DNA of 64,000 nt from NCBI RefSeq assembly GCF_000421185.1, contig NZ_ATWJ01000011.1, positions 248,001 through 312,000 on the forward strand, in the 5' to 3' direction. This DNA is from Ornithinimicrobium pekingense DSM 21552 (GTDB lineage: Bacteria > Actinomycetota > Actinomycetes > Actinomycetales > Dermatophilaceae). This document shows, piece by piece, positions 1 to 64,000 of this stretch (positions are counted from its first letter, which is position 1; the number at the start of each line of letters is the position of its first letter). The notes below the pieces were generated by a model. That model was not told the origin of the DNA. It saw only the letters and a list, made by a program, of their open reading frames with translations, and searched no databases. The translations under genes and the position numbers were made by a program.

Positions 1-31
1 AGTATGGCGCTTCGGCCCCGCCGCGGGCCTC

Positions 32-102
32 GCGGGCGTAGTTCAATGGTAGAACATCAGCTTCCCAAGCTGAATACGCGAGTTCGATTCTCGTCGCCCG
101 CT
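32..102 (+). tRNA. tRNA-Gly (anticodon CCC)
   Basis: A 71-nt cloverleaf is readable. The acceptor arm GCGGGCG at the 5' end pairs with CGCCCGC at the 3' end. The anticodon arm has a 5-bp stem and loop TTCCCAA, so the anticodon is CCC and it reads GGG glycine codons. The T arm contains the GTTCGATTC loop. The 3' CCA is not encoded. It is followed by a perfect hairpin. No integrase or duplicated tRNA 3' end was seen nearby, so there is no sign that it serves as an attachment site. Confidence 0.97.
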
Positions 103-112
103 CGCAGACGAC

Positions 113-146
113 GAAGCCCCCGCCGGGTCCGCCCGGCGGGGGCTTC
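113..146. terminator. perfect 15-bp hairpin after tRNA-Gly and cutA
   Basis: A 15-bp perfect stem (arms 113-127 and 132-146) with a TCCG tetraloop lies between the tRNA and the convergent cutA stop codon. No T-run follows in either direction, as is common for actinobacterial hairpin terminators. It can serve both converging units. Confidence 0.8.
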
Positions 147-170
147 TCGCGTCCGGTCCCGGCGCGCGGC

Positions 171-560
171 TCAGGCGCCGGCGCGCGGCTCGTCGGGTAT
201 GCCGTCCGATCCCCTGCGCACCCACGAGGCGTAGGAGGACAGCGCCTGGGTGACCGGCACCGCGATGACCTCGGGCACGTCGTAGCGGTGCTGCGAGACG
301 ACCGCCTCGGCCAGCTCGGGGAAGGACTGCGCGGTGGTCTTGGCCAGCAGCAGCCACTCCTCGTGGTGCTGCACCTCGTCCTCCCAGGTGTAGAACGACA
401 TCATCGGCCCGAGGACCTGCACGCAGGCGGCCAGCTGGCGCCCGACGAGGTCGTCGGCGAGCCGGCGGGCCGACTCGGCGTCGGGCACGGCGACGCGGGC
501 CTCGACCAGCGGCGGCTCGCTCGGTGGCAGGGGCGCGGGCGTGACGGGCAGGGCGGTCAC
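171..560 (-). CDS. cutA: CutA1-family divalent cation tolerance protein
   Basis: The 129-residue protein shows the CutA1 core: an N-terminal VEARVAVPDAESARRLADDL region, then LVGRQLAACVQVLGPM, SFYTWEDEVQHHEEW and the C-terminal HRYDVPEVIAVPV block. CutA1 proteins are small, very stable trimers linked to copper and divalent metal tolerance, although their biochemical role is still debated. The GTG start at 560 overlaps the aminotransferase stop as GTGA, so the two genes are translationally coupled. The N-terminus is about 18 residues longer than the core and is proline-rich. The gene converges on tRNA-Gly. Confidence 0.9.
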   Translation of the reverse strand: MTALPVTPAPLPPSEPPLVEARVAVPDAESARRLADDLVGRQLAACVQVLGPMMSFYTWEDEVQHHEEWLLLAKTTAQSFPELAEAVVSQHRYDVPEVIAVPVTQALSSYASWVRRGSDGIPDEPRAGA

Positions 561-1885
561 CGCCCGGCCTCGGCGAGGGCTTCGTCGAGCAGCGCGACGG
601 CCTGCGCGGCCTCCTCGTGGGTGATGACGCACGGCGGGACGACGTGGACCCGGTTGCCCATGACCAGCGGCCAGACCCCGCGGGCCACGCACGCCTGCTG
701 CACCGCCTTCATGCGGTCGGCCGGCAGCGGCTCGCGGGTGGTGCGGTCGGCCACGAGCTCGAGCGCCCAGAAGACGCCGAGGCCGCGGACGTCCCCGACG
801 ACCTCGTGCCGCTCGGCCAGGGCCCGCAGCTGCGGCCCGAGCGTCTGCTCGCCGAGGGCGGCGGCGTGCTCGATCGTGCCCTCGTCCTGCATGATCCCGA
901 TGGCGGCGACGGCCGAGGCCGTGGCGAGCGCGTGGCCGGAGTAGGTCAGTCCGCCGGGGTAGGGCGTGTGGTCGAAGGTCGCGGCGACCTCCGCGGAGAT
1001 GACCACCCCGCCCAGCGGCACGTAGCCGGAGTTGACGCCCTTGGCGAAGCTGATGAGGTCGGGCCGCACGCCCCAGTGCTCGGCGGCGAACCACGCGCCG
1101 GTGCGGCCGAAGCCCGACATGACCTCGTCGAGGATGAGCAGGATGCCGTGCTCGTCGCACAGGGCGCGCACGCCCTCCAGGTAGCCGGGCGGTGGCACGA
1201 GGATGCCGTTGCTGCCGACCACCGGCTCGAGGATGATCGCGGCGACGTGCTGCGGGCCCTCGGCGGCCAGGGTGTGGCGCAGGTGGGTCAGCGCGCGCTC
1301 GGACTCCTCCTCGGGGGTGGTCGCCCAGAACTCGCTGCGGTAGAGGTAGGGGCCCCAGAAGTGGACGACACCGGGGACCGAGGGCTCCGAGCCCCACCGG
1401 CGCGGCTCCCCCGTCAGCGCGATCGCGCCGGCGGTGGCGCCGTGGTAGCTGCGGTAGGAGGCGAGCACCTTGGAGCGGCCGGTGTGCAGGCGCGCCATGC
1501 GCACGGCGTTCTCGTTGGCCTCGGCGCCGCCGTTGGTGAAGAAGACCTTGTCCAGGCCCTCGGGCGCCAGCCCGGCGACCGCGGCCGCGGCCTCGGCGCG
1601 CGACTGCTCCGCGAAGCTCGGCGCGACGGTGGTGATGCGCCCGGCGGCCTCCTGGACGGCCGCGGTCAGGCGGGGGTGCTGGTAGCCGAGGTTGACGTTG
1701 ACCAGCTGGCTGGTGAGGTCGAGGAAGCGGCGCCCGTCGTGGTCCCAGAACCACGCGCCCTTCCCCCCGGCGATCGGCACCGGGTCGATCTCCTGCTGGG
1801 CGGACCAGGAGGTGAAGACGTGTGCCCTGGACAGCTCGCGGATCCGCGTGCCCAGGGCGCTGTCGGCCGAGGCAGGTGCAACCAT
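557..1885 (-). CDS. class III (omega) aminotransferase, PLP-dependent
   Basis: A 442-residue fold-type I aminotransferase of class III. Visible landmarks are GGAEANENAVRMAR (PLP phosphate region, 119-132), SYHGAT at 146-151, the ring-binding Asp in ILDEVMSGFGRTG (D253) and the Schiff-base lysine in SFAKGVNSGY (K282). Such enzymes move amino groups from omega-amines or amino acids such as taurine, beta-alanine or GABA to pyruvate or 2-oxoglutarate. The substrate cannot be told from sequence alone. ATG at 1885 was chosen because the family core (HVFTSW...) starts about 22 residues in. It is coupled to cutA by a 4-nt overlap. Confidence 0.88.
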   Translation of the reverse strand: MVAPASADSALGTRIRELSRAHVFTSWSAQQEIDPVPIAGGKGAWFWDHDGRRFLDLTSQLVNVNLGYQHPRLTAAVQEAAGRITTVAPSFAEQSRAEAAAAVAGLAPEGLDKVFFTNGGAEANENAVRMARLHTGRSKVLASYRSYHGATAGAIALTGEPRRWGSEPSVPGVVHFWGPYLYRSEFWATTPEEESERALTHLRHTLAAEGPQHVAAIILEPVVGSNGILVPPPGYLEGVRALCDEHGILLILDEVMSGFGRTGAWFAAEHWGVRPDLISFAKGVNSGYVPLGGVVISAEVAATFDHTPYPGGLTYSGHALATASAVAAIGIMQDEGTIEHAAALGEQTLGPQLRALAERHEVVGDVRGLGVFWALELVADRTTREPLPADRMKAVQQACVARGVWPLVMGNRVHVVPPCVITHEEAAQAVALLDEALAEAGR

Positions 1886-1950
1886 GATGCCCCAGTATGC
1901 CCTCCGCGCCGGGCGGTCCGGCCCCGGGGCCGGTGCGGCGCGCCGGGGAC

Positions 1951-2742
1951 TCAGCCGGTCGGCGGGGTGAAGCGCCCGTCGATCGCGGTCCACCCGCCGT
2001 CGACCATGACCTGGGAGCCGGTGACGAAGCTGGCGGCGTCGGAGGCCAGCCAGCAGACCGCCCCGACCATCTCCTCCGGCCGGGCCCACCGGCCCAGCGC
2101 CGACTTCTCGGCGTAGGCCCGGCCCCAGGCCTCGTCGTCGCGGATCTGGCGGGTCAGCGGCGTCTCCACGACCCCGGGCGCGACGGCGTTGACCCGCACG
2201 CCCTGCGGCCCGAGCTCGGCCGCCAGGGTGCGCACGAGCTGCATGACCCCGGCCTTGGTCGCGGCGTAGACACCCTGCCCGGGCTCGACGACGAGCGCCC
2301 GGATCGAGGTCAGGGTGATGATCGAGCCGCTCCCCCGCCGCGCCATGCCGCTGCCGAACGCGCGGACGGCGTTGAACGTCCCGCGCAGGTTGAGCCCCAC
2401 CACCCGGTCGAACTCCTCGCCGCTGTAGTCGAGCAGCTGCTTGCGCACGTTGACCGCCGCGGTCAGCACGAGCACGTCGACGTCGCCCAGCTGGTCGGCG
2501 AGGACGTCCAGGGCGCTCTCGTCGAGCACGTCGACGGGGTATGCCGTGTGCCCGCGGGCCTGCCCGTCCGGCAGCCGTCCGCGGGCCGCCTCCGCGGTCG
2601 CCGGGTCCTTGTCCAGGCAGGTCACCCGGGCGCCCTGGGCGGCCAGGCCGGCGGCGATCTCGGCGCCGATCCCCCCGCACCCCACCACGACCGCGTGGCG
2701 GTCGTCGAGCCGGAACATCTGCGCGTAGTCGAGAGACGTCAT
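1951..2742 (-). CDS. SDR-family NAD(P)-dependent oxidoreductase
   Basis: This 263-residue classical short-chain dehydrogenase has the nucleotide motif VVVGCGGIGAEIA (19-31, with Cys-Gly-Gly replacing the usual Thr-Gly first pair). Its catalytic residues are Ser146, Tyr159 and Lys163 (VYAATKAG). VRVNAVAPGVVETPLT and the C-terminal TGSQVMVDGGWTAIDGR are typical of the family. It probably oxidises or reduces a hydroxy/keto substrate. It lies 65 bp upstream of the aminotransferase on the same strand, so co-expression is possible. There is no clear Shine-Dalgarno, and CAGACT stands 8 nt before ATG, which suggests a leaderless start. Confidence 0.9.
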   Translation of the reverse strand: MTSLDYAQMFRLDDRHAVVVGCGGIGAEIAAGLAAQGARVTCLDKDPATAEAARGRLPDGQARGHTAYPVDVLDESALDVLADQLGDVDVLVLTAAVNVRKQLLDYSGEEFDRVVGLNLRGTFNAVRAFGSGMARRGSGSIITLTSIRALVVEPGQGVYAATKAGVMQLVRTLAAELGPQGVRVNAVAPGVVETPLTRQIRDDEAWGRAYAEKSALGRWARPEEMVGAVCWLASDAASFVTGSQVMVDGGWTAIDGRFTPPTG

Positions 2743-2797
2743 ACCCGCAGAGTCTGCCAGCGCGGTGGACAGACGCGACGCTCCCCCTCACCCGGCC

Positions 2798-3913
2798 TCA
2801 GCGCAGGGCGCTGGGGAACGCCTCGCGGTAGGACCGCCAGGTCCCCTCCGGCGTCGTCACGGACTCCGCGGCCAGCGTCGCGCGGACGATGGCTCGGGTC
2901 ACGACGTCCGCCGCGCCCTGCAGCATCCGGTGGAAGCCGAGCGCGTCGGGAGCGGCACGGCCGCAGGTCGACAGCCCGAAGATCGTGTCGCCGTCGAACA
3001 TCGAGTGCGCCGGCAGCACCGCCCGCGCCAGCCCGTCCTGGCCCGACATCGCCAGCCGCTGCGCCTGCCCCTCGGTCAGCGTCGCGTCGGTGGCGACCAC
3101 GCCGATGGTGGTGGCCAGGGTGCGCGGCAGCGCCTCGGAGCCCAGCTCGACGGCCCGCGCCCGGGCCGCGTCGACCTCGGCGGCCTCGGGGGTATGGAGC
3201 CGCGCACCGGACGGCGCCCCCGGCAGGCCTTCCAGGTCCCCGGGCAGCAGGCGCGAGGCGCCGTAGAGCTCACCGGTGCGGGGGTCGACGGTGGAGCCCA
3301 CCGCGTTGAGGACGACGAGGGCGGCGACCGTGGAGCCGTCGGGCAGCAGCTGGCTGGCCGACCCGGTCCCGCCCCTGAGCCCTCCGGAGACCTGGCCGCC
3401 CGTGCCGGCACCGACCGCGCCCAGCGCGGGCGCCCCGGCACGGCCGTCGGTGCCCTGCTCCCGCGCCCGCAGCGCGTCGTCGCAGGCTGCGGCGCCGAAG
3501 CCGGCGTCGGGGGTGGCGTCCCAGCGCCCGCCCCGGCCGAGGTCGAAGATGACCGCGCCCGGGACGATCGGGACGAGCCGGTCCGGGGCGCCCATCGCGA
3601 AGCCGCACCCCTGCCCGAGCAGCCACCGCATGACGCCGTCGGCGGCGGCCAAACCGAAGGCCGAGCCCCCGGACAGGCTCACGGCGTGGACGCGCTCGAC
3701 GAGGTTGCACGGGTCGAGCAGGTCGGTCTCGCGCGTGCCGGGTCCGCCGCCGCGCACGTCACCCCCGGCGACGGCGCCCTCCGGAGGGGCGAGGACCACG
3801 GTCGACCCCGTGAGCCAGCCGTCGCCGACACGCTGGTGGTGGCCGACCGCCAGCCCGGCGACGTCGACGAGGGTGTTGGTCGGGCCGGGGACCGGCAGGG
3901 GCTCAGGCGTCAC
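2798..3913 (-). CDS. P1/S58-family peptidase (NylC/DmpA-like), cytoplasmic
   Basis: A 371-residue member of the self-processing P1 family, N-terminal-nucleophile hydrolases that include DmpA aminopeptidase and NylC. Landmarks are VGHHQRV, RGGGPGTRETDLLDP, SLSGGSAFGLAAADGVMRWL, the glycine-rich GAGTGGQVSGGLRGG and ATTIGVVATDATLT. In NylC, cleavage occurs between Asn266 and Thr267. The matching Thr here is T268, but the residue before it is Ala rather than Asn. No signal peptide is seen, so it acts in the cytoplasm. The GTG start has a GAGGAG Shine-Dalgarno and overlaps the regulator's end by 11 nt, so the two genes form an operon. A secreted paralogue lies at 40508-41947. Confidence 0.88.
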   Translation of the reverse strand: MTPEPLPVPGPTNTLVDVAGLAVGHHQRVGDGWLTGSTVVLAPPEGAVAGGDVRGGGPGTRETDLLDPCNLVERVHAVSLSGGSAFGLAAADGVMRWLLGQGCGFAMGAPDRLVPIVPGAVIFDLGRGGRWDATPDAGFGAAACDDALRAREQGTDGRAGAPALGAVGAGTGGQVSGGLRGGTGSASQLLPDGSTVAALVVLNAVGSTVDPRTGELYGASRLLPGDLEGLPGAPSGARLHTPEAAEVDAARARAVELGSEALPRTLATTIGVVATDATLTEGQAQRLAMSGQDGLARAVLPAHSMFDGDTIFGLSTCGRAAPDALGFHRMLQGAADVVTRAIVRATLAAESVTTPEGTWRSYREAFPSALR

Positions 3914-4610
3914 GGTGCTTCTCCTCGGGGGTGGGCAGCGAGTCGTCGGCGAGGATGTTGACGATGCGCCACAGGCCGCGCGGCTCGTCGGAGGTCTCGC
4001 GGCTGCGGCGGATCGCCCGGTCCATCAGCGCCCCGAGCTCCTCGGAGAGCCACTGCACGTCCTCCTGGGTCAGCTCGAGCAGACCGGTCTGGATGGTCGC
4101 GCGCGGGGTGGCGTCGCGGCCGCTGCTCCAGTCGGGCGCCCACGCGGTGACCCGGGCGACGACGTCGTGCAGGTCGAGCGCCTCCTGGTCCATGAACGAG
4201 CGCAGCACCAGCTCGTCCTCCGGACCGACGGGGGTCGACGGCGCCGGGATGGAGTAGCCGCTGCCGGCCGCCGTCCACACCCGGTCGCGCCGGTCGCGGG
4301 CGTGCTCCGGGGCCTCGACGATGAGGCCGGCCTTGGCGAGCTGGCGCAGGTGGAAGCTGACGGAGTTGGCCGGGGCGCCGACGAGGTCGGCCAGGTCCGC
4401 CGCGCGGCGCGGCACGTTCTCGTGCATCAGCTCCAGGATCTTGCGGCGCAGGGGGTGCGACACCGCCTTGAGCATCGGCGAGGTCAGCTGCACCGTGCGC
4501 GAGCGCTGGTCGCCGTCATCGGGGGAGTCGGCGCCGCGCGCGACGTCCGAGGCGGTGCCGCCCGGGGTCGGGTCGTCGGGGGTGGTGCCGTCGGGCTCAG
4601 GAGAGGCCAT
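3903..4610 (-). CDS. ArsR-type winged-helix transcriptional regulator
   Basis: A 235-residue protein. After a disordered Pro/Asp-rich start, residues about 43-115 form a winged helix: SPMLKAVSHPLRRKILELM, ADLVGAPANSVSFHLRQL (recognition helix) and KAGLIVEAPEHARDRRDRVW. The C-terminal half is helical and without obvious metal ligands. It is divergent from an MFS exporter across an inverted repeat with 14-bp arms, the usual layout for a local repressor of an efflux pump that also controls itself. Its ATG follows TAGGGT by 6 nt with no Shine-Dalgarno, so a leaderless transcript is likely. The effector is unknown. Confidence 0.88.
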   Translation of the reverse strand: MASPEPDGTTPDDPTPGGTASDVARGADSPDDGDQRSRTVQLTSPMLKAVSHPLRRKILELMHENVPRRAADLADLVGAPANSVSFHLRQLAKAGLIVEAPEHARDRRDRVWTAAGSGYSIPAPSTPVGPEDELVLRSFMDQEALDLHDVVARVTAWAPDWSSGRDATPRATIQTGLLELTQEDVQWLSEELGALMDRAIRRSRETSDEPRGLWRIVNILADDSLPTPEEKHRDA

Positions 4611-4636
4611 GGCGTCACCCTAGCCGTCACCCGCAC

Positions 4637-4670
4637 GCGAAGTTGCGCAAAAACTATTGCGCAACTTCGC
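4637..4670. promoter_or_regulatory. operator: 14-bp inverted repeat between regulator and MFS exporter
   Basis: Perfect 14-bp arms (4637-4650 and 4657-4670) flank the 6-nt spacer AAACTA. Each arm contains the palindrome TTGCGCAA, so two such sites sit 14 bp apart. The arms extend outward by 6 bp with one mismatch (CCGCAC versus TTGCGG). The right TTGCGC is also a good -35 element for the exporter promoter, so a bound regulator would block the exporter. It is one of the most AT-rich short stretches of the region. Confidence 0.75.
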
Positions 4671-4685
4671 TTGCGGGTCTATCGT
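4657..4685 (+). promoter_or_regulatory. promoter of MFS exporter, leaderless
   Basis: TTGCGC (4657-4662), a 17-nt spacer and TATCGT (4680-4685) form a sigma70-type promoter. The exporter ATG begins 7 nt after the -10 hexamer, where transcription should start, so the mRNA would have no leader. The -35 lies in the right operator arm. Confidence 0.6.
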
Positions 4686-4692
4686 CGGCTCC

Positions 4693-6063
4693 ATGACCAC
4701 GACGCACCCGGCCCCCCTCCCGACCGACGACGCCGGGCGCACGCCCCCCGCCCCACCGACGACGCCGGATGTGCGCCCCCAGGACGACCGAGGACGCGGG
4801 GTGCACGCCTCTGCGGCCACCGAGGACGTCAGCCCCTCCACGGCCCCGTCGCTGCGGCGCTCCCGGAGCTACTGGGTCTGGCTGGTCAGCGACACCGGTC
4901 AGGCGCTCGGGTCGTCGCTGCAGTTCTTCCTCGTCCCCCTCCTGGTCGTGATCGTCAGCGGCAGCGCGGCCGCCGCCGGCACGGTCGCAGCCGTCGGCCT
5001 GACCGGGCGGATCGCCACGACGCTGCTCGGCGGGGTGCTCGCCGACCGCCACGACCTGCGCCGCCTGATGGTCCTCAGCGGGCTGACCGCCGCGCTGGTC
5101 GTCGGCGCGATGACGGCGGTCCTCGGCCTCGACCTGGGCCTGGTCGCCCTGGGCGCGCTCAACCTGCTCGCCGGCGTGCGGGCCGGGTTGCTGGGCGGCG
5201 CCTCCAACACCGCGCTCAAGCAGGTCGTGCGCCCCGACCTCCTCCCGACGGCGTCGGCGGCCAACCAGGCGCGCGACGCCGCGGTGTCGATGGGCGGGCC
5301 GCCGCTCGGGGGACTGCTGCTCGGCCTGGGCGCCCTGCCGGCGCTCGCGGCGACGGCTGCGGCATACCTCCTGAGCGCCGCGGCGGCCCTCGTGCTGCGC
5401 GGCGACTTCCGCCCGGTGCGCGCCGCGGAGCCGGCCTCCGTCCGGGTCGAGATCCTGGCGGGGCTGCGCTGGCTGTGGGCCCGCCCCGAGCTGCGCCGGG
5501 TCATGGCCGTCGCCCTGCTGCTCAACCTGGGTCTCAACGCGGCCATCTCGACGCTGCTCTACCACCTGGCGACGACCGGCGAGGCGCCGGCGCGCATCGG
5601 CCTGGTCTCCACCGCCCTCGGCCTGGGCATGCTGCTCGGGGCCGTGGCCGCCGGGCCGGTCGTGCAGCGCTTCGCCTCCGGCTGGGTCGCGACCGTGGGA
5701 CTGTCGCTGGCCGGGCTGTCCATGCTGGTGCTGCCGTTCGTGCCCGGCTTCTGGCCGATCCTGGCCGTGCTGACGGTCGGCATCCTGGGGGCGCCCGCGG
5801 CGAACGCGGCGGTGCTCAGCTACCTGATGCACCAGACGCCCCGCAGCGTCGTGGGCCGGGTCATGGGAGCGGTCGAGCTGGTCGGGGCGGGCGCCACGCC
5901 GCTGGCGCCGGTGCTGGCCGGTTTCGGGCTGGCGCTGCTCGGGCTGCGTCCCACGCTCCTCGTGTGCGCGGCGGTCTGCCTGCTCGCGGTCGGGGCGGTC
6001 GTGAGCAGCCGGGCGCTGCGCACCCTCCCCCGTCCCGACGCGTGGGGGCCGGCCGCGCAGTGA
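4693..6063 (+). CDS. MFS transporter, drug-efflux type
   Basis: A 456-residue membrane protein with about 12 hydrophobic segments. The MFS motif A variant GGVLADRHDLRR stands at 113-124, and a long central loop follows segment 6. The first 57 residues are Pro/Asp-rich and probably cytoplasmic. The start was placed at ATG 4693 rather than an upstream in-frame TTG, because that TTG is in the operator and ATG lies 7 nt after the -10. It resembles multidrug exporters of the EntS/MFS_3 type. Control by the divergent ArsR-like protein is inferred from the shared operator. The substrate is unknown. Confidence 0.88.
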   Translation: MTTTHPAPLPTDDAGRTPPAPPTTPDVRPQDDRGRGVHASAATEDVSPSTAPSLRRSRSYWVWLVSDTGQALGSSLQFFLVPLLVVIVSGSAAAAGTVAAVGLTGRIATTLLGGVLADRHDLRRLMVLSGLTAALVVGAMTAVLGLDLGLVALGALNLLAGVRAGLLGGASNTALKQVVRPDLLPTASAANQARDAAVSMGGPPLGGLLLGLGALPALAATAAAYLLSAAAALVLRGDFRPVRAAEPASVRVEILAGLRWLWARPELRRVMAVALLLNLGLNAAISTLLYHLATTGEAPARIGLVSTALGLGMLLGAVAAGPVVQRFASGWVATVGLSLAGLSMLVLPFVPGFWPILAVLTVGILGAPAANAAVLSYLMHQTPRSVVGRVMGAVELVGAGATPLAPVLAGFGLALLGLRPTLLVCAAVCLLAVGAVVSSRALRTLPRPDAWGPAAQ

Positions 6064-6086
6064 CCCCGCCCATCAGACGGTGGGCG

Positions 6087-6512
6087 CTACAGCCAGCGGG
6101 GCACCCGGGCGACGTAGTCGGCATACCCCTCGAAGCGCGCCGCGAGCGCCCGCTCCTCGGCCGGGACCTGCCAGCGGTCGATCGCCGCGACGAAGCCGGC
6201 GACCGGCAGCAGCGCCACCGGGGAGCGGCGCGCGACGGCGTGCCCGAGCAGGAGGCTGGCCATCCCGAGGTACATCGGGTTGCGGGTCAGCGCGTTGGGG
6301 CCGGTCGTCACCAGCGTGGTGGCCCGGTCGGGATGCTCGGGGTGGAAGGTCGTGCGCGCCAGGGCGAACTCGCGCAGGGCCCCGGCCCCCAGCCAGCCCG
6401 CGGCGGCCACGAAAGGTGCCGAGGCCGCCAGCGTGACCGGCGTCGGGGGCCGGCCGACGCGACGCTGGGCCCAGGCCGCCCCGGCCAGCCAGACCACGGG
6501 CGGGACCCTCAC
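6087..6512 (-). CDS. isoprenylcysteine carboxyl methyltransferase-like membrane protein
   Basis: A 141-residue integral membrane protein of the ICMT/phospholipid N-methyltransferase family. The SAM-binding signature TGPNALTRNPMYLGMASLLL is clear, as is the C-terminal EERALAARFEGYADYVARVPRWL block (E-E-R..F...Y..Y....R..). About three or four membrane spans are visible. GTG 6512 overlaps the stop of the upstream ATPase as GTGA, so it is the last gene of the peptide-transporter operon. The substrate is unknown; such bacterial proteins methylate lipids or small molecules. Confidence 0.8.
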   Translation of the reverse strand: MRVPPVVWLAGAAWAQRRVGRPPTPVTLAASAPFVAAAGWLGAGALREFALARTTFHPEHPDRATTLVTTGPNALTRNPMYLGMASLLLGHAVARRSPVALLPVAGFVAAIDRWQVPAEERALAARFEGYADYVARVPRWL

Positions 6513-7489
6513 GCCGTCCCTCCCGGCTCGGGGCCGCGACGCGCGACGCCGGCGGCGAGGTCCTGGGCGGTGCGGCCGGCGAGCGCCTGGTGCAGGTCGG
6601 GCACGGCCGCGAGCAGGGACCGGGTGTAGGGGTGCTCCGGCGCGGCGAAGAGCTGCTCGGTCGGGGCCACCTCGACGAGCTCGCCCCGCTGCATCACCGC
6701 GACCCGGTCGCACACGTGGCGCACCACCGACAGGTCGTGGCTGACGAAGACGAGGGTCAGCCCGAAGGCCTCCACCACCTCGTCGATGAGGTTGAGCACC
6801 TGGGCCCGGACCGAGACGTCGAGGGCCGACACCGGCTCGTCGGCGACGAGGATGTCGGGGCCGGGGGCGAGGGCCCGGGCCACGGAGATCCGCTGGCGCT
6901 GGCCGCCGGAGAACTGGTGCGGGTAGCGGTCGGCCACGTCCGCCGACAGCCCGACCCGCTCGAGCAGCTCGACGACCCGTTCGCGGTTGCCCTCGTGCCG
7001 GCCCTGGGCGACGAGGGGCTCGGCGACGATGTCACGCACCCGCATCCGGGGGTCCAGGCTGCTCATCGGGTCCTGGAAGACCAGCTGCAGCCGCTGCCGC
7101 AGCCAGCCCAGCCGCCGGGCGGGCTGGTCGTGGATCGGGCGGCCCTCGACGAGCAGCTCGCCGGAGGTCGGCTGGTCGAGCCCGCACAGCAGGCGCAGCA
7201 GCGTCGACTTGCCCGAGCCCGACTCGCCCACGATCCCGAACCGCTCGCCCCGCCCGATGGTGGCCGTCACGTCCTTGACGGCGCGCACGACCGGCGCGGG
7301 CTGGGTCAGCGAGGTGCGGCGGCGCCGGAAGTCACGGCATACCTCGCGCAGCTCGATGGCCACACCCGGGGGCTCCGCCCCCGTGCTCCCCCGCCGGGGC
7401 TCCGCCCCGGACCCCGTCCGCACACCCGGGGGCTCCGCCCCCGTGCTCCCCCGCCGGGGCTCCGCCCCGGACCCCGTCTCCGCCGTCAC
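6509..7489 (-). CDS. peptide/nickel ABC transporter ATPase (DppF/OppF-type) with duplicated N-terminal repeat
   Basis: A 326-residue ATPase with Walker [10 protein letters not shown] (88-96), signature FSGGQRQRISVARAL, Walker B ILVADEPVSALD and the H-loop FVSHDLSVVRHVCD. It would energise uptake together with the other ATPase. GTG 7489 follows a strong AGGAGGT Shine-Dalgarno by about 6 nt and overlaps the upstream stop as GTGA. From this start, residues 5-43 consist of two copies of a 20-residue segment (TGSGAEPRRGSTGAEPPGVR) encoded by a 60-bp tandem repeat that homologues should lack. An alternative GTG at 7363 (VAIELREV) would exclude the repeat but has a poorer ribosome site. Confidence 0.88.
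   Translation of the reverse strand: MTAETGSGAEPRRGSTGAEPPGVRTGSGAEPRRGSTGAEPPGVAIELREVCRDFRRRRTSLTQPAPVVRAVKDVTATIGRGERFGIVGESGSGKSTLLRLLCGLDQPTSGELLVEGRPIHDQPARRLGWLRQRLQLVFQDPMSSLDPRMRVRDIVAEPLVAQGRHEGNRERVVELLERVGLSADVADRYPHQFSGGQRQRISVARALAPGPDILVADEPVSALDVSVRAQVLNLIDEVVEAFGLTLVFVSHDLSVVRHVCDRVAVMQRGELVEVAPTEQLFAAPEHPYTRSLLAAVPDLHQALAGRTAQDLAAGVARRGPEPGGTA
7361..7480. repeat. 60-bp tandem duplication of a REP-like double hairpin inside an ATPase gene
   Basis: Two adjacent 60-bp units (7361-7420 and 7421-7480) differ only in their last two bases. Each unit holds two short hairpins of the form GGGGGCTCCGCCCCC and CCGGGGCTCCGCCCCGG, so four hairpins are packed in 120 bp. The unit length is a multiple of three and the frame stays open through both copies. 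It resembles GC-rich REP palindromes that are normally intergenic. Confidence 0.9.
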
Positions 7490-8532
7490 GTCGTCCCACC
7501 TCCTGCCGGGTGCACGCAGGCATGCCCGTATGCGGTCTCGCCGGCCGGGTGCGGCCCGCGCGGCACCCACGGCGGCAGGGTCTCGCACCGCTGCGTGGCG
7601 TGGGCGCACCGCGTGCGGAAGACGCAGCCCTCGGGGAACCGTCCGGCGGGCGGCACCGAGCCGGGGATCGTCGGCAGCGCCGCCCGGCCGCGGCGGCCCT
7701 CGGCACCGGTCAGGTCGCTCGCGCCGATCAGCCCCTGGGTGTAGCGGTGGCGCGGGTCGGCGAAGACCTCCTGGACGGGGCCGGCCTCGACGATGCGCCC
7801 GCCGTACATGACGAGCACCCGCTCGCAGACGGTCGCGACGACGCCGAGGTCGTGGGTGATGAAGAGCATCGCCGCGTGCCGCGCCTCGACGCCGCGCACG
7901 ACGAGGTCGAGCACCGTCGCCTGCACCGTGACGTCGAGCGCGGTCGTCGGCTCGTCGCAGATGAGCAGGGCGGGGTCGTTGGCCAGGGCGATGGCCAGCA
8001 CCACCCGCTGCCGCTGCCCGCCGGACAGCTCGTGCGGGTAGGACCGGGCCAGGTGGGCGGGGTCGGGCAGGTCGACCTTCTCGAGCAGCTCGACGACCCG
8101 GCGGCGGGCGGCGGCGCGCGAGGGCTGGGTGCGGTGCAGGAGCATGACCTCGGCCACCTGGTCACCGACCCGCATCGTGGGGTTGAGCGCGGTCATCGGC
8201 TCCTGGAAGACCATCGACATGCCGTCGCCGCGCACCCGGGCCATCTCCCGCTCGCCGACGCCCAGCAGGTTGCGCCGCGCGGGCGTGCGGGCCGAGAGAC
8301 GCACGTCGCCGGAGGCCTGCAGACCCTCGGGCAGCAGGCCCATGACGGCCAGCGCGGTCAGCGACTTGCCCGACCCGGACTCCCCGATCAGGCCGACCCG
8401 CTCGCCGCGGCCGATCGTGAAGCTCACGTCGTGCAGGAGGGGGGTGTGCCGCGCGCCGACGGAGAGGTTGTCGACGCTCAGGACAGCGTGCTCGTCAGCG
8501 ACCGCCTCGGTCTCCACAGGTCGTGCTGTCAT
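7486..8532 (-). CDS. peptide/nickel ABC transporter ATPase (DppD/OppD-type)
   Basis: A 348-residue ATPase. Walker A GESGSGKS is at 50-57, signature [16 protein letters not shown], Walker [13 protein letters not shown] and [13 protein letters not shown]. The C-terminal extension with [14 protein letters not shown] and a further Cys is the oligopeptide-permease ATPase tail (oligo_HPY), which in some relatives binds an iron-sulfur cluster. ATG 8532 has a GGAGG Shine-Dalgarno 8 nt upstream. It is coupled by GTGA to the second ATPase. A 187-bp gap with inverted repeats separates it from the permease gene. Confidence 0.92.
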
Positions 8533-8585
8533 GGCAGCGTCCTCCGGGCGACACGCGCGCCGGCAGCGGTCCCGCACCGGCCGGA

Positions 8586-8640
8586 CAAGGTTGTGCACCG
8601 TATGCGGCGGGGCGGACGGTGCATCACGTGCACAACCTTG
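8586..8640. repeat. nested inverted repeat between permease and ATPase genes
   Basis: Outer arms CAAGGTTGTGCAC (8586-8598) and its exact complement (8628-8640) enclose inner arms GCACCGT (8595-8601) and ACGGTGC (8616-8622). Outer and inner arms overlap by 4 nt, so only one set can pair fully at a time. It could be an attenuator, an operator or a single copy of a palindromic repeat. Confidence 0.7.
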
Positions 8641-8653
8641 CCCGCGCCCCCGG

Positions 8654-8703
8654 CGGGGACGCCGGGGACGCCGGGGACCCCGGGGACGTCAGGGACGCCG
8701 GGC
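8654..8703. repeat. imperfect 9-bp tandem repeat
   Basis: About five imperfect copies of GGGGACGCC run head to tail just downstream of the permease stop codon. It adds to the repeat load of this gap. Confidence 0.6.
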
Positions 8704-8719
8704 AGGGCTGCATGGTGCG

Positions 8720-9604
8720 TCATCGGTTCTCCAGCCTGGGGTCGAGCCAGTCGCGCAGGCCGTCGCCGAAGAGGTTGAAACCCAGGACCGACAGGGCGAT
8801 CGCGGCGCCGGGGATGAGCGCCAGGTGGGGCGCCGAGCGCAGGGTCGTCTGCGCCTCGAAGAGCATCCGCCCCCACGACGCCTGGCCCGTGGGGGTGCCC
8901 AGCCCGAGGTAGGCCAGCGCCGCCTCGGCCAGGATCGCGATGGCGAAGGACACCGACGCCTGGACGATGACCAGCCCGGCGACGTTGGGCAGCACGTGGC
9001 GCCAGGCGATGCCCAGCGGCGAGCGGCCCGCGGCGCGGGCGGCGACGACATACTCCGTCTTCATCACCCCGAGCGCGCCGGAGCGGGTGATGCGGGCGAA
9101 GGCGGGGATGGTGGCGATGCCGATCGCGATCATCGCCACCCGGGTCGACCCGCCGTAGAGCGCGGCGAACATGATCGCCAGCAGCAGCGCGGGGAAGGCC
9201 AGCAGCACGTCGTTGGCGCGCATGACCAGCTGGCCCAGCCATCCCGGCGACATGGCGGCGAGGATGCCGAGCGGGACGCCGACCACCGCGGCGACGCCGA
9301 CGGCGACGAGACCGACATACAGGGTGGTGCGGGCGCCGACGAGGATCTGGGTGAGGACGTCGCGGCGCAGCCGGTCGGTGCCGAGCCAGTGCTCGGCGTT
9401 GGGCGTCTGGTAGGGCTCGACCGGCAGCACGCGCATGGGTGGCCAGGGCGTCCAGACGTAGGACAGGAGCGCCAGCAGCACGATGGCCGCGACGATCGCG
9501 CCGCCGATGAGCAGGCTGGGGTTGAGCGCGCGCCCGCGGGGGCGGGGGGTGGTGTCGTCGGGGGTCACGACCTGGGCGGCCGGTGCGCCCTGCATCTCGC
9601 TCAT
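8720..9604 (-). CDS. peptide ABC transporter permease (DppC/OppC-type)
   Basis: A 294-residue permease with an N-terminal cytoplasmic stretch and about six transmembrane segments. The EAA loop that contacts the ATPase is visible as EYVVAARAAGRSPLGIAWRH followed by VLPN. LAEAALAYLGLG and WGRMLFEA near the C-terminus are typical of the OppC/DppC branch (N-terminal domain LGTDRLRRDVLTQILVGARTTL). ATG 9604 overlaps the stop of the upstream DppB-like gene as ATGA. It forms a heterodimer with that permease in the inner membrane. Confidence 0.93.
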   Translation of the reverse strand: MSEMQGAPAAQVVTPDDTTPRPRGRALNPSLLIGGAIVAAIVLLALLSYVWTPWPPMRVLPVEPYQTPNAEHWLGTDRLRRDVLTQILVGARTTLYVGLVAVGVAAVVGVPLGILAAMSPGWLGQLVMRANDVLLAFPALLLAIMFAALYGGSTRVAMIAIGIATIPAFARITRSGALGVMKTEYVVAARAAGRSPLGIAWRHVLPNVAGLVIVQASVSFAIAILAEAALAYLGLGTPTGQASWGRMLFEAQTTLRSAPHLALIPGAAIALSVLGFNLFGDGLRDWLDPRLENR

Positions 9605-10551
9605 CGCGGCGCCGTCCGCAGGCGCGGGTCGATGACGAGGTAGAGCACGTCGACGACGAAGTTGATGAACAGCACCGCCACGACGAGCACCATCACGACG
9701 GCCTGCACGGTGAGCAGCTCGCGCTTGGCCACCGAGTCCAGCAGCAGCGAGCCCAGGCCGGGGATGACGAAGACCCGCTCGATGACGACCGCGCCGATGA
9801 GCAGGGTCGCCAGCTGCAGGCCGAGCACCGTGACGACCGGCACCGCGGCGTTGCGCAGCCCGTGGCGCACCAGCGCCTGGACCGGGCGCAACCCCTTGGC
9901 GCGGGCGGTGCGCAGGAAGTCCTCGCGCAGCACGTCGAGCACCGCCGAGCGCACGTAGCGGGCCAGGACCGCGGCCTGCACCAGCGACAGCGACACGACC
10001 GGCAGCGCCAGGCGCTGCAGGAAGCCGACCGGGTCCTCGGCCGGCACCACCCAGCCCCCGGAGGGGACCCAGCCCAGCCGGACCGCGAAGACCGAGATGA
10101 GCACGATGCCGGCCAGGAACGCCGGGACCGCCACGCCCACCTGCGACAACGCCGAGAGCACCACGCCGTCCCAGTGCCGGTGCCGCACGGCCATCCAGAT
10201 CCCGACCGGCAGCGCCAGCACCAGGGCCAGCACCATCGCGCAGACCACCAGCCACAGCGTCACCTGCAGCCGGTCGGCGATCTGCGGGCCGATCGCGGCC
10301 TTGGAGACGAACTCGATGCCGGGGTCGAGGGTCAGCAGCCCGCCGACCCAGTCGAGGTACTGCACCAGCACCGGCCGGTCGAGGCCGAACTGCTCGCGCA
10401 GCTGGGCCACCGCCTGCTCCGAGGCGTTGATCCCCAGCGCCACGCGGGCGGGGTCGCCGGGCAGCACGCGCATGAACGCGAACACCACGACGGACGCCGC
10501 GGCCACGCTGGCCACCAGCACCATCAGCCGGTGCAGGAATCTCAGGAGCAT
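9601..10551 (-). CDS. peptide ABC transporter permease (DppB/OppB-type)
   Basis: A 316-residue permease starting with the family hallmark MLLRFLHRLMVLV. It has about six membrane spans, a large external loop after the first (LPGDPARVALG... FGLDRPVLVQYLDW) and the EAA loop EDFLRTARAKGLRPVQALVR. It lies 30 bp downstream of the binding-protein gene and is translationally coupled to the DppC-like gene. A GTATGC motif sits in the short gap just upstream of its start. Confidence 0.93.
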   Translation of the reverse strand: MLLRFLHRLMVLVASVAAASVVVFAFMRVLPGDPARVALGINASEQAVAQLREQFGLDRPVLVQYLDWVGGLLTLDPGIEFVSKAAIGPQIADRLQVTLWLVVCAMVLALVLALPVGIWMAVRHRHWDGVVLSALSQVGVAVPAFLAGIVLISVFAVRLGWVPSGGWVVPAEDPVGFLQRLALPVVSLSLVQAAVLARYVRSAVLDVLREDFLRTARAKGLRPVQALVRHGLRNAAVPVVTVLGLQLATLLIGAVVIERVFVIPGLGSLLLDSVAKRELLTVQAVVMVLVVAVLFINFVVDVLYLVIDPRLRTAPR

Positions 10552-10581
10552 CAGGTATGCCGTGACCTCGAGGTCGGCGGG

Positions 10582-12162
10582 TCAGCCGCGGGCGAGGTCG
10601 GCCAGCGGGAAGGACTCCTTGATGGCGTTCTCCGGCAGGCCGGTGATGTCGGGGTCGGCGACCATGAGGTTGGGCAGCAGGAAGAGGAAGTCGGCGGCGG
10701 CGTCCTCGCTGATGAGCGCGGCGGCCTCCTGCATCTTGGCCACCTGCTCCTCCTCGGTGCCGGCGTCGGCCTCGTCGAGCAGGGTCCGCAGCTCGTCGGT
10801 GCCGTAGGTCGTGTAGTAGTCGGGGTTGCCGAAGACGTTGCCCAGGTCGCGCGGCTCCACGTGGGCGACGATCGACATGTCGAAGTCCTTGTTGGTGAAG
10901 ACCGTCTCCAGCCAGGCGGAGGGGAACTCCAGCTCGTCGATCGTGACCTGCAGCCCGACCTCCTCGAGCATCGACTCGACCACGGTGCCGCAGGAGACGG
11001 CATACGGCAGCGTGGGGATGCGCAGCCGCAGCTCGGTGCCCTCGGCGCCAGCCTCCTCGATGAGGGTCCTCGCCTGGTCGGGGTCGTAGGGGTAGTCACC
11101 GGTGCGGTCCTCGTACCACGGGTCGGTCGGCGGCACCATCGAGCCGATGAGGGTGCCGCGCCCGGCCCAGCAGGTGTCCATCAGGGCCTGGTGGTCGATC
11201 GCGTGGCGCACCGCCTGGCGCAGCGCGAGGTCGGCCAGCGGCATACCCTCCTGCTGGTTCATCGACAGCACGATCTCGCCGTTGGTGGTGCCCTCGACGA
11301 TCGAGTAGTCGCCGCCCTCGAACTCGGCCAGCGACTCGGGGGCCTGCACCGTGCCGACGACGTCGATCGCGTCGGTGAGCATGGCGTTGTTGAGCGCGTT
11401 GGCGTCGCGGAAGTAGTGCATCTCCACGGTGCCGAAGTAGGGCGCCTCGCCGTGGTAGTCCTCGTTGCGGGCCAGCTCGATCATCGAGCCGCGGTCCCAG
11501 CTGACGAAGGTGTAGGGCCCGGTGCCGACCGGCGTGTTCGCCAGGTCGTCGGTGCCCTCGGTGTCGAACATCGCCCCGACGCGGGTGGTCAGGGCGTAGA
11601 GGAAGCTGTTGCTCGGCTCGGACAGGGTGACCACGACGGTGCTGTCGTCGGGCGCCTCGACGGACTCGACGATGTCGAGCTGGGCCGCCAGGCTGATCGT
11701 CCAGGCGTCCGAGGAGACCTGCTCGAGGGAGAACTTCGCGTCCTCGGCGGTGAACTCGGAGCCGTCGGAGAAGGTGACGCCGTCCTCGAGGGTGAAGGTG
11801 TAGGTCAGGCGGTCCTCGCTGACCTCCCAGTCCTGGGCCAGCGCGCCGACGATCTCGCCGGAGGCGGCGTCGACGGTGACGAGCGTCTCGTAGACGTTGT
11901 CGAGGAGCAGCTGGGGGATCGCGGCGCCGTCGGTGGTGGTGAAGTCCAGGCTGGCCGGCTCGGCGACCAGGCCCACGCGCACGGTCTCGTCGCTGGGCCC
12001 GCCGGCCGTGCCACCCGTGCCGGTCGCGCCGTCGGTGTCGGTGCCGCCGGTGGTCGGGTCCTCCGAGCTCGTGCCCGAGCCCGCGCTGCAGCCCGCGAGC
12101 AGGACGGCCGTGGCCATCGCGGCGACCAGTGCGCGGGAGCGTGTCTTCGTCGACGTCGTCAT
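10582..12162 (-). CDS. ABC transporter substrate-binding lipoprotein, family 5 (peptide/nickel)
   Basis: A 526-residue lipoprotein: a basic start, a hydrophobic stretch and the lipobox LLAGC (Cys25), then a Thr/Gly-rich linker to about residue 48. The mature part follows the SBP_bac_5 pattern (TVRVGLVAEPASLDF, YETLVTVDAASGEIVGALAQDWE, YTFTLEDGVTFSDGSEFTAEDAKFSLE). It captures peptides or similar solutes outside the membrane for the two permeases. ATG 12162 was preferred over ATG 12174 because TATGAT lies exactly 7 nt before it, giving a leaderless promoter; no Shine-Dalgarno is present. Confidence 0.92.
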   Translation of the reverse strand: MTTSTKTRSRALVAAMATAVLLAGCSAGSGTSSEDPTTGGTDTDGATGTGGTAGGPSDETVRVGLVAEPASLDFTTTDGAAIPQLLLDNVYETLVTVDAASGEIVGALAQDWEVSEDRLTYTFTLEDGVTFSDGSEFTAEDAKFSLEQVSSDAWTISLAAQLDIVESVEAPDDSTVVVTLSEPSNSFLYALTTRVGAMFDTEGTDDLANTPVGTGPYTFVSWDRGSMIELARNEDYHGEAPYFGTVEMHYFRDANALNNAMLTDAIDVVGTVQAPESLAEFEGGDYSIVEGTTNGEIVLSMNQQEGMPLADLALRQAVRHAIDHQALMDTCWAGRGTLIGSMVPPTDPWYEDRTGDYPYDPDQARTLIEEAGAEGTELRLRIPTLPYAVSCGTVVESMLEEVGLQVTIDELEFPSAWLETVFTNKDFDMSIVAHVEPRDLGNVFGNPDYYTTYGTDELRTLLDEADAGTEEEQVAKMQEAAALISEDAAADFLFLLPNLMVADPDITGLPENAIKESFPLADLARG

Positions 12163-12169
12163 GGCGTGC

Positions 12170-12175
12170 ATCATA
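12170..12175 (-). promoter_or_regulatory. -10 element of the peptide-transporter operon
   Basis: TATGAT on the minus strand, followed by 7 nt and the ATG of the binding-protein gene. The spacing fits a leaderless mRNA. The -35 is weak. Confidence 0.5.
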
Positions 12176-12225
12176 GTCCATCGACCCGCACCGCGCCAGC
12201 CGCCACCCCGAGGCAGACTGGCCCG

Positions 12226-13155
12226 ATGGACCTACGGATCTTCACCGAGCCCCAGCAGGGAGCCACCTACGAGGACCAGCTGCGCCTGGCGCGGACCGCC
12301 GAGGACTGCGGCTACAGCGCCTTCTTCCGCTCCGACCACTTCCTGGCCATGGGCCGCGACGGCCGGCCCGGCCCCACCGACTCCTGGGTGACCCTCGGCG
12401 CCCTGGCCCGCGAGACCAGCACGATCCGGCTGGGCACCCTGGTCACCTCGGTCACCTTCCGCCACCCCGGCCTGCTCGCGGTCAGCGTGGCCCAGGTCGA
12501 CCAGATGAGCGGGGGGCGGGTCGAGCTCGGGCTGGGCGCCGGCTGGTTCGCCGAGGAGCACGCGGCCTACGGCATCCCCTTCCCGGACGCGCCACGGCGC
12601 TTCGACCAGCTCGAGGACGCGCTCGGCGTCGTCACGGGTATGTGGCGCACGCCGGCCGGGCAGCGCTTCGAGTACCGGGGCCGCACGCTGTCGGTCACCG
12701 ACTCCCCCGCACTGCCCAAGCCGGTGCAGGACCCCTACCCGCCGATCATCATCGGCGGTGGCGGCAGGCGGCGCACACCGCAGCTGGCCGCCCGCTTCGC
12801 CGACGAGTTCAACATGGCGTTCCCGACGGTGGAGGACACCGTGCGCCAGTACGCCCGGGTCGACGAGGCCTGCCGCGAGGTGGGCCGCGACCCCGGCGCG
12901 ATCCTGCGCTCGGTCGCCCTCGTCGCGTGCGTCGGGCGCGACGAGGCCGAGGTGCGCCGACGCGCCGACGCCATCGGCCGCGACGTCGAGGAGCTGCGCG
13001 ACAACGGCCTGGCCGGCACCCCGGCCGAGGTGGTCGAGCGGATCGGGCACTGGCGCGAGCAGACCGGCGCCGAGCGGCTCTACCTGCAGATGCTCGACCT
13101 GTCCGACCTGGCGCACACCGAGCTGGTGGCGGCCGAGGTCGTGCCGCAGCTCTAG
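12226..13155 (+). CDS. LLM-class (luciferase-like) oxidoreductase, probably F420-dependent
   Basis: A 309-residue TIM-barrel luciferase-like protein. Visible are [80 protein letters not shown] and [25 protein letters not shown]. Proteins of this type in actinobacteria mostly use coenzyme F420, though FMN cannot be excluded. The substrate is unknown. It is divergent from the peptide-transporter operon. CAGACT lies 6 nt before the ATG with no Shine-Dalgarno. Its stop codon overlaps the convergent uspA stop within CTAG. Confidence 0.88.
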
Positions 13156-13595
13156 CCCGACGCACCCTCCTCCGCCGCCGGCGTGCGGACCACGTGCACC
13201 GAGCAGTGCGCGTGACGCACGACGCTGGAGGCGGTCGACCCGAGGAAGAAGTGCGCCCAGCCCGGCTGCGCCGAGGCGATGACGACGCAGTCGTAGCCGC
13301 CGTCCTCGATCTCGTCGAGGATCGCGCGCGTGGGGTAGCCGTGGCGGACGACGACCTCGACGTCCGGCGCGGTGAACTCCGCGACGACCGCCTCGCCGAC
13401 GGCCCGCTGGGACTCCATGATCTGCGGGTCGACCGCGAAGGTCTCCACCGTCAGGTAGCGCGGCAGGTCCTCGATGACCGTGACCACGGTGATGGAGCCG
13501 CCCTCGTCGACCAGGGTGCGGGCCACCTCGACCGCGCGCCGGGCCTCGTCCCCGTGCCCCGGGGCCACCGGGACCAGGACTGTGGAGTACGACAT
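13152..13595 (-). CDS. universal stress protein (UspA family)
   Basis: A 147-residue single-domain Usp. The start [21 protein letters not shown] and the C-terminal [35 protein letters not shown] fit the fold. The phosphate-binding loop is [11 protein letters not shown] (family G-2x-G-9x-G-S/T, here without the first Gly pair), so ATP binding is uncertain. ATG 13595 has a good AGGAG site. It converges with the LLM gene and diverges from the acyl-CoA dehydrogenase gene. Confidence 0.88.
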
Positions 13596-13730
13596 CGTCT
13601 CTCCTCTCCCCGGCTCCCGGACCTGCCGTGGTGGAGGACGACCCGGGGCGTGCCGGATGGTGTACGCACCAGTGTAGTACTCCATACCTCGACCTCCCGG
13701 CGTCTTGCCTTCCCCCACCCCGCGGTGCAC

Positions 13731-13747
13731 ACTTGTTACCAAGAAGT
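13731..13747. promoter_or_regulatory. possible operator upstream of acyl-CoA dehydrogenase
   Basis: An imperfect palindrome ACTTGTT-ACC-AAGAAGT (6 of 7 arm positions pair) lies 35 bp before the GTG start of the fadE-like gene, in an AT-richer patch. The size suits a TetR-type repressor, many of which control fatty-acid genes. No regulator gene is adjacent. Confidence 0.35.
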
Positions 13748-13781
13748 AGATACCGCGAGTACCGGATACCTGGAGGGCGTC

Positions 13782-15641
13782 GTGAGCCACTACAAGAGCA
13801 ACGTGCGTGACATCGAGTTCATGCTGTTCGACGTGCTGGAGAGGGGGAAGGTCCTGGGCCGGGGCGCCTTCGAGGACATCGACGCCGAGACCGCCCGCGA
13901 CGTGCTCCACCAGGTCGCCGAGCTGGCCGAGGGCCCCGTCGGGGAGTCGCTGCTGGAGTCCGACCGCACGCCCCCCGTCTTCGACCCGGCCACCGGCACC
14001 GTGACCATGCCCCAGTCCTTCCAGAACTCCTACAAGACGTGGATCGACAACGAGTGGTGGCGCCTGGAGGTCCCCGAGGCGCTCGGCGGCACCAGCGCCC
14101 CGCCCACCCTCGCCTGGTCGGTCGCCGAGATGGTCCTCGGCGCCAACCCGGCCGTGAAGATGTACTCCGCCGGCTTCAGCTTCGCCACCGTGCTCTACCA
14201 CCTGGGCACCCCCGAGCAGCAGAAGCTGGCCCAGCTCATCGTCGACCAGCGCTGGGGCGCGACGATGGTGCTCACCGAGCCCGACGCCGGCTCCGACGTC
14301 GGCGCCGGCCGGACGAAGGCGGTCCGGCAGCCCGACGGCACCTGGCACGTCACCGGGGTCAAGCGCTTCATCACCAGCGGCACCGCGCCGTTCTACGACA
14401 ACGTCGTCCACTTCGTCCTCGCCCGCCCCGAGGGCGCCGGCCCCGGCACCAAGGGCCTGTCGCTGTTCATCGTCCCCGACCGCCACGTGGACCTGGAGAC
14501 CGGCGAGATGGGCGAGCGCAACGGCGTCCAGGTCGCCAACATCGAGCACAAGATGGGCCTGAAGGTCTCCACGACCTGCGAGCTGCGCTTCGGCGAGGAC
14601 GCCGACCGCCCGGCCGTCGGCTGGCTGCTCGGCGAGGTCCACGACGGCATCGCCCAGATGTTCCGCGTCATCGAGTACGCCCGCATGCTCGTCGGCACCA
14701 AGGCCATCGCCACGCTGTCGACCGGCTACCTCAACGCCCTCGACTACGCCAAGCAGCGCGTGCAGGGCGCCGACATGACGCAGATGACCGACAAGTCGGC
14801 CCCGCGCGTGACGATCACCTCGCACCCGGACGTGCGCCGCTCGCTCATGCTGCAGAAGTCCTACGCCGAGGGCCTGCGCGCGCTCATGCTGTGGACCGCC
14901 AGCTTCCAGGACACCGTGCAGGCCGCCCAGCTCGCCTCCGGCCAGGAGGCCGTCGAGCCCGACACCGAGGCCGCGATGGCCGCACGCGTCAACGACCTGC
15001 TGCTGCCGCTGGTCAAGGGCTGCGGCTCCGAGCGCGCCTGGGTGCTGCTCGGCACCGAGTCGCTGCAGACCTTCGGCGGCTCGGGCTTCCTGCAGGACTA
15101 CCCCGTCGAGCAGTACGTCCGCGACGCCAAGATCGACTCCCTCTACGAGGGCACCACCGCCATCCAGGGCATGGACTTCTTCTTCCGCAAGATCCTGCGG
15201 GACAAGGGCGTCGCGCTGGGGTATGTGGCGCGCCAGGTCATGGACACCGCCTCCGCCTCGGTGGAGGACGGGCTGGGCGAGGTCCGCGGCGCGGTGCTGC
15301 GCGCGCTCGGCGAGGTCCAGGCCATGGTCGAGTTCATGACCGGCAAGGCGATCGCCTCCCAGCAGGACCCCGAGCAGGTGTATGCCGTGGGCCTGCACAC
15401 CACCCGGCTGCTGCTGGCCGCCGGTGACCTCGTCGTCGGCTGGCTGCTGCTGCGGCAGGCGGAGGTGGCCCAGCGCCTGCTGGACTCCGGCGAGCGCCCC
15501 GGCGACACGGCATACCTGCAGGGCAAGGTGGCCGCGGCGAGGTTCTTCGCCGCGGAGGTGCTCCCTCGCCTCGGCGCCGACCGCCGCGTGGTGACCGCCG
15601 CCGACACCTCGCTGATGGAGCTGCCCGAAGCGGCGTTCTGA
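13782..15641 (+). CDS. acyl-CoA dehydrogenase, FadE5-like with extended C-terminus
   Basis: A 619-residue flavoprotein. The start [19 protein letters not shown] is the AcylCoA_DH_N extension seen in FadE5 and DmdC-like enzymes. The FAD-binding [12 protein letters not shown] is at 165-176, and the catalytic base is probably Glu456 in [19 protein letters not shown]-terminal domain of about 150 residues follows. It introduces the 2,3-double bond into acyl-CoA in beta-oxidation, probably with broad chain-length range. GTG 13782 has GGAGGG upstream. It stands alone between divergent and convergent neighbours. Confidence 0.92.
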
Positions 15642-15687
15642 CGGAGGCGGGCCGCGTGCGGCCACCGGGGACCCTGCCCCGGTTGGC

Positions 15688-15751
15688 GACCTCGCCCTGA
15701 GTCGGTCGACATCGTCCAGCTGGGCGATGTCGACCGACCGACGGCGAGGTC
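15688..15751. repeat. 64-bp palindromic element (family with 42527-42558)
   Basis: Outer arms GACCTCGCC (15688-15696) and GGCGAGGTC (15743-15751) enclose 16-bp arms 15702-15717 and 15722-15737 with one mismatch and spacer AGCT. The core GGTCGACATCG...CGATGTCGACC recurs at 42527-42558 with the same 4-nt spacer length. It lies in the 154-bp gap between convergent genes and may also act as a terminator. Confidence 0.85.
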
Positions 15752-15795
15752 GACGAGACCGACGGGGGCGGTGGGGCGCCTCGGACGGCCTGCCC

Positions 15796-16308
15796 TCAGG
15801 CGCTGCGGGCCGGGCGGAAGACGACGAAGCGCATCATGAGGTACATGAACACCGCCTCGCACGCGCCGGCGATCAGCCGTGCGGCGAGGAAGTGCACGCC
15901 CACCGCCTCCAGCGTCGTCGACAGCAGCAGGATGAACAGCACGTAGTTGGCCACGACCGTCGCCACGTAGCGGCCGGTCTGGCGCGTCACGGAGCCGTGC
16001 GAGCGGAAGTTCAGCCACCGGTTGAGCACGAACGCCAGCCCGAAGGCGGTCACGTAGCCGACCGTCACCGCCACCGGGTAGGGCGCGCCGACCACGTCGA
16101 AGAGCACGGCCAGCAGGACCAGGTCGACCGCGTAGGTGAAGGAGCTGATCGCCGCGAAGCCGACGGCCGTGGCCGGCACCAGACGGCGCACCCGGCCCGG
16201 CAGGAGCCCGTGGACCCGGTCGCGCAGGGCCTCGAAGCGGTCCGCCGCAGCGCTCTCGTCCTGCCCGGTGGGGGCCGGGGGCACCCTCGTCGAGGGGACG
16301 TCAGTCAT
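15796..16308 (-). CDS. GtrA-family membrane protein
   Basis: A 170-residue protein with a charged N-terminal tail (about 45 residues) and four hydrophobic segments. GFAAISSFTYAVDLVLLAVL, GYVTAFGLAFVLNRWLNFRSHG and the closing MYLMMRFVVFRPAR are the GtrA signature (N-R-x-W-x-F). GtrA proteins help present or flip lipid-linked sugars for surface glycan modification. No glycosyltransferase lies next to it; the nearest glycan cluster is 27 kb away. Confidence 0.88.
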   Translation of the reverse strand: MTDVPSTRVPPAPTGQDESAAADRFEALRDRVHGLLPGRVRRLVPATAVGFAAISSFTYAVDLVLLAVLFDVVGAPYPVAVTVGYVTAFGLAFVLNRWLNFRSHGSVTRQTGRYVATVVANYVLFILLLSTTLEAVGVHFLAARLIAGACEAVFMYLMMRFVVFRPARSA

Positions 16309-16381
16309 GGTGGGCGCTACCTCGCGAGGCGGGACGGTGACCTCCGCACGGTAGGGAGGAAGGCTGGGAACGCGCTGCGCC

Positions 16382-16618
16382 TCAGCCCTCGATGTCGCGG
16401 CGGCGGACGTCGCGGTCCTCGTGCCGGTCGATGACCTCGCGGTGCGTGGTGTTGGTGCGCTGCTGGTTGATGACCAGGCCCAGGATGAGGGACAGCACGC
16501 CGGCGGCCATGAGGATGTAGCCGATCGTGGTCAGCTCGATGCCGGCCACCTGGTAGTTGACGGCGAACGCGAGGATCGCGCCGAGGACGAACAGGACGAT
16601 GCCGAGGCCGATGCCCAT
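16382..16618 (-). CDS. small two-span membrane protein (DUF6458-like)
   Basis: A 78-residue protein with two membrane segments (IGLGIVLFVLGAILAFAV and TIGYILMAAGVLSLILGLV) and an Arg/Asp-rich cytoplasmic tail. The pattern MGIG..IVLF.LGAILAFAV..... I.. TIGYILM.AG is that of the actinobacterial DUF6458 family as I remember it; function unknown. Confidence 0.8.
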   Translation of the reverse strand: MGIGLGIVLFVLGAILAFAVNYQVAGIELTTIGYILMAAGVLSLILGLVINQQRTNTTHREVIDRHEDRDVRRRDIEG

Positions 16619-16699
16619 GGTGGAGCCTTTCCGTTGTGGTCAACCCCAACCGTATCCGAGCAGGCCCCCCGCGGCGCGGCAAGGCGCAGGTCAGCCGCG

Positions 16700-17521
16700 T
16701 CAGAGCCGGCGGTCCCCCAGCACCGGGAAGTCGCGGCGGGCCGTGGCCACCTGCCCGGTGTCCAGCTCGACCGACAGCACCTCCTCCTCGGTGCCGGCCT
16801 CGGCGAGCACGGTGCCCCAGGGGTCGACGACCGCGCTGCGCCCGCCCATGGCGACGCCGGCGTGCTCCCCGGCGGTGTTGCAGGCGACCACGAAGCACTG
16901 GTTCTCGATCGCGCGCGCGCGCAGCAGCAGCCGCCACGCCTCGACCCGCGGAGCCGGCCAGGCCGCGGGCACCACGAGCAGCTCGGCGCCCAGGTCGACC
17001 TGCAGCCGGTAGAGCTCGGGGAAGCGCAGGTCGTAGCAGGTCGACAGCCCGGTCGTCAGCGCGTCGGCGGGCGCGGGCAGGTCGGTGACGACGACGTCGG
17101 CGCCGGCCTCCATGAGCACCGGCTCCCCGCCGCCGAAGCCGAAGCGGTGGATCTTGCGGTAGGTCGCGGCGACCTCGCCGTCGGGGCCGAGGACCACCGA
17201 GGTGTTCCACAGGTGCCGGCCCTCGGGGCCGGCCTCCTCGCTGCGCTCGACCACCGATCCGGTATGCAGCACCGCGCCGACGTCGCGGACCGCGGCGGCG
17301 AGCGGGACGAGGGCCTGCGGGAGCTCACCGGGCACGAGCGGCTGGCTGCGCTCCTGCCACTCCTTGGCGGCGAACCCGCCGGCGCTCCACAGCTCGGGCA
17401 GCACCACGAGGTCGTGGCCCGGCCCGTGCTCGCGCACGAGGCCGGCGGCCCGCTCGGCCCGGTCGGCGACGGGCTCGTCGGCCCCCTCGCCGTAGGCCAT
17501 CTGGATCACGGCGACCTTCAC
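16700..17521 (-). CDS. carbon-nitrogen hydrolase (nitrilase superfamily)
   Basis: A 273-residue amidase fold with the complete Glu-Lys-Cys triad: Glu43 in VVLPELW, Lys123 in YRKIHRFGFG and Cys162 in STCYDLRFPELYR. It cleaves an amide such as omega-amidase or N-carbamyl substrates; the exact substrate is not evident. GTG 17521 overlaps the stop of the upstream CopD-CtaG gene as GTGA, so the two are cotranslated, an odd pairing of a soluble amidase with a copper/oxidase assembly protein. Confidence 0.9.
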   Translation of the reverse strand: MKVAVIQMAYGEGADEPVADRAERAAGLVREHGPGHDLVVLPELWSAGGFAAKEWQERSQPLVPGELPQALVPLAAAVRDVGAVLHTGSVVERSEEAGPEGRHLWNTSVVLGPDGEVAATYRKIHRFGFGGGEPVLMEAGADVVVTDLPAPADALTTGLSTCYDLRFPELYRLQVDLGAELLVVPAAWPAPRVEAWRLLLRARAIENQCFVVACNTAGEHAGVAMGGRSAVVDPWGTVLAEAGTEEEVLSVELDTGQVATARRDFPVLGDRRL

Positions 17522-19539
17522 TGACGTCCTCCTGTCCGCTGCGCGAGGGCGCGCAGGCGTGCGTTGTAGGCCTCGAGCTCGGCGTCGTCGTCGCGGTCGG
17601 CCTGGCGGTCGGCGCGGACGGCGTCGCGGGTGTCGCGGCGGTACCAGTCCCAGACGACCATCATCATGAGCACGACGGTGGGCAGCTCGCCGACGCCCCA
17701 GGCGATCGTGCCGCCCAGCTGCTGGTCGGCGAGCAGGTCGGGCACCCAGGGCACCGCGACGGTCTTGTAGAACTCCGGCGCGAGCAGGAAGACCCCCTGC
17801 ATGAGCGCCAGGGCGAAGAAGGCGTGCGCGGCCAGCGTGCCGAGCAGCACGATGACCCGCAGCGGGGCGGGCCACTTGCGCGGGCCGGGGTCGGTGCCCA
17901 CGAGCGACCACACGAAGGCGTAGCCGGCGAGCGTGAAGTGCACGACCATGAACAGGTGGCCGACGTGGGTGGTCAGCGCCCACTGCAGCATGCCGGTCCA
18001 GTAGAAGACGACCAGGCTGCCGAAGAAGACCACCCCCGCCACGACCGGGTTGACCACGAACGAGGCCCACCGCGAGTGCACGACCGCCAGCAGCACCTCG
18101 CGCGGGCCCAGCGTCCGGTCGCGCCGCGACGGCAGGGTCCGCAGCGCGAGCGTGATCGCGTTGGCGGGCACGAGCAGGATCGGCACGGCCATCATCAGCG
18201 CCATGTGAGACACCATGTGGACCGAGAACATCACCCGGCCGTAGACGCCGGGGCCGCCGCTGGTCACCCAGGCGAAGACGGCCCAGCCAAGCACCCACAG
18301 CACCAGCCGCAGCACCGGCCAGCGGTCGCCCCGGCGCCGCAGCCGGACGAACGCGGCGACGTACAGCCCGACCGCGACCAGCGCGCCCAGCGCGAAGAGC
18401 CAGTCGGTGCGCCAGGTCAGGAACAGGGCGCCCCAGGTGAACGGCTCGGGCAGCGGCCAGCCGGTCAGGTCGACGGCCGGGGTGACGTCGACCGGCTCCG
18501 GCACGGGGGTGGCGGTGCGTCCCAGGACGACGCCGAGGGCCACCGCGGCCGCCATGAGCACCACCTCGCCGAGCGCCAGCCGGCCGAACCGGGCGGGTGA
18601 GTCGACCCCGCGCGCGACGACCGTGCGCCGCTGCAGCCACCCGGCGACGCCGAGCAGCGCCAGCAGCACCACCTTCAGCAGCAGCACCGCGCCGTAGGGG
18701 GTGGCCAGGTTCGCGAACGAGCCGACCGTCACCGTGGCGAAGAGCACCCCGGAGACCGCGACCGCGACGTAGCACCAGGTGGCGACGGTCGAGAAGCGCC
18801 GCACGACGTCGGGCAGGGCGCTGCCCAGCACCGGCAGCAGCGCACCGATCGCCAGCAGGCCGCCGACCCACACGGTCAGCCCGACCAGGTGCAGGTTGAG
18901 GGCGGTCACCGTGGTCTCGTGGCCGACGGCGCCCGCGGAGTGCCCGGTGAACGCCAGCGGCACCAGCGCCAGCAGCGCCAGCGCGAAGGTCCAGGCCAGC
19001 GCGGCCCGGGTCCGGGCGTAGGCGGTCATCGCCACGACCGGCACGACGAGCAGCACCACGCCCAGGTAGAGCCGGAGCAGCTCCAGGCTCCAGGCGTTGC
19101 GCACCAGCTCGCCCAGGTAGCCCGGCGACGACGGCGGGATGCCGGCGAGCTCACCGAGCGTCAGGTAGAGGACGACCATCGCGCTGAGCAGCCACACCAC
19201 CGAGGACAGGAAGGCCGTCTGCGCGGCCGTCTCGCGCCGGCGGCTCGTGCGGCCCTCGCGGGTGAGGAACGCCCCGACCAGCAGCAGCCCGACGGTGAAC
19301 GAGGCGGCCAGGTCGTGCACCACCCCGGCCAGCGGCAGCCCCCAGCGCACGAGAGGTCCGGCGTCGCCGAGCGCCAGGGGCGCGGCCGCCCCCGACCGGG
19401 CGAGGGCCGGGACCGCGACGAGCAGCGCGACCACGAGCGCGGTGACCGGCAGGGCCCACCCCGGCAGCGGTGCGCGCCGACCCTCGACCGGCCCCTCGGG
19501 GGCGGGTGGGGAGGACGCGACGGGCGCCGGGTGCGACAT
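17518..19539 (-). CDS. ctaG: CopD-CtaG fusion: copper resistance / cytochrome oxidase assembly membrane protein
   Basis: About 673 residues with some 15 membrane spans. The N-terminal half resembles the CopD copper-import domain (HDLAASFTVGLLLVG, FTGHSAGAVGHE, NLHLVGLTVWVGGLLAI). The C-terminal half is the caa3-type CtaG domain (HMVSHMALMMAVPILLV, HLFMVVHFTLAGYAFVW). Conserved His residues probably carry copper to the oxidase CuA/CuB sites. Start ATG 19539 was chosen because TAGCAT ends 7 nt before it; ATG 19548, three codons earlier, is the alternative. It is coupled to the amidase gene. Confidence 0.87.
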   Translation of the reverse strand: MSHPAPVASSPPAPEGPVEGRRAPLPGWALPVTALVVALLVAVPALARSGAAAPLALGDAGPLVRWGLPLAGVVHDLAASFTVGLLLVGAFLTREGRTSRRRETAAQTAFLSSVVWLLSAMVVLYLTLGELAGIPPSSPGYLGELVRNAWSLELLRLYLGVVLLVVPVVAMTAYARTRAALAWTFALALLALVPLAFTGHSAGAVGHETTVTALNLHLVGLTVWVGGLLAIGALLPVLGSALPDVVRRFSTVATWCYVAVAVSGVLFATVTVGSFANLATPYGAVLLLKVVLLALLGVAGWLQRRTVVARGVDSPARFGRLALGEVVLMAAAVALGVVLGRTATPVPEPVDVTPAVDLTGWPLPEPFTWGALFLTWRTDWLFALGALVAVGLYVAAFVRLRRRGDRWPVLRLVLWVLGWAVFAWVTSGGPGVYGRVMFSVHMVSHMALMMAVPILLVPANAITLALRTLPSRRDRTLGPREVLLAVVHSRWASFVVNPVVAGVVFFGSLVVFYWTGMLQWALTTHVGHLFMVVHFTLAGYAFVWSLVGTDPGPRKWPAPLRVIVLLGTLAAHAFFALALMQGVFLLAPEFYKTVAVPWVPDLLADQQLGGTIAWGVGELPTVVLMMMVVWDWYRRDTRDAVRADRQADRDDDAELEAYNARLRALAQRTGGRQ

Positions 19540-19619
19540 ACCGTCCATGCTAGGCCGCGCCCCGCCCTCCCCCGTCCGCCCCTGCGAGGTATGCGGCCGC
19601 GCGGGGCGCGCGGGCCCCT

Positions 19620-19653
19620 CACCTGCGTGAACCTGCGTTCACCCCTGCAGGTG
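19620..19653. promoter_or_regulatory. hairpin containing a LexA-like GAAC-N4-GTTC site
   Basis: GTGAAC-CTGC-GTTCAC is nested inside outer arms CACCTGC and GCAGGTG. GAAC-N4-GTTC is the core of the Gram-positive SOS box. It lies between two divergent genes (CopD-CtaG leftward, lipoprotein rightward). Whether LexA binds is not known. Confidence 0.35.
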
Positions 19654-19680
19654 AGGAGACGGACCCGGTTTCGTGATCGC

Positions 19681-19787
19681 GGGTCCTCCTTGTCACACTA
19701 GGAAGCTGCAAGCGACAAGGACGCCGGCTCGCACGAGGGTCCTCTGTCGCCCTTCCGCGCGCCGTGCTGCCCTCGCTCCTTGCAGCT
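19681..19787 (+). promoter_or_regulatory. possible structured leader before the lipoprotein gene
   Basis: Several pairings are possible: CCTTGTC with GACAAGG around 19688-19720, and AGCTGCAAG (19704-19712) with CTTGCAGCT (19779-19787). The motif GGGTCCTC also occurs twice (19681 and 19737). The 3' arm ends 35 nt before the lipoprotein ATG. It does not match a riboswitch I recognise. Confidence 0.35.
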
Positions 19788-19822
19788 ACAGACCAAGACC
19801 GTGACGTGGAAGTGAGAGAACA

Positions 19823-20326
19823 ATGCGACGCACCACCCTGACCGCCGCCCTGGGCCTGGCCCTGGTCCTGACCGGCTGCTCGTCCGACAGCGGCTCGGAG
19901 GAGAACGCGACCGCGGCCTCCGAGGTCGGCGCGACCGAGGAGTCCTCGGCCACCGGCGACGCGGCGGGCGAGACCGCCGAGATGAGCGACCCGGTCTGCG
20001 CGGAGTTCTTCCAGACCGGCCCGGTCACCCTGGCCGAGCGCGCCGAGGCCGACCGCGGCGTGCTCGAGTCCGGCGAGGTCCTCGACCCCGCCTCCTGGGG
20101 CGAGATCAACCTGCTCAGCCAGCGTCTGACCAGCCTGACCGAGGACGCCTCCGGCGACCAGGGCGGGCTGATCGAGCGCATCAACGCCCCGTTCGTCGAG
20201 GCCTCCGACGCGGTCCTGGACGACGAGGACAAGAGCCCGACCGACGCCGAGATCGAGGTCCCCGAGATCGACGTGACCGACTCGGCCGCCGCCCAGGAGG
20301 AGCTCCAGGCCTCCTGCGCCGGCTGA
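19823..20326 (+). CDS. small acidic lipoprotein, function unknown
   Basis: A 167-residue protein with signal peptide and lipobox LTGC (Cys19), a Ser/Glu/Thr linker (20-55), then an acidic domain (DPVCAEFFQTGPVTLAERAEADRGVL... EELQASC) with two Cys that could form a disulfide. It has no recognisable family. The preceding 274-bp gap is unusually long for this genome and holds hairpins. A strong hairpin follows the gene. It probably sits on the outer face of the membrane. Confidence 0.8.
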   Translation: MRRTTLTAALGLALVLTGCSSDSGSEENATAASEVGATEESSATGDAAGETAEMSDPVCAEFFQTGPVTLAERAEADRGVLESGEVLDPASWGEINLLSQRLTSLTEDASGDQGGLIERINAPFVEASDAVLDDEDKSPTDAEIEVPEIDVTDSAAAQEELQASCAG

Positions 20327-20380
20327 CCCGGCCCTCCGGAGCCGGCTGAGCCAGCCGTCCCCCGGCTGTCCCGGCCACCT

Positions 20381-20419
20381 GCCGACGCCGCCCGCGACTG
20401 CCGTCCGGGCGGCGTCGGC
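20381..20419. terminator. 14-bp perfect hairpin after lipoprotein gene
   Basis: Arms GCCGACGCCGCCCG (20381-20394) and its complement (20406-20419) with an 11-nt loop. It ends 13 nt before the next ATG and overlaps that gene's likely -10 (TACCCT). Confidence 0.7.
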
Positions 20420-20432
20420 ATACCCTGGGGCC

Positions 20433-21341
20433 ATGCCCGTCCACCCCGCCGCGCCCGCCGACGTGACCGAGATCGTCGCCGCGTACCGCCAGACGCTCAC
20501 CTCCTTCGCCGACGTCGCCGACGGCCTGCGTGACGAGGACTGGGACCGCCCGACCGCCCTGCCGGGCTGGACCGCCCGCGACGTGCTCGCCCACGTCGTG
20601 CACATCGAGGACTACCTCTCCGGCTCCGAGCACCCGGTCAGCGGCTGGTCCGAGCCCGCCGAGGCCGTCGAGGTGGGCACCCCCGAGCACGTCCGCAACG
20701 CCTTCGCCGTCTGGAACGAGGAGGGCGTGCGCGCCCGTGACGACCGTGCGCCGGCCGAGCTGGTCGCCGAGCTGCGGGGGCTGATGGAGGTGCGCTCGGC
20801 GATCATGTACGACGCCGACCTGGAGCTCGACACCACGGTGCGCACCGTGCGCGGCCAGGAGGGCCCGTTCGGGGAGGTCACCCGGATGCGGATCGTCGAC
20901 GTCTGGATGCACGAGCAGGACCTGCGCGACGTCGTCGACCGGCCCGGCTCGCTCGACTCCCCCGGCGCCAGCCAGTTCATGGAGCTGGTCATGGACACGC
21001 TGTGCCACATCGTGCTGCACCGCGTGCAGCCTGAGCCCGGCACCGTCGTCATCCTCGAGAGCACCGGCCCGGTGACGGCCCGCGGCGGCGTGCGCATCGG
21101 GCTGGACGCCGACGGCGAGCCGGTCGCCCACGAGCTGTTCACCGGGCACACCACCGCCGAGGACGACGAGCCCAGCGTCGACGACGAGTCCGACGACCGC
21201 GCGACGACGATCTCCATGTCGACCTACTACCTCGCCCGCCGCGCCGCCGGTCGCGTGGCGACCGAGGACACCCGCTACCAGGTCGTCGGCGACGAGGACC
21301 TGGCCCGCCGCGTGCTCGACGCGCTCGAGATCACCCCATGA
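20433..21341 (+). CDS. maleylpyruvate isomerase / DinB-like mycothiol-dependent enzyme family protein
   Basis: A 302-residue protein. The N-terminal half has the MDMPI/DinB four-helix signature DWDRPTALPGWTARDVLAHVVHIEDYL, whose His residues, with IVDVWMHEQDLRDVV (H-E-Q-D), form the metal site. Members use mycothiol in isomerase or S-transferase reactions; the precise activity is unknown. The C-terminal half (MDTLCHIVLHRVQ... ISMSTYYLARRAAGR) resembles an SCP2-like domain. ATG follows TACCCT by 6 nt with no Shine-Dalgarno. Confidence 0.87.
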   Translation: MPVHPAAPADVTEIVAAYRQTLTSFADVADGLRDEDWDRPTALPGWTARDVLAHVVHIEDYLSGSEHPVSGWSEPAEAVEVGTPEHVRNAFAVWNEEGVRARDDRAPAELVAELRGLMEVRSAIMYDADLELDTTVRTVRGQEGPFGEVTRMRIVDVWMHEQDLRDVVDRPGSLDSPGASQFMELVMDTLCHIVLHRVQPEPGTVVILESTGPVTARGGVRIGLDADGEPVAHELFTGHTTAEDDEPSVDDESDDRATTISMSTYYLARRAAGRVATEDTRYQVVGDEDLARRVLDALEITP

Positions 21342-21357
21342 GGCACCGGCCGGCGCG

Positions 21358-22287
21358 ATGAGCCCGCAGATCCGGCCCCGGTCGGGCGTGGCGCGGACCT
21401 CGGCGCGGGAGACGCGGGAGGCGCGCGAGGCGCCGGCAGCGAACGCGCAGATCGGCCTGGTCCTCGGTGGCGGCGGCGCCCGGGGGCTGTGCCACGTCGG
21501 CGTGCTGCGCGTGCTGGAGCAGCTGGGCGTGCGCGCCGACGTCATCTCCGGCACCAGCATGGGCGGGCTGGTGGGGGCCTTCGTGGCGGCCGGCTACAGC
21601 GCGGCCGAGCTCGAGGACATCGCCACCGACATGCGCTGGCGCCGGCTCATCGACTGGAACCCGCTGTCCGGCCGCCTGCTCAACACCCGGGGCTTCGAGG
21701 AGTGGCTGGCCGGGGTGCTGCCGGCCACCTTCGAGGAGCTGGAGCTGCCGCTGGTCCTCACCGCGACCAACATCAACGACGGCCGCATCTACTACGCCCG
21801 CTCCGGCGACCTCATCCGCGCGCTGCGGGCGACCACGGCATACCCGGGGGTGATCGAGCCGGTCCGCATCGGCGGCGACACGCTGGTCGACGGCGGGCTG
21901 CTCAACCAGATCCCGGTCGACGGCGCGCTGCTGCACGGGGTCCGGCGGGTGCTCGCGGTCAACGCCACCCCGCTGTCGCAGATTGACCACCCCGGGGAGG
22001 ACGCCGGCGCGCTGCGGCGGTTCCGCGGCGGGTGGACCTCGCTCAAGGAGCTCATGCGCGCCGCCGACGTGATGCAGGCCCAGCTGACGATGTCGCGTCT
22101 GTCGTTCTACAAGCCCGACCTCGTCATCGACCCCGCGATCGACGGCGTGGAGATCGGCGACTTCCACAAGGTCCGCCAGGCGATCGAGGCCGGCGCCGAG
22201 GCCGCGCAGCAGCGGGCGGAGGAGCTGACCGAGCTCTTCGGCCCGGGCACGCGCGCGCTCGGGGGCCGCGCCCTCGAGGAGAGCTGA
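21358..22287 (+). CDS. patatin-like phospholipase / RssA-type hydrolase
   Basis: A 309-residue serine hydrolase. The oxyanion loop LVLGGGGARGLCHVGVL is at 34-50, the nucleophile Ser67 in ISGTSMGGLVGAF and the catalytic Asp178 in LVDGGLLNQIP (Ser-Asp dyad). The N-terminal 30 residues are basic and disordered. It is expected to hydrolyse acyl ester lipids at the membrane. It begins 16 bp after the preceding gene, so the two are probably cotranscribed. Confidence 0.92.
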   Translation: MSPQIRPRSGVARTSARETREAREAPAANAQIGLVLGGGGARGLCHVGVLRVLEQLGVRADVISGTSMGGLVGAFVAAGYSAAELEDIATDMRWRRLIDWNPLSGRLLNTRGFEEWLAGVLPATFEELELPLVLTATNINDGRIYYARSGDLIRALRATTAYPGVIEPVRIGGDTLVDGGLLNQIPVDGALLHGVRRVLAVNATPLSQIDHPGEDAGALRRFRGGWTSLKELMRAADVMQAQLTMSRLSFYKPDLVIDPAIDGVEIGDFHKVRQAIEAGAEAAQQRAEELTELFGPGTRALGGRALEES

Positions 22288-22290
22288 ACC

Positions 22291-22701
22291 TCAGCCCCGG
22301 CCGGCGTGGGCCCGCCGGCCGAAGAACCACAGCGCCGCGACGAAGACCGCCACCACCAGCAGCGCCGTCCCCGACACCCACAGCGCCGGCGGCCACTGCA
22401 CCGCCAGCTCCAGGGCCAGGCCCACGGCGGCGAGGCCCAGCGCCACCTGCCCGGCCGTCCGCGTGGCCCGGAACTGCGCCAGCCGCTCGGCGTGGTCGGC
22501 CTCCGACCCGCTGAGCATCCGGGCCGCCGGGGTCAGCCGCCGCGTCACCGCGTGCAGCACGCCGTAGCCGAGGAAGAACACCGCACCCAGCACCGCCACC
22601 CGGGTGTTCCCCCGGGACATGCCCGCGACGAAGATCGCGGCCGCCCCGAGCGTCGTCAGGATCGTGAAGAGGCGGTCCTGCAGCCGCGGGCGCGAGGGCA
22701 T
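22291..22701 (-). CDS. four-span membrane protein, unknown function
   Basis: A 136-residue protein with two hydrophobic hairpins (LFTILTTLGAAAIFVAGM / VAVLGAVFFLGYGVLHAVTRRL and VALGLAAVGLALELAV / VSGTALLVVAVFVAALWFFG) around a charged loop. No family recognised. Start ATG 22701 was chosen over longer frames because TACCAT ends 6 nt before it, fitting a leaderless promoter. It converges on the patatin gene with a 3-bp gap. Confidence 0.7.
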   Translation of the reverse strand: MPSRPRLQDRLFTILTTLGAAAIFVAGMSRGNTRVAVLGAVFFLGYGVLHAVTRRLTPAARMLSGSEADHAERLAQFRATRTAGQVALGLAAVGLALELAVQWPPALWVSGTALLVVAVFVAALWFFGRRAHAGRG

Positions 22702-22750
22702 GCGCCGATGGTATGCGGTGCGCCGCGGCGCCCCGCACCCCTCCGCCGCC

Positions 22751-22820
22751 CATTCGCGACGCCGAGCTGTCAGGACCACATGATGCGTCCTGGGATCCCT
22801 GCAGCTCGGCGTCGTGAGTG
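22751..22820. repeat. 70-bp imperfect palindrome downstream of the bkd operon
   Basis: Arms 22751-22769 and 22802-22820 pair at 17 of 19 positions (core CGACGCCGAGCTG), with a smaller inner stem CAGGAC/GTCCTG. It lies 15 bp after the E2 stop codon and can act as its terminator. Its size and form also match the other palindromic elements of this window. Confidence 0.75.
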
Positions 22821-22835
22821 GGTCTGCCGGGAGCC

Positions 22836-24299
22836 TCAGCCCCAGACGAGCGCCCGGCTGGGGTCCTCCAGCAGCGCGGCCAGGTCGGCCAGGAACATCG
22901 AGCCCAGCTCACCGTCGATGAGGCGGTGGTCGAAGGAGACGGCCAGCTGGGTCACCCAGCGGGGCACGATCTGCTCGACCCCGTCGGTCTGCACGACCCA
23001 CGGCATGCGCCGGACCGCGCCGAAGGCGACGATCGCCGACTCCCCCGGGTTGATGATCGGGGTGCCGGTGTCGACGCCGAAGACGCCCACGTTGGTGATG
23101 GTGATCGTGCCGCCGGACATGTCGGCCGGCTGCGTGCGCCCGGCCCGGGCGGTCGACACCAGGTCGCCGAGGGCCTCGGCCAGCTGGCGCAGGTCCATCA
23201 GGTCGGCGTCCTTGATGTTGGGCACGACCAGGCCCCGCGGGGTGGCCGCGGCGATGCCGAGGTTGACGTAGTTGCGCTGCACGATCTGCTGCGCGGCCTC
23301 GTCCCACACGGCGTTCATGCCCGGGTTGCGCCGCACCGCCAGGCACATCGCCTTGGCCAGCACGAGCAGCGGGCTGACCTTGACGTCGGTCATGCCGTAG
23401 GAGCGGTCGGTCTTGAGCCGCTCGACCAGCTCCATCGTGCGCGTGACGTCGACGGTGACGAACTCGGTGACGTGCGGGGCGCTGAACTTCGAGGACACCA
23501 TGGCCTGGGCCATCATCTTGGTGACGCCCTTGACGTCGGTGCGCTCCTCCCGCTCGCCGGAGCGGGACAGGGTCGGACGCTGGTACGGGGTCGCGCTCGC
23601 CTGGGGCGCGCCGGCGGGGGCCGCGGCCTGACCGGTCGCCGCACCCTGCTCGGCCGGCACCGCGACCTCGGCGGCGGCGTGCTGGGCCGACGCGCTGGCG
23701 GCACCGCCGGCCAGGAAGCGGTCGACGTCGGCGCGGGTGACGACGCCGTCCTCGCGGGAGGGGGTGACCTGGGTCAGGTCGACGCCCTTGTCCTTGGCGT
23801 ACTTGCGCACCGGAGGGGCGGCCTTGGCCCGGCGCGGGGCCGCGGCATCCTGGGCCTCCTCGGCGGCCGACGCCGCACCGCGGCGACGACGCCGGGTGGT
23901 CGAGCTCTCGATCGCGCCGTAGCCGACGAGCACCGCCTCGCGGGCGGGCTTGCCGTCGCCCGCACCGCCGTCCGCCGGCGGCGTCGGCACAAGGTCGTCC
24001 GAGGCTGCGGTCGCCGCGTCGGTGACGTCCTCGGGGGTCGTGCCGGCATCGGCACCGCCGCCGTCACCGGTGTCGATGACGATGATCGGGGTGCCGACCT
24101 CGACCTCCTGGCCCTCCTGGGCCAGGATCTGCGTCACGGTGCCGTCCCACGGGATCGGCAGCTCGACGAGCGACTTGGCCGTCTCGACCTCGACGACGAT
24201 GTCGTTGGTCCGCACGGTGTCGCCGACGCCGACCTTCCACTGGATGATGGTGGCCTCGACGAGCCCCTCGCCGGGGTCCGGGAGCTTGAACTCGGGCAC
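22836..24299 (-). CDS. bkdC: branched-chain 2-oxoacid dehydrogenase E2 (dihydrolipoamide acyltransferase)
   Basis: A 487-residue E2 with one lipoyl domain (lipoyl Lys42 in EVETAKSLVELP), a long Ala/Gly/Arg linker, a peripheral-subunit-binding domain at about 163-197 (PPVRKYAKDKGVDLTQV) and the catalytic domain ending with FDHRLIDG (His458, Asp462). It transfers branched acyl groups to CoA. GTG start with a GAGGAG site. It follows E1alpha and E1beta in one operon. Assignment to branched-chain rather than pyruvate complex rests on the split E1alpha/E1beta order and motifs and is likely, not certain. Confidence 0.9.
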   Translation of the reverse strand: MPEFKLPDPGEGLVEATIIQWKVGVGDTVRTNDIVVEVETAKSLVELPIPWDGTVTQILAQEGQEVEVGTPIIVIDTGDGGGADAGTTPEDVTDAATAASDDLVPTPPADGGAGDGKPAREAVLVGYGAIESSTTRRRRRGAASAAEEAQDAAAPRRAKAAPPVRKYAKDKGVDLTQVTPSREDGVVTRADVDRFLAGGAASASAQHAAAEVAVPAEQGAATGQAAAPAGAPQASATPYQRPTLSRSGEREERTDVKGVTKMMAQAMVSSKFSAPHVTEFVTVDVTRTMELVERLKTDRSYGMTDVKVSPLLVLAKAMCLAVRRNPGMNAVWDEAAQQIVQRNYVNLGIAAATPRGLVVPNIKDADLMDLRQLAEALGDLVSTARAGRTQPADMSGGTITITNVGVFGVDTGTPIINPGESAIVAFGAVRRMPWVVQTDGVEQIVPRWVTQLAVSFDHRLIDGELGSMFLADLAALLEDPSRALVWG

Positions 24300-24354
24300 G
24301 AAGGTCTCCTCGCGGGGATTCAGGTGGGGGTGCAGGGTGGCCGGCCGGGGCCGG

Positions 24355-25377
24355 TCAGTAGCCGAGGACGGTGTCGACGGCGTGCAGGACGCGGTCGAGG
24401 TCGGGGAGGAAGACCTCCTCGTGCCGGCTCGGCGGGTAGGGGATGTTGTAGCCGCCCACGCGCAGCACCGGCGCCTCCAGGGAGTAGAAGCAGTGCTGCT
24501 GCACGTGCGCGGCCAGCTCGGCGTGGACCGAGGTGAAGGTCTGGGCCTCCGACAGCGTGATGCACCGGCCGGTCTTGGTCACCGACGCCTCGATGACCTC
24601 GGCGTCCAGCGGCGAGAGCGAGCGCAGGTCGACGACCTCGATCGAGGGGCCGTCCTCCAGCTCGGCGGCCTGCGCGGCGGCCAGGGCCACCTTGACCATC
24701 GGGCCGTAGGTCAGCACGGTCACGTCGCTGCCCTCGGCGCGCACGACGGCCTCGTCGAGGGCGTGCGGGGCGTCGGCCAGGTCGGGGTTGGCGCCGCCGA
24801 GGTCGAGCACGCCGCGCTCGTGGTAGCGGCGCTTGGGCTCGAAGAGCACGACCGGGTCGTCGGAGGCGATGGCCTGCTGCATCATCCAGTAGGCGTCGTC
24901 GGTGGTCGAGACGGTGACCACGCGCAGCCCCGCGGTGTGCGCGAAGTAGGACTCGTTGGACTCGCTGTGGTGCTCGACCGCGCCGATGCCGCCGCCGTAG
25001 GGGATGCGGATGACCATCGGCAGCTTGAGCTTGCCCAGGGAGCGGTAGTGCATCTTGGCGACCTGCGACACGATCTGGTCGAAGGCCGGGTAGACGAACC
25101 CGTCGAACTGGATCTCCACCACGGGCCGGTAGCCGCGCAGCGCCATCCCGACCGCGGTGCCCAGAATGCCGGCCTCGGCGAGCGGGGCGTCGATGACCCG
25201 GTCCTCGCCGAAGTCCTTCTGCAGGCCCTCGGTGATGCGGAAGACACCGCCGAGCTTGCCGATGTCCTCACCCATGAGCACGACCTTGGGGTCGCGCTCC
25301 ATGGCCGCCCGCATGCCGGAGTTGAGCGCCTTGGCGATCGTGGTCCGCTGGGCGGTCGAGGTCGAAGTCGTCGTCAT
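24355..25377 (-). CDS. bkdB: 2-oxoacid dehydrogenase E1 component, beta subunit
   Basis: A 340-residue transketolase-like beta subunit. Landmarks are MGEDIGKLGGVFRITEGL, DAPLAEAGILGTAVGMALRGYRPVVEIQF, the ESNESYFAHTAGL cofactor region and VVLFEPKRRYH. With E1alpha it binds thiamine diphosphate and decarboxylates branched-chain 2-oxoacids from valine, leucine and isoleucine, giving primers for branched fatty acids. ATG 25377 has a GAGGAG Shine-Dalgarno. It starts 10 bp after the E1alpha stop codon. Confidence 0.92.
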   Translation of the reverse strand: MTTTSTSTAQRTTIAKALNSGMRAAMERDPKVVLMGEDIGKLGGVFRITEGLQKDFGEDRVIDAPLAEAGILGTAVGMALRGYRPVVEIQFDGFVYPAFDQIVSQVAKMHYRSLGKLKLPMVIRIPYGGGIGAVEHHSESNESYFAHTAGLRVVTVSTTDDAYWMMQQAIASDDPVVLFEPKRRYHERGVLDLGGANPDLADAPHALDEAVVRAEGSDVTVLTYGPMVKVALAAAQAAELEDGPSIEVVDLRSLSPLDAEVIEASVTKTGRCITLSEAQTFTSVHAELAAHVQQHCFYSLEAPVLRVGGYNIPYPPSRHEEVFLPDLDRVLHAVDTVLGY

Positions 25378-25387
25378 CGTGGTCTCC

Positions 25388-26608
25388 TCAGTCCTCGAAC
25401 CCGGCCTGGTATGCCGCGAACTCCGCCGCCTCGCGCGCCACCAGCGGGTGGGCGTCGGCGTAGACGTGCTCGAACATCTCCTCGTGCGGCGGGTTCGGCA
25501 TGGTCTGGCAGGCCTGCCGGATCCGCCTCGCCAGCTCGTCGGCCTCGGCCTCCACCCCGTCGAGCCAGGCCTGGTCGACGATCCCCTCGGCCAGCAGGTA
25601 GGTGCGCATCCGGTCGATCGGGTCCTTCTTCTTCCAGATGTCGACCTCGGCGGAGATGCGGTACTTCGTCGGGTCGTCGGAGGTGGTGTGCGCCCCCATG
25701 CGGTAGGTGAACGCCTCGATGAGGGTCGGGCCCTCCCCGCCCCGGGCGCGCTCGAGCGCGGCGCGGGAGACGGCATACGAGGCGAGGACGTCGTTGCCGT
25801 CGACCCGCACGCCGGGGAAGCCGAAGCCGTCGGCGCGGCGGTAGGGCGGCACGCGGAACTGGCGGTCGTTGGGCTCGGAGATCGCCCAGTGGTTGTTCTG
25901 CACGTAGAACACCACCGGGGCGTTGGCGACGGCGGCGAAGACCAGCGCCTCGTTGTAGTCGCCCTGGGAGGTGCCGCCGTCACCGGTGAACGCCATCACC
26001 GCGGTGTCGCGCTCGGGGTCGCCGGTGGCGACGTCGCCGTCGCGCTGCACACCCATCGCGTAGCCGACCGCGTGCAGCATCTGGTTGCCGATGACGATCG
26101 TGTAGAGGTGGAAGTTGTTCTCGTTGGAGTCCCAGCCGCCGTGGTTGACGCCGCGGAACATGCCGAGCAGGTTCTCCGGCGGCACGCCCTTGCACCAGGC
26201 GACGCCGTGCTCGCGGTAGCCGGGGAAGGCGTAGTCCTGCGGGCGCATCGCGCGCCCCGGGCCGACCTGGGCGGCCTCCTGCCCGAGCAGGCTGGGCCAC
26301 AGGCCGAGCTCGCCCTGGCGCTGCAGCGCGAAGCCCTCGGAGTCGACGCGGCGCACGAGGATCAGGTCGCGCAGCATGCCGCGCATCGCCTCCTCGTCGA
26401 GCTCGTCGAGGTAGGCCGCGTAGGGGCTGTTGACGTCGGTCAGCGGCACGCGCGTGCCGTCGGCGGCGAGGAACTGGACCATGTCCGGGCCGCCGTCGGT
26501 CATGTCCCTCTCGGGCGGCTCGTGCAGACCCCGGGCGGGGCTCCCGCCGGTGGCGGTGGGCGCGGCGGACCGCGCGACTTCCTCGTCGCTCAACGCTGGC
26601 TCCTTCAT
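25388..26608 (-). CDS. bkdA: 2-oxoacid dehydrogenase E1 component, alpha subunit
   Basis: A 406-residue alpha subunit. The thiamine-diphosphate motif runs from GDGGTSQGDYNEAL (209-222) to VQNN (236-239), and RMGAHTTSDDPTKYR is the conserved phosphorylation-loop region. About 45 N-terminal residues are low in complexity, so a later Met (36 or 43) could be the true start. First gene of the E1alpha-E1beta-E2 operon; no E3 gene is present, so lipoamide dehydrogenase must be encoded elsewhere. Confidence 0.91.
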   Translation of the reverse strand: MKEPALSDEEVARSAAPTATGGSPARGLHEPPERDMTDGGPDMVQFLAADGTRVPLTDVNSPYAAYLDELDEEAMRGMLRDLILVRRVDSEGFALQRQGELGLWPSLLGQEAAQVGPGRAMRPQDYAFPGYREHGVAWCKGVPPENLLGMFRGVNHGGWDSNENNFHLYTIVIGNQMLHAVGYAMGVQRDGDVATGDPERDTAVMAFTGDGGTSQGDYNEALVFAAVANAPVVFYVQNNHWAISEPNDRQFRVPPYRRADGFGFPGVRVDGNDVLASYAVSRAALERARGGEGPTLIEAFTYRMGAHTTSDDPTKYRISAEVDIWKKKDPIDRMRTYLLAEGIVDQAWLDGVEAEADELARRIRQACQTMPNPPHEEMFEHVYADAHPLVAREAAEFAAYQAGFED

Positions 26609-26655
26609 CTCACGGCGGGGCGCCGTGTGCGTGACGGGACGGCTTAGGGCGTCAG

Positions 26656-26677
26656 GTTAACGCAGCCGTCAACGCAG
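26656..26677. promoter_or_regulatory. direct repeats upstream of the bkd operon
   Basis: Two copies of GTYAACGCAG (26656-26665 and 26668-26677) are 12 bp apart, in an AT-richer patch 48-69 bp before the E1alpha ATG. On the minus strand TTGACG overlaps one copy and could be the -35. Such spaced direct repeats suggest a regulator site, for example of an Lrp/AsnC-type protein, but no such gene is adjacent. Confidence 0.4.
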
Positions 26678-26725
26678 TCCGAACCGCGCCGGTGGGGGCG
26701 GGCGCGGGCCTGCGGGTATGCCGCG

Positions 26726-27475
26726 TCAGCGGGTGGGCAGCACCTGCTGCAGGAACTCCTCGGCCTGGGCCCAGGCCTCCTCGCTGGCCTCCTCGTGGTG
26801 GAAGACGGGGTTGGGGTTGTCGAAGGCGTGGCCGGCACCCTCGTGCAGCTCGAACCGCACCTGCTCGCGTGCCCCGCCGGCCGTCACCGCCTCCCGGATC
26901 TGCTCGACCTGCTCCATCGGGATGTAGGCGTCGTCGGTGCCGAAGACGTGCAGGCTAGGGCAGTCGACGTCCTCGGCCAGGTGCAGCAGCTGGGGCAGCG
27001 CCGAGCCGTAGAAGCTGACCAGCGCCGCCGGCGGGACCTCGGCCTGGCAGGCCTGGGCGGCGACGTTGAAGGCCAGGCCGCCGCCGAAGCAGAACCCGAC
27101 CAGCCCGACGCCGAGCTCGTCGACCTCGGGCATCGAGGCCAGCGCGTCGCGGGCGGCCAGCCCGTCACGCACCGCCTGGTCCCAGTCGACCTGGCCCAGC
27201 AGGCCCATGGCCCGACCGAGCAGGTCCTCCTCGTCGTCCTCGAGGGCCAGCACGGGCGGGTCGAGCCGCGCGTAGACCTGCGGCGCGAGCACGGCATACC
27301 CGAGGTCGGCGAGGTCCTGGCAGCGCGAGCGGATGTAGTCGGTGAGGCCGAAGATCTCCTGCATGACGACCAGCCCGGGCACCGGCCCGGCGTGGGTGGT
27401 CTCCCGCGGCAGCCAGAGCAGGCCGGGCAGGGGACCGTCGGCCGTGGGGATCTCGTAGGGCGTGCCCGAGGCCAT
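26726..27475 (-). CDS. dienelactone hydrolase family protein
   Basis: A 249-residue alpha/beta hydrolase. The nucleophile elbow is GLVGFCFGGGLAFN, with Cys in the nucleophile position as in dienelactone hydrolase; HVFGTDDAYIP supplies the Asp and HEGAGHAFDNP the His. VVMQEIFGLTDYIRSRCQDLADLGY is the family N-terminal block. It probably opens lactones or cleaves small esters. It begins 1 bp after the stop of the upstream small membrane protein gene (stop 27477), so the two share an mRNA. Confidence 0.92.
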   Translation of the reverse strand: MASGTPYEIPTADGPLPGLLWLPRETTHAGPVPGLVVMQEIFGLTDYIRSRCQDLADLGYAVLAPQVYARLDPPVLALEDDEEDLLGRAMGLLGQVDWDQAVRDGLAARDALASMPEVDELGVGLVGFCFGGGLAFNVAAQACQAEVPPAALVSFYGSALPQLLHLAEDVDCPSLHVFGTDDAYIPMEQVEQIREAVTAGGAREQVRFELHEGAGHAFDNPNPVFHHEEASEEAWAQAEEFLQQVLPTR

Positions 27476-27476
27476 C

Positions 27477-27857
27477 TCAGCGCTCCTTGCCGTCCGGCAG
27501 CAGCATGTCGACCACAAGCGAGACCGCCGAGACGATGATCGCGCCGAGCACCGCGTCCCAGAAGAAGCTCTCGACGGTGAAGTCGAGGCCCAGCACGCCG
27601 GCCAGCCACGAGGTCAGCGAGAGCATGATCGCGTTGAGGACGAAGAGGAACAGCCCCAGCGTGAGCACGATGAGCGGCAGCGAGAGCAGCTTGAGGATCG
27701 GCTTGACGACGGCGTTGAGCACGCCGAAGATCACGGCCACCGCCAGCAGCGTCAGCCAGAAGCTCGTCCCCTCCCCGCCGATCTCGATGCCGCTGATGAG
27801 GTAGGCCGCGACCCAGATGGCCACGGCGTCCGCGATGATGGTCAGGATCATCTTCAT
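27477..27857 (-). CDS. phage-holin-4-superfamily small membrane protein
   Basis: A 126-residue protein with four hydrophobic segments. [63 protein letters not shown] and [21 protein letters not shown] are the conserved pattern (N-x-x-x-K-P-I/L) of the widespread mycobacterial/actinobacterial PHOL4 family. Despite the name, there is no phage context. The start is close to and divergent from hisC. Confidence 0.85.
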
Positions 27858-27900
27858 GCGCCCATCGTGGCAGAGGGAGGTGTCACTACGCTTACGCAGC

Positions 27901-29013
27901 ATGACCGACATGACCTCGCCGCAGCCCGCCGCCGGCCCCGTCCGGATGCGCCCCGTCCTGTCGACGGTGCCCGCCTACACGCCGGGACGGCCGCCGGAGC
28001 CGGTCGAGGGCGTGACGGCCTACAAGATCTCCTCCAACGAGAACCCCTTCCCGCCGCTGCCCTCGGTCCTCGAGGCGGTCGCGCGGGCGGCCACGACGGT
28101 CAACCGCTACCCCGACATGGGCGTCACCGAGCTGACCGCCGCCCTGGCCGAGCGTCTCGGCGTGCCGACCACCCACCTGGCCACCGGCACCGGCAGCGTC
28201 GCCGTGCTCGGCCACCTCATCGGGGTCACCTGCGACGCAGGTGACGAGGTCGTCTACGCGTGGCGCTCCTTCGAGGCCTACCCGATCGTCGTCGCGCTGG
28301 CGGGCGCCACGTCGGTGCAGGTGCCGCTGGACGCCGACGCCCGGCACGACCTCGACGCGATGGCCGCGGCGATCACCGACCGCACCCGCCTGGTGCTGGT
28401 CTGCACGCCCAACAACCCGACCGGCCCCGCCGTGCGCGAGGACGAGCTGCGGGCGTTCCTGGCCAAGGTCCCCTCCGACGTGCTCGTCGTCATCGACGAG
28501 GCCTACCTGGAGTTCACCACCGAGGAGACCGTGCCCGACGCCCTCGCGCTCTACCGGGAGTTCCCCAACGTCGCCGTCCTGCGCACCTTCTCCAAGGCCT
28601 ACGGGCTGGCGGGGCTGCGGGTCGGGTATGCCGTCGCCCGCGAGGAGGTCGCCACCGCCCTGCGCAAGGCAGCCACCCCCTTCGGCGTCAGCGACCTGGC
28701 CCAGCAGGCGGCCGTCGCGAGCCTGGCGGCCTACGACGAGCTGGAGGTGCGGGTCAAGGAGCTCGTGGCCGAGCGCGAGCGGGTCGTCGCGGCGCTGCGT
28801 GACCAGGGGTGGGCCATCCCCGACGCGCAGGGCAACTTCGTGTGGTTCCCGCTGGGCGACGACGCGGTGCCCTTCGCCCAGGCGTGCCAGGCGCGCGCGC
28901 TGACCGTGCGCCCCTTCGCCGGCGAGGGCGTGCGCGCCTCCGTCGGCGAGACAGAGGCCAACGACCGGCTGATCGAGATCGCCGGGGAGTGGCTGGTCAG
29001 CCGCGAGGGCTGA
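27901..29013 (+). CDS. hisC: histidinol-phosphate / aromatic aminotransferase
   Basis: A 370-residue fold-type I aminotransferase. [10 protein letters not shown] (43-52) is the HisC N-terminal motif, followed by [35 protein letters not shown] and the PLP lysine K232 in [16 protein letters not shown]. It stands alone, far from other his genes, so aromatic amino-acid transaminase (Pat) activity is equally possible. TACGCT precedes the ATG by 8 nt with no Shine-Dalgarno; an alternative ATG lies at 27910. Directly after its stop codon begins a 32-bp tandem repeat. Confidence 0.88.
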
Positions 29014-29021
29014 GCGGCGCC

Positions 29022-29113
29022 GGGCCACCGGCGACACCGCCCGCACACCCCACGGGCCACCGACGACACCGCCCGCACACCCCACGGGCCACCGACAACA
29101 CCGCCCGCACGCC
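29022..29113. repeat. 32-bp tandem repeat, about 2.9 copies
   Basis: Units start at 29022, 29054 and 29086. Each begins GGGCCACCG and ends with CGCACACCCCAC; copies differ at one to three positions. It starts 9 bp after the hisC stop. Copy number may vary between strains. Confidence 0.92.
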
Positions 29114-29149
29114 GCGTAGGACCCTTCGCGCCGCACATGGCGCCGCGTG

Positions 29150-29200
29150 CCGGGGATACCGCCTCGTGCCGTGGAAGCTTCCCCCGCGCGGGGCGGTATC
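29150..29200. repeat. palindromic element, family of 32201-32230 and 40238-40267
   Basis: Centred on AAGCTT at about 29175-29180, with imperfect arms CTCGTGCCGTGG / CCCCCGCGCGGG and outer arms ATACCGC / GCGGTAT that lengthen the palindrome. The left flank TGCCGGGGATACC matches the left flanks of the two other copies. Confidence 0.65.
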
Positions 29201-29245
29201 TACTGCACGGCACGGTTTCCGCAGCACAGGACAGCGCCGCGCACC

Positions 29246-29303
29246 GCCGTGCGGTTCTGTCGTGTCACATGCGTCGCTGTGACGACCGTTGTGACACGAC
29301 AGC
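29246..29303. repeat. palindromic element, intergenic copy of the one inside a glycosyltransferase gene
   Basis: Arms CTGTCGTGTCACA and TGTGACACGACAG (13 bp, perfect) flank about 20 nt. The whole 58-nt segment aligns without gaps to 47621-47678 inside a glycosyltransferase gene; a stretch of 22 nt ending in GTTGTGACACGACAG is identical in both. Confidence 0.85.
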
Positions 29304-29325
29304 GGTGCACGAGCGTTCGCACCGC

Positions 29326-29358
29326 GCCGCCACCGCCACCGCCACCGCCACCGCCACG
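29326..29358. repeat. hexanucleotide microsatellite (GCCACC)n
   Basis: About five uninterrupted GCCACC units lie just upstream of the stop of the next leftward gene. Prone to slippage. Confidence 0.85.
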
Positions 29359-29373
29359 GTCCCGTGCCCGGGA

Positions 29374-29781
29374 CTACAGGTGGTGCTGGTCGGCGTAGCG
29401 GGCCACCCAGCGGGTGCCCCACGACACGACGAACGTCACCGTCCAGCTCGTCACGAGGATGACCAGCGAGGTCAGCCAGATCCCCTCGCCGCCGAACTCC
29501 ACGGCCAGGTCGAAGAACCACGGGATGGTCATGCCCATCAAGCCGGCCAGGCCGATGAGCCACGGCTTGGAGGAGCGGCCGGCGACCAGCGTGGCGGGCA
29601 CGGCCAGCGCCGCGAGCGTGCCGTAGGCCATGAGCAGGGAGAACACCTCGCCGAACCCACGGCCCGTGCTCCAGGACTGTCCCGAGATCCAGGCCATGAC
29701 CCCGCCGACCAGCATGATCATCCACCCCTTGCCGGGGCTGCCGTGCACGACGGCGCTGGCGCCGCGGGGGGAGAGCGTCAC
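29374..29781 (-). CDS. four-span membrane protein of unknown function
   Basis: A 135-residue protein with segments MIMLVGGVMAWISGQSW, VFSLLMAYGTLAALAVPATLV, PWLIGLAGLMGMTIPWFFDL and IWLTSLVILVTSWTVTFVVSWG. No family recognised. GTG 29781 overlaps the thiD stop as GTGA and an AGGAG lies just upstream, so it is coupled to thiD; a role in thiamin or pyrimidine precursor handling is only a guess from that position. Confidence 0.75.
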   Translation of the reverse strand: MTLSPRGASAVVHGSPGKGWMIMLVGGVMAWISGQSWSTGRGFGEVFSLLMAYGTLAALAVPATLVAGRSSKPWLIGLAGLMGMTIPWFFDLAVEFGGEGIWLTSLVILVTSWTVTFVVSWGTRWVARYADQHHL

Positions 29782-30593
29782 CTCTCCTCGCCCTGCCAGA
29801 CCACGTCGAAGGGCGCACCGCTGGACAGGCGGCGCTCGATGCCGCGGGTGACGAACTCCTTGGCGGCCTGCGCGGCCTCCCACGGCGAGTCGCCCAGGGC
29901 GAGCCGGGCCGCGACGGCGGCGGCCAGCGTGCAGCCCGCCCCGGCAACCTGGGCACCGTCGCCGAGCTTGGGCGCGCTGAGCACCTCGGTGCGCTCGGCG
30001 TCGACGTAGACGTCCACCGCGTCGTCACCGGCGAGGTGCACACCACCCTTGGCCAGCACCACCGCGCCGGAGCGCTCGTGGATCCGCTGGGCCGCGAGAG
30101 TGAGCTCCTCGACGGTCTCGATCGACTCCATCCCCGACAGCGACATCGTCTCGAAGTGGTTGGGCGTGACGAACGTCGCGTGCGGCAGCACCCGGGCCTT
30201 GAGCGCCTCGTCGGTGTCGAGGGCCGCGCCAGGCTCCTGGCCCTTGCAGATGAGGACCGGGTCGAGGACGACGTGGCCGAAGCTGCGCTCCCCCAGCGCC
30301 GTGGCGACCGTCTCGATCGTGGCCGGGGTGCCGAGCATCCCGATCTTGACGACGTCGAGCTGCTCGGCCGGGTAGGAGGTGGTGATGACCTCCAGCTGGT
30401 CGGCGATCACCTGCGGGTCGACGGGGACGAACCGGTGGTTCCAGTCGTTCTTCGGGTCGAAGGAGACGATGCAGGTCAGCGCGACGCAGCCGAAGACGCC
30501 GTGCTCCTGGAAGGTCTTGAGGTCGACCTGGGCGCCGGCACCGCCGGTCGCCTCGGAGCCTGCGATCGTCAGGGCGACGGGTGTCGTGGTCAT
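29778..30593 (-). CDS. thiD: hydroxymethylpyrimidine/phosphomethylpyrimidine kinase (ThiD/PdxK type)
   Basis: A 271-residue ribokinase-fold kinase. [34 protein letters not shown] is the ThiD N-terminus, KIGMLG and [10 protein letters not shown] follow, and the anion-hole motif is [19 protein letters not shown]. The GAGCT form with Cys is shared with ThiD enzymes of the B. subtilis PdxK type, so pyridoxal kinase activity is possible as well as phosphorylation of HMP for thiamin. Coupled to a small membrane protein gene downstream. Confidence 0.88.
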
Positions 30594-30654
30594 CCCACGA
30601 TGGTGCCACGAGCCATCCGGCCCCGCGGCGCGAGGCGGGGTCCCGCGGCGCCGC

Positions 30655-30891
30655 TCAGGCCTGGGTGGTCGGCGTGAACCGGTGGCCGTCGTACTCCACG
30701 ACCTGCCCCGGCCGGACCTGGGTGCCCCGGCGCACGACGGTCTCACCGTCCACGGTGACCTCCCCGTGCTCGATGACCATGCGCGCCATGGCACCGTCCT
30801 GCACGACGTTGGCCAGCTTGAGCAGCTGGCCCAGGCGGATCGACTCGTCCCGGATGGGGACCTGCTCGGGCTCGGGTCCGGCGGAGCTCAC
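30655..30891 (-). CDS. S4-domain RNA-binding protein (YaaA/RlbA-like)
   Basis: A 78-residue protein consisting of little more than one S4 domain: [33 protein letters not shown] then [17 protein letters not shown]. It should bind structured RNA, possibly rRNA. GTG start with GAGGT 5 nt upstream. Confidence 0.88.
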
Positions 30892-30925
30892 GGCATACCT
30901 CGAGGGTGTATGGGGTCGCGGCGCC

Positions 30926-31237
30926 TCAGGCGTCGCGGTCCTCGGAGGTGAGCGAGGGCGCGAGCAGGCTCTCGTGCTCGGGGTGCTGCTCGATGTAGCT
31001 GGCGACGTAGGGGCAGCTGGGGCGCACGTGCAGCTTCTGCGCGCGCATCTCCCGCAGGGCCTCCTCCACGAGCAGCCCGGCGATGCCGCGGTGGCGCATC
31101 GGCACGTCGACCTCGGTGTGGTGCATGTCGACGGTGCCGCCGTTGAGGCGGTAGGCGAGGTGGCCGACGACGTCCTCGCCGCTCATCGCCTCGAAGCGGG
31201 ACTCGGCCGGACGGTGCACGATCGCGACGTTGGTCAT
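30926..31237 (-). CDS. GNAT-like N-acetyltransferase, YjdJ type
   Basis: A 103-residue short GNAT of the Gtn-like group: [41 protein letters not shown] holds the acetyl-CoA pyrophosphate loop (RHRGIAG), and [24 protein letters not shown] is the conserved C-terminal block. Substrate unknown. ATG 31237 was chosen over 31246 because TAGTGT stands 7 nt before it (leaderless). Confidence 0.9.
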
Positions 31238-31282
31238 GGCGCCCACACTAACCGCGGTCGGCCCGGCGCTCGCGTCGTGCGG

Positions 31283-32080
31283 TCACAGCCACCCCACGCG
31301 GTCGGCGAGCACGGCATACCCGACGAAGGCGACGACGTCGAGCAGCGTGTGGGCGACCACCAGCGGCATGACCCGGCGGGTGCGGGTGTAGACCCAGCCG
31401 AGCAGCAGCCCCATCGCCACGTTGCCGATGAACGCGCCGAACCCCTGGTAGAGGTGGTAGCCGCCGCGGATGAGCGCCGAGGTGACGATGATCGTCCACG
31501 TGCCCCACCCGGCCTGGGCCCACCGCCGGAAGAGGTAGCCGACCATGATGACCTCCTCCAGCACCGCGTTCTGGGCGGCGGCCAGGAGCAGGACGGGCAC
31601 GGCCCACCACACGTCGGCGAGGTTGGCCGGCGCGACGGTCGTGTTGGCGCCCAGCTCGCGCGCGACGAGGTAGAGGGCCAGCCCGGGCAGCCCGATGACC
31701 GCCGCGAGGACGGCGCCGCCGGCCAGGTCGCGGCCCGGACGGCGCAGGTCGAAGCCCATGAGGTGGTGCGGCGGGAGCGCGGAGCGGTCGCGGGCGAGCA
31801 GGTGCAGCGCCAGCACGACGGGCACCAGGGCGATCGCGATGCCGGCCAGCTGGTGCGCCAGGTCCAGCCACGGGCGGTCGGGGGTGACGCTGGAGTTCAT
31901 CGCGGTGGTCTGTGCCGACAGCGGCGTCTCGGCGGTGACCTTGCGCAGGATCGACAGCACCGACCAGATGACGGAGGCGCCCAGGCTGACGCCGAGCACC
32001 AGGACCGTCTCGGTCAGCAGCGTGCGCCAGGGCAGCGGGGTATGGGGTGGGCGCGCCGCGGGATCGGGCGTCGCGGTCAC
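31283..32080 (-). CDS. CPBP-family intramembrane glutamic protease
   Basis: A 265-residue membrane protein with about eight spans. The three CPBP motifs are visible: LEEVIMVGYLFRRW (Glu-Glu), RGGYHLYQG (His) and VAHTLLDVVAF (His). Such proteins cleave within membranes (Rce1/Abi type) in maturation or immunity to peptides. GTG 32080 has GGAGG 8 nt upstream; a longer frame to 32113 lacks one. No bacteriocin gene is next to it. Confidence 0.85.
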   Translation of the reverse strand: MTATPDPAARPPHTPLPWRTLLTETVLVLGVSLGASVIWSVLSILRKVTAETPLSAQTTAMNSSVTPDRPWLDLAHQLAGIAIALVPVVLALHLLARDRSALPPHHLMGFDLRRPGRDLAGGAVLAAVIGLPGLALYLVARELGANTTVAPANLADVWWAVPVLLLAAAQNAVLEEVIMVGYLFRRWAQAGWGTWTIIVTSALIRGGYHLYQGFGAFIGNVAMGLLLGWVYTRTRRVMPLVVAHTLLDVVAFVGYAVLADRVGWL

Positions 32081-32200
32081 TGGTTCACCCTCCGGCTGGG
32101 GAGTCGGTCGCACGGCTCAACGCTAGCCACCCTGGCGTCGCAGGACCGGCTTTGGCGGCGGTGCGGCGCGGGGAAAAGCTGCCCGTGCCGGAGAAGACGT

Positions 32201-32230
32201 CTCGTGCGGGGGAAGCTTCCCGGGCACGAG
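32201..32230. repeat. 30-bp palindromic element (family of 29150-29200 and 40238-40267)
   Basis: Arms CTCGTGCGGGGGAAG and CTTCCCGGGCACGAG, centred on AAGCTT, pair at 13 of 15 positions. The left flank GTGCCGGAGAAGACG matches the flank of the 40 kb copy. It lies in the 190-bp gap between the CPBP gene and the coiled-coil gene. Confidence 0.85.
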
Positions 32231-32270
32231 GCCGCTTCACCGGCGCCGGACAGCGTTGCCGGCGCGGGAC

Positions 32271-32831
32271 TCAGCGGTCGTCGTCGTCATCGTCGTCGCA
32301 GTCCCACTCGGCGTCGTCCTCGTCCCACTCGCAGCCGCCGCCGGGGGCGACCGGCGCGGGCTGGACCGGGATGGGCTCGGCCCTGCGCTGCTCCTCGGCG
32401 GCCTTCTCCGCGGCCTTGCGCTGCTCCTCGGCGGCCTTCTCCGCGGCCCTGCGCTGCTCCTCGGCGGCCTTCTCCGCGGCCTTGCGCTCCTCCTCGGCGG
32501 CCTTCGCGTCCTCCTCGGCCTCGCGGGCCTCGGCGGCCCGGGTGAGCAGCGCCTCGGAGGTGGAGCCCAGCAGGGTGACGACCTGGTCGAGCGAGGCAGA
32601 GCGGCCGGGCCCCTCCGTCGCCGTGGCGGACCCGGTCGAGTCGCCGGTCGGGGCGGAGTCCTCGGTGGTGTCCTGCCCGCCGATGACGGCGGTCACGGCG
32701 TCGGGGTCGACGGGGCCGGTGATGACGACGCCCGCAGGCTCCTGACGGGCCTGCGCGGTGGCGTCCATCCAGAGCCAGGCGCCCGTGAGGCCGACGAGCA
32801 CCAGGGCCACGACCGAGGCGAGGATCTTCAT
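32271..32831 (-). CDS. membrane-anchored coiled-coil protein with poly-Asp tail
   Basis: A 186-residue protein of unknown function. It has a short basic start and one membrane helix (MKILASVVALVLVGLTGAWLW), a Thr/Ser/Asp-rich stretch, then about 50 residues of Glu/Ala/Lys/Arg coiled coil with three near-identical 11-residue repeats (AAEKAAEEQRR). A short Pro-rich link leads to an acidic end with two Cys, two Trp and seven consecutive Asp. The tail could bind calcium or other cations outside the membrane. The repeats correspond to 33-bp tandem DNA repeats. Confidence 0.8.
   Translation of the reverse strand: MKILASVVALVLVGLTGAWLWMDATAQARQEPAGVVITGPVDPDAVTAVIGGQDTTEDSAPTGDSTGSATATEGPGRSASLDQVVTLLGSTSEALLTRAAEAREAEEDAKAAEEERKAAEKAAEEQRRAAEKAAEEQRKAAEKAAEEQRRAEPIPVQPAPVAPGGGCEWDEDDAEWDCDDDDDDDR
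32380..32484. repeat. 33-bp tandem repeats in the coiled-coil gene
   Basis: Three nearly identical 33-bp units (each containing CTGCTCCTCGGCGGCCTTCT) encode the 11-residue coiled-coil repeat. The unit is in frame, so changes in copy number would alter coiled-coil length without frameshift. Confidence 0.85.
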
Positions 32832-32872
32832 GCCACCCAGGATGGCGCACAGCCAGGAGAGCGGCATGAGAC

Positions 32873-32896
32873 GTGCATGAGAGTTCTCTCATGCAC
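32873..32896. promoter_or_regulatory. 24-bp palindrome, shared with promoter at 50859
   Basis: Perfect arms GTGCATGAGAG and CTCTCATGCAC around TT. It lies 42-65 bp upstream of the coiled-coil gene start. The inner ATGAGAG-TK-CTCTCATGCAC recurs at 50859-50878 upstream of the UBP zinc-finger gene, so both may bind one regulator. Confidence 0.55.
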
Positions 32897-32930
32897 CTCG
32901 CACAGCCTGCCTCCGGCAGGCGCACAGGCG

Positions 32931-33530
32931 CTAGACGGGGATCCCCTCGCCGGGCGCGTGCCCGCTGGAGCGGGCGATGCGCGGGTCGTGGCTGCCGGCC
33001 TTCATCCCGATCGCCAGGTGGCCGCCCAGGAAGGCCCCGAACCCGCCCACGGTCATCGCGCCGGCCGTCAGCACCCGCCCGAGCCCGTGCCGGTCGCTGC
33101 GCCGGGCGAACCACGACGCCACGTTGAGGCCGAGCGCGATGTTGTTGGCCACGGCGTGCACGCTGGCGACCCGCTTGCTGCGCGCGTCCAGCCCGGCGAA
33201 CTCCGCCAGACCGGTGATCGCGGTCGGCAGGTAGGCCGCGTTGCCGAGCCCGACGAGCCGCTGGGTCGCCGGACGCATGGCCGGCCCGCCGGTCCAGTCC
33301 AGCACGGCTGCGCTCATCCACGCCCCGAGCGGGATGTCGGTCATGACGGGGTGGAGCGCGTGGCCGAGCGGCCCGGAGCGCAGCAGGCTCGCCCGGTCCG
33401 GGTCGGAGACGAGGGCGTCCGCGGCGTGCCCGATCCGGCCGGCCAGGCCGTCGAGGGCCTCGGCCGACTCGATGCGCTCGGTCACGCCGGTGAGGGGGGA
33501 GCTGTCGGAGTTCGGGGGCTGCGTCGACAT
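32931..33530 (-). CDS. DUF2231-like membrane protein
   Basis: A 199-residue protein. GPLGHALHPVMTDIPLGAWMSAAVLDWTGG is the DUF2231 signature, followed by hydrophobic segments around LPTAITGLAEFAGLD, VASVHAVANNIALGLNVASWFARR and LTAGAMTVGGFGAFLGGHLAI. Function unknown; relatives are often fused to or near Rieske proteins, and the DPRIARSSGHAPGEGIPV tail hints at loss of such a domain. TACATT lies 6 nt before ATG 33530 (leaderless). Confidence 0.78.
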   Translation of the reverse strand: MSTQPPNSDSSPLTGVTERIESAEALDGLAGRIGHAADALVSDPDRASLLRSGPLGHALHPVMTDIPLGAWMSAAVLDWTGGPAMRPATQRLVGLGNAAYLPTAITGLAEFAGLDARSKRVASVHAVANNIALGLNVASWFARRSDRHGLGRVLTAGAMTVGGFGAFLGGHLAIGMKAGSHDPRIARSSGHAPGEGIPV

Positions 33531-33634
33531 ACCTGCAATGTAGGGCGGTCCCCGCTCCCCCGCGCCCCGGAGCGACCCCCGCCCGTCGGCCGTCACGAAG
33601 GGCCGCGAGGGCGCCCAGGCCCTAGGGTCGAGCC

Positions 33635-34438
33635 ATGGCTGGCGACGTGGTGCTGATCAGCGGCGGGGCGCGCGGGATCGGGGAGGCGCTGGCGCGGGCG
33701 CACCGGGAGCGGGGCGACACGGTCGTGGTCGCCGACCTGCACCCGACGGCCGACGACCAGCTGCAGCTCGACGTGCGCGACCCCGACGCCTTCCGGGCGG
33801 TCGCCGAGCGCGTCGTCGCCGAGCACGGGCGCATCGACGTCTTCCACGACAACGCCGGCATCGCCGTCGCGGGCACGATGCCGGAGATGACCCGCCAGCA
33901 CTGGGACGACCTCATCGACATCGACCTGCGGGGCGTGGTGCACGGCGTCGACGCGGTCTACCCGCTCATGCGCGCGCAGGGCTTCGGCCACATCGTCGTC
34001 ATGGGTTCGCTCGCGGGGATCCTGCCGGTGCCCTCGATGGTGCCCTACTCGGCGGTGAAGTCGGCGGTGGTCACGATGAGCCGGGCGCTGCGGGTCGAGG
34101 CCCGCCGGCACGGGGTGAAGGTCACCGTGGTCTGCCCGGCGTTCGTCGAGACGCCGCTGCTGGACCACATCAACCCGGGTATGCGGCGCACGCGCGCCAA
34201 CCGCGTCGGCCTGCGCCTCGTGCGTCAGCTGCAGGGTCCGCCGATGGACCCGGACGCGCTGGCGCGCATCGTGCTCACGGCGCTGCCCCGCAACCCCGAG
34301 ACCGTCCTCGCGCCGCGCCCGCTGGCCCAGCTGGCCGTGCTCGGCGAGCGGCTCGTCCCGGGTGTGGTGCGCTGGGCCAGCGGCCTGGCGGTCGAGCGCT
34401 ACCTGACGATGTCCGACAAGGACCGCGCCGACGCGTGA
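33635..34438 (+). CDS. SDR-family oxidoreductase
   Basis: A 267-residue short-chain dehydrogenase. Nucleotide motif VVLISGGARGIGEALA, DNAGIA at 72-77, catalytic Ser125, Tyr138 and Lys142 (PYSAVKSAV). The C-terminal third (VGLRLVRQLQGPPMDPDALARIVLTALPRNPETVLAP) follows the pattern of SDRs acting on lipid-like substrates. TAGGGT lies 6 nt before the ATG and there is no Shine-Dalgarno. It converges with the SRPBCC gene. Confidence 0.9.
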   Translation: MAGDVVLISGGARGIGEALARAHRERGDTVVVADLHPTADDQLQLDVRDPDAFRAVAERVVAEHGRIDVFHDNAGIAVAGTMPEMTRQHWDDLIDIDLRGVVHGVDAVYPLMRAQGFGHIVVMGSLAGILPVPSMVPYSAVKSAVVTMSRALRVEARRHGVKVTVVCPAFVETPLLDHINPGMRRTRANRVGLRLVRQLQGPPMDPDALARIVLTALPRNPETVLAPRPLAQLAVLGERLVPGVVRWASGLAVERYLTMSDKDRADA

Positions 34439-34472
34439 GGGGACGTGGGCTCGGCCACCGAGATGCCCGGGG

Positions 34473-34910
34473 TCAGTCCGCGTGCCCCTCGGCGAGGTAG
34501 GCCAGGCGCCGCAGCGTCTCGACGTTGCGCATCCGGATCGACAGGTCCACCGCGGGCCGCGGCGCCATCGCGAAGGGTCCGCTGGTCGGCGTCTCGGTCA
34601 TCGTGACCGTGCTGCCGCCCGGCACCGGCTCGACGTCGAGCTCCACCGTGGCCTCGCCGATCGGCCAGAGCCGGGCGCGCATGGCGACGCGGCGCGGCGG
34701 GTCCCACTCCAGCAGCTCGGTGTAGTCGTCGATGAGGGCCGGCCACGCGCCGACCGAGTGGTGGATCCGTGCCCCGACGCCGGGCCACGACTCGTCCACG
34801 TCGCGCATCCTCGAGGCCCCGACCACCCAGACCGGGAAGAGCCAGCCGTTGCCGAGCACCCGGAAGACGGACTCGGGAGAGGCGGCGATCGCCCTGGTGT
34901 TCACTGCCAT
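34473..34910 (-). CDS. SRPBCC/polyketide-cyclase-like protein
   Basis: A 145-residue START-fold protein: MAVNTRAIAASPESVFRVLGNGWLFPVWVVGASRMRDVDESWPGVGARIHHSVG then LLEWDPPRRVAMRARLWPIGEATVELDVEP. It probably binds a hydrophobic ligand. It lies 61 bp after the CrtI-like oxidoreductase gene, on the same strand and with its own GGAG site; a shared role in handling an isoprenoid or lipid is inference. Confidence 0.85.
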   Translation of the reverse strand: MAVNTRAIAASPESVFRVLGNGWLFPVWVVGASRMRDVDESWPGVGARIHHSVGAWPALIDDYTELLEWDPPRRVAMRARLWPIGEATVELDVEPVPGGSTVTMTETPTSGPFAMAPRPAVDLSIRMRNVETLRRLAYLAEGHAD

Positions 34911-34971
34911 GCGTGCTCCTTCGGTCGGGGGGCGGGGGGTCGGGGGCCGGGTCAGGGATGAGGCGGCCGGG

Positions 34972-36420
34972 TCAGGGTGAGAGGTCGGGCTCGGCGGTGA
35001 TGCCGAACTCGTGGCGGAGGGCGGACAGCGCTGCGCGCCACCCGGGTATGCCGTGCACGCCCGGGCCGGGCGGGGTCGCCGACGAGCACAGGTAGACGCC
35101 CTTGGCGGGGGTGCGCCAGGGGTCGAACGAGAGGGTGGGGCGGGCGAGGAGCTGGCGGATCCCGACCTGCCCGACGGCGATGTCGCCCCCGACGTAGTTG
35201 GGGTTGTAGGCCTCCAGGTCCGTCGCCGAGCGCGCGCTCGAGTGGAGCACGACGTCGCGGAACCCGGGGGCGAACTCCTCGATGCGCCGGGTGATCGTCT
35301 CGGTCGGGTCGAGCGTGGAGCCGGTGGGGACGTGGCTGTAGGCCCACAGCACGTGCCGGCCCTCGGGCGCCCGGGACGGGTCGAAGGTGGTGGGCTGGGA
35401 CGCCAGGACGTAGGGCTTGACCGGGTGCTCGCCGCGGGCGATCGCGGCCTCGGCGGCGGCCATCTGGCTCCGCGGCCCGCCCAGGTGGACCGTGCCGGCC
35501 CGGTGCAGGTCGGGGTCGCGCCAGGGCACCGGCTCGGAGAGCGCGAAGTCGACCTTGGCCGCCGCCCCGCCGTAGCGGTAGCGGCGCAGCTGCCGGGCGT
35601 AGCGGCGCGGCAGCCGGTCACCGGCGATGTCGGCGAGCGCCCGGGGGCTGACGTCGAGGATGACCGCGGCCGCGTCGCCGAGCTCGTCGAGGCTGGAGAC
35701 GTGATGACCGGTGACGAGCTCGGCCCCGTGCGCGCGGGCGTCGTCGGCCAGCGCGTCGGCCATGGCCTGGCTGCCGCCGACCGGGATCGGCCAGCCGCCG
35801 ATGTGCGCGGAGGCGGCGAGCACCATACCCGCGGCGGCCCAGCCCAGCCCGGGCATCGGCTGGATCGGGTGGGCCATCGCCCCGGTGAGCAGGGCCGGGG
35901 CCTCCTCGGTCTCCCAGCGGCGGTTCCACAGCGGGGAGGCCTGCTCGAGCACCGGCAGGCCGATGCGCAGCAGGCCCAGCGGGTCCAGAGGCGGGCGCAG
36001 CGGGGTGTCGGCGACCAGCCTGCTGACCAGGTCGGGCTGGTCGACGAAGGGGCGCAGAAGGGAGCGGTAGGCCCGCGCGTCCACCCCGAGGCCCTCGGCG
36101 GTGCGCTGAAGGTCACGGAAGGCCGGGACGACGCGGTCGGCGTCGAGCCCGTGGGCGAAGGGGATCTCGGGGTCGACGAACTGCACGCGCTCCCGCAGCC
36201 CGAAGCGGGCGAAGAAGGTCGAGGCGTAGGCCATCGGGTGCACGGCCGAGCAGATGTCGTGGCGGTAGCCGGGCAGCGTGACCTCGGTGGTCCGGGCCCC
36301 TCCCCCGATCTCGTCCATCCGCTCCAGGACGCGCACCGGCACCCCGGCCCGGGCGAGCGTGACGGCGGCGGCCAGGCCGTTGGGCCCGGCGCCGACGACG
36401 ACTGCTCCGCGCTCGGTCAC
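34972..36420 (-). CDS. FAD-dependent oxidoreductase, phytoene-desaturase (CrtI) superfamily
   Basis: A 482-residue flavoprotein. Dinucleotide-binding AVVVGAGPNGLAAAVTLARAGVPVRVLERMDEIGGGARTTE at the start, the substrate-domain pattern IQPMPGLGWAAAGMVLAASAHIGGWPIPVGGSQAMADAL, and the C-terminal FAD motif KGVYLCSSATPPGPGVHGIPGWRAA. No other carotenoid genes are near, so it may act on another isoprenoid or lipid. GTG 36420 follows CATACT by 7 nt, with GGGAGG directly abutting the start codon, more consistent with a leaderless mRNA. Confidence 0.88.
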   Translation of the reverse strand: MTERGAVVVGAGPNGLAAAVTLARAGVPVRVLERMDEIGGGARTTEVTLPGYRHDICSAVHPMAYASTFFARFGLRERVQFVDPEIPFAHGLDADRVVPAFRDLQRTAEGLGVDARAYRSLLRPFVDQPDLVSRLVADTPLRPPLDPLGLLRIGLPVLEQASPLWNRRWETEEAPALLTGAMAHPIQPMPGLGWAAAGMVLAASAHIGGWPIPVGGSQAMADALADDARAHGAELVTGHHVSSLDELGDAAAVILDVSPRALADIAGDRLPRRYARQLRRYRYGGAAAKVDFALSEPVPWRDPDLHRAGTVHLGGPRSQMAAAEAAIARGEHPVKPYVLASQPTTFDPSRAPEGRHVLWAYSHVPTGSTLDPTETITRRIEEFAPGFRDVVLHSSARSATDLEAYNPNYVGGDIAVGQVGIRQLLARPTLSFDPWRTPAKGVYLCSSATPPGPGVHGIPGWRAALSALRHEFGITAEPDLSP

Positions 36421-36478
36421 CCTCCCGAGTATGGCAACTGCCGAGGTCAGCGTCCCGGCGAACGGGAGCGCCGCCCCG

Positions 36479-36841
36479 TCAGATCGTCTCGACCCGCGCG
36501 GTGAGCTCCCCGCCGGCGTCACCGGTGTTGACCACGCCCTGCGGCTCGAGCAGCAGCGCCTTGACCTCGCCGTCGGCGCGCGGGCAGTGCTCGACGCCGC
36601 GCGGGACCACGAAGAGCTGGCCCGGCCCGAGCACGACGTCGCGGTCGCGCAGCTGGATCGTCAGCTGCCCGTCGAGCACGAGGAAGAGCTCGTCGGTGTC
36701 CTCGTGCCGGTGCCAGACGAAGTCGCCCTTGACCTTGACCAGCTTGACCTCGTAGTCGTTGAGCCGCGCCACCAGCTTGGGCGACCAGTGCTCGGAGAAC
36801 AGCGCGAACTTCTCCTCCAGGTCGACGACCTCCTCACTCAT
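36479..36841 (-). CDS. cupin-domain protein
   Basis: A 120-residue single cupin barrel. Motif 1 is FVWHRHEDTDELFLVLDGQLTI with two His and Glu as metal ligands, motif 2 is LGPGQLFVVPRGVEHCPRADG. Often an isomerase or a binding protein; the reaction is unknown. Confidence 0.9.
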   Translation of the reverse strand: MSEEVVDLEEKFALFSEHWSPKLVARLNDYEVKLVKVKGDFVWHRHEDTDELFLVLDGQLTIQLRDRDVVLGPGQLFVVPRGVEHCPRADGEVKALLLEPQGVVNTGDAGGELTARVETI

Positions 36842-36861
36842 GGTCCGAGCCTGCCACGCGC

Positions 36862-39072
36862 TCAGACCGTGACCCGCACCGGTGCGTCGCGCTGCACGTC
36901 GGTGCCGTCGCCGATCTGGCCGTACCAGTTGTCGCCCCAGCACCGCACCTCGCCGCCGGTCGTCAGGGCGCAGACGTGCCGGTAGCCGGCCGCGACCTGC
37001 GCCGTGGTCCCGCCGCCCAGGCCCTGGACCGGACCGGGTGTGGCGCGCGGCTCGCTCGCCGCCCCCACCCCGAGGGTCCCGAACGTGTTCGCCCCCCAGC
37101 ACACGGTGGCTGCCGCCGTCGTGAGTGCGCAGTTGAAGCCGGATCCGCTGGCGTCCACGGCGGTCGCGCTGCCCGGGCCGAGCCCACCGACCTCCACCGG
37201 GACCAGCGACCAGTAGCCACCACCTCCGGGGTGGGGGTATCCCAGCCCACCCTCGGCGTTGTCGCCCCAGCACCGCACGGCGCCCTCCCGCGTGACCGCG
37301 CAGCCGTGGTGCACGCCCGCGGAGACCTGGGCGGTGGTGCCCGGGCCCAGGCCGCTGACCTGGCTGGGGGTGGTGCGCTCGACGTCGGTGCCGTCCCCGA
37401 GCCCGCCGACGACGTTGGAGCCCCAGCACAGGGCGGCGCCGTCGGTGCGCACGGCGCAGGTGCTCAGGTAGGTGGCGTCGACCTGGCGCGTGGTCCCCGG
37501 CCCCAGACCGGAGACCAGGGCGGGCCAGGCCTGCGACCCGCCCTTCTCCATACCGATCCCGAGCTGGCTGGAGGAGTTGGATCCCCAGCACCGCGTCGCG
37601 CCGGTGATGCTGAGCGCGCAGGCGTGCTTCTGGCCGGTGGTGACCTGCACGGTCGTGCCGGCGCCGAGCCGGGGAATGTCGACCACCTCCGTGCTGTGGG
37701 TGCCGTAGGGCCCGGCGAGCGTGCCGTCGTGGTTGGATCCCCAGCACCGCACCGCCCCGTCGGTCGTCAGCGCGCAGGTGAACCCTCCGCCGACCGCGAC
37801 CGAGCGGGTGGTGCCGGCGCCGAGGCCCTTGACGGAGACCGGGGACGGGCTGGCGGTCGTGGTGCCGTCGCCGAGCTGCCCGGCCCCGTTGTAGCCCCAG
37901 CAGCGCACCGCCCCGGCCGCCGTGACGGCGCACGAGTGGCCGGCGTCCGCCGCGACACTCGCGGTCGGGAGCAGCTGGCCGGGTCGGGCGGCCGCCGAGG
38001 CTGCCTGCAGGGTCGCGTCGCACACGGCGCCCGGGCCGCCGAGCGCCAGCACGCGGTCGGGCGTCACCAGGGACAGGTATGCGGTGACGCTCGCCGGGAG
38101 CGCGCCGCAGCGCTGCGTGACCAGCAGCACCGGACCGTCGGCCAGGACGCCGGCGGCGACCGCGTCCGCGAGCGTGTCACCGCGGGCGAGATAGACCGTC
38201 GAGGGGGCCTCGGGGAAGGCCCGTCCCGCGAGCGAGGCCGCGGTGTCGTAGCGGTTGCTGCCGTGGACCCGGTCGGGCCGGTGGTAGGAGTAGGGAAGCT
38301 CCTGCAGCGTGGAGTCGGCGACGACGGTGGGGCCGCCGATGCCGACCGCCTGCGGGGACGCGAGCCGGGCGAGCTCCCACAGGACCGCCGTGGGGTAGGA
38401 CCCGTCGGGCCGGACCAGCAGCACCGGGCCGTCGGTCAGCGACCCCGCGGCGACCGCGTCGGCGTAGGCCGTGCCGTTGGCGACGTAGACGGGCCCCTCG
38501 GTCTGCCCCCGGTAGACGCGCTCGCTGATGAGGGCCGCGGTGTCGTAGCGGTTGTCGCCGGCGATCCGGTCGGTGGCTCGCCCGGCGGCCGCGGCGCGCA
38601 GGGTGTCCTCGCACACGGCCCCCGGTCCGCCGAGCGCGACGACCTGCCGGGGCGCGAGGCGGGTGATCTCGGCCTGCACCGCGGCCGGGACGGTCCCGCA
38701 CGGGCGCACGAGCAGGATGGGCCCGTCGGTCAGCATGCCGCCCGCGACCGCGTCGGCGAACTCGTCGCCGCGGGCCAGGTAGACCGCCTCGGACCCACCG
38801 GGGAACGCCCGGCGCGAGATGGCCGCCGACGTGGCGTAGCGGTCGGAACCGCCGACGCGGCCGGTGGTGGCGGCCGGGCCGAGGTCGGTCGTTGCGGCCG
38901 GGCCGAGGTCGGTCGTCGCGGCGGTGCCCGCGGTCGGGGCCGGCGTCGCCGACGTTCGGGTCGGTTCTGCGGCCGCGGCCTGCGCCGAGGGACTGCCCAT
39001 CGCGGCTGCGACCAGGAGTGCGACGACGATCACCACCCACCTGGTCATGGTCTGCTCCATCGCACCCACCAT
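36862..39072 (-). CDS. secreted CWB2 - RCC1 repeat fusion protein
   Basis: A 736-residue secreted protein. A signal peptide (MTRWVVIVVALLVAAAMG, cleavage near AQA-AA at about 32) is followed by a linker with DLGPAATT repeats. Three cell-wall-binding repeats 2 (CWB2) span about 73-155, 168-255 and 268-352 (motifs G-SDRYATSAAIS, ADAVA, DGP-LLV, ALGGPGAV). Residues about 371-736 carry seven RCC1-type repeats, each with a Cys followed about ten residues later by CWG, so one disulfide per blade is likely. It would hold a seven-bladed propeller on the cell wall. ATG 39072 has GGGGAG; ATG 39048 is also possible. Confidence 0.88.
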   Translation of the reverse strand: MVGAMEQTMTRWVVIVVALLVAAAMGSPSAQAAAAEPTRTSATPAPTAGTAATTDLGPAATTDLGPAATTGRVGGSDRYATSAAISRRAFPGGSEAVYLARGDEFADAVAGGMLTDGPILLVRPCGTVPAAVQAEITRLAPRQVVALGGPGAVCEDTLRAAAAGRATDRIAGDNRYDTAALISERVYRGQTEGPVYVANGTAYADAVAAGSLTDGPVLLVRPDGSYPTAVLWELARLASPQAVGIGGPTVVADSTLQELPYSYHRPDRVHGSNRYDTAASLAGRAFPEAPSTVYLARGDTLADAVAAGVLADGPVLLVTQRCGALPASVTAYLSLVTPDRVLALGGPGAVCDATLQAASAAARPGQLLPTASVAADAGHSCAVTAAGAVRCWGYNGAGQLGDGTTTASPSPVSVKGLGAGTTRSVAVGGGFTCALTTDGAVRCWGSNHDGTLAGPYGTHSTEVVDIPRLGAGTTVQVTTGQKHACALSITGATRCWGSNSSSQLGIGMEKGGSQAWPALVSGLGPGTTRQVDATYLSTCAVRTDGAALCWGSNVVGGLGDGTDVERTTPSQVSGLGPGTTAQVSAGVHHGCAVTREGAVRCWGDNAEGGLGYPHPGGGGYWSLVPVEVGGLGPGSATAVDASGSGFNCALTTAAATVCWGANTFGTLGVGAASEPRATPGPVQGLGGGTTAQVAAGYRHVCALTTGGEVRCWGDNWYGQIGDGTDVQRDAPVRVTV

Positions 39073-39119
39073 GACGTGCTCCCCTGCGTCGGCCCTGCGG
39101 TGCCCCGAAGATAGTGCAC

Positions 39120-40055
39120 ATGAGGGTGGCAGGCGCGTTCAGGCACCGGGTGGCGGTCGTGGCCGGGCTGCTCGTCCTCGCCCTGCCCGTGGCGTGCTCG
39201 GGGTCGGCGCAGCCCCCGACGACCCCGGCACCGACGTCACCGGACGCGAGCGTCGCCCCGACGCTGAGCGCCGTGCTGTGGCAGTCGCGGATGGACCTGG
39301 ACGACCGGCAGGTGCAGGTCAAGCTCCGCAACGACGGCTCCGGCGAGGTGGTGGTGGAGCGTATGGCGTTGCGCTCCTCCGCGTTCGACGAGCCGATGGT
39401 CTACCGCAGGCGGGGCAGCGTCCTGGGTGCCGGGCGGGCGGTCGACATGCCGGTCGTGCTGAGCGGGCCGGTCTGCGGTGCGGCGGCGGGCCGGCACGTC
39501 GCCGAGGTCGACTACCGGCTGGCGGACGGGACCAGGGGGACGGTCGAGGTGGTGGCCTCCGACGAGCACGATCAGGTCGCCGAGCTGCATACGGCCGAGT
39601 GCTTCGCCCTCGAGGTGGCCGAGGTCGCCAGTCTCTCGGTGCAGGGCCTGCCCCGCGTGGTCTCGCGGGACGGGCTGGTCGCCGCTGAGCTGACGGTCGA
39701 CGTGCAGGCGAGGGGTCAGGGTGCCGGTGGGCGTGAGCTGCACCTCCGGCACATGAGCGGCACGACGCTGCTGCAGCACGTCGACCCGCTCACCCTCGAG
39801 CGGCTGCCCGACGGCCTCCCGCTCGACCTCATGGCCCCCGCCACCGGGACGCGCTCCTTCGCCGTCACTCTCGTCCCGGGCCGGTGCGACGCCCACGCGA
39901 TCGCCGAGGACAAGCAGGGCACCCGCTTCCGTGTCACGGTCGACCTCGACGGCCGCCAGGGCCAGGTCGCGCTCGTGGCACCGGACGACGTCAAGGTGGC
40001 GCTCTACGACTACGTCCGCGAGGCCTGTGCGTCCGTCGACACGGGCGGCGGCTGA
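39120..40055 (+). CDS. putative secreted lipoprotein of unknown function
   Basis: A 311-residue protein with an N-terminal signal (AVVAGLLVLALPVACSG) whose Cys could be lipidated, although Pro at -3 is unusual for a lipobox. A Pro/Thr linker is followed by beta-rich sequence with Cys residues in pairs (GPVCG, AECFAL, GRCDA, EACAS). No family recognised. It is divergent from the CWB2-RCC1 gene with 47 bp between starts, suggesting shared regulation and a joint surface role. Confidence 0.72.
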   Translation: MRVAGAFRHRVAVVAGLLVLALPVACSGSAQPPTTPAPTSPDASVAPTLSAVLWQSRMDLDDRQVQVKLRNDGSGEVVVERMALRSSAFDEPMVYRRRGSVLGAGRAVDMPVVLSGPVCGAAAGRHVAEVDYRLADGTRGTVEVVASDEHDQVAELHTAECFALEVAEVASLSVQGLPRVVSRDGLVAAELTVDVQARGQGAGGRELHLRHMSGTTLLQHVDPLTLERLPDGLPLDLMAPATGTRSFAVTLVPGRCDAHAIAEDKQGTRFRVTVDLDGRQGQVALVAPDDVKVALYDYVREACASVDTGGG

Positions 40056-40237
40056 TCGGGTGCCCTGCCGCCAGGAAACGGCTACCGAGGAGTAGTCTCC
40101 GAGGTGCGACCCGGTGCCGTGGATGAACCGCCGTGTCGTGCTCAGCACCTGTTCGATCCCTGTTCTCGAACAACCCGCTGAGAGGCGCCTCCTTCCGGCG
40201 CTGCCGGAGGGAGGCGTTTCCATGCCGGCGAAGCACG

Positions 40238-40267
40238 CTCGTGCGGGGGAAGTTTCCCCCGCACGAG
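40238..40267. repeat. 30-bp near-perfect palindrome (family of 29150-29200 and 32201-32230)
   Basis: Perfect 14-bp arms CTCGTGCGGGGGAA and TTCCCCCGCACGAG flank GT. The left flank ATGCCGGCGAAGCACG matches those of the other copies. Confidence 0.9.
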
Positions 40268-40476
40268 AAGACTGCCCAGGCGCAGGACACCCTGCCCGGC
40301 AGAGGACACGGCGCGCGCCACGACCTGACACGCCCGCCGATGGCAAAGGTTTGACCAAGTCCCTTCCGGTGCCGCGTGCGCTTCGTTAGGTTCCGGACCA
40401 GGTGACGGCCGCACGACCCGAGGCGGCCGCCGCCTTTCCCTGCAACCTGCAGCGACGCACGGTGCTCCGACGGGAC

Positions 40477-40507
40477 GCTCGTGCGCCGCCGAGAACGGAG
40501 CACGAGC
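40477..40507 (+). promoter_or_regulatory. hairpin ending at the start codon of the secreted peptidase
   Basis: Arms GCTCGTGC (40477-40484) and GCACGAGC (40500-40507) bracket the Shine-Dalgarno CGGAG, and ATG follows at once. Folding could limit translation initiation. Confidence 0.4.
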
Positions 40508-41947
40508 ATGAGATCCCTGCGCACGACCCTGCTGGCCGCGGCCCTGACCCTTCCCCTCGCCTCCTTCGCCGCGCTCCCCGCCGCCGCCGACGAGGTCGGC
40601 CTACCCGGTGAGCACAACGCGATCACCGACGTCCCCGGCATCCACGTCGGGCAGGTGCAGTCCGACGTCGCGCCCTTCCTGACCGGCACGACCGTCGTCT
40701 ACACCCCGGAGATGGCCGTGGCCAGCGTGGACCAGCGCGGCGGTGCTCCCGCGACCAAGGAGACCGACCTGCTCAGCCCGCTCAACTCCAACCCGGGGGT
40801 CAACGCGATCCAGCTGGGCGGGTCGAGCATGTACGGGCTGTCCGCCACCAACGGGATCATCCGTTGGCTGGAGGACAGGGGCGAGGGCGTCCCCCTGGGC
40901 TCCGCCGGCGTCGCCCCGATCGTCCCGGCCGCCGACATCTACGACCTCAACCGGGGCGGCGACCCGAAGGCACGGACCTCCGCCGAGTGGGGCTACCTGG
41001 CCGCCGAGGCCACGGCGGACGGCCCCGTCCGGCAGGGTTCGGTGGGCGGTGGCACCGGCGCCCGCGCCGGCGGCATGAGCAGCGGTGTCGGCACCGCCAG
41101 CGTCTACCTCGGCGACGGCATCTGGGTCGGCGCCCTGGTCGTGGTCAACCCGGCCGGCTCCCCCGTCGACCCGGCCGACTGCAGCCTCTACGGCGTGCGC
41201 TACGGCCTCGGCGGCGAGTTCGACGGCTACCGGGCGCCGAGCGGTGCGGAGTGCGGGGGTGAGTCGTCGGCGGCGGCGCAGACCTCCTCCGAGGAGTCGC
41301 TCAACACCACGATCGCGGTCGTCGCGACCAACGCCCCGCTGGAGAAGGCGGCCGCGCAGCGCATGTCGGGCAACGCCCACGACGGCATGGCCCGCGCCAT
41401 CAGCCCGATCCACACCCTTTCGGACGGCGACACCGTCTTCGCCGTGTCCACCGGTGACGGTGACCCGCTGCAGGTCAACGACCCGGCCGACTCGCGCCAG
41501 CTCAACGGCATCTTCAACGCCGGCGCCACCACGCTGTCCCGCGCCATCGCCAAGGCCGTGCTGTCGGCGGAGTCGAAGGGCTCTCGACAGAGCTACTGCG
41601 ACACCTACCCCTCGGCCTGCTCCGGTATGCCGCAGCTCGAGCAGTGGCGCACCGCCGGCGAGGCACCCCAGGTGACCCGACCCGAGTTCAACCGGGCGAG
41701 CCGAGCCCTGCAGCAGACCCCGGTCCCGGCCCCGGGTGCGGACCGGCGCCCGTCCGCGGACGAGGGTGACGCTCTCACCGTGCCGGTTCCTGCCGACGGC
41801 GGCGGGACGGGCGCCTCGGCGGGCTGGTCGTCCACGGAGGGCCTCTCCATCTCCGCGTCCCTGCTGGGTGGGGGCGCGCTGGCGATGGCCGCGGCGACCG
41901 GCCTCGTGCTGCTGCGGCGTCGCCCCCAGCCGGTGCCGGTGCACTGA
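40508..41947 (+). CDS. secreted, membrane-anchored P1-family peptidase
   Basis: A 479-residue member of the same self-processing family as the gene at 2798-3913, with an added signal peptide (cleavage after AAA at about 27) and a C-terminal anchor: a helix SLLGGGALAMAAATGLVLL followed by RRR. The maturation site SLNTTIAVVATNAP has Asn266-Thr267, the same residues cleaved in NylC. RGGAPATKETDLLSP and LGGSSMYGLSATNGIIRWL match the cytoplasmic paralogue. The Pro/Ala-rich stretch 385-450 is a wall-spanning spacer. It probably trims peptides or amides outside the cell. Confidence 0.9.
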   Translation: MRSLRTTLLAAALTLPLASFAALPAAADEVGLPGEHNAITDVPGIHVGQVQSDVAPFLTGTTVVYTPEMAVASVDQRGGAPATKETDLLSPLNSNPGVNAIQLGGSSMYGLSATNGIIRWLEDRGEGVPLGSAGVAPIVPAADIYDLNRGGDPKARTSAEWGYLAAEATADGPVRQGSVGGGTGARAGGMSSGVGTASVYLGDGIWVGALVVVNPAGSPVDPADCSLYGVRYGLGGEFDGYRAPSGAECGGESSAAAQTSSEESLNTTIAVVATNAPLEKAAAQRMSGNAHDGMARAISPIHTLSDGDTVFAVSTGDGDPLQVNDPADSRQLNGIFNAGATTLSRAIAKAVLSAESKGSRQSYCDTYPSACSGMPQLEQWRTAGEAPQVTRPEFNRASRALQQTPVPAPGADRRPSADEGDALTVPVPADGGGTGASAGWSSTEGLSISASLLGGGALAMAAATGLVLLRRRPQPVPVH

Positions 41948-41956
41948 CCTGACCTG

Positions 41957-42005
41957 CCGCCGCGCGGTGACCCACCCGGCCAGCCGGAATGTCACCGCGC
42001 GGCGG
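41957..42005. terminator. 15-bp perfect hairpin after the secreted peptidase gene
   Basis: Arms CCGCCGCGCGGTGAC (41957-41971) and its exact complement (41991-42005) with a 19-nt loop, 10 bp after the stop codon. Confidence 0.75.
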
Positions 42006-42023
42006 GTGGTTGACCAGCGCACC

Positions 42024-42443
42024 ATGACTCCGAGCAGGCCCGACGCAGACCCCGGTGACGGCCCTGGCCCCAGCGACGGCGCCGAGCCCACCGCCGGCGA
42101 CGCGGCGGCACGCCTGCGCGAGGAACGCGTGTCGCTGCACGCCCGCATGGCCGCCCTGGCCGAGGACATGGGCACCTTCTTCGAGGCGTCGCGCGACTCC
42201 AACGCCGACGACGAGCACGACCCCGAGGGGCAGACCATCGCCTACGAGCGTGCGCAGCTCTCGGCGGTCACCGAGCAGACGCGGCGCCACCTGGCGGAGG
42301 TCGAGGCCGCCCTGGGCCGCATCGACGACGGGAGCTACGGGTCGTGCGAGGTCTGCGGAGACCCGATCGCCCCGGCCCGCCTGGAGGTGCGACCCACGGC
42401 ACGCACGTGCGTCGCCCACGCCCCCGGGCAGCGCCGCCGCTGA
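42024..42443 (+). CDS. TraR/DksA-type zinc-finger protein
   Basis: A 139-residue protein. A disordered Pro/Asp start leads to a helical hairpin (LREERVSLHARMAAL ... QLSAVTEQTRRHLAEVEAALGRIDDGSYG) and the C4-type finger SCEVCGDPIAPARLEVRPTARTC. The final ligand is His (CVAH) where most relatives have Cys. DksA-like proteins enter the RNA polymerase secondary channel and alter initiation in stress; here the acidic tip residues appear as the D-D pair in RIDDGSYG. Confidence 0.87.
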   Translation: MTPSRPDADPGDGPGPSDGAEPTAGDAAARLREERVSLHARMAALAEDMGTFFEASRDSNADDEHDPEGQTIAYERAQLSAVTEQTRRHLAEVEAALGRIDDGSYGSCEVCGDPIAPARLEVRPTARTCVAHAPGQRRR

Positions 42444-42526
42444 CCGACGCGGTCACGGCCGGCCGCGGCAACCTGCGGCAGGTGGCGGACCTCGGCCGGC
42501 GGCCCGGTGCGACCACGGCATCGCGG

Positions 42527-42558
42527 GGTCGACATCGCCCTACCGGGCGATGTCGACC
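42527..42558. repeat. 32-bp palindromic element (family of 15688-15751)
   Basis: Perfect 14-bp arms GGTCGACATCGCCC and GGGCGATGTCGACC with spacer TACC. It shares its core and spacer length with the 15.7 kb element. It lies between convergent gene ends. Confidence 0.85.
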
Positions 42559-42592
42559 GGCATTCGACGAGCTCGCCCGGCTCACGCAGGCC

Positions 42593-43762
42593 TCAGGCGG
42601 CGAGGCCCTCCCACCTCTGCTCGGCCCACGCCAGCACCACGTCGCGCCAGGCCGGCCGGAACGCGTACACGCACGCCAGCCGCACCACGGTCGCCAGCTG
42701 CGCGGTCCCCCACCGCTCCTCGTCGACCTGGGCCACCCGGGCCACGACCTCGGCCGAGACCTCGACGGCCGACGCGGCCGAGGTCGACCAGATGCCCTGC
42801 GCGCGCCGCAGGTCGGCGTGCACGGCCAGGTTGGCCGGGTCCAGGGCGGGGTCGGCGACGCACGCGGTGTCGAGGTCGAGCACGCCCAGCGTGTCCCCGT
42901 CCCACAGCAGCTGCTTGTCGTGCAGGTCGCGGTGCGTCGGCACCATCCGCTCGGGGTCGCCGGCGTCCCGCAGCCGGGCCGCCACCGCCCCCGCCCGCTC
43001 GCCCCAGACGGCCGGGAGCAGGCCGGCGGTGAGCGCCTGGTCGGCCCACCGGCCGACCACCCCGGCCTCGTCCTCTGCGGTATGCCGTGCCAGCCCGGCG
43101 GCGCCGTCTCGCGCCGGCTCGGTCAGGGGCGCCCCGGCGCTGCCGTTCACGCCGACCGCGCCCTCATCGAGCCCCTGCAGCCGCACCCAGGCCGAGGCCC
43201 ACGTGGTCCAGATCCGTTCCCAGTCCCGTCCGGCGGCGAGCTCGTGCACGGGCCGGCCGGGCAGCACGGACAGGGTCACGGCCGCCTGCTCCGGGTCGTG
43301 GTGCACGACCTGCGGGGCGGCCAGGCCGGCGGCGGCCGCCAGCGTCCCGCCCGTGGAGGCTGCGGCCACGACCGCGGCGGACCGCCCCGGGCGCACCACC
43401 TTGGTGTACCCACCGGTGTGCCGCAGCACCGCCCGGCGTCCGGCGCGGTGGACGAGCAGCTCTCCCTCGGGGGCGAGACGCTCGAGCGCGGGCAGCGCGG
43501 GGTCGACCCCGGCCGGCAGCAGGCGGACCCGCCCGTCCTGTCGCAGCGAACCGGCGCGCAGCCGCCCGTGCAGGTCGCGGCCCTCCACCGTGACGCGGGC
43601 GACACCGTCCTTCTCCTTGCCGGGCCACGCGCGGGCCACGACCACGACCTCGCCGTCGACCTCGACCCGCTGCGGGACCGACCACCCGGTCGAGCCACCC
43701 GCGGGGGCACCCGCCGGGCCACCCACCGTCCCGTCCACACGCTCACCCACCGTCCCGGTCAC
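42593..43762 (-). CDS. APH-fold phosphotransferase (second of a pair)
   Basis: A 389-residue kinase-like protein. The catalytic loop THRDLHDKQLLW (His277, Asp279) and the metal-binding LGVLDLDTACVADP (Asp296, Asp298) are intact, so it should be active. The N-terminal lobe is divergent, with a Gly/Thr/Val-rich start. GTG 43762 overlaps the stop of the first kinase gene as GTGA. Last gene of the ABC-kinase-kinase unit. Substrate unknown: a sugar, aminoglycoside-like compound or peptide are all possible. Confidence 0.82.
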   Translation of the reverse strand: MTGTVGERVDGTVGGPAGAPAGGSTGWSVPQRVEVDGEVVVVARAWPGKEKDGVARVTVEGRDLHGRLRAGSLRQDGRVRLLPAGVDPALPALERLAPEGELLVHRAGRRAVLRHTGGYTKVVRPGRSAAVVAAASTGGTLAAAAGLAAPQVVHHDPEQAAVTLSVLPGRPVHELAAGRDWERIWTTWASAWVRLQGLDEGAVGVNGSAGAPLTEPARDGAAGLARHTAEDEAGVVGRWADQALTAGLLPAVWGERAGAVAARLRDAGDPERMVPTHRDLHDKQLLWDGDTLGVLDLDTACVADPALDPANLAVHADLRRAQGIWSTSAASAVEVSAEVVARVAQVDEERWGTAQLATVVRLACVYAFRPAWRDVVLAWAEQRWEGLAA

Positions 43763-44967
43763 GGAGCCACCGCCAGCTCGCGCACCGGCAGCGCCCACAC
43801 GTCCTCCATCGCCAGCACCCGTCCGGCCAGCAGCGCCCGCCGCACGGTCTCCCCGGTCCACCCCGGCACCTGACGACGCCACGGCTCGGCGACCCGGGCC
43901 AGCAGCACGGCCGCGACCCAGGGCCCGGGGGCGGCGGGTCGCGAGCCGGTGGCGACCGCATACCCGTCGCCGGCTGCGCCGAGGGACTCGCGGCCCTCGA
44001 TGAGGTCGACGGCGGCGAAGGTGGCGTGGTCGAGCACCGCCGGGGCGGCGACGGCGCGGTCGAGGTCGGTGAGCACCGGGGCCCCGCCGGTCGGCAGGAG
44101 CACCTGGTCGAGCGACAGGTCGCCGTGGCACACCACGAGCGGGGCACGCCCCGCGGACGCCCGTCCCGGCGGCGCGTGCTCGGGCAGCTGCTCGAGCACC
44201 CGACGCGCGCCCGCGGCGGCCCCGGGCGCGACCGCCTCGAGCAGCTCGACCGAGGCGGTCGCGGCGGCCCGGACGTCGGCCCAGCCGCGGGTGCGCAGGT
44301 GCGGCACCTCCGAGGGGTCGACCAGGTGCAGCGCCCCGACCACCTGGCCGACGGCGTGCAGCACCTCGTCGGCACCGGGGCCCCCGTCCAGCGTGGAGCC
44401 GTCGCGGCCCTCGACCCACGGCCACCACGTCACGCCGCGGCCGCGGTGCAGCTCCTCGGGCACCCTCCGGGCCGGCGCGACGACCGGCACGTCGTGCTCG
44501 GCGAGGGCGGTGACCACCGACGTCAGCCGGTCGCGGTGCGGGTGCGCGGTGACGCGCACGACCAGACCGGCGCCCTCGAGCCGCCCGACCAGCCGCCGCA
44601 ACGGGTTGTGCCGCAGCACCTCCAGCTGCGACAGGTCGAGCCGGGCCATCGAGGTCGCCAGCCGCGGGTCGGTCGCCAGCGGCCCCCACTGCACCAGCGT
44701 GTCGCGGCCGCCGAGCTCGGCCTCACCCAGTTCGGCGGCCAGCCCGACCTCCTCCGCACGGTGCCGGGCCTTGGCGGCCTTGGAAACCGCCTCGCCGGTG
44801 AGCGTGCGGACCCAGCCCCACGGCATACCGTCGGCGTCCAGCAGCGAGGCCGCGGTGGACACGCCGGGCTTGGGCCGCAGGTGCGTCGCGCTCACCTCGC
44901 GGCCGACGCACGCGCTGAGCCGCTCGGGGTCGAGGACGAGCGCGAGGCCGGGGTCGGAGAGGCTCAC
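43759..44967 (-). CDS. APH-fold phosphotransferase (first of a pair)
   Basis: A 402-residue protein with two parts. Residues 1-155 (LRPKPGVSTAASLLDADGMPWGW...) are a divergent N-lobe. The catalytic loop is VCHGDLSLDQVLL (His281, Asp283) and the metal site is PVLTDLDRAV (Asp301, Asp303). GTG 44967 overlaps the ABC exporter stop as GTGA, so exporter and kinases are made together. The kinase may prime, tag or detoxify the compound moved by the exporter. Confidence 0.82.
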   Translation of the reverse strand: MSLSDPGLALVLDPERLSACVGREVSATHLRPKPGVSTAASLLDADGMPWGWVRTLTGEAVSKAAKARHRAEEVGLAAELGEAELGGRDTLVQWGPLATDPRLATSMARLDLSQLEVLRHNPLRRLVGRLEGAGLVVRVTAHPHRDRLTSVVTALAEHDVPVVAPARRVPEELHRGRGVTWWPWVEGRDGSTLDGGPGADEVLHAVGQVVGALHLVDPSEVPHLRTRGWADVRAAATASVELLEAVAPGAAAGARRVLEQLPEHAPPGRASAGRAPLVVCHGDLSLDQVLLPTGGAPVLTDLDRAVAAPAVLDHATFAAVDLIEGRESLGAAGDGYAVATGSRPAAPGPWVAAVLLARVAEPWRRQVPGWTGETVRRALLAGRVLAMEDVWALPVRELAVAP

Positions 44968-46766
44968 GACACGCTCCTCAGCGGCTGGGTAGAGGCCTCG
45001 TCGTCCTCGTCGAGCACCCGCTCCAGCGGGGCCTCGGCGGCAGGGCCCTGCCAGGTGACCCGCCCGGCCTCGACGACAACGACGCGCTCGGCCTGCCGCG
45101 CGGTGTCGACGTCGTGGGTGATGACCACGGTGGTCCGGCCGCGGGCCAGGTCACGGATGGCGTCGGTGACGAGCACGACGTTGTCGGGGTCCAGCCCGGT
45201 CGTCGGCTCGTCCAGGACGAGCACCGGCGCGTTGCGCAGGAACGCCCGGGCCAGCGAGATCCGCTGCCGCTGCCCGCCGGAGAGGTTGGCGCCGCCCTCG
45301 CTCACGCGCGTGCGCAGCCCCTCGGGCAGGTATGCCGTGAACGCGCTCACGCGCGCCAGCCGCGCCGCCTCCTCCACCTCGGCGTCGGTGGCGTCGGGGC
45401 GGCCCTGGCGGATGTTGTCCTCGATGGTGCCGGTGAACAGCACGGCGTCCTGATGCACGAGCGCGACCTGCGAGCGCAGCCAGGTCAGGTCGACGTCGCG
45501 CAGGTCGACCCCGTCCAGGGCCACCTGCCCCTCGTCGGGGTCGAGCAGGCGCAGCAGCAGCGAGGCCACGGTCGACTTGCCCGACCCGGAGGGGCCGACG
45601 ACCGCGACGTGCTCGCCGGGGCGCACCATCAGGCTGAGGCCCCGGAGCACCGGCACGCCCGGCTCGTAGGCCAGGGCGACCCCCGACAGCGACACCCCGC
45701 CGCGGACCGGCCACGGCGCGACCGGGTCGGCCGGGGTGACGATCTCGGGCTCGACGTCGAGCAGGTCGGCGACCCGCTCGCCGGAGGCGGTGGCGCGGGC
45801 GATGCGGCCGGTGTACTTCGCCAGGTCGCGCAGCGGCTTCATCGCGGTCTTGAGGTAGGTCAGCACGATGACCAGGTCGCCCGGGGTCATCGCGCCGCTG
45901 AGCACGCGCGAGCCGCCGAGGAAGAGCACGGCCGCGGTCGAGACGCCGACGAGCACGTCGGTGCGCCGCTCGAGCCCGGCCGCGAGCCGCTTGGCCTTCA
46001 CCCCGTCCTTGAGCGACTTGAGGTTGGAGCCGCCGAAGTGGCGCGCCCGCTCCTGCTCCAGGGTGTAGGCCTGCACCAGCGTCATCCCGGCCAGGGTCTC
46101 CTGGGCGATGCTGGCCAGGTCGCCCTCGCTGCGCCGGGTCCGCCGCGACGCCTGGGTGATCCGGCCCGTCGAGGTCCGCGAGAAGAGCAGGAACGCCACC
46201 ACCGCCACCAGCGCGACGAGCGCCATCACGGAATCGATCCACAGCAGCACGCCGAGCATCGCCACCAGCGTGACGACGTTGACGAGCAGCGGCATACCGG
46301 CGGTGATCGCGACCTCCTGCAGCCGCCCGACGTCGGAGACGAGGCGCTGGACGACGTCGCCGGAGCGCGAGCCGCCGTGGTAGGCCCGCGACAGCGTCTG
46401 CACGTGGTCGAAGACCCGCGCCCGCAGCTGGGTGGCCACCCGCGAGCCGCCGAGCGCGAACATCACCGTCGCCCCGAAGTTGCACACCGCCCGCAGCCCG
46501 ATGATCGAGACCGTCGCCAGCGCGCACGCCAGCAGCAGCTGCAGGGTGGCGGGCGGGCCGCCGTCGCCCAGGTCGGCGCCCAGGCTGCGGGTGACCGCGT
46601 CGACGACCAGCTTGGTCGGCCACGGCTCGAGCACGCGCCAGAGCACCTCGAGCAGCAGCAGCCCGCCGCCGCCGGCCAGCAGCAGCCGCTGCCCGGGCAG
46701 GTGCGGGCGGAGCAGGCCCAGGGTGCGCCGCAGGGCGGAGGCGCGGAGTCGGTCGGGCGAGGCCAC
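44964..46766 (-). CDS. ABC exporter (type I, fused membrane and ATPase domains)
   Basis: A 600-residue half-transporter that works as a dimer. Six membrane spans lie within residues 15-320. The nucleotide domain has Walker A GPSGSGKST, signature [17 protein letters not shown], Walker B VLVLDEPTTGLD and ITHDVDTARQAERV. It resembles MsbA-type lipid and lipid-linked product exporters. GTG 46766 was chosen because AAGGAAGG lies 8 nt upstream; GTG 46775 is an alternative. It follows the glycosyltransferase genes after a 108-bp gap with a hairpin. Confidence 0.9.
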   Translation of the reverse strand: MASPDRLRASALRRTLGLLRPHLPGQRLLLAGGGGLLLLEVLWRVLEPWPTKLVVDAVTRSLGADLGDGGPPATLQLLLACALATVSIIGLRAVCNFGATVMFALGGSRVATQLRARVFDHVQTLSRAYHGGSRSGDVVQRLVSDVGRLQEVAITAGMPLLVNVVTLVAMLGVLLWIDSVMALVALVAVVAFLLFSRTSTGRITQASRRTRRSEGDLASIAQETLAGMTLVQAYTLEQERARHFGGSNLKSLKDGVKAKRLAAGLERRTDVLVGVSTAAVLFLGGSRVLSGAMTPGDLVIVLTYLKTAMKPLRDLAKYTGRIARATASGERVADLLDVEPEIVTPADPVAPWPVRGGVSLSGVALAYEPGVPVLRGLSLMVRPGEHVAVVGPSGSGKSTVASLLLRLLDPDEGQVALDGVDLRDVDLTWLRSQVALVHQDAVLFTGTIEDNIRQGRPDATDAEVEEAARLARVSAFTAYLPEGLRTRVSEGGANLSGGQRQRISLARAFLRNAPVLVLDEPTTGLDPDNVVLVTDAIRDLARGRTTVVITHDVDTARQAERVVVVEAGRVTWQGPAAEAPLERVLDEDDEASTQPLRSVS

Positions 46767-46808
46767 GGCGGGCACCTTCCTTCGGGTATGGGGTGGGCTG
46801 AGGGGGGA

Positions 46809-46860
46809 GGGCCGGCCTGCCGGGGGTGCAGGGGGTGGGGGAGTGACGACAGGCCGGCCC
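46809..46860. terminator. 11-bp hairpin between glycosyltransferase and ABC exporter genes
   Basis: Arms GGGCCGGCCTG (46809-46819) and CAGGCCGGCCC (46850-46860), perfect, with a G-rich 30-nt loop. It could end or weaken transcription between the two halves of the cluster. Confidence 0.5.
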
Positions 46861-46874
46861 CGTCTGGGGTGTGC

Positions 46875-48215
46875 CTAGGGCACGGGTGCCGGCTCCGCGG
46901 TGAGGCGGTCGGCGTCGGGTCTCCCGGCGACGTCGCCGGCGGGGACGCGCGTCAGGTGGTGGGCGACGGGCGCCAGCGTGGCGTCGAGCACGTGCGCCCA
47001 GGAGTGGCGCGACTCCATCCGCACCCGGGCCGCGGCACCCATGCGCCGGGCGGTGGCCGGGTCGGCGGCGAGCGTGTCGATCGCGGCGGCCAGCGCGCGG
47101 GGGTCGGACGGCGGCACGAGCAGGCCGGTGTGGCCGTCGGCGACGACCGTGGGGATCTCGCCGATGCGGGAGGCGACGACGGGCAGGGCGGCCGCGCCGT
47201 ACTCGTAGACCTTCAGCGGCGAGAAGTAGTGGCCGCCGGAGTCGGGGTAGGGCGCCACGGCGACCGACGCGCCCTCGAGCGCGGCGGGGACCTGCTCGGG
47301 GGCGACGGCCCCGACCATCTCCAGCTCGACGCCGTGCTCGGCGGCCAGCTGCTCGAGCGCGGCGCGCTGCGGCCCGTCGCCGACGAGGCGCAGCCGCCAC
47401 GGCACCCGGGCCAGGGCGGCGGCGCGGACCAGGTCCTCGACGCCGTGCCAGGGCTTGAGCGTGCCGACGAAGACGACGACGGGGTCGCCGGACAGGTCGG
47501 GGGTGACGGCTCGGACGCGGTCGGTGTTGACGCCGTTGGGGGTGACGACGACGGCGGGGCCGCCTGTGGCTGGGCTGCTGGTGATGGCCGCGCCGCCGCT
47601 GACTGCCGCCTCCGCACGCTCGTGCGGCTCTGTCGTGACACGGGCGTCGTCAGGACGACCGTTGTGACACGACAGAACGGCACGACGGTCCGGCAGGGCC
47701 TCGGCGCGCTGCCGCACCCAGGCGGCCACCGGCTCGGAGACGCACGCGACGACGTCGGCGGCGGCCAGCTGGTCGGCCAGCGCGAGCTCCGCGGCGGCCT
47801 CGTCGACGAGCACGCGGTGGGTGCGCTGCTCGTCGATGAGCGGGGCGTTGACCTCGAGCACCGTGGTGCAGCTGTGGGCGGCCCGCACGGTCGGCAGGAC
47901 GGTCGAGAAGAGGGAGTAGCGCTCGTGGACGACGTCGGGCGCGGCCTCGAGCACCATCGCGGCCAGCTCGGCCGCGGCCCGGCGCTGGGCGACCTCACGG
48001 GCGGCCGGGTCCTCCCCCTTGGCCACCGGCACGACGTGCACGGGCAGACCGGCCAGGTCGGCGGGCACGTCGTCGCCGCGGCGCACGGCATACACCTCGA
48101 CGTCGGCGCCGCGGGCGCGCCAGGCGCGCACGAGCTCCTGGATGTGGACGCTGGCGCCCTTGGTGCCGAACACCGGGATACCGGGGTCGGCGCAGACGTA
48201 GGCCACGCGAGTCAT
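46875..48215 (-). CDS. glycosyltransferase family 4 with an inserted palindromic element
   Basis: A 446-residue GT-B enzyme. DPGIPVFGTKGASVHIQELVRAWRARG is the N-terminal donor/acceptor fold; VVFVGTLKPWHGVEDLVRA and APYPDSGGHYFSPLKVYEYGAAALPVVAS (E of the EX7E type) form the nucleotide-sugar site. Between VRQRAEALPDR and VVVTPNGVNTDRV lies a segment of about 44 residues (177-220, including VLSCHNGRPDDARVTTEPHE) encoded by a palindromic repeat that also occurs in an intergenic gap at 29246. ATG 48215 has GGAGGT and overlaps the preceding stop. Confidence 0.88.
   Translation of the reverse strand: MTRVAYVCADPGIPVFGTKGASVHIQELVRAWRARGADVEVYAVRRGDDVPADLAGLPVHVVPVAKGEDPAAREVAQRRAAAELAAMVLEAAPDVVHERYSLFSTVLPTVRAAHSCTTVLEVNAPLIDEQRTHRVLVDEAAAELALADQLAAADVVACVSEPVAAWVRQRAEALPDRRAVLSCHNGRPDDARVTTEPHERAEAAVSGGAAITSSPATGGPAVVVTPNGVNTDRVRAVTPDLSGDPVVVFVGTLKPWHGVEDLVRAAALARVPWRLRLVGDGPQRAALEQLAAEHGVELEMVGAVAPEQVPAALEGASVAVAPYPDSGGHYFSPLKVYEYGAAALPVVASRIGEIPTVVADGHTGLLVPPSDPRALAAAIDTLAADPATARRMGAAARVRMESRHSWAHVLDATLAPVAHHLTRVPAGDVAGRPDADRLTAEPAPVP
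47612..47678. repeat. palindromic element inside a glycosyltransferase gene
   Basis: A small hairpin CCGCACG-CT-CGTGCGG (47612-47627) runs into a larger imperfect palindrome with arms CTGTCGTGACAC and GTGACACGACAG. The segment 47621-47678 aligns without gaps to the intergenic copy at 29246-29303. The insertion keeps the frame open. Confidence 0.85.
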
Positions 48216-49567
48216 CGGGACACCTCCGCCAGGTCGTGGCTGGGCAGGACGAGGTCGGCGGGCGGGGCGCCGGTGGGCGCAGCACCAGCCGCCGCGCCGG
48301 CCCCGCCACCTACCCCCTGCAGCTCCGCCAGCAGCCGGCTCTGACGCACCGTGTCGAAGTCGCGCTCCACCGCCGCACGGGCCGCTCGGGCCACCTCGAC
48401 CCGCGGCCACGACGGGTCGGCGACCTCGCGCAGCGCCCCGGCCAGCCGGTCGGCGAGACCGTCGACGTCGTGCGGGAGCAGGATGCCGGTCTGCGCGACG
48501 GGCTCGCCGTCGGCGTCGACACCGGCGGGGTGGACGGCCTCCGGGATGCCGGTCACGTCGGTGGCGATGCACGGCAGCCCGCTGGCCATCGCCTCGAGGA
48601 TCACGGTCGGCAGCCCGTCGGCGTTGCCGTCGGCGCCGACCACGCAGGGCGCGGCCAGCACGTCGGCCCACCCCAGCTCCTGCACGAGCTCGGCCTGGCT
48701 CCGGGGCCCCACGAGCTCCACGCTGCCGGTCAGTCCCAGCTCCTCGACCAGCGCAGCGAGCGGCTCACCGAACTCGCCGTCGCCGACGACCCGCACCGAG
48801 CACGCCATCCCCGCCTCACGGAGCTGGGCCGCGGCGCGCACGAGGTGCTCGAAGCCCTTCTTCTCCACCAGCCGCCCGACCGCGAGCACCCGCAGCGGCG
48901 TGCGCGGGGCGACCGGGTCGGCGAAGGTGAAGCGCGGCAGGGCCAGGCCGTTGCGCACCAGCCGGACGGAGCCGGCGAGCGTGGGGTCGAGGTCGAGCAG
49001 GAAGCGCCGGTTGTAGTCGCTGATCGCCACCACGTGCGCCGCCCGCCGCAGCACCGCGCGCAGCAGCACCGGGTCGACGTCCTCGTGGAAGAGGTCCTTG
49101 GCGTGGGTGGTGACCGAGTAGGGGATGCCGGACAGCGCGGAGGCCACCATCGCGGCGCGTGCCGCCAGCGTGGCGAAGTGCGCGTGCAGGTGGGTGATGC
49201 CGTCGCGGCGCACCCGCACCGCCAGGTCGACGGCCTGCGCCACGTCGGAGGGGTCCATCCGCACCAGCAGCGGCATCAGCTCGCCCAGCACCGGGCCGAA
49301 GCCGGGCAGCTCCTCCTGCGCCCGCGCGAACACCTCCCACTCGGTCGGCAGCCGGTGCGCCCGCGGCAGGTGCGTGACCGGCGCCTGCACCTGGGCGATC
49401 TGGGGGTGGAAGCGCGCGTCCGTCGTCGGCCGCAGCGCGTAGACCGCCAGCTGCTCCCCCGCCGCCTCGCGGGCGAGGATCTCGGTGACCACGAAGGTCT
49501 CGGAGAAGCGGGGGTAGACCTTCAGGACGTAGCCGACCTTGGCGGTCGGGTCAGACGGCGACAGCAT
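48212..49567 (-). CDS. glycosyltransferase family 4 (exopolysaccharide type)
   Basis: A 451-residue GT-B enzyme. KVGYVLKVYPRFSETFVVTEILAREAAG is the typical N-terminus of colanic-acid WcaL-like enzymes, HLHAHFATLAARAAMVASALSGIPYSVTTHAKDLF follows, and VLAVGRLVEKKGFEHLVRA with GNADGLPTVILEAMASGLPCIATDVTGIPE binds the nucleotide sugar. The C-terminus ends in a Gly/Ala-rich tail. ATG 49567 has GGAG 8 nt upstream and overlaps the preceding gene by 17 nt. Confidence 0.9.
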   Translation of the reverse strand: MLSPSDPTAKVGYVLKVYPRFSETFVVTEILAREAAGEQLAVYALRPTTDARFHPQIAQVQAPVTHLPRAHRLPTEWEVFARAQEELPGFGPVLGELMPLLVRMDPSDVAQAVDLAVRVRRDGITHLHAHFATLAARAAMVASALSGIPYSVTTHAKDLFHEDVDPVLLRAVLRRAAHVVAISDYNRRFLLDLDPTLAGSVRLVRNGLALPRFTFADPVAPRTPLRVLAVGRLVEKKGFEHLVRAAAQLREAGMACSVRVVGDGEFGEPLAALVEELGLTGSVELVGPRSQAELVQELGWADVLAAPCVVGADGNADGLPTVILEAMASGLPCIATDVTGIPEAVHPAGVDADGEPVAQTGILLPHDVDGLADRLAGALREVADPSWPRVEVARAARAAVERDFDTVRQSRLLAELQGVGGGAGAAAGAAPTGAPPADLVLPSHDLAEVSR

Positions 49568-50765
49568 GGCGCAGCTCCTCAGCGGGCACGGACGAGGTCG
49601 GGTATGCGGTGAGCGCTGCGGCCGCGCGTGCGACCGAGCCGAGCCCGGCCAGGTCGAGGTGGCGGCGGTCGACCCTCCGACCCACGGCATCGGCGCACCA
49701 GGCGCCGACGGCGGCCGGGGTCAGGTCGCCGGCGCGCAGCAGGTCGGCGGCACCGGCACGGGCCAGGCCGCGGGCCCGGATGAGCTGCTCGCGGCGCGGC
49801 CACTCGCGCGGGACGAGGAGGGCCGGCACGTCGGTGGCCATCGTCTCGGTGACGGTGTTGTAGCCGGCCATCGAGATCGTCGCGGCGGCGCGGCGGATGA
49901 GGCCGGCGGCGTCGGGCACGGAGCGCACGACCTGGGTGGCGCGGACGGCGGCGCGCTCGACGGCGCGGTGGTCGGCCTCGCTCATCTGCGGGCCGGTGAC
50001 GATCACGTGGCGGTATCCGGCGGGCACCGGCGCGGCGGCCGCGGCCAGGCACAGCTGCGCGCCGTCGGACCCGCCGCCGGCGGTGGTCAGCAGGTAGGGA
50101 CGCTCGGGGTCCAGCCCGTCGGGGTCCTCGGCGCGGCCGTGCGCCAGGTAGCCCTGGTAGCGGACCATGTCGTGCAGCGCCGCGGGCAGCTCGCCGGTGG
50201 TGCGCAGGTCGTGCACGGCCGGGTCGCCGTAGACCCAGATCTCGTCGAAGAGGGCGCGGACGACGTCGGCCGGGGTGCGGTCCCACTCGGCGGCGACCGC
50301 GGCCGGCTCGTCGAGCACCTCGCGCAGGCCCAGGACGACGCGGGCCTCGGGGCGGGTGGCGCGCAGGTCGGCCAGCGCGCCGGCGAGCTCGCCCTGCACC
50401 CCGAGGGCGTGCCGGTCGACGACGACCAGGTCGGGGGCGAAGGTCGCCAGGGTGGCCCGCACGATCTCCCCGCGCAGCGAGGTGACGGCGTTGAGTCCGA
50501 TGTCGAGACGCCGCGGGCCGTAGCTCCGCCCGCTCTTGCCCACCGACGGCAGCGTGACGACGTCGAAGCCGTGCGGCACCGACGCGGTCGGGATGCCGGC
50601 GACGCCGTTGACGAGCAGGCCGGTGACGGGGCGACCGGTCAGCCGCGGGAGCCGCTGGGCCAGCGCGTGGGCCAGCGCGCGGTTGCGCCGGAAGTGCCCC
50701 AGGCCCTGGGAGTCGTGCGAGTAGAAGACCACCCGCAGCGCCTCGGCCACCGTCTGCTCCGTCAT
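49551..50765 (-). CDS. glycosyltransferase, MurG/family 28-like
   Basis: A 404-residue GT-B protein. RVVFYSHDSQGLGHFRRNRALAHALAQRLP is the N-terminal glycine-rich motif; YLLTTAGGGSDGAQLCLAAA and ISMAGYNTVTETMATDVPALLVPREWPRREQLIRA are the C-terminal UDP-sugar binding blocks of the MurG-like group. First gene of the three-glycosyltransferase run, each overlapping the next. It probably starts or extends a lipid-linked or secreted glycan. Confidence 0.88.
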   Translation of the reverse strand: MTEQTVAEALRVVFYSHDSQGLGHFRRNRALAHALAQRLPRLTGRPVTGLLVNGVAGIPTASVPHGFDVVTLPSVGKSGRSYGPRRLDIGLNAVTSLRGEIVRATLATFAPDLVVVDRHALGVQGELAGALADLRATRPEARVVLGLREVLDEPAAVAAEWDRTPADVVRALFDEIWVYGDPAVHDLRTTGELPAALHDMVRYQGYLAHGRAEDPDGLDPERPYLLTTAGGGSDGAQLCLAAAAAPVPAGYRHVIVTGPQMSEADHRAVERAAVRATQVVRSVPDAAGLIRRAAATISMAGYNTVTETMATDVPALLVPREWPRREQLIRARGLARAGAADLLRAGDLTPAAVGAWCADAVGRRVDRRHLDLAGLGSVARAAAALTAYPTSSVPAEELRHAVAV

Positions 50766-50858
50766 CGCCTACCTTCCCGTCCCGACCGTCCCGGCCGCCG
50801 GTGCGGTGGCCGTGAGAAGAAGTGAACAACCCCGGGATGAGCCCCGGATGACATGACG

Positions 50859-50878
50859 ATGAGAGTGCTCTCATGCAC
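50859..50878. promoter_or_regulatory. palindrome shared with 32873-32896, at a promoter
   Basis: ATGAGAG-TG-CTCTCATGCAC. TAGAGT at 50883-50888 may be the -10 of the UBP gene and the palindrome then covers its -35, a classical operator position. Confidence 0.5.
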
Positions 50879-50912
50879 GGGCTAGAGTCGCCAGGGACAG
50901 GAAGGGAGCGCC

Positions 50913-51230
50913 ATGAGCCAGCCCTGCGACCACGTCGCCGAGGCCCGCGAGGTCACCCCCTCGGCCAACGGCTGCGAGGACTGCCTGCGCACCGGTGACC
51001 GGTGGGTCCACCTGCGCCTGTGCATGACGTGCGGGCACGTCGGGTGCTGCGACAGCTCGCCCAACAAGCACGCGCGGGCGCACTTCCACGAGGTCGGCCA
51101 CCCGCTGGTCCGCTCCTTCGAGCCGGGCGAGGACTGGTGGTGGTGCTACGCCGACGAGGTGGTCTTCCAGGTGCCCGGCGCGCCACCGGCACCGTCGTGG
51201 GTCAAGGGCGACCCGGCCGCCGGACGCTGA
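50913..51230 (+). CDS. UBP-type zinc-finger protein
   Basis: A 105-residue protein that is almost wholly a ZnF-UBP domain: CDHVAEAREV, CEDCLRTGDRWVHLRLCMTCGHVGCCDSSPNKHARAHFHEVGHPLVRSFEPGEDWWWCYADE. The Cys and His ligands for two or three zinc ions are intact. In eukaryotes this domain binds ubiquitin C-termini; the stand-alone bacterial form has no established role. GGGAG precedes the ATG. Confidence 0.92.
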   Translation: MSQPCDHVAEAREVTPSANGCEDCLRTGDRWVHLRLCMTCGHVGCCDSSPNKHARAHFHEVGHPLVRSFEPGEDWWWCYADEVVFQVPGAPPAPSWVKGDPAAGR

Positions 51231-51251
51231 GGCGGCTCAGCTCCCGATGGC

Positions 51252-51917
51252 TCAGCTCTCGAAGCGGTAGCCGATCCCCCGGACCGTGGTGATCCGCTCG
51301 GCGCCCAGCTTGGTGCGCAGGTAGCGGATGTAGACGTCGACGACGTTGGAGGCGCCGGTCACCTCATACCCCCAGACCCGGTCGAGCAGCTGCTCGCGGG
51401 AGAGCGCCTGCCCGGCGTGCTCCATGAGCTCCCTGGCCAGGGTGAACTCGCGGGCCGAGAGCTCGACGGGGCGGCCGTCGACCGCCGCGGTGTGCGCGAC
51501 GAGGTCGAGGGTGACGCCGCCGGCGGAGATCTGCTGGGTCTCGGTGACGGCGCTGGCGGGCTTGCGCAGCCGGGCGCGGACGCGGGCGAGCAGCTCCTCG
51601 ACCCGGAACGGCTTGGCCAGGTAGTCGTCGGCCCCGCTCTCCAGCCCGGAGACGGTGTCCTCGACGGAGTCGCGGGCGGTGCACATGATCACCGGCACCG
51701 GGTCCTCCATCGTGCGCAGCATCCGCAGCACGGTGAAGCCGTCCATCCGCGGCAGGCCGACGTCGAGCACCACCAGGTCGACGTCGGCGTTGGCCACCGC
51801 CTCGAGGGCGGCGATCCCGTCACCGACCACGCTGGTGCGGTAGCCCGCGGCCCGGAGCCCACGGTCGATGACGCGCGCGATCCCCGCTTCGTCCTCGACG
51901 ACCAGGATGTGGTGCAT
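51252..51917 (-). CDS. OmpR/PhoB-family response regulator
   Basis: A 221-residue regulator. The receiver has the acidic pair Glu8-Asp9, phospho-acceptor Asp52 (LVVLDVGLPRMDG), Thr80 and Lys102 (DYLAKPFRVEELLARV). The winged-helix output domain ends with VVDVYIRYLRTKLGAERITTVRGIGYRFES. No kinase gene is adjacent; the nearest histidine kinase is at 60510-62009. It is divergent from the iron-uptake operon. Confidence 0.92.
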   Translation of the reverse strand: MHHILVVEDEAGIARVIDRGLRAAGYRTSVVGDGIAALEAVANADVDLVVLDVGLPRMDGFTVLRMLRTMEDPVPVIMCTARDSVEDTVSGLESGADDYLAKPFRVEELLARVRARLRKPASAVTETQQISAGGVTLDLVAHTAAVDGRPVELSAREFTLARELMEHAGQALSREQLLDRVWGYEVTGASNVVDVYIRYLRTKLGAERITTVRGIGYRFES

Positions 51918-51955
51918 GGCGTCAGGCTAACCCGGCCCACCCTTGCTGCTGCCAG

Positions 51956-51992
51956 ACGTGACACTGGTGCACCACGTGCGCCAATGTCACGT
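51956..51992. repeat. palindromic element (family of 57142-57178 and 59471-59529)
   Basis: Left arm ACGTGACACTGGTGCA and right arm TGCGCCAATGTCACGT pair at 14 of 16 positions with a 5-nt spacer. It lies 39 bp upstream of the response-regulator start. Confidence 0.85.
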
Positions 51993-52040
51993 GCGGCGCA
52001 CCTGTGAGGCAGGCCACACCCCATATTCGCCACCCCCAGA

Positions 52041-52070
52041 TTGCGTAATCAGGTAAGGCTGTCCTAAGGT
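52041..52070 (+). promoter_or_regulatory. iron-box promoter of the siderophore uptake operon
   Basis: TCAGGTAAGGCTGTCCTAA (52049-52067) matches the IdeR/DtxR consensus TTAGGTTAGGCTAACCTAA at 15 of 19 positions. TTGCGT (52041-52046) and TAAGGT (52065-52070) form the -35 and -10 with an 18-nt spacer, so an iron-loaded repressor would cover the promoter. Confidence 0.8.
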
Positions 52071-52123
52071 CGTCGGGTCCTGCCGGGAATATCCGGCGCG
52101 TCCCACCGAGGAGACCCCTGCCC

Positions 52124-53212
52124 GTGACCGACATCGTCCGTCGCACCGCGCCCCTGACGGCGCTCGCGCTCACCGCCACCCTCGCCCTGACGGCCTGCTC
52201 CACCGGCCCGACCGGCTCCAGCACCACCGACGGCTCGACCCAGGGCGGGAGCAGCTCGCAGGAGGCCGGCGACGGCGACACCGGCTCCTTCCCGACCACC
52301 GTCGAGCACGCCTTCGGCGAGACCACGATCGAGACCGACCCCCAGCGCGTCGTCACCGTCGGCTGGACCGACCACGAGGTCATGGCCGCACTGGGCGAGG
52401 TCCCCGTCGGGGCCGTCAAGATCAACTGGGGCGGCAACGAGGCCGGCTCGACCGACTGGTTCGACGAGGCCGTCACCGAGCTGGGCCAGGACCCCGCCGA
52501 CATCACCCGCTACGACGACTCTGACGGCATCCCCGTCGACGAGATCGCCGCGATGGAGCCCGACCTCATCATCGGCAGCAACTCCGGCATGAGCCAGGAG
52601 GACTACGACCGTCTCTCCAAGATCGCGCCGACCGTCGCCTACCCCGAGACGGCGTGGGCCACCCCGTGGCGCGAGTCGGTCGAGCTCGTCGGCCAGGCCA
52701 TCGGCCGCCCGGAGCAGGCGCAGGAGGCCATCGCCGAGACCGAGGCCGAGTTCGAGGCGGCCAAGGAGGAGTACCCCCAGCTGGAGGGCACCTCCTTCGC
52801 GTGGGGCTGGTTCAGCCCGACCGACACCTCCACGATCGGCCTCTACAACACCATCGACCTGCGCCCGCAGTTCCTCACCGAGCTGGGCATGGTCAACGCC
52901 CCGCTGGTGGAGGAGATGAGCGGCAGCGAGAACTTCTCGGCCAACCTCTCCGCCGAGCAGGCCGACACCCTCGACGCCGACGTCTTCATCTTCTACACCG
53001 ACGGCGGCTTCACCGCCGACATGCTGCTCGAGGACCCGCTGCTCTCGCAGATCCCGGCCATGGCCTCCGGCGCCTACGTCGAGTCCGGCACGCCGCAGGA
53101 CGTCGTGGGCATGAGCTCGCCGACCCCGCTGTCCATCCCGGTCGCCATCGACCGCTTCATCCCCCAGGTCGCCGAGGCCGCCGCCGTCGCGGCGGAGGCC
53201 GGCGCCCGCTGA
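52124..53212 (+). CDS. iron-siderophore ABC transporter substrate-binding lipoprotein
   Basis: A 362-residue class III binding protein (FepB/FhuD type) with signal peptide and lipobox LTAC (Cys25), a Ser/Gly/Thr linker to about 55, then the TroA-like fold: TIETDPQRVVTVGWTDHEVMAALGEVPVGAV and IAAMEPDLIIGSNSGMSQEDYDRLSKIAPTVAY. It binds ferric siderophore or a similar complex outside the membrane. GTG start after a GGAG. First gene of a five-gene operon under an iron box. Confidence 0.93.
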   Translation: MTDIVRRTAPLTALALTATLALTACSTGPTGSSTTDGSTQGGSSSQEAGDGDTGSFPTTVEHAFGETTIETDPQRVVTVGWTDHEVMAALGEVPVGAVKINWGGNEAGSTDWFDEAVTELGQDPADITRYDDSDGIPVDEIAAMEPDLIIGSNSGMSQEDYDRLSKIAPTVAYPETAWATPWRESVELVGQAIGRPEQAQEAIAETEAEFEAAKEEYPQLEGTSFAWGWFSPTDTSTIGLYNTIDLRPQFLTELGMVNAPLVEEMSGSENFSANLSAEQADTLDADVFIFYTDGGFTADMLLEDPLLSQIPAMASGAYVESGTPQDVVGMSSPTPLSIPVAIDRFIPQVAEAAAVAAEAGAR

Positions 53213-53237
53213 GCAGGGAGCAGCGATCGTCCCGCCC

Positions 53238-54284
53238 GTGAGCACCACCACGACCAGCACGCCGCCGACGCGCGGCGTGCTGGTCGGTCGGCGCCGGACC
53301 TGGTGGCCCCTGGCCGTCGGGCTCGGCGCCGTCGTGCTGGCCGCCGCCGTCTCGGTGGCGGTCGGCTCGCGGACCCTCAGCCCCGGTGAGGTGGTCGGCG
53401 GGGTCGAGGCCGTGCTGCGCGGCGTCAGCACCGACCCGGCCGGCGCGGTCGTCGCCGCGCGCGTCGACCGGACGATCATCGGCATGGTCGTCGGGCTCGC
53501 GGTCGCGATGTCCGGCGCGGCCATGCAGGGCCTGACCCGCAACCCGCTGGCCGACCCCGGCATCCTCGGCGTCAACGCCGGCGCCGCCCTCGCCGTCGTC
53601 CTGGGGATCCAGCTGCTCGGGATCGGCTCGGCGGGGGCGTTCGTGTGGTTCGCCCTGCTGGGCGGCATCGTCGCCGCTGTCGTCGTGTATGCCGTCTCCG
53701 CCGCCGCCCCGGGCGGTCCGGCACCGCTCACGATGGCCCTGGCCGGCGCCGCCCTGACCGCGGGCGGCGTCAGCGTCACCGCCGGGCTGCTGGTCAGCGA
53801 CCGCAGCGCACTCGACACCTTCCGCTTCTGGCAGGTCGGCAGCGTCGCCGGACGGCCGGTCGACCTCGTCCTCGACGTGCTGCCGCTGCTGGTCGTCTCT
53901 CTGCTCGTCGTCGCCCTGTCCGGTCCGGTGCTCAACGCCACCGCCCTGGGCGACGACCTCGAGCGCGCCCTCGGCCAGCGCGTCCACCTCTCCCGCGCGA
54001 TCGTCGCGCTGGGCGCCGTCGGCCTGGCCGCCTGCGCGGTCGCGCTCGCCGGGCCGGTCGGCTTCGTCGGGCTGGTCGTGCCGCACCTGGTCCGGCTCGT
54101 CACCGGCCCCGACTACCGCCGCATCCTGCTGGGCAGCGCGATCGTCGGGCCGGTGCTCGTGCTGCTCACCGACACCCTCGGCCGCATCGTCATGCCGCCC
54201 TCGGAGATCCAGGTCGGCATCATGACCGCGGTGCTCGGCGCCCCCGGCCTCATCTGGCTCGTGCGCAGGACGGCGGTGCGATGA
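53238..54284 (+). CDS. iron-siderophore ABC permease, FecCD family (first)
   Basis: A 348-residue permease with about ten spans. RVDRTIIGMVVGLAVAMSGAAMQGLTRNPLADPGILGVNAGA is the FecCD hallmark and LAGPVGFVGLVVPHLVRLVTGPDYR the ATPase-contact region. It pairs with the next permease. GTG start; its stop overlaps the next ATG as ATGA. Confidence 0.94.
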   Translation: MSTTTTSTPPTRGVLVGRRRTWWPLAVGLGAVVLAAAVSVAVGSRTLSPGEVVGGVEAVLRGVSTDPAGAVVAARVDRTIIGMVVGLAVAMSGAAMQGLTRNPLADPGILGVNAGAALAVVLGIQLLGIGSAGAFVWFALLGGIVAAVVVYAVSAAAPGGPAPLTMALAGAALTAGGVSVTAGLLVSDRSALDTFRFWQVGSVAGRPVDLVLDVLPLLVVSLLVVALSGPVLNATALGDDLERALGQRVHLSRAIVALGAVGLAACAVALAGPVGFVGLVVPHLVRLVTGPDYRRILLGSAIVGPVLVLLTDTLGRIVMPPSEIQVGIMTAVLGAPGLIWLVRRTAVR

Positions 54285-55372
54285 CCGTCAACGCTCCCGC
54301 CGCCGACACCGGGACCGAGACACCCCACCTCGTCGAGACCGTGCCCGACCGCGTCGCCGAGGTCCGCCGCTCCCGCTCCCACGCCCGCCGTCGCGGCCAC
54401 CTCGTCCTCGGCGGGCTGCTGGTCGCCTGGCTGCTGGCCATGGTCGTGCGCACGCTGCTCGGTGACTTCACGATCACCGTCCCCGACTTCTGGCGGATCG
54501 TGCTCGGCACCGGGGAGGTGCCCGGCGGAGCGGAGTTCATCCTGCTGGACTCCAAGCTGCCGCGCGCCGTCGTCGGCACCCTGGCCGGGGTGGCGCTCGG
54601 TGCGAGCGGGGCGACCTTCCAGCTCATGGCCCGCAACCCGCTGGCCAGCCCCGACGTGCTCGGCCTGACCATGGGCGCGAGCGCCGCAGCGGTCTTCACC
54701 CTCGTCATCCTGGGAGGCTCCGGGGCGGCCGTCACCCTGGCCGCCCTCGTCGGGTCCGCGCTGGTGGCCGTGGCCCTGCTGACGCTGTCTGCCTCTCGCC
54801 CCGGCTCGGCCCCGACCCGGATGATCCTCGTCGGCATCGCGCTGTCGGCCATGCTCACCTCGGTGGTGCACTGGGTGCTGCTGCGCGCCGACATCTACCG
54901 CGCGCACGAGGCGATGGTCTGGCTCACCGGCAGCCTCAACGGCGTCACCTGGCGCCAGATCGGGCTGCTCGGCGTCGTCGTGGCGCTGGCCCTGCCGCTG
55001 CTGCTGGCCACCGCCCGCGAGCTGCACCTCGTCGAGCTCGGCGACGATCTGGCCGCCGGCGTCGGCGCCCCGCCCGGCATCGTCCGCGCCCGGGCGCTGC
55101 TGCTCGTCGTGCTGCTCGTCGCGGCCACCACCTCCGTGTGCGGGCCGATCGCCTTCGTCGCCTTCCTCTCCGGCCCGATCGCCCGGCGGCTGCTCGGCGG
55201 CCGGGCCTCGATCGGCGCCGCGGCGCTGGTCGGCGCAGTCATCGTGGTCCTGGCCGACCACGCCGGCGCCTACGCCGTACCCGAGGTGAACCTGCCCGTC
55301 GGTGTCGTCACCGGCGTCGTGGGCGCCCCCTTCCTCCTGTGGCTCCTCACCCGTGAAAGGTCTTCGTCATGA
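54281..55372 (+). CDS. iron-siderophore ABC permease, FecCD family (second)
   Basis: A 363-residue permease, second half of the heterodimer. LPRAVVGTLAGVALGASGATFQLMARNPLASPDVLGLTMGAS and CGPIAFVAFLSGPIARRLLGG match the family, although Thr-Phe-Gln replaces the usual Ala-x-Gln. The first 38 residues are charged and cytoplasmic. ATG overlaps the preceding stop and its stop overlaps the ATPase start. Confidence 0.94.
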   Translation: MTVNAPAADTGTETPHLVETVPDRVAEVRRSRSHARRRGHLVLGGLLVAWLLAMVVRTLLGDFTITVPDFWRIVLGTGEVPGGAEFILLDSKLPRAVVGTLAGVALGASGATFQLMARNPLASPDVLGLTMGASAAAVFTLVILGGSGAAVTLAALVGSALVAVALLTLSASRPGSAPTRMILVGIALSAMLTSVVHWVLLRADIYRAHEAMVWLTGSLNGVTWRQIGLLGVVVALALPLLLATARELHLVELGDDLAAGVGAPPGIVRARALLLVVLLVAATTSVCGPIAFVAFLSGPIARRLLGGRASIGAAALVGAVIVVLADHAGAYAVPEVNLPVGVVTGVVGAPFLLWLLTRERSSS

Positions 55373-56226
55373 CCACCTCCGTGCTCCGCGCCGAACGGCT
55401 CAGCCTCGGCTACGGCGAGCAGACGATCGTGCACGACCTCGACCTGACGGTCCCCGAGGGCAAGGTCACCGCGATCGTCGGCCCCAACGGCTGCGGCAAG
55501 TCGACGCTGCTGCGCGGGCTGTCGCGGCTGCTGCGGCCCAAGGACGGCCGGGTCATGCTCGGCGACCGCGACGTGCACCGGATGCCGACCAAGCAGGTCG
55601 CCCGGTCGATGGCCCTCCTGCCCCAGCACCCGGTCGTGCCGGAGGGCATCACCGTCGGCGAGCTCGTCGCCCGGGGTCGCCACCCGCACCACGGGCTGCT
55701 GCGCCAGTGGACCCGCGAGGACGACGAGGTCGTGGCCGAGGCGCTGGAGCTGACGGCCACCACGCACCTGGTCAGCCGCGAGGTCACCGAGCTCTCCGGC
55801 GGGCAGCGCCAGCGCGTGTGGATCGCGATGGTCCTGGCCCAGCGCACCGACCTGCTGCTGCTCGACGAGCCGACGAGCTTCCTCGACATCGCCCACCAGG
55901 TCGAGGTGCTTGACCTCGTGCGCGACCTGTCCGTCGACCGCGGCACCACCGTGGTGATGGTGCTGCACGACCTGGCGATGGCGGCCCGCTACGCCGACCA
56001 CCTCGTCGCCATGCGCGGCGGCCGGGTCATCGCCGAGGGCAACCCGCGCGAGGTCGTCACTGCCGAGACCGTCTGCGACGTCTTCGGCATCACCTGCCGG
56101 GTGCTGTGGCAGGAGGCCACCGGCGACCTGTCCGTCATCCCCCTCGGCCGGCACCGCCCGGTCGGGCACGTCCTGGGCACCGCGGGCACCCCGCGGATCG
56201 CACCCGAGCTGGAGGTCATCCGATGA
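55369..56226 (+). CDS. iron-siderophore ABC transporter ATPase (FepC type)
   Basis: A 285-residue ATPase with Walker A GPNGCGKST, signature [18 protein letters not shown], Walker B LLLLDEPTSFLD and VMVLHDLAMAARYAD. ALLPQHPVVPEGITVGELVARGRHPH is the Q-loop block common to siderophore ATPases. Coupled on both sides by ATGA overlaps. Confidence 0.95.
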   Translation: MTTSVLRAERLSLGYGEQTIVHDLDLTVPEGKVTAIVGPNGCGKSTLLRGLSRLLRPKDGRVMLGDRDVHRMPTKQVARSMALLPQHPVVPEGITVGELVARGRHPHHGLLRQWTREDDEVVAEALELTATTHLVSREVTELSGGQRQRVWIAMVLAQRTDLLLLDEPTSFLDIAHQVEVLDLVRDLSVDRGTTVVMVLHDLAMAARYADHLVAMRGGRVIAEGNPREVVTAETVCDVFGITCRVLWQEATGDLSVIPLGRHRPVGHVLGTAGTPRIAPELEVIR

Positions 56227-57110
56227 ACGCGCCCCTGACCGACACCCTGAGCCGTGGCGCCCGGCAGGTCGCCGAGCGCGTCGCCAGCGAGGTCTACGCC
56301 CGCACGATGGCCATGCCGCTGGAGCGCACCGAGCACGCCTGCGTCCCGGCGACCGTGCTGGCTGCCGAGTGGGTCGCCCCGCAGCTGCGCCGGCTCACCG
56401 TCCACGCACCCGGCCTGGCCGGTTGGTACGCCCCGCTCGGCCCCGACGAGTTCGTCGGCCTCGTCATGCCGCGCCCCGGCACCTCCCTGCCCGACCTGTC
56501 CGGGATCAGCGGCCCCAACCCACGCCCGGTCATCGGCGAGATGCCCGAGGACGTGCGCCCCGACGTGCGCTGGTACACCGTGCGCGCCTACCGCCCCGAC
56601 CTCGCCGAGATCGACCTCGAGGTCGTGCTGCACCCCGAGGGGGAGGTCGACGAGGGCCCCGGCGCCCGCTGGGTCCGCCTCGCCCGCCCCGGCGACGAGC
56701 TCGCCGTGCAGACCGGCACCACCTGCTACCACCCGCCGGCCGACGCCCGGGTGCAGGTCGTCGCCGGCGACGAGACGGCATACCCCTCGATGGTGGGGAT
56801 CATCGAGGGCGCACGGGGGTATGACGTGGAGCTGCACGTGCTCCTGGAGACCGAGCCGGGCGCCGTCCCCGACCTGCCCTCCCCCGAGCGCGGCAGCGTG
56901 ACCGTCGTCGAGCGCGCCGGCCGCCGGGCCGGTGACGCGCTGGTCGAGGCGCTGGAGGCCGCGGACCTGCCCACGCCTGACTACGGGTGGGTCTCGGGCG
57001 AGCAGGACCTGGCCGCGCGCGTGCGCCGGCACCTGACGCGCGAGCGCGGCGTGGCCAGGACGGCCGTCTACTTCTGCGCGTACTGGATCCTGGGGCGCCC
57101 GCGCGGCTGA
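56223..57110 (+). CDS. siderophore-interacting protein (ViuB-like ferric reductase)
   Basis: A 295-residue flavoprotein of the SIP family. VLAAEWVAPQLRRLTVHAPGLAGW starts the FAD-binding barrel, VRWYTVRAYRPDLAEIDLEVVLHPEGEVDEGPGARWVRLARPGDEL is the signature (R-x-Y-T-x-R), and VVAGDETAYPSMVGIIE leads into the NAD(P)H domain. It reduces imported ferric siderophore to release iron in the cytoplasm. Last gene of the operon; a palindromic element follows. Confidence 0.94.
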   Translation: MNAPLTDTLSRGARQVAERVASEVYARTMAMPLERTEHACVPATVLAAEWVAPQLRRLTVHAPGLAGWYAPLGPDEFVGLVMPRPGTSLPDLSGISGPNPRPVIGEMPEDVRPDVRWYTVRAYRPDLAEIDLEVVLHPEGEVDEGPGARWVRLARPGDELAVQTGTTCYHPPADARVQVVAGDETAYPSMVGIIEGARGYDVELHVLLETEPGAVPDLPSPERGSVTVVERAGRRAGDALVEALEAADLPTPDYGWVSGEQDLAARVRRHLTRERGVARTAVYFCAYWILGRPRG

Positions 57111-57141
57111 GCCGGTGCCGGGGCACCCGGTCTGGTCACCC

Positions 57142-57178
57142 ACGTGACATTGGTGCACAGGGTGCGCCAGTGTCACCC
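57142..57178. repeat. palindromic element (family of 51956-51992)
   Basis: Left arm ACGTGACATTGGTGCA and right arm TGCGCCAGTGTCACCC with a 5-nt spacer. It fills the gap between the converging ends of the siderophore-interacting gene and the M20 gene, so it is not an operator here; it may work as a terminator. Confidence 0.85.
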
Positions 57179-57192
57179 GTCCCGCAGGGACG

Positions 57193-58359
57193 TCAGGGGG
57201 TCGGCAGCTCCGCCCGCACCGCCGCGACGTAGAACGCGACGCCGGCGCCGAGGATGTCGTCGTTGAGGTCGTAGTCGGCGCTGTGCAGCGGCGTCCCGCC
57301 ACGGCCGGGCTCGGTGCCGTTGCCGAGCAGGGCGAAGCACGCGGGCACGTGACGGGCGAGGACGCCGAAGTCCTCGCTCGGCATGACCGGGTCGCAGTCG
57401 CCGACGACGCGGCCGGCGCCCAGGGCGGCGACCGCGGCGGTGACCGCGCGCGCCGTCACCTCGGGGTCGTTCACCGTCGGTGCGAACTCGTGGGTGTAGG
57501 TCACCTCCGCCCGCGCACCGTGCGCCGCGGCGACCCCGGTCGCGAGCTCGCGGATCCGCCGCTCGAGCAGCTCCTGCACCTGCGGGTCGAAGCTGCGGGT
57601 GTCACCGGTGATCCGCACGGTGGAGGGTATGGCGTTGCGCGCGCCGTCGGTCTCGAAGCCGGTGCAGGAGACGACCGCCGGGCGCACGGGGTCGACGTTG
57701 CGGGCGACGACCGTCTGCAGGGCCAGGACGATCTCGGCCCCGGCGACCAGCGGGTCGACGACCGCCTCCGGCCGCGCAGCATGACCGCCGCGGCCGTGGA
57801 CCACGATCGTGAAGTTGTCCTCGCTGGCCATGATCCCGCCGGGCCGCACGTGCAGGTGCCCGGCCGGGACGCCGGGGAGGTTGTGCAGCCCGTAGAGCAC
57901 GTCCAGCGGGAAGCGTTCGAGCATCCCGTCGTCCAGCATCGCCTGCGCGCCGCGGCCCGGCTCCTCGGCCGGCTGCAGCACCAGGCGGACCGTCCCGTCG
58001 AAGCCACCCTCCTCGGCCAGCACGGCGGCCGCGCCGAGCACCATGGCCATGTGCCCGTCGTGCCCGCACGCGTGCATCGCCCCGGGGTTGACCGAGCCGT
58101 GCTCGCGGCCCTCCACCTCCTGGATGGGCAGGGCGTCCATGTCCGTGCGCAGACCGGCCGCGCGCCGGGAGGTGCCGCGGGTCAGGGAGGCGACGGCGCC
58201 CGTGCCGCCGATGCCGCGCGCGACGTCATACCCGAGGCCCCCCAGCACCGCGGCCAGGTAGTCGACGGTCGCGTGCTCGCTGAACGCCGTCTCGGGGTGA
58301 CGGTGCAGGTGGTGGCGCCAGGTGCGCAGGCGGGCGTCGCTCGGTCGGGCGTCGCTCAT
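57193..58359 (-). CDS. M20-family amidohydrolase
   Basis: A 388-residue metallopeptidase of the M20D type. RTWRHHLHRHPETAFSEHATVDYL is the family start, LRTDMDALPIQE holds an Asp ligand, and HACGHDGHMAMVLGAAAVL, LQPAEEPGRGAQAML and a late His in TPLHSADYD complete the dinuclear site. It hydrolyses N-acyl amino acids or similar amides. ATG 58359 overlaps the lyase stop as ATGA. Pairing with a DpaL-like lyase recalls the ygeX-ygeY gene pair. Confidence 0.92.
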   Translation of the reverse strand: MSDARPSDARLRTWRHHLHRHPETAFSEHATVDYLAAVLGGLGYDVARGIGGTGAVASLTRGTSRRAAGLRTDMDALPIQEVEGREHGSVNPGAMHACGHDGHMAMVLGAAAVLAEEGGFDGTVRLVLQPAEEPGRGAQAMLDDGMLERFPLDVLYGLHNLPGVPAGHLHVRPGGIMASEDNFTIVVHGRGGHAARPEAVVDPLVAGAEIVLALQTVVARNVDPVRPAVVSCTGFETDGARNAIPSTVRITGDTRSFDPQVQELLERRIRELATGVAAAHGARAEVTYTHEFAPTVNDPEVTARAVTAAVAALGAGRVVGDCDPVMPSEDFGVLARHVPACFALLGNGTEPGRGGTPLHSADYDLNDDILGAGVAFYVAAVRAELPTP

Positions 58360-59423
58360 GCGGAGTCCAGGCCTTCGGTGGAGAGGAGGACGACGACGGC
58401 GTCCGGAGGCAGGTCGAGGTCCGTTCGCCGGCCGGGGTCGGCGAGCGCCGCGCCGACCCCGGCCAGGGTGGCCGCACCGCACGGTCCGGAGGAGACGCCG
58501 AGCGTCTCGAGGTCGCGGGATGCCGCGAGCGCCTCGGCGTCGGTGACGGTGACGGCCGCGTCGCAGCCGCCCTGCAGCACCGGCCAGGCCAGGCTGGAGA
58601 CGGTGCCGCAGTTGAGGCCGGCCATGACGGTCGTTGCGGTCGGCACCGGAACGGGTGTGCCGGCTCGCAGGCTCGCGAGCAGGCCCGCCGCGGTGTCGGG
58701 CTCGACGGACAGGACACGGGTGGGGTGGACGTCACCACCGGTCGGGGTTGTCGCGGGGCCCGGCACGACGCCGCTGCGGTAGTGCGCGACCACGGCCTGC
58801 GCGAGCGACCCGACCCCGACCGGCACGGCGACGAGGTCCGGCTGCCGGCCGAGCGCCTCGTCGACCTCGGCGAGCAGCGTCCGGTAGCCCTCGACGATCC
58901 ACTGCGGCACCTCCTCGTAGCCGTCCCAGGCGGTGTCCTGCACCAGCTCGCGCCCCGGGTCGGCGTCGGCGTGCTCGGCCGCGGCCCGCACGGCCACGTC
59001 GTAGTCACCGTCGACCCGGACCACCTGGGCCCCCTCGTCCGCGATCCGGGCCGCCGTGCTCCCGGGCATGACGTCGGGGACGAAGACCGTCGCCGACGTG
59101 CCCAGCTCGCGGGCGGTCCGGGCGACGGCCCGGCCGTGGTTGCCGTCGGTGGCGGTGACCAGGTGGGCCCCGGGGTGGCGGTCCAGCGTCTGCCGGCAGG
59201 CCCACGAGGCACCCAGGATCTTGAACGCGGGCAGCCCGAGCCGAGAGGACTCGTCCTTGACGAGCACGCGGCCCACACCGAGCTCGGCGGCGAGGGCGGG
59301 CAGGTCGACCAGCGGGGTGGGCCCGTAGCCGGGCAGGGTGCGGTGGAACTCCCGCGCCGCGCCCGACCCGTCGTCGGGCAGGGACCAGCGCCGGGCGGAG
59401 GGGTTGGTGAACCAGGACGTCAT
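58356..59423 (-). CDS. PLP-dependent lyase, diaminopropionate ammonia-lyase type
   Basis: A 355-residue fold-type II PLP enzyme. VLVKDESSRLGLPAFKILGASWA holds the PLP lysine, LVTATDGNHGRAVARTARELG the phosphate-region Asn, and GVGSLAQAVVAHY the Gly loop. This pattern is that of diaminopropionate ammonia-lyase, which splits 2,3-diaminopropionate to pyruvate and ammonia, although the protein is about 40 residues shorter than E. coli YgeX. Coupled with the M20 hydrolase. Threonine dehydratase-like activity remains possible. Confidence 0.82.
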   Translation of the reverse strand: MTSWFTNPSARRWSLPDDGSGAAREFHRTLPGYGPTPLVDLPALAAELGVGRVLVKDESSRLGLPAFKILGASWACRQTLDRHPGAHLVTATDGNHGRAVARTARELGTSATVFVPDVMPGSTAARIADEGAQVVRVDGDYDVAVRAAAEHADADPGRELVQDTAWDGYEEVPQWIVEGYRTLLAEVDEALGRQPDLVAVPVGVGSLAQAVVAHYRSGVVPGPATTPTGGDVHPTRVLSVEPDTAAGLLASLRAGTPVPVPTATTVMAGLNCGTVSSLAWPVLQGGCDAAVTVTDAEALAASRDLETLGVSSGPCGAATLAGVGAALADPGRRTDLDLPPDAVVVLLSTEGLDSA

Positions 59424-59470
59424 GGCCGTCAGTCTCGATGGCGCCGACTCCGGAGTCCAGCACCCGGACC

Positions 59471-59529
59471 GTTGGCGCAGACGGTGCGCCAACCGCACCT
59501 TTGGCGCGCATGCTGCACCAGTGTCACGT
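59471..59529. repeat. double palindromic element (family of 51956-51992)
   Basis: Two units in tandem: GTTGGCGCA-N5-TGCGCCAAC (59471-59493, perfect 9-bp arms) and TTTGGCGCG-N5-TGCACCAGTGTCACGT (59500-59529). Both keep the 5-nt spacer of the family. The second unit overlaps the last codons of the next leftward gene. Confidence 0.8.
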
Positions 59530-60219
59530 GGGTGAAGCGACACCCTCCCCCGGCGCCGGGCCCAGCCAGGGCTGGCTGACCCAGACCCGCGCCCCGCGCG
59601 GGAGGTCGACCTCCTCGCCGGCCGCGATCCGTCGGCAGGCGGCGACGAGCTCCATCGCGGGGCGTGGCGGGCCGGGGCTGCCGCCAGCCCCTGCGGTCAT
59701 CCGCGACCACCGCGCCTCCCAGCGCCCGTCCTCGCCGCGCACCACCACGACCGGGCTCGTCAGCACCTCGACGAAGAGCTCGTCCACGGCCTTCAGCATG
59801 GTCTCCGACCCGCCGTCGCAGGCGTCGCACCCGCAGTCCGGCTGCCGCTCCAGCACCACCTCCGCCTCCGCCAGCGCGAAGGTCACCACCGGCATCGGCT
59901 CGTCCCGCTCCAGCACGAGCAGGGGCAGCGTTCCCGGCCGGTCGCTGGAGACGCGCCAGCCCCTGGCGACCGGCAGCTCGCCCTGGGACAGCGCCCCCAC
60001 CTCGCCCACCGGCTCCACCCTGAGACCCGGCACCCGCGCCAGCTCGGTCAGCCAGGCGGCGGTGCGGCGGAAGAGGATCTCGTAGCGCTCGGGCTCGGTG
60101 CACCGGGAGTATGCCGCGTCGTCGGGGCTTGCCCCGCCCCACGGGTCGGGCCACGCCGGCAGGTGCTCTGCGGCATACCCGCTGGTCACCGCGGCGAGCA
60201 ACGCATCGACGTCCACCAT
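59524..60219 (-). CDS. DUF6226-like protein
   Basis: A 231-residue soluble protein. RYEILFRRTAAWLTELARVPGLRVEPVGEV, AEAEVVLERQPDCGCDACDGGSETMLKAVDELFVEVLTSPVVVV with a CxCxxC cluster are features I associate with the actinobacterial DUF6226 family; function unknown. The Cys cluster could bind a metal. Its 3' end is built from part of a palindromic element, so the final residues (EGVASPT) probably differ from those of relatives. Confidence 0.75.
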   Translation of the reverse strand: MVDVDALLAAVTSGYAAEHLPAWPDPWGGASPDDAAYSRCTEPERYEILFRRTAAWLTELARVPGLRVEPVGEVGALSQGELPVARGWRVSSDRPGTLPLLVLERDEPMPVVTFALAEAEVVLERQPDCGCDACDGGSETMLKAVDELFVEVLTSPVVVVRGEDGRWEARWSRMTAGAGGSPGPPRPAMELVAACRRIAAGEEVDLPRGARVWVSQPWLGPAPGEGVASPT

Positions 60220-60278
60220 GCGAGACAGCCTAGGGGTGAAGATTCGACCCTCGCGGGGTGCGGGGTTATGGTCGTCCG

Positions 60279-60497
60279 ATGCGTCCGCAGGTTCTTGCGC
60301 AGGTGGGCCTCGTGTCCCTCCTCGTCGGCATCATCGGTCTCGCCCTCAGGGCGAGTGTCCTCGGCTCCGAGCCGACCCTCCTCCACCCCGTCTGGACGGC
60401 GGCGGTCTTCATGCTCAGCGTCGTGGGTGCGGGTCTGCTCACGATCGGCATGGCCTTCCGGGAGGTCGGTTCGCCCGAGCCGGTCCGTCAGGACTGA
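60279..60497 (+). CDS. small two-span membrane protein, unknown
   Basis: A 72-residue protein with two hydrophobic segments (VGLVSLLVGIIGLALR and AAVFMLSVVGAGLLTIGMAF). No family recognised. TATGGT ends 6 nt before ATG 60279, giving a leaderless start; the gene is divergent from the DUF6226-like gene and convergent with the kinase gene. Confidence 0.65.
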   Translation: MRPQVLAQVGLVSLLVGIIGLALRASVLGSEPTLLHPVWTAAVFMLSVVGAGLLTIGMAFREVGSPEPVRQD

Positions 60498-60509
60498 GCT
60501 CCCCAGCGC

Positions 60510-62009
60510 TCAGGCGTCGGGCAGCCAGAGGAAGAACGTCGACCCCTCCTCCTCCACCGAGTCCACCCCCACCGCCCCGCCGTGCGCCTCGGCGATGGCC
60601 CGCACGATCGCCAGGCCCAGCCCTGACCCCTCCGTCGGGCCGACGTTGTCGGCGCGGGCGAAGCGCTCGAAGACCCGACCCACCTGGTCGGCCGGGATGC
60701 CGATGCCCTCGTCGCGCAGGCCCAGCACCAGGTAGCGCTCCGCCTCCCGGGCCCCGGCGGCCACCGCCCGCCGCGCCTCTGCGGACGTCGACGCTGCCCA
60801 CGACGTCGACAGCTCCACGACCGACCCGCGGTCGCTGAACTTCACCGCGTTGGCGGCCAGCTGCACCACCGCCTGCAGCACCCGCTGACGGTCCAGGTCG
60901 GCGACCCCCTCGGCCTCGGCGTGCAGCCGCCAGGTGCGGTGGCCCAGGGAGGTGATGCGCTCCATCGCCTCCAGCGCCAGCTCGGTGACGTCCGTGCGGG
61001 CGGGCCGGTAGAAGTCGGGGCGCTGCGAGCGCGCCAGCATGAGCAGGTCGTCGACCAGCCGCTGCATCCGGTCGACCTCGTCGAGGATGAGCGCCCGCGA
61101 GGACTCCACGTCGGCGGGGTCGTCGGCGCGCAGCAGCTCGGCGTTGCCGCGCACGATCGTCAGCGGGGTGCGCAGCTCGTGGGCGGCGTCGTCGAGGAAC
61201 TGGCGCTGCTCGCGCACGCCGGCCTCGATCCGGTCCAGCATGGAGTTGAAGCGCACGGCCAGCTCGGCGACGTCGTTGTCGGCCGACTCGACCTCGACGC
61301 GCCGCGACAGGTCGTCGGTGCTCGTCATGGCGGTCGCCTCGCGCAGCTCGGTCAGCGGCCGCAGCAGCCGCCCCAGCAGCAGGTGGGACAGCAGCGCCAC
61401 CGCGCCGAGGACGAGCACGGCGAGCACGACATACGTCAGCGCCCGGTTGCGCACCTCCGCCAGCTGGCGCCCCACGTCCTGGACCACGACGAGCTGGGCC
61501 GACCGCTGCTCCTGGGGCAGCTGCACGTCGGCCACGAGCACCCGCAGCTCGGTGCCCTGGGAGCGGATGTCGGTGGTGCGCGCCTGGCCCGGCTCGACGG
61601 CGAGGTCCGCGACCGTCGCCCGGACGTCGGGGTGGTCGATGTCGAAGAGCCGCTCGCCGCCGGAGAGCGCCAGCGTCTGCCCCTCGACGACACCGGCCAT
61701 CGCCTCGTCCTCCCCCGCCACCGAGGAGGCGAGGAAGGCGAGCAGGAGCCGCTCGGCGTCCTCGTAGGGCTGACCGTCCTGGGCCGGCCCCGCCTGGGCG
61801 AGCAGCCGCAGCTCGTCGACCTCCTGCTCCAGCTCCCGGTCGACCCGCTCGCTGACCGAGATGTAGCCCAGGCCGTAGCTGACCAGGCCGGTCACGGTCA
61901 GCCCGACCGTCATCACCACCACGATCATCGCCAGCAGGCGCTGGCGCACCGACCAGGTCCGCGGCCCGCGCGCCTCGGCCGGCGCGGGGTCCTCACGCGT
62001 GAGGCTCAC
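60510..62009 (-). CDS. sensor histidine kinase
   Basis: A 499-residue two-span kinase. TM1 at about 24-48, an extracellular sensor of about 140 residues, TM2 at about 192-214, HAMP to about 265, then HisKA with His277 (FLDDAAHELRTPLTIVRGN) and an ATPase domain with N box (QLAANAVKFSD), G1 (LRDEGIGIP) and G2 (GSGLGLAIV). No response regulator is next to it; the orphan regulator at 51252 is the nearest candidate partner. GTG 62009 was chosen; GTG 62015 is equally possible. It overlaps the DUF2891 gene by 17 nt. Confidence 0.9.
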   Translation of the reverse strand: MSLTREDPAPAEARGPRTWSVRQRLLAMIVVVMTVGLTVTGLVSYGLGYISVSERVDRELEQEVDELRLLAQAGPAQDGQPYEDAERLLLAFLASSVAGEDEAMAGVVEGQTLALSGGERLFDIDHPDVRATVADLAVEPGQARTTDIRSQGTELRVLVADVQLPQEQRSAQLVVVQDVGRQLAEVRNRALTYVVLAVLVLGAVALLSHLLLGRLLRPLTELREATAMTSTDDLSRRVEVESADNDVAELAVRFNSMLDRIEAGVREQRQFLDDAAHELRTPLTIVRGNAELLRADDPADVESSRALILDEVDRMQRLVDDLLMLARSQRPDFYRPARTDVTELALEAMERITSLGHRTWRLHAEAEGVADLDRQRVLQAVVQLAANAVKFSDRGSVVELSTSWAASTSAEARRAVAAGAREAERYLVLGLRDEGIGIPADQVGRVFERFARADNVGPTEGSGLGLAIVRAIAEAHGGAVGVDSVEEEGSTFFLWLPDA

Positions 62010-63051
62010 GCGCACCCCCGAGGACGCCGCGGGCCAGCAGGGCGAACGACACCAGCCAGTGCGTGGCCATGAAGTCACCGTCGGTGATCTGCTGCAGCAC
62101 GGCCGCCTCCTGCGCGTCGGCCCCGGCCCGCAACCGGTCGGCCGCCGCGGGCGGCAGGTGCGGGGCCAGCTCGCGCAGCTGCCAGGCACGGCTGAGGGCC
62201 AGCCCGAGCAGGTGGGCGTACTGCCCGTCGGTCGCGTCCCCGACCACCGGCACCACGAGCAGGTGCTCGTGGCGGCCCTCGCCCAGCCCGGGCAGGAAGC
62301 GGCCCAGCCACGCCGCATACTCCCGCCCCGGCAGGACACGCGACATGAGCCCGGCCTCGGTGAGGGCGGGCGAGAGGAAGTCGGTGCCGCCCGGCTCCCA
62401 GGCCGTCGGGGCGTCGGCGTCGTCGCCGAACCAGTCGAGGGCCCGCTGCCGGCACGCCGTGACGACGTCGTCGCGGCCCAGTCGTTCGGCGGCGTCGCGC
62501 AGCAGCCAGAGGGCGAAGGCGTCGTTCTGGTGCTTGCCGTGGCGCACCGGGTAGGCCTGCCGCGGCAGCCAGCCGAGCACCAGGTCGCAGACGGCCTCGC
62601 CCAGGGGCGCGACGGCCCCGGCCCACGCGGACACCGAGGTATGCGGTGCCGCGCCGTCACGCGCGGCGTCGGTCAGCGCGGCGACGAGCTGGGCCGCCCA
62701 CGCCCAGCCGTAGGGCCGCTCGAACCCCGGCCGTGCCTGCAGGTAGGCGACCTCGACCGCGACGTGCTCCGGCCGCAGCCGCTCCCCCAGCAGCGCGACC
62801 ACGGCGTCGTGCTCGTCCCGACCCAGCGCGTCGCCATACCTCGTGAGGAGGGTGACGAGGGACCACTGCATGTGCACGCACGAGTGCCAGTCAAGGCTGC
62901 CGTGGAACGCCGGGTGCAGCTGCTCGGGGACGAGCTGACCGTCGTCGGGGCCGAGCACGGTGTGGCCGGGCGACCACGGGTAGGGTGTGGCGACGACCGC
63001 GCGGGCGACGCGGCTCCAGGCGGCGGCGTCGGTCGGCGCGGCGTCGGTCAT
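61993..63051 (-). CDS. DUF2891-family protein
   Basis: A 352-residue protein, all-alpha in appearance. HPAFHGSLDWHSCVHMQWSLVTLLTRYGDAL, FERPYGWAWAAQL, RHGKHQNDAFALWLLRDAAERLG and WEPGGTDFLSPALTEAGLM are the DUF2891 signature, an alpha/alpha barrel of unknown activity with many conserved His, Trp and Glu that suggest a glycan-active enzyme. ATG 63051. It shares an overlap with the downstream histidine kinase, an unusual partnership. Confidence 0.87.
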   Translation of the reverse strand: MTDAAPTDAAAWSRVARAVVATPYPWSPGHTVLGPDDGQLVPEQLHPAFHGSLDWHSCVHMQWSLVTLLTRYGDALGRDEHDAVVALLGERLRPEHVAVEVAYLQARPGFERPYGWAWAAQLVAALTDAARDGAAPHTSVSAWAGAVAPLGEAVCDLVLGWLPRQAYPVRHGKHQNDAFALWLLRDAAERLGRDDVVTACRQRALDWFGDDADAPTAWEPGGTDFLSPALTEAGLMSRVLPGREYAAWLGRFLPGLGEGRHEHLLVVPVVGDATDGQYAHLLGLALSRAWQLRELAPHLPPAAADRLRAGADAQEAAVLQQITDGDFMATHWLVSFALLARGVLGGAREPHA

Positions 63052-63104
63052 GGGTCCATTGAACACGCGGACCGCCACCCCGCGTGTGACGGTGTCTGCG
63101 CAGG

Positions 63105-63677
63105 TCAGTTCGGCTGAGGGTCTTCGTCGAGCTCGCGCAGCAGCACCCAGACGGGCTCGGGATGGTCCGCGGCCGTGTGGATGTCGGCGAGCGCCTGCGG
63201 GCCGACCCGGTCGAGCCAGCCGGACGGCAGCGGCCCGGGCTCCAGGTCGGCGCCCAGGTCCTGCACGTGCAGCGGGAAGCCGTGCGGGCCGAGCAGGTCG
63301 GCCCGGCCGAGCGTGCCCTGGGGGTGCCCGAGGACGGCCTCGACCCAGCGCAGCTGCTCCCGGTCACCGTCGAGAGCCATCCGGTAGCGCCGGGCCAGCA
63401 GCCGCAGCCGGCGCACGTGGCCGGACGGGCGGGCGCCGGTCGGCAGGCGGCGCAGGACGGCCTCGAGAGCCAGCGGCGGCGGGCCACCGAGCACGTCGAG
63501 ACGCTCCCGCTCCCCGGTGGTCAGCTCGACGCCGGCCGAGAGGCCCAGACCCTGCTCCCAGGCGTCGAGGTCGCCGTCCATGCCGGCTTCCAGCAGTACA
63601 GATGCACGTCCCCGCCCCATGGCGGCGTGCGCTTCGGCTGAGCGGTTCCCTGCAACCGCCCGTGTCGAGTCAGGCAT
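63105..63677 (-). CDS. uncharacterised protein
   Basis: A 190-residue Leu/Arg-rich soluble protein with no family I recognise. LALEAVLRRLPTGARPSGHVRRLRLLARRYRMALDGDREQLRWVEAVLGHPQG suggests helices; the N-terminal 35 residues look disordered. ATG 63677 has a strong AAAGGAGG Shine-Dalgarno, which makes it a convincing gene. It lies 53 bp upstream of the DUF2891 gene on the same strand. Confidence 0.7.
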   Translation of the reverse strand: MPDSTRAVAGNRSAEAHAAMGRGRASVLLEAGMDGDLDAWEQGLGLSAGVELTTGERERLDVLGGPPPLALEAVLRRLPTGARPSGHVRRLRLLARRYRMALDGDREQLRWVEAVLGHPQGTLGRADLLGPHGFPLHVQDLGADLEPGPLPSGWLDRVGPQALADIHTAADHPEPVWVLLRELDEDPQPN

Positions 63678-63807
63678 CGTCGCCTCCTTTGTCGGGCGGG
63701 GACGTGCGCCTTGGGGGCGCCGCACCCACGCCGTCATCGTGCCAGCGCGTTTAGGTCTCTGAACACCCCCGAAGGGATGAGACGTCGGACACATAGACTC
63801 CCTGCCC

Positions 63808-64000
63808 ATGGCGAGGGACGAGGACCACTACTACGTCGCGCGAGGCGACGGACGCTACGAGCCGACCCGGCACGCGCAGGGCGCGTGGAGCGAGCAGGAG
63901 CAGCACATGGCCGTCGTCACGGGCCTGCTCGTGCACGGCCTGGAGCGGCACGACCCCCGCCCTGACCTGCAGTGGGCCCGGATGAGCTTCGACATCCTGG
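63808..64000 (+). CDS. acyl-CoA thioesterase family protein (partial, runs off the window)
   Basis: Only the first 64 codons are present. ARDEDHYYVARGDGRYEPTRHAQGAWSEQEQHMAVVTGLLVHGLERH then LQWARMSFDIL fits the N-terminal hot-dog domain of TesB-like thioesterases (F/Y-PT-HAQG-W pattern and ARMSFDIL). TAGACT lies 8 nt before the ATG, without Shine-Dalgarno. The 3' part is outside the window. Confidence 0.75.
   Translation, partial: MARDEDHYYVARGDGRYEPTRHAQGAWSEQEQHMAVVTGLLVHGLERHDPRPDLQWARMSFDIL

Follow-up and report, generated by a model that had tools for sequence, protein, structure and literature searches.

A 74-bp palindromic element that lies in frame within a glycosyltransferase gene of Ornithinimicrobium pekingense DSM 21552 (G000) belongs to a family whose copies also bracket a gene for a nuclease-like protein. 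Copies of this family are dispersed through the genome, reside in frame in protein genes, have arms that covary, and are more alike within a genome than between genomes. We incline, with modest confidence, to the reading that this is a selfish repeat system resembling REP/RAYT, in which the element is the non-autonomous unit and the partner is an unrelated, homing-type nuclease.

The window, i.e., the whole 64,000-nt stretch of DNA that was analysed, contains a GT4-type glycosyltransferase gene of 446 aa on the minus strand (46875..48215, ATG at 48215; Pfam Glyco_trans_1_4, E 2.2e-29; Glyco_transf_4, E 1.2e-11). The element lies within this gene at 47616..47689 and encodes, on the minus strand, a peptide of ~24 residues, RRAVLSCHNGRPDDARVTTEPHER. 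A second copy in the window (29243..29316) was taken as intergenic, since no frame of at least 150 aa that overlaps it shows the high third-position G+C seen in coding frames here. A repeat search of the window aligned 29240-29319 with 47613-47692 without gaps at 78% identity, and a 19-nt piece of the arm had three matches in the window at up to three mismatches, two of them exact, where 0.01 would be expected. The initial annotation had paired 47621-47678 with 29246-29303; the gapless alignment is real, but these numbers are 2 nt out (they give an offset of 18375, the true one being 18373). The run of 22 identical nucleotides that it described is indeed present (29281-29302 and 47654-47675), as is the open reading frame through the element (446 aa). 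It had also proposed ~44 added residues, and an insert does exist: the stretch between motifs measures 63 residues in G000 vs. 23 in the G013 orthologue, i.e., 40 extra. However, the palindrome encodes only ~24 of these, and the remainder is linker without element origin. In an AlphaFold model of the glycosyltransferase (21 sequences), mean pLDDT was 86 and residues 179-209 fell below 50; this segment is predicted to be a disordered loop between domains.

Alignment of glycosyltransferase homologues (96 rows, in which at least five records are present twice) showed the insert to be missing from nearly all. The sole row with an insert of comparable length is that of the congener G001, which has 62 residues where the G000 protein has 51; at the same position four others have small expansions of 26-29 residues, and the rest have 17 or fewer. 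DNA was inspected for two of these four expanded rows (L035 and L036), and in neither does a match to the element exceed 12 nt. Among the 17 genus loci that were read, the G001 insert proved to hold a palindrome version peculiar to that species, in the same frame and at the corresponding site, which suggests an old or re-used site, and the remaining 14 loci have a short linker. One homologue, L123, was left out of the alignment; it is 49% identical, comes from a record titled Vibrio cholerae and is probably contamination. The element had originally been interpreted as a possibly active or recent repeat similar to the Rickettsia palindromic elements (RPE). The likeness holds, in that a dispersed palindrome lies in frame in an actinobacterial protein gene and at least three coding genes carry it, but "active or recent" is doubtful, since the congener carries the palindrome at the corresponding site in the same frame and the candidate enzyme gene of G000 (see below) contains an in-frame stop.

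A search of the whole G000 genome (3.85 Mb, 15 contigs) located the element at 20 places (40 hits, each place being found on both strands) and thus not as a single copy. It is a nearly perfect even palindrome with the consensus ACCCTCGTGC..CTGTCGTGTCAC..GTCG....CGAC..GTGACACGACAG..GCACGAGGGT. Gene context was read with flanks for 18 of the 20 places, and in at least three of these 18 the element sits in frame in a coding linker: that of the glycosyltransferase (L010), of CydDC (L013) and of PabAB (L019). The L013 gene is read as a CydD-CydC-like ABC fusion from its two ABC_membrane/ABC_tran halves, and the L019 gene is a PabAB-like GATase-Chorismate_bind fusion. The peptides from the three copies are, respectively, AVLSCHNGRPDDARVTTEPHE, AVLSCHGRRQGDRRDTTEPSQ and AVLSSHGGRPDDHRDTTAAHE. 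Phase 2 of the 74-bp core is used by these three and also by the G001 glycosyltransferase and G016 CydDC copies, although these five cases are not independent; among the G000 copies, phase 0 is free of stops in 18/18 and phase 2 in 12-13/18. In genes, the inserted stretch exceeds the element in length. There was no sign of the target-site duplication that characterizes MITEs: the 12-nt flanks of 18 G000 cores share 3.6 nt on average, vs. 3.5 in controls.

Across the genus, the family is present in 18 of 31 genomes at E<=0.001, using a covariance model built from 25 copies, with G005 and G004 giving weak hits. Genomes with well-matched copies each have a version of their own, built on one common plan in a fixed register. 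The arms showed compensatory change at 25 of 35 pairs, and the covariation score was 0.359 vs. 0.182 for shuffled sets, with none of 500 shuffles as high; the set comprised 25 hand-picked of 46 cores, and the result is somewhat biased because the model that found the cores already contained structure and each core was centred on its best palindrome. Mean identity between elements is 77% within G000 and 75% within G001, vs. 58% between them, and the nearest neighbour lies in the copy's own genome for 36/37 copies; only the G016 CydDC copy departs from this, its nearest neighbour being a G003 copy. Palindromes occur in the CydDC linkers of G000, G006, G010, G016 and G040 at 24-27/35 pairs, where unrelated linkers reach 23 by chance. 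The model also has a hit in G003 that falls between two partial CydDC matches, and a degenerate one inside the CydDC match of G004; the CydDC of some other genus genomes, e.g., G013 and G011, contain no palindrome of the family.

The predicted hairpins are very stable, as would be expected if the palindromes were bidirectional terminators or RNA hairpins under selection. We consider this explanation very unlikely, given that copies lie inside genes, differ in sequence by species and bracket one gene family, and that Rfam at its gathering threshold returned nothing but a tRNA for the window, L013, L019 and L020.

Pairs of copies 1.1-1.4 kb apart enclose one and the same gene in G000, G001, G003, G040 and G044. 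Its product joins an AbiEi-like domain, of the helix-turn-helix kind, to a Vsr/EDxHD-like nuclease domain. In G000, this candidate enzyme gene lies outside the window (contig C9:280907-281842) and contains one in-frame TAG, so that present activity in G000 is doubtful; the G044a gene likewise has one TGA, and the G040a gene matches in two frames. The protein was modelled with a pLDDT of 89.5 and a pTM of 0.83. Foldseek matched the N-terminal part of the model to AbiEi (6y8q, E 5.3e-4) and Rv2827c (1zel, E 5.6e-4). The C-terminal part was matched weakly to I-Bth0305I (3r3p, probability 0.97 but E 0.16) and more weakly still to NGO0050 (3hrl, E 2.5) and Vsr (1vsr, E 2.8). At the sequence level, PADLOC AbiEi models matched all 21 members (best E 4.3e-20) and Pfam AbiEi_4 matched nine of the 21 (best E 7.5e-4). 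Pfam nuclease families gave no match for the A3 members, a sequence search of solved structures returned only two chance-level hits, and NCBIfam yielded nothing meaningful (best E 0.13). E198, D232, H245 and H250 are invariant in 21 aligned rows and may correspond to the residues of the EDxHD/Vsr motif.

Homologues of the gene occur in 24 of the 31 genus genomes at E<=1e-5, 19 of them at E <1e-60. At the latter threshold the gene is present in 17/18 genomes with elements and in 2/13 without (Fisher p 1e-5, ignoring descent). G010 is an element-bearing genome (7 hits) with only a 63-residue remnant of the gene. Homing endonuclease genes undergo a cycle of invasion, decay and loss, and, by analogy, the state of G010 would fit such a cycle. 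G013 and G019 have the gene and no palindromes of the R2 type; other repeats flank their genes. Related nuclease-like genes in G013 and G004 (L228 and L230) each lie between two inverted repeat copies of 68-74 bp, 93-96% alike, that do not form a strong palindrome.

To compare flanks over a wider range, similarity was scored by blastn at E<=1e-5 within 350 bp of the gene. Among 297 genomes of the order, 28 matched the gene at E<=1e-20, and the 26 that do not belong to the genus represent seven families. The genus comprised 26 places, with four distant paralogues (L234-L237) left out, and 45 of 46 places outside it were used (L260, on a short contig, was dropped, and with it the sole f17 locus). 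Flanks were similar at 61 of 71 loci, i.e., 22/26 in the genus and 39/45 (24/26 + 15/19) outside it, in six families, and at 45/71 they matched in both orientations, i.e., they are palindromic. The 10 loci whose flanks were not alike are G021, G006a, G016b, the G010 remnant and six order-wide loci. None of the control glycosyltransferase genes with true ends had similar flanks (0/79 and 0/14, together 0/93; L123, L038, L039 and L045 were dropped, and at least five records are common to both sets). A poorer control set, in which many gene ends were incorrect or incomplete and there was overlap for six of the 22, likewise gave 0/73 (of 80) and 0/22 (of 23), i.e., 0/95. As further controls, 13 of 815 sliding segment pairs were alike, as was one of 88 pairs taken within one flank of the same loci. 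The flanking repeats are visibly different between genera. In G117 (family f8), for example, a palindrome of its own, visibly different from the others, is found at 17 places (35 hits), two of which bracket its gene.

These figures bear on an explanation in which host recombination, a lost transposase or template switching moves the palindromes, the nuclease-like gene being a passenger or a defence gene that happens to lie in repeat-bracketed cassettes. The persistence of palindromes in G010 (7 hits) beside a mere 63-residue remnant would agree with it, as would the PADLOC label of the N-terminal part, AbiEi being a component of abortive infection. We nevertheless think it unlikely: the same pairing is found with visibly different repeats across six families, far above controls, and gene and elements co-occur across the genus.

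Phylum-wide, 11 of 396 genomes match the gene at E<=1e-15. Flanks match at five of the 12 phylum loci that were read (L275, L277, L279, L283 and L285) and not at seven, five of which belong to family f21. L285 is in fact in G000 itself (C8:392879-393646), where a distant AbiEi/DUF559-like gene is bracketed by its own palindrome, GTGTGGTGACCCCGTG.., with three clear places in the genome.

Within the genus, palindromes were found on both sides of the gene at 14 of 26 loci, although single scores of 21-24/34 also arise by chance. These loci form five syntenic groups and two single sites and so do not count as independent. A palindrome type of their own is shared by the b copies of G044, G006 and G040. 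Distances between proteins and between palindromes were correlated (Mantel r 0.67, p 0.0015) over 11 of the 14 two-sided loci, the three with broken genes being left out, in a test confounded by descent. Such a correlation would also be expected if the AbiEi-like protein were a transcriptional regulator and the palindromes its operators, forming a dispersed regulon with autoregulatory flanking copies, in which sites and protein co-evolve. PMC7319586 describes AbiEi and Rv2827c as binding inverted repeats in their own promoters, and palindromes on both sides at 14/26 loci place one upstream as well. Yet the far side of the gene also has a matching copy at 61/71 loci, further copies are found within the coding sequence of unrelated genes, an operator with ~74 bp of pairing would be a long one, and the conserved D/H/H of the nuclease-like part would be superfluous in a regulator, all of which makes this account rather improbable.

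For the selfish system that we favour, we infer the following course of events. The protein would bind the palindrome as a dimer, with one AbiEi-like domain per arm, and would nick or cut the palindrome to which it is bound. Repair from another copy (gene conversion) would keep the copies of a genome alike and would let palindrome and protein drift together, and rare repair or hairpin events might place palindromes at new sites. Copies in coding linkers would survive if the frame remained open and the peptide were hydrophilic and disordered.

Support for the gene conversion step is mixed, since left-right likeness leads in only six of 14 loci. On the one hand, the G000 and G001 copies in the glycosyltransferase gene are 62% alike, vs. 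averages of 80% and 77% to the other copies of their own genomes. At the glnA site (G000a, G003a and G038a), identity between left and right palindromes is 78-91%, and no other locus exceeds 66%. In 6/14 loci the two palindromes of a locus resemble each other more than their best match elsewhere, clearly so in G000a, G003a, G038a and G040a. On the other hand, they are less alike than the best match elsewhere in 8/14 loci, mostly among close relatives. We put at slightly below even the odds that independent insertions struck the orthologous glycosyltransferase and CydDC sites more than once, in permissive linkers, instead of the copies there being passed on by descent and then converted, an alternative that concerns the concerted-evolution step only. 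The left-right comparison at those eight loci would agree with repeated insertion, as would the distance from the CydDC ADDRW motif to the element, which varies between species, and the lack of the element in G013 and others. Against it, the G000 and G001 glycosyltransferase copies share register and frame, and the glnA nuclease site is syntenic in G000a, G003a and G038a though the palindromes differ by species. A broader proposal can be put forward tentatively, and we rate its chances at somewhat under even: that widespread actinobacterial selfish cassettes exist in which an AbiEi-EDxHD nuclease would recognise its own long bracketing palindromes as a dimer, spread them, and homogenise them via break-induced gene conversion, so that copies, including translated ones, would change together and track the nuclease.

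Several known systems share parts of this design. RPE are dispersed palindromes that lie in frame in unrelated protein genes and are read as a short peptide (PMC10969869). Compared by description, the G000 element is similar in being a multi-copy palindrome in frame in unrelated genes, but differs in its size (~74 bp), its 20 places, its actinobacterial host and its tie to a nuclease-like gene. CGTC repeats, which include RPE-4 and RPE-6, are described as lacking a dedicated transposase (PMC3733652), and small palindromic repeats outside the RAYT systems are not known to have a dedicated enzyme. The CGTC found at one end of such repeats is near a foot in only 6/46 cores here. In REP/RAYT systems, short palindromes are dispersed, the enzyme gene is flanked by repeats, and enzyme groups co-evolve with the repeats (PMC8266576, PMC3733652). 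As in these systems (TnpA_REP, REPtron), an enzyme gene is bracketed here by cognate repeats, although the enzyme is of another kind, AbiEi plus Vsr/EDxHD-like, and the element exceeds the 20-50 nt cited for REP. The foot tags of REP are rare among the cores (GTAG in 1/46, GGAG in 2/46). A RAYT/Y1 (HUH) transposase was sought and rejected as partner: PF01797 was detected in 0/19 genomes, including G000 and 13 of the genus, at E<=0.01, and in 6/14 control genomes.

The GC clusters of yeast mitochondria are GC-rich palindromes, also in frame in var1 and linked to gene conversion, and yeast mitochondria have stand-alone endonuclease genes as well (PMC8811140). They differ in being organellar, and the portion of that source used here states no nuclease bracketed by its own palindromes. 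As for the enzyme, the EDxHD protein I-Bth0305I forms a dimer on its target, which spans nearly 60 bp (PMC3943268). The predicted C-terminal fold of the bracketed protein weakly resembles I-Bth0305I and Vsr, but is joined here to an AbiEi-like domain and bracketed by repeats. Conversely, AbiEi-type proteins bind inverted repeats (PMC7319586), and the bracketed protein resembles the AbiEi antitoxin and Rv2827c in its predicted N-terminal fold and AbiEi profile, but has an extra nuclease-like domain. No open PMC paper among the matches listed joined AbiEi, Vsr or DUF559-type genes with palindromic repeats, and none was found for "palindromic repeat" with Ornithinimicrobium. With matching repeats on either side of it in six families of one order, the nuclease-like gene provides a directly testable candidate enzyme. 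This suggests more than one origin for the repeat-plus-enzyme design, and the element family shows a route by which repeat DNA adds peptide segments to actinobacterial proteins.

The window also holds repeats of other kinds. A second dispersed family, ~94 nt long and centred on palindromes like GGGGGAAGCTTCCC, occurs at 29145-29238, 32183-32276 and 40220-40313; in the last two of these copies, the arms (CTCGTGC..GCACGAG) resemble those of the main element. A third family, rich in palindromes that follow GTGACACTGGTGCAC or variants close to it, is found at 51956-52002, 57112-57176 and 59483-59559. Six repeat copies, 65-74% alike to the reference, lie in 36901-37965 at a spacing of 156-162 bp (one gap of 330). 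There are also 33-bp tandem repeats at 32345-32538, whose central copies are 97-98% alike, and three 32-bp tandem units at 29021-29116, near the intergenic element.
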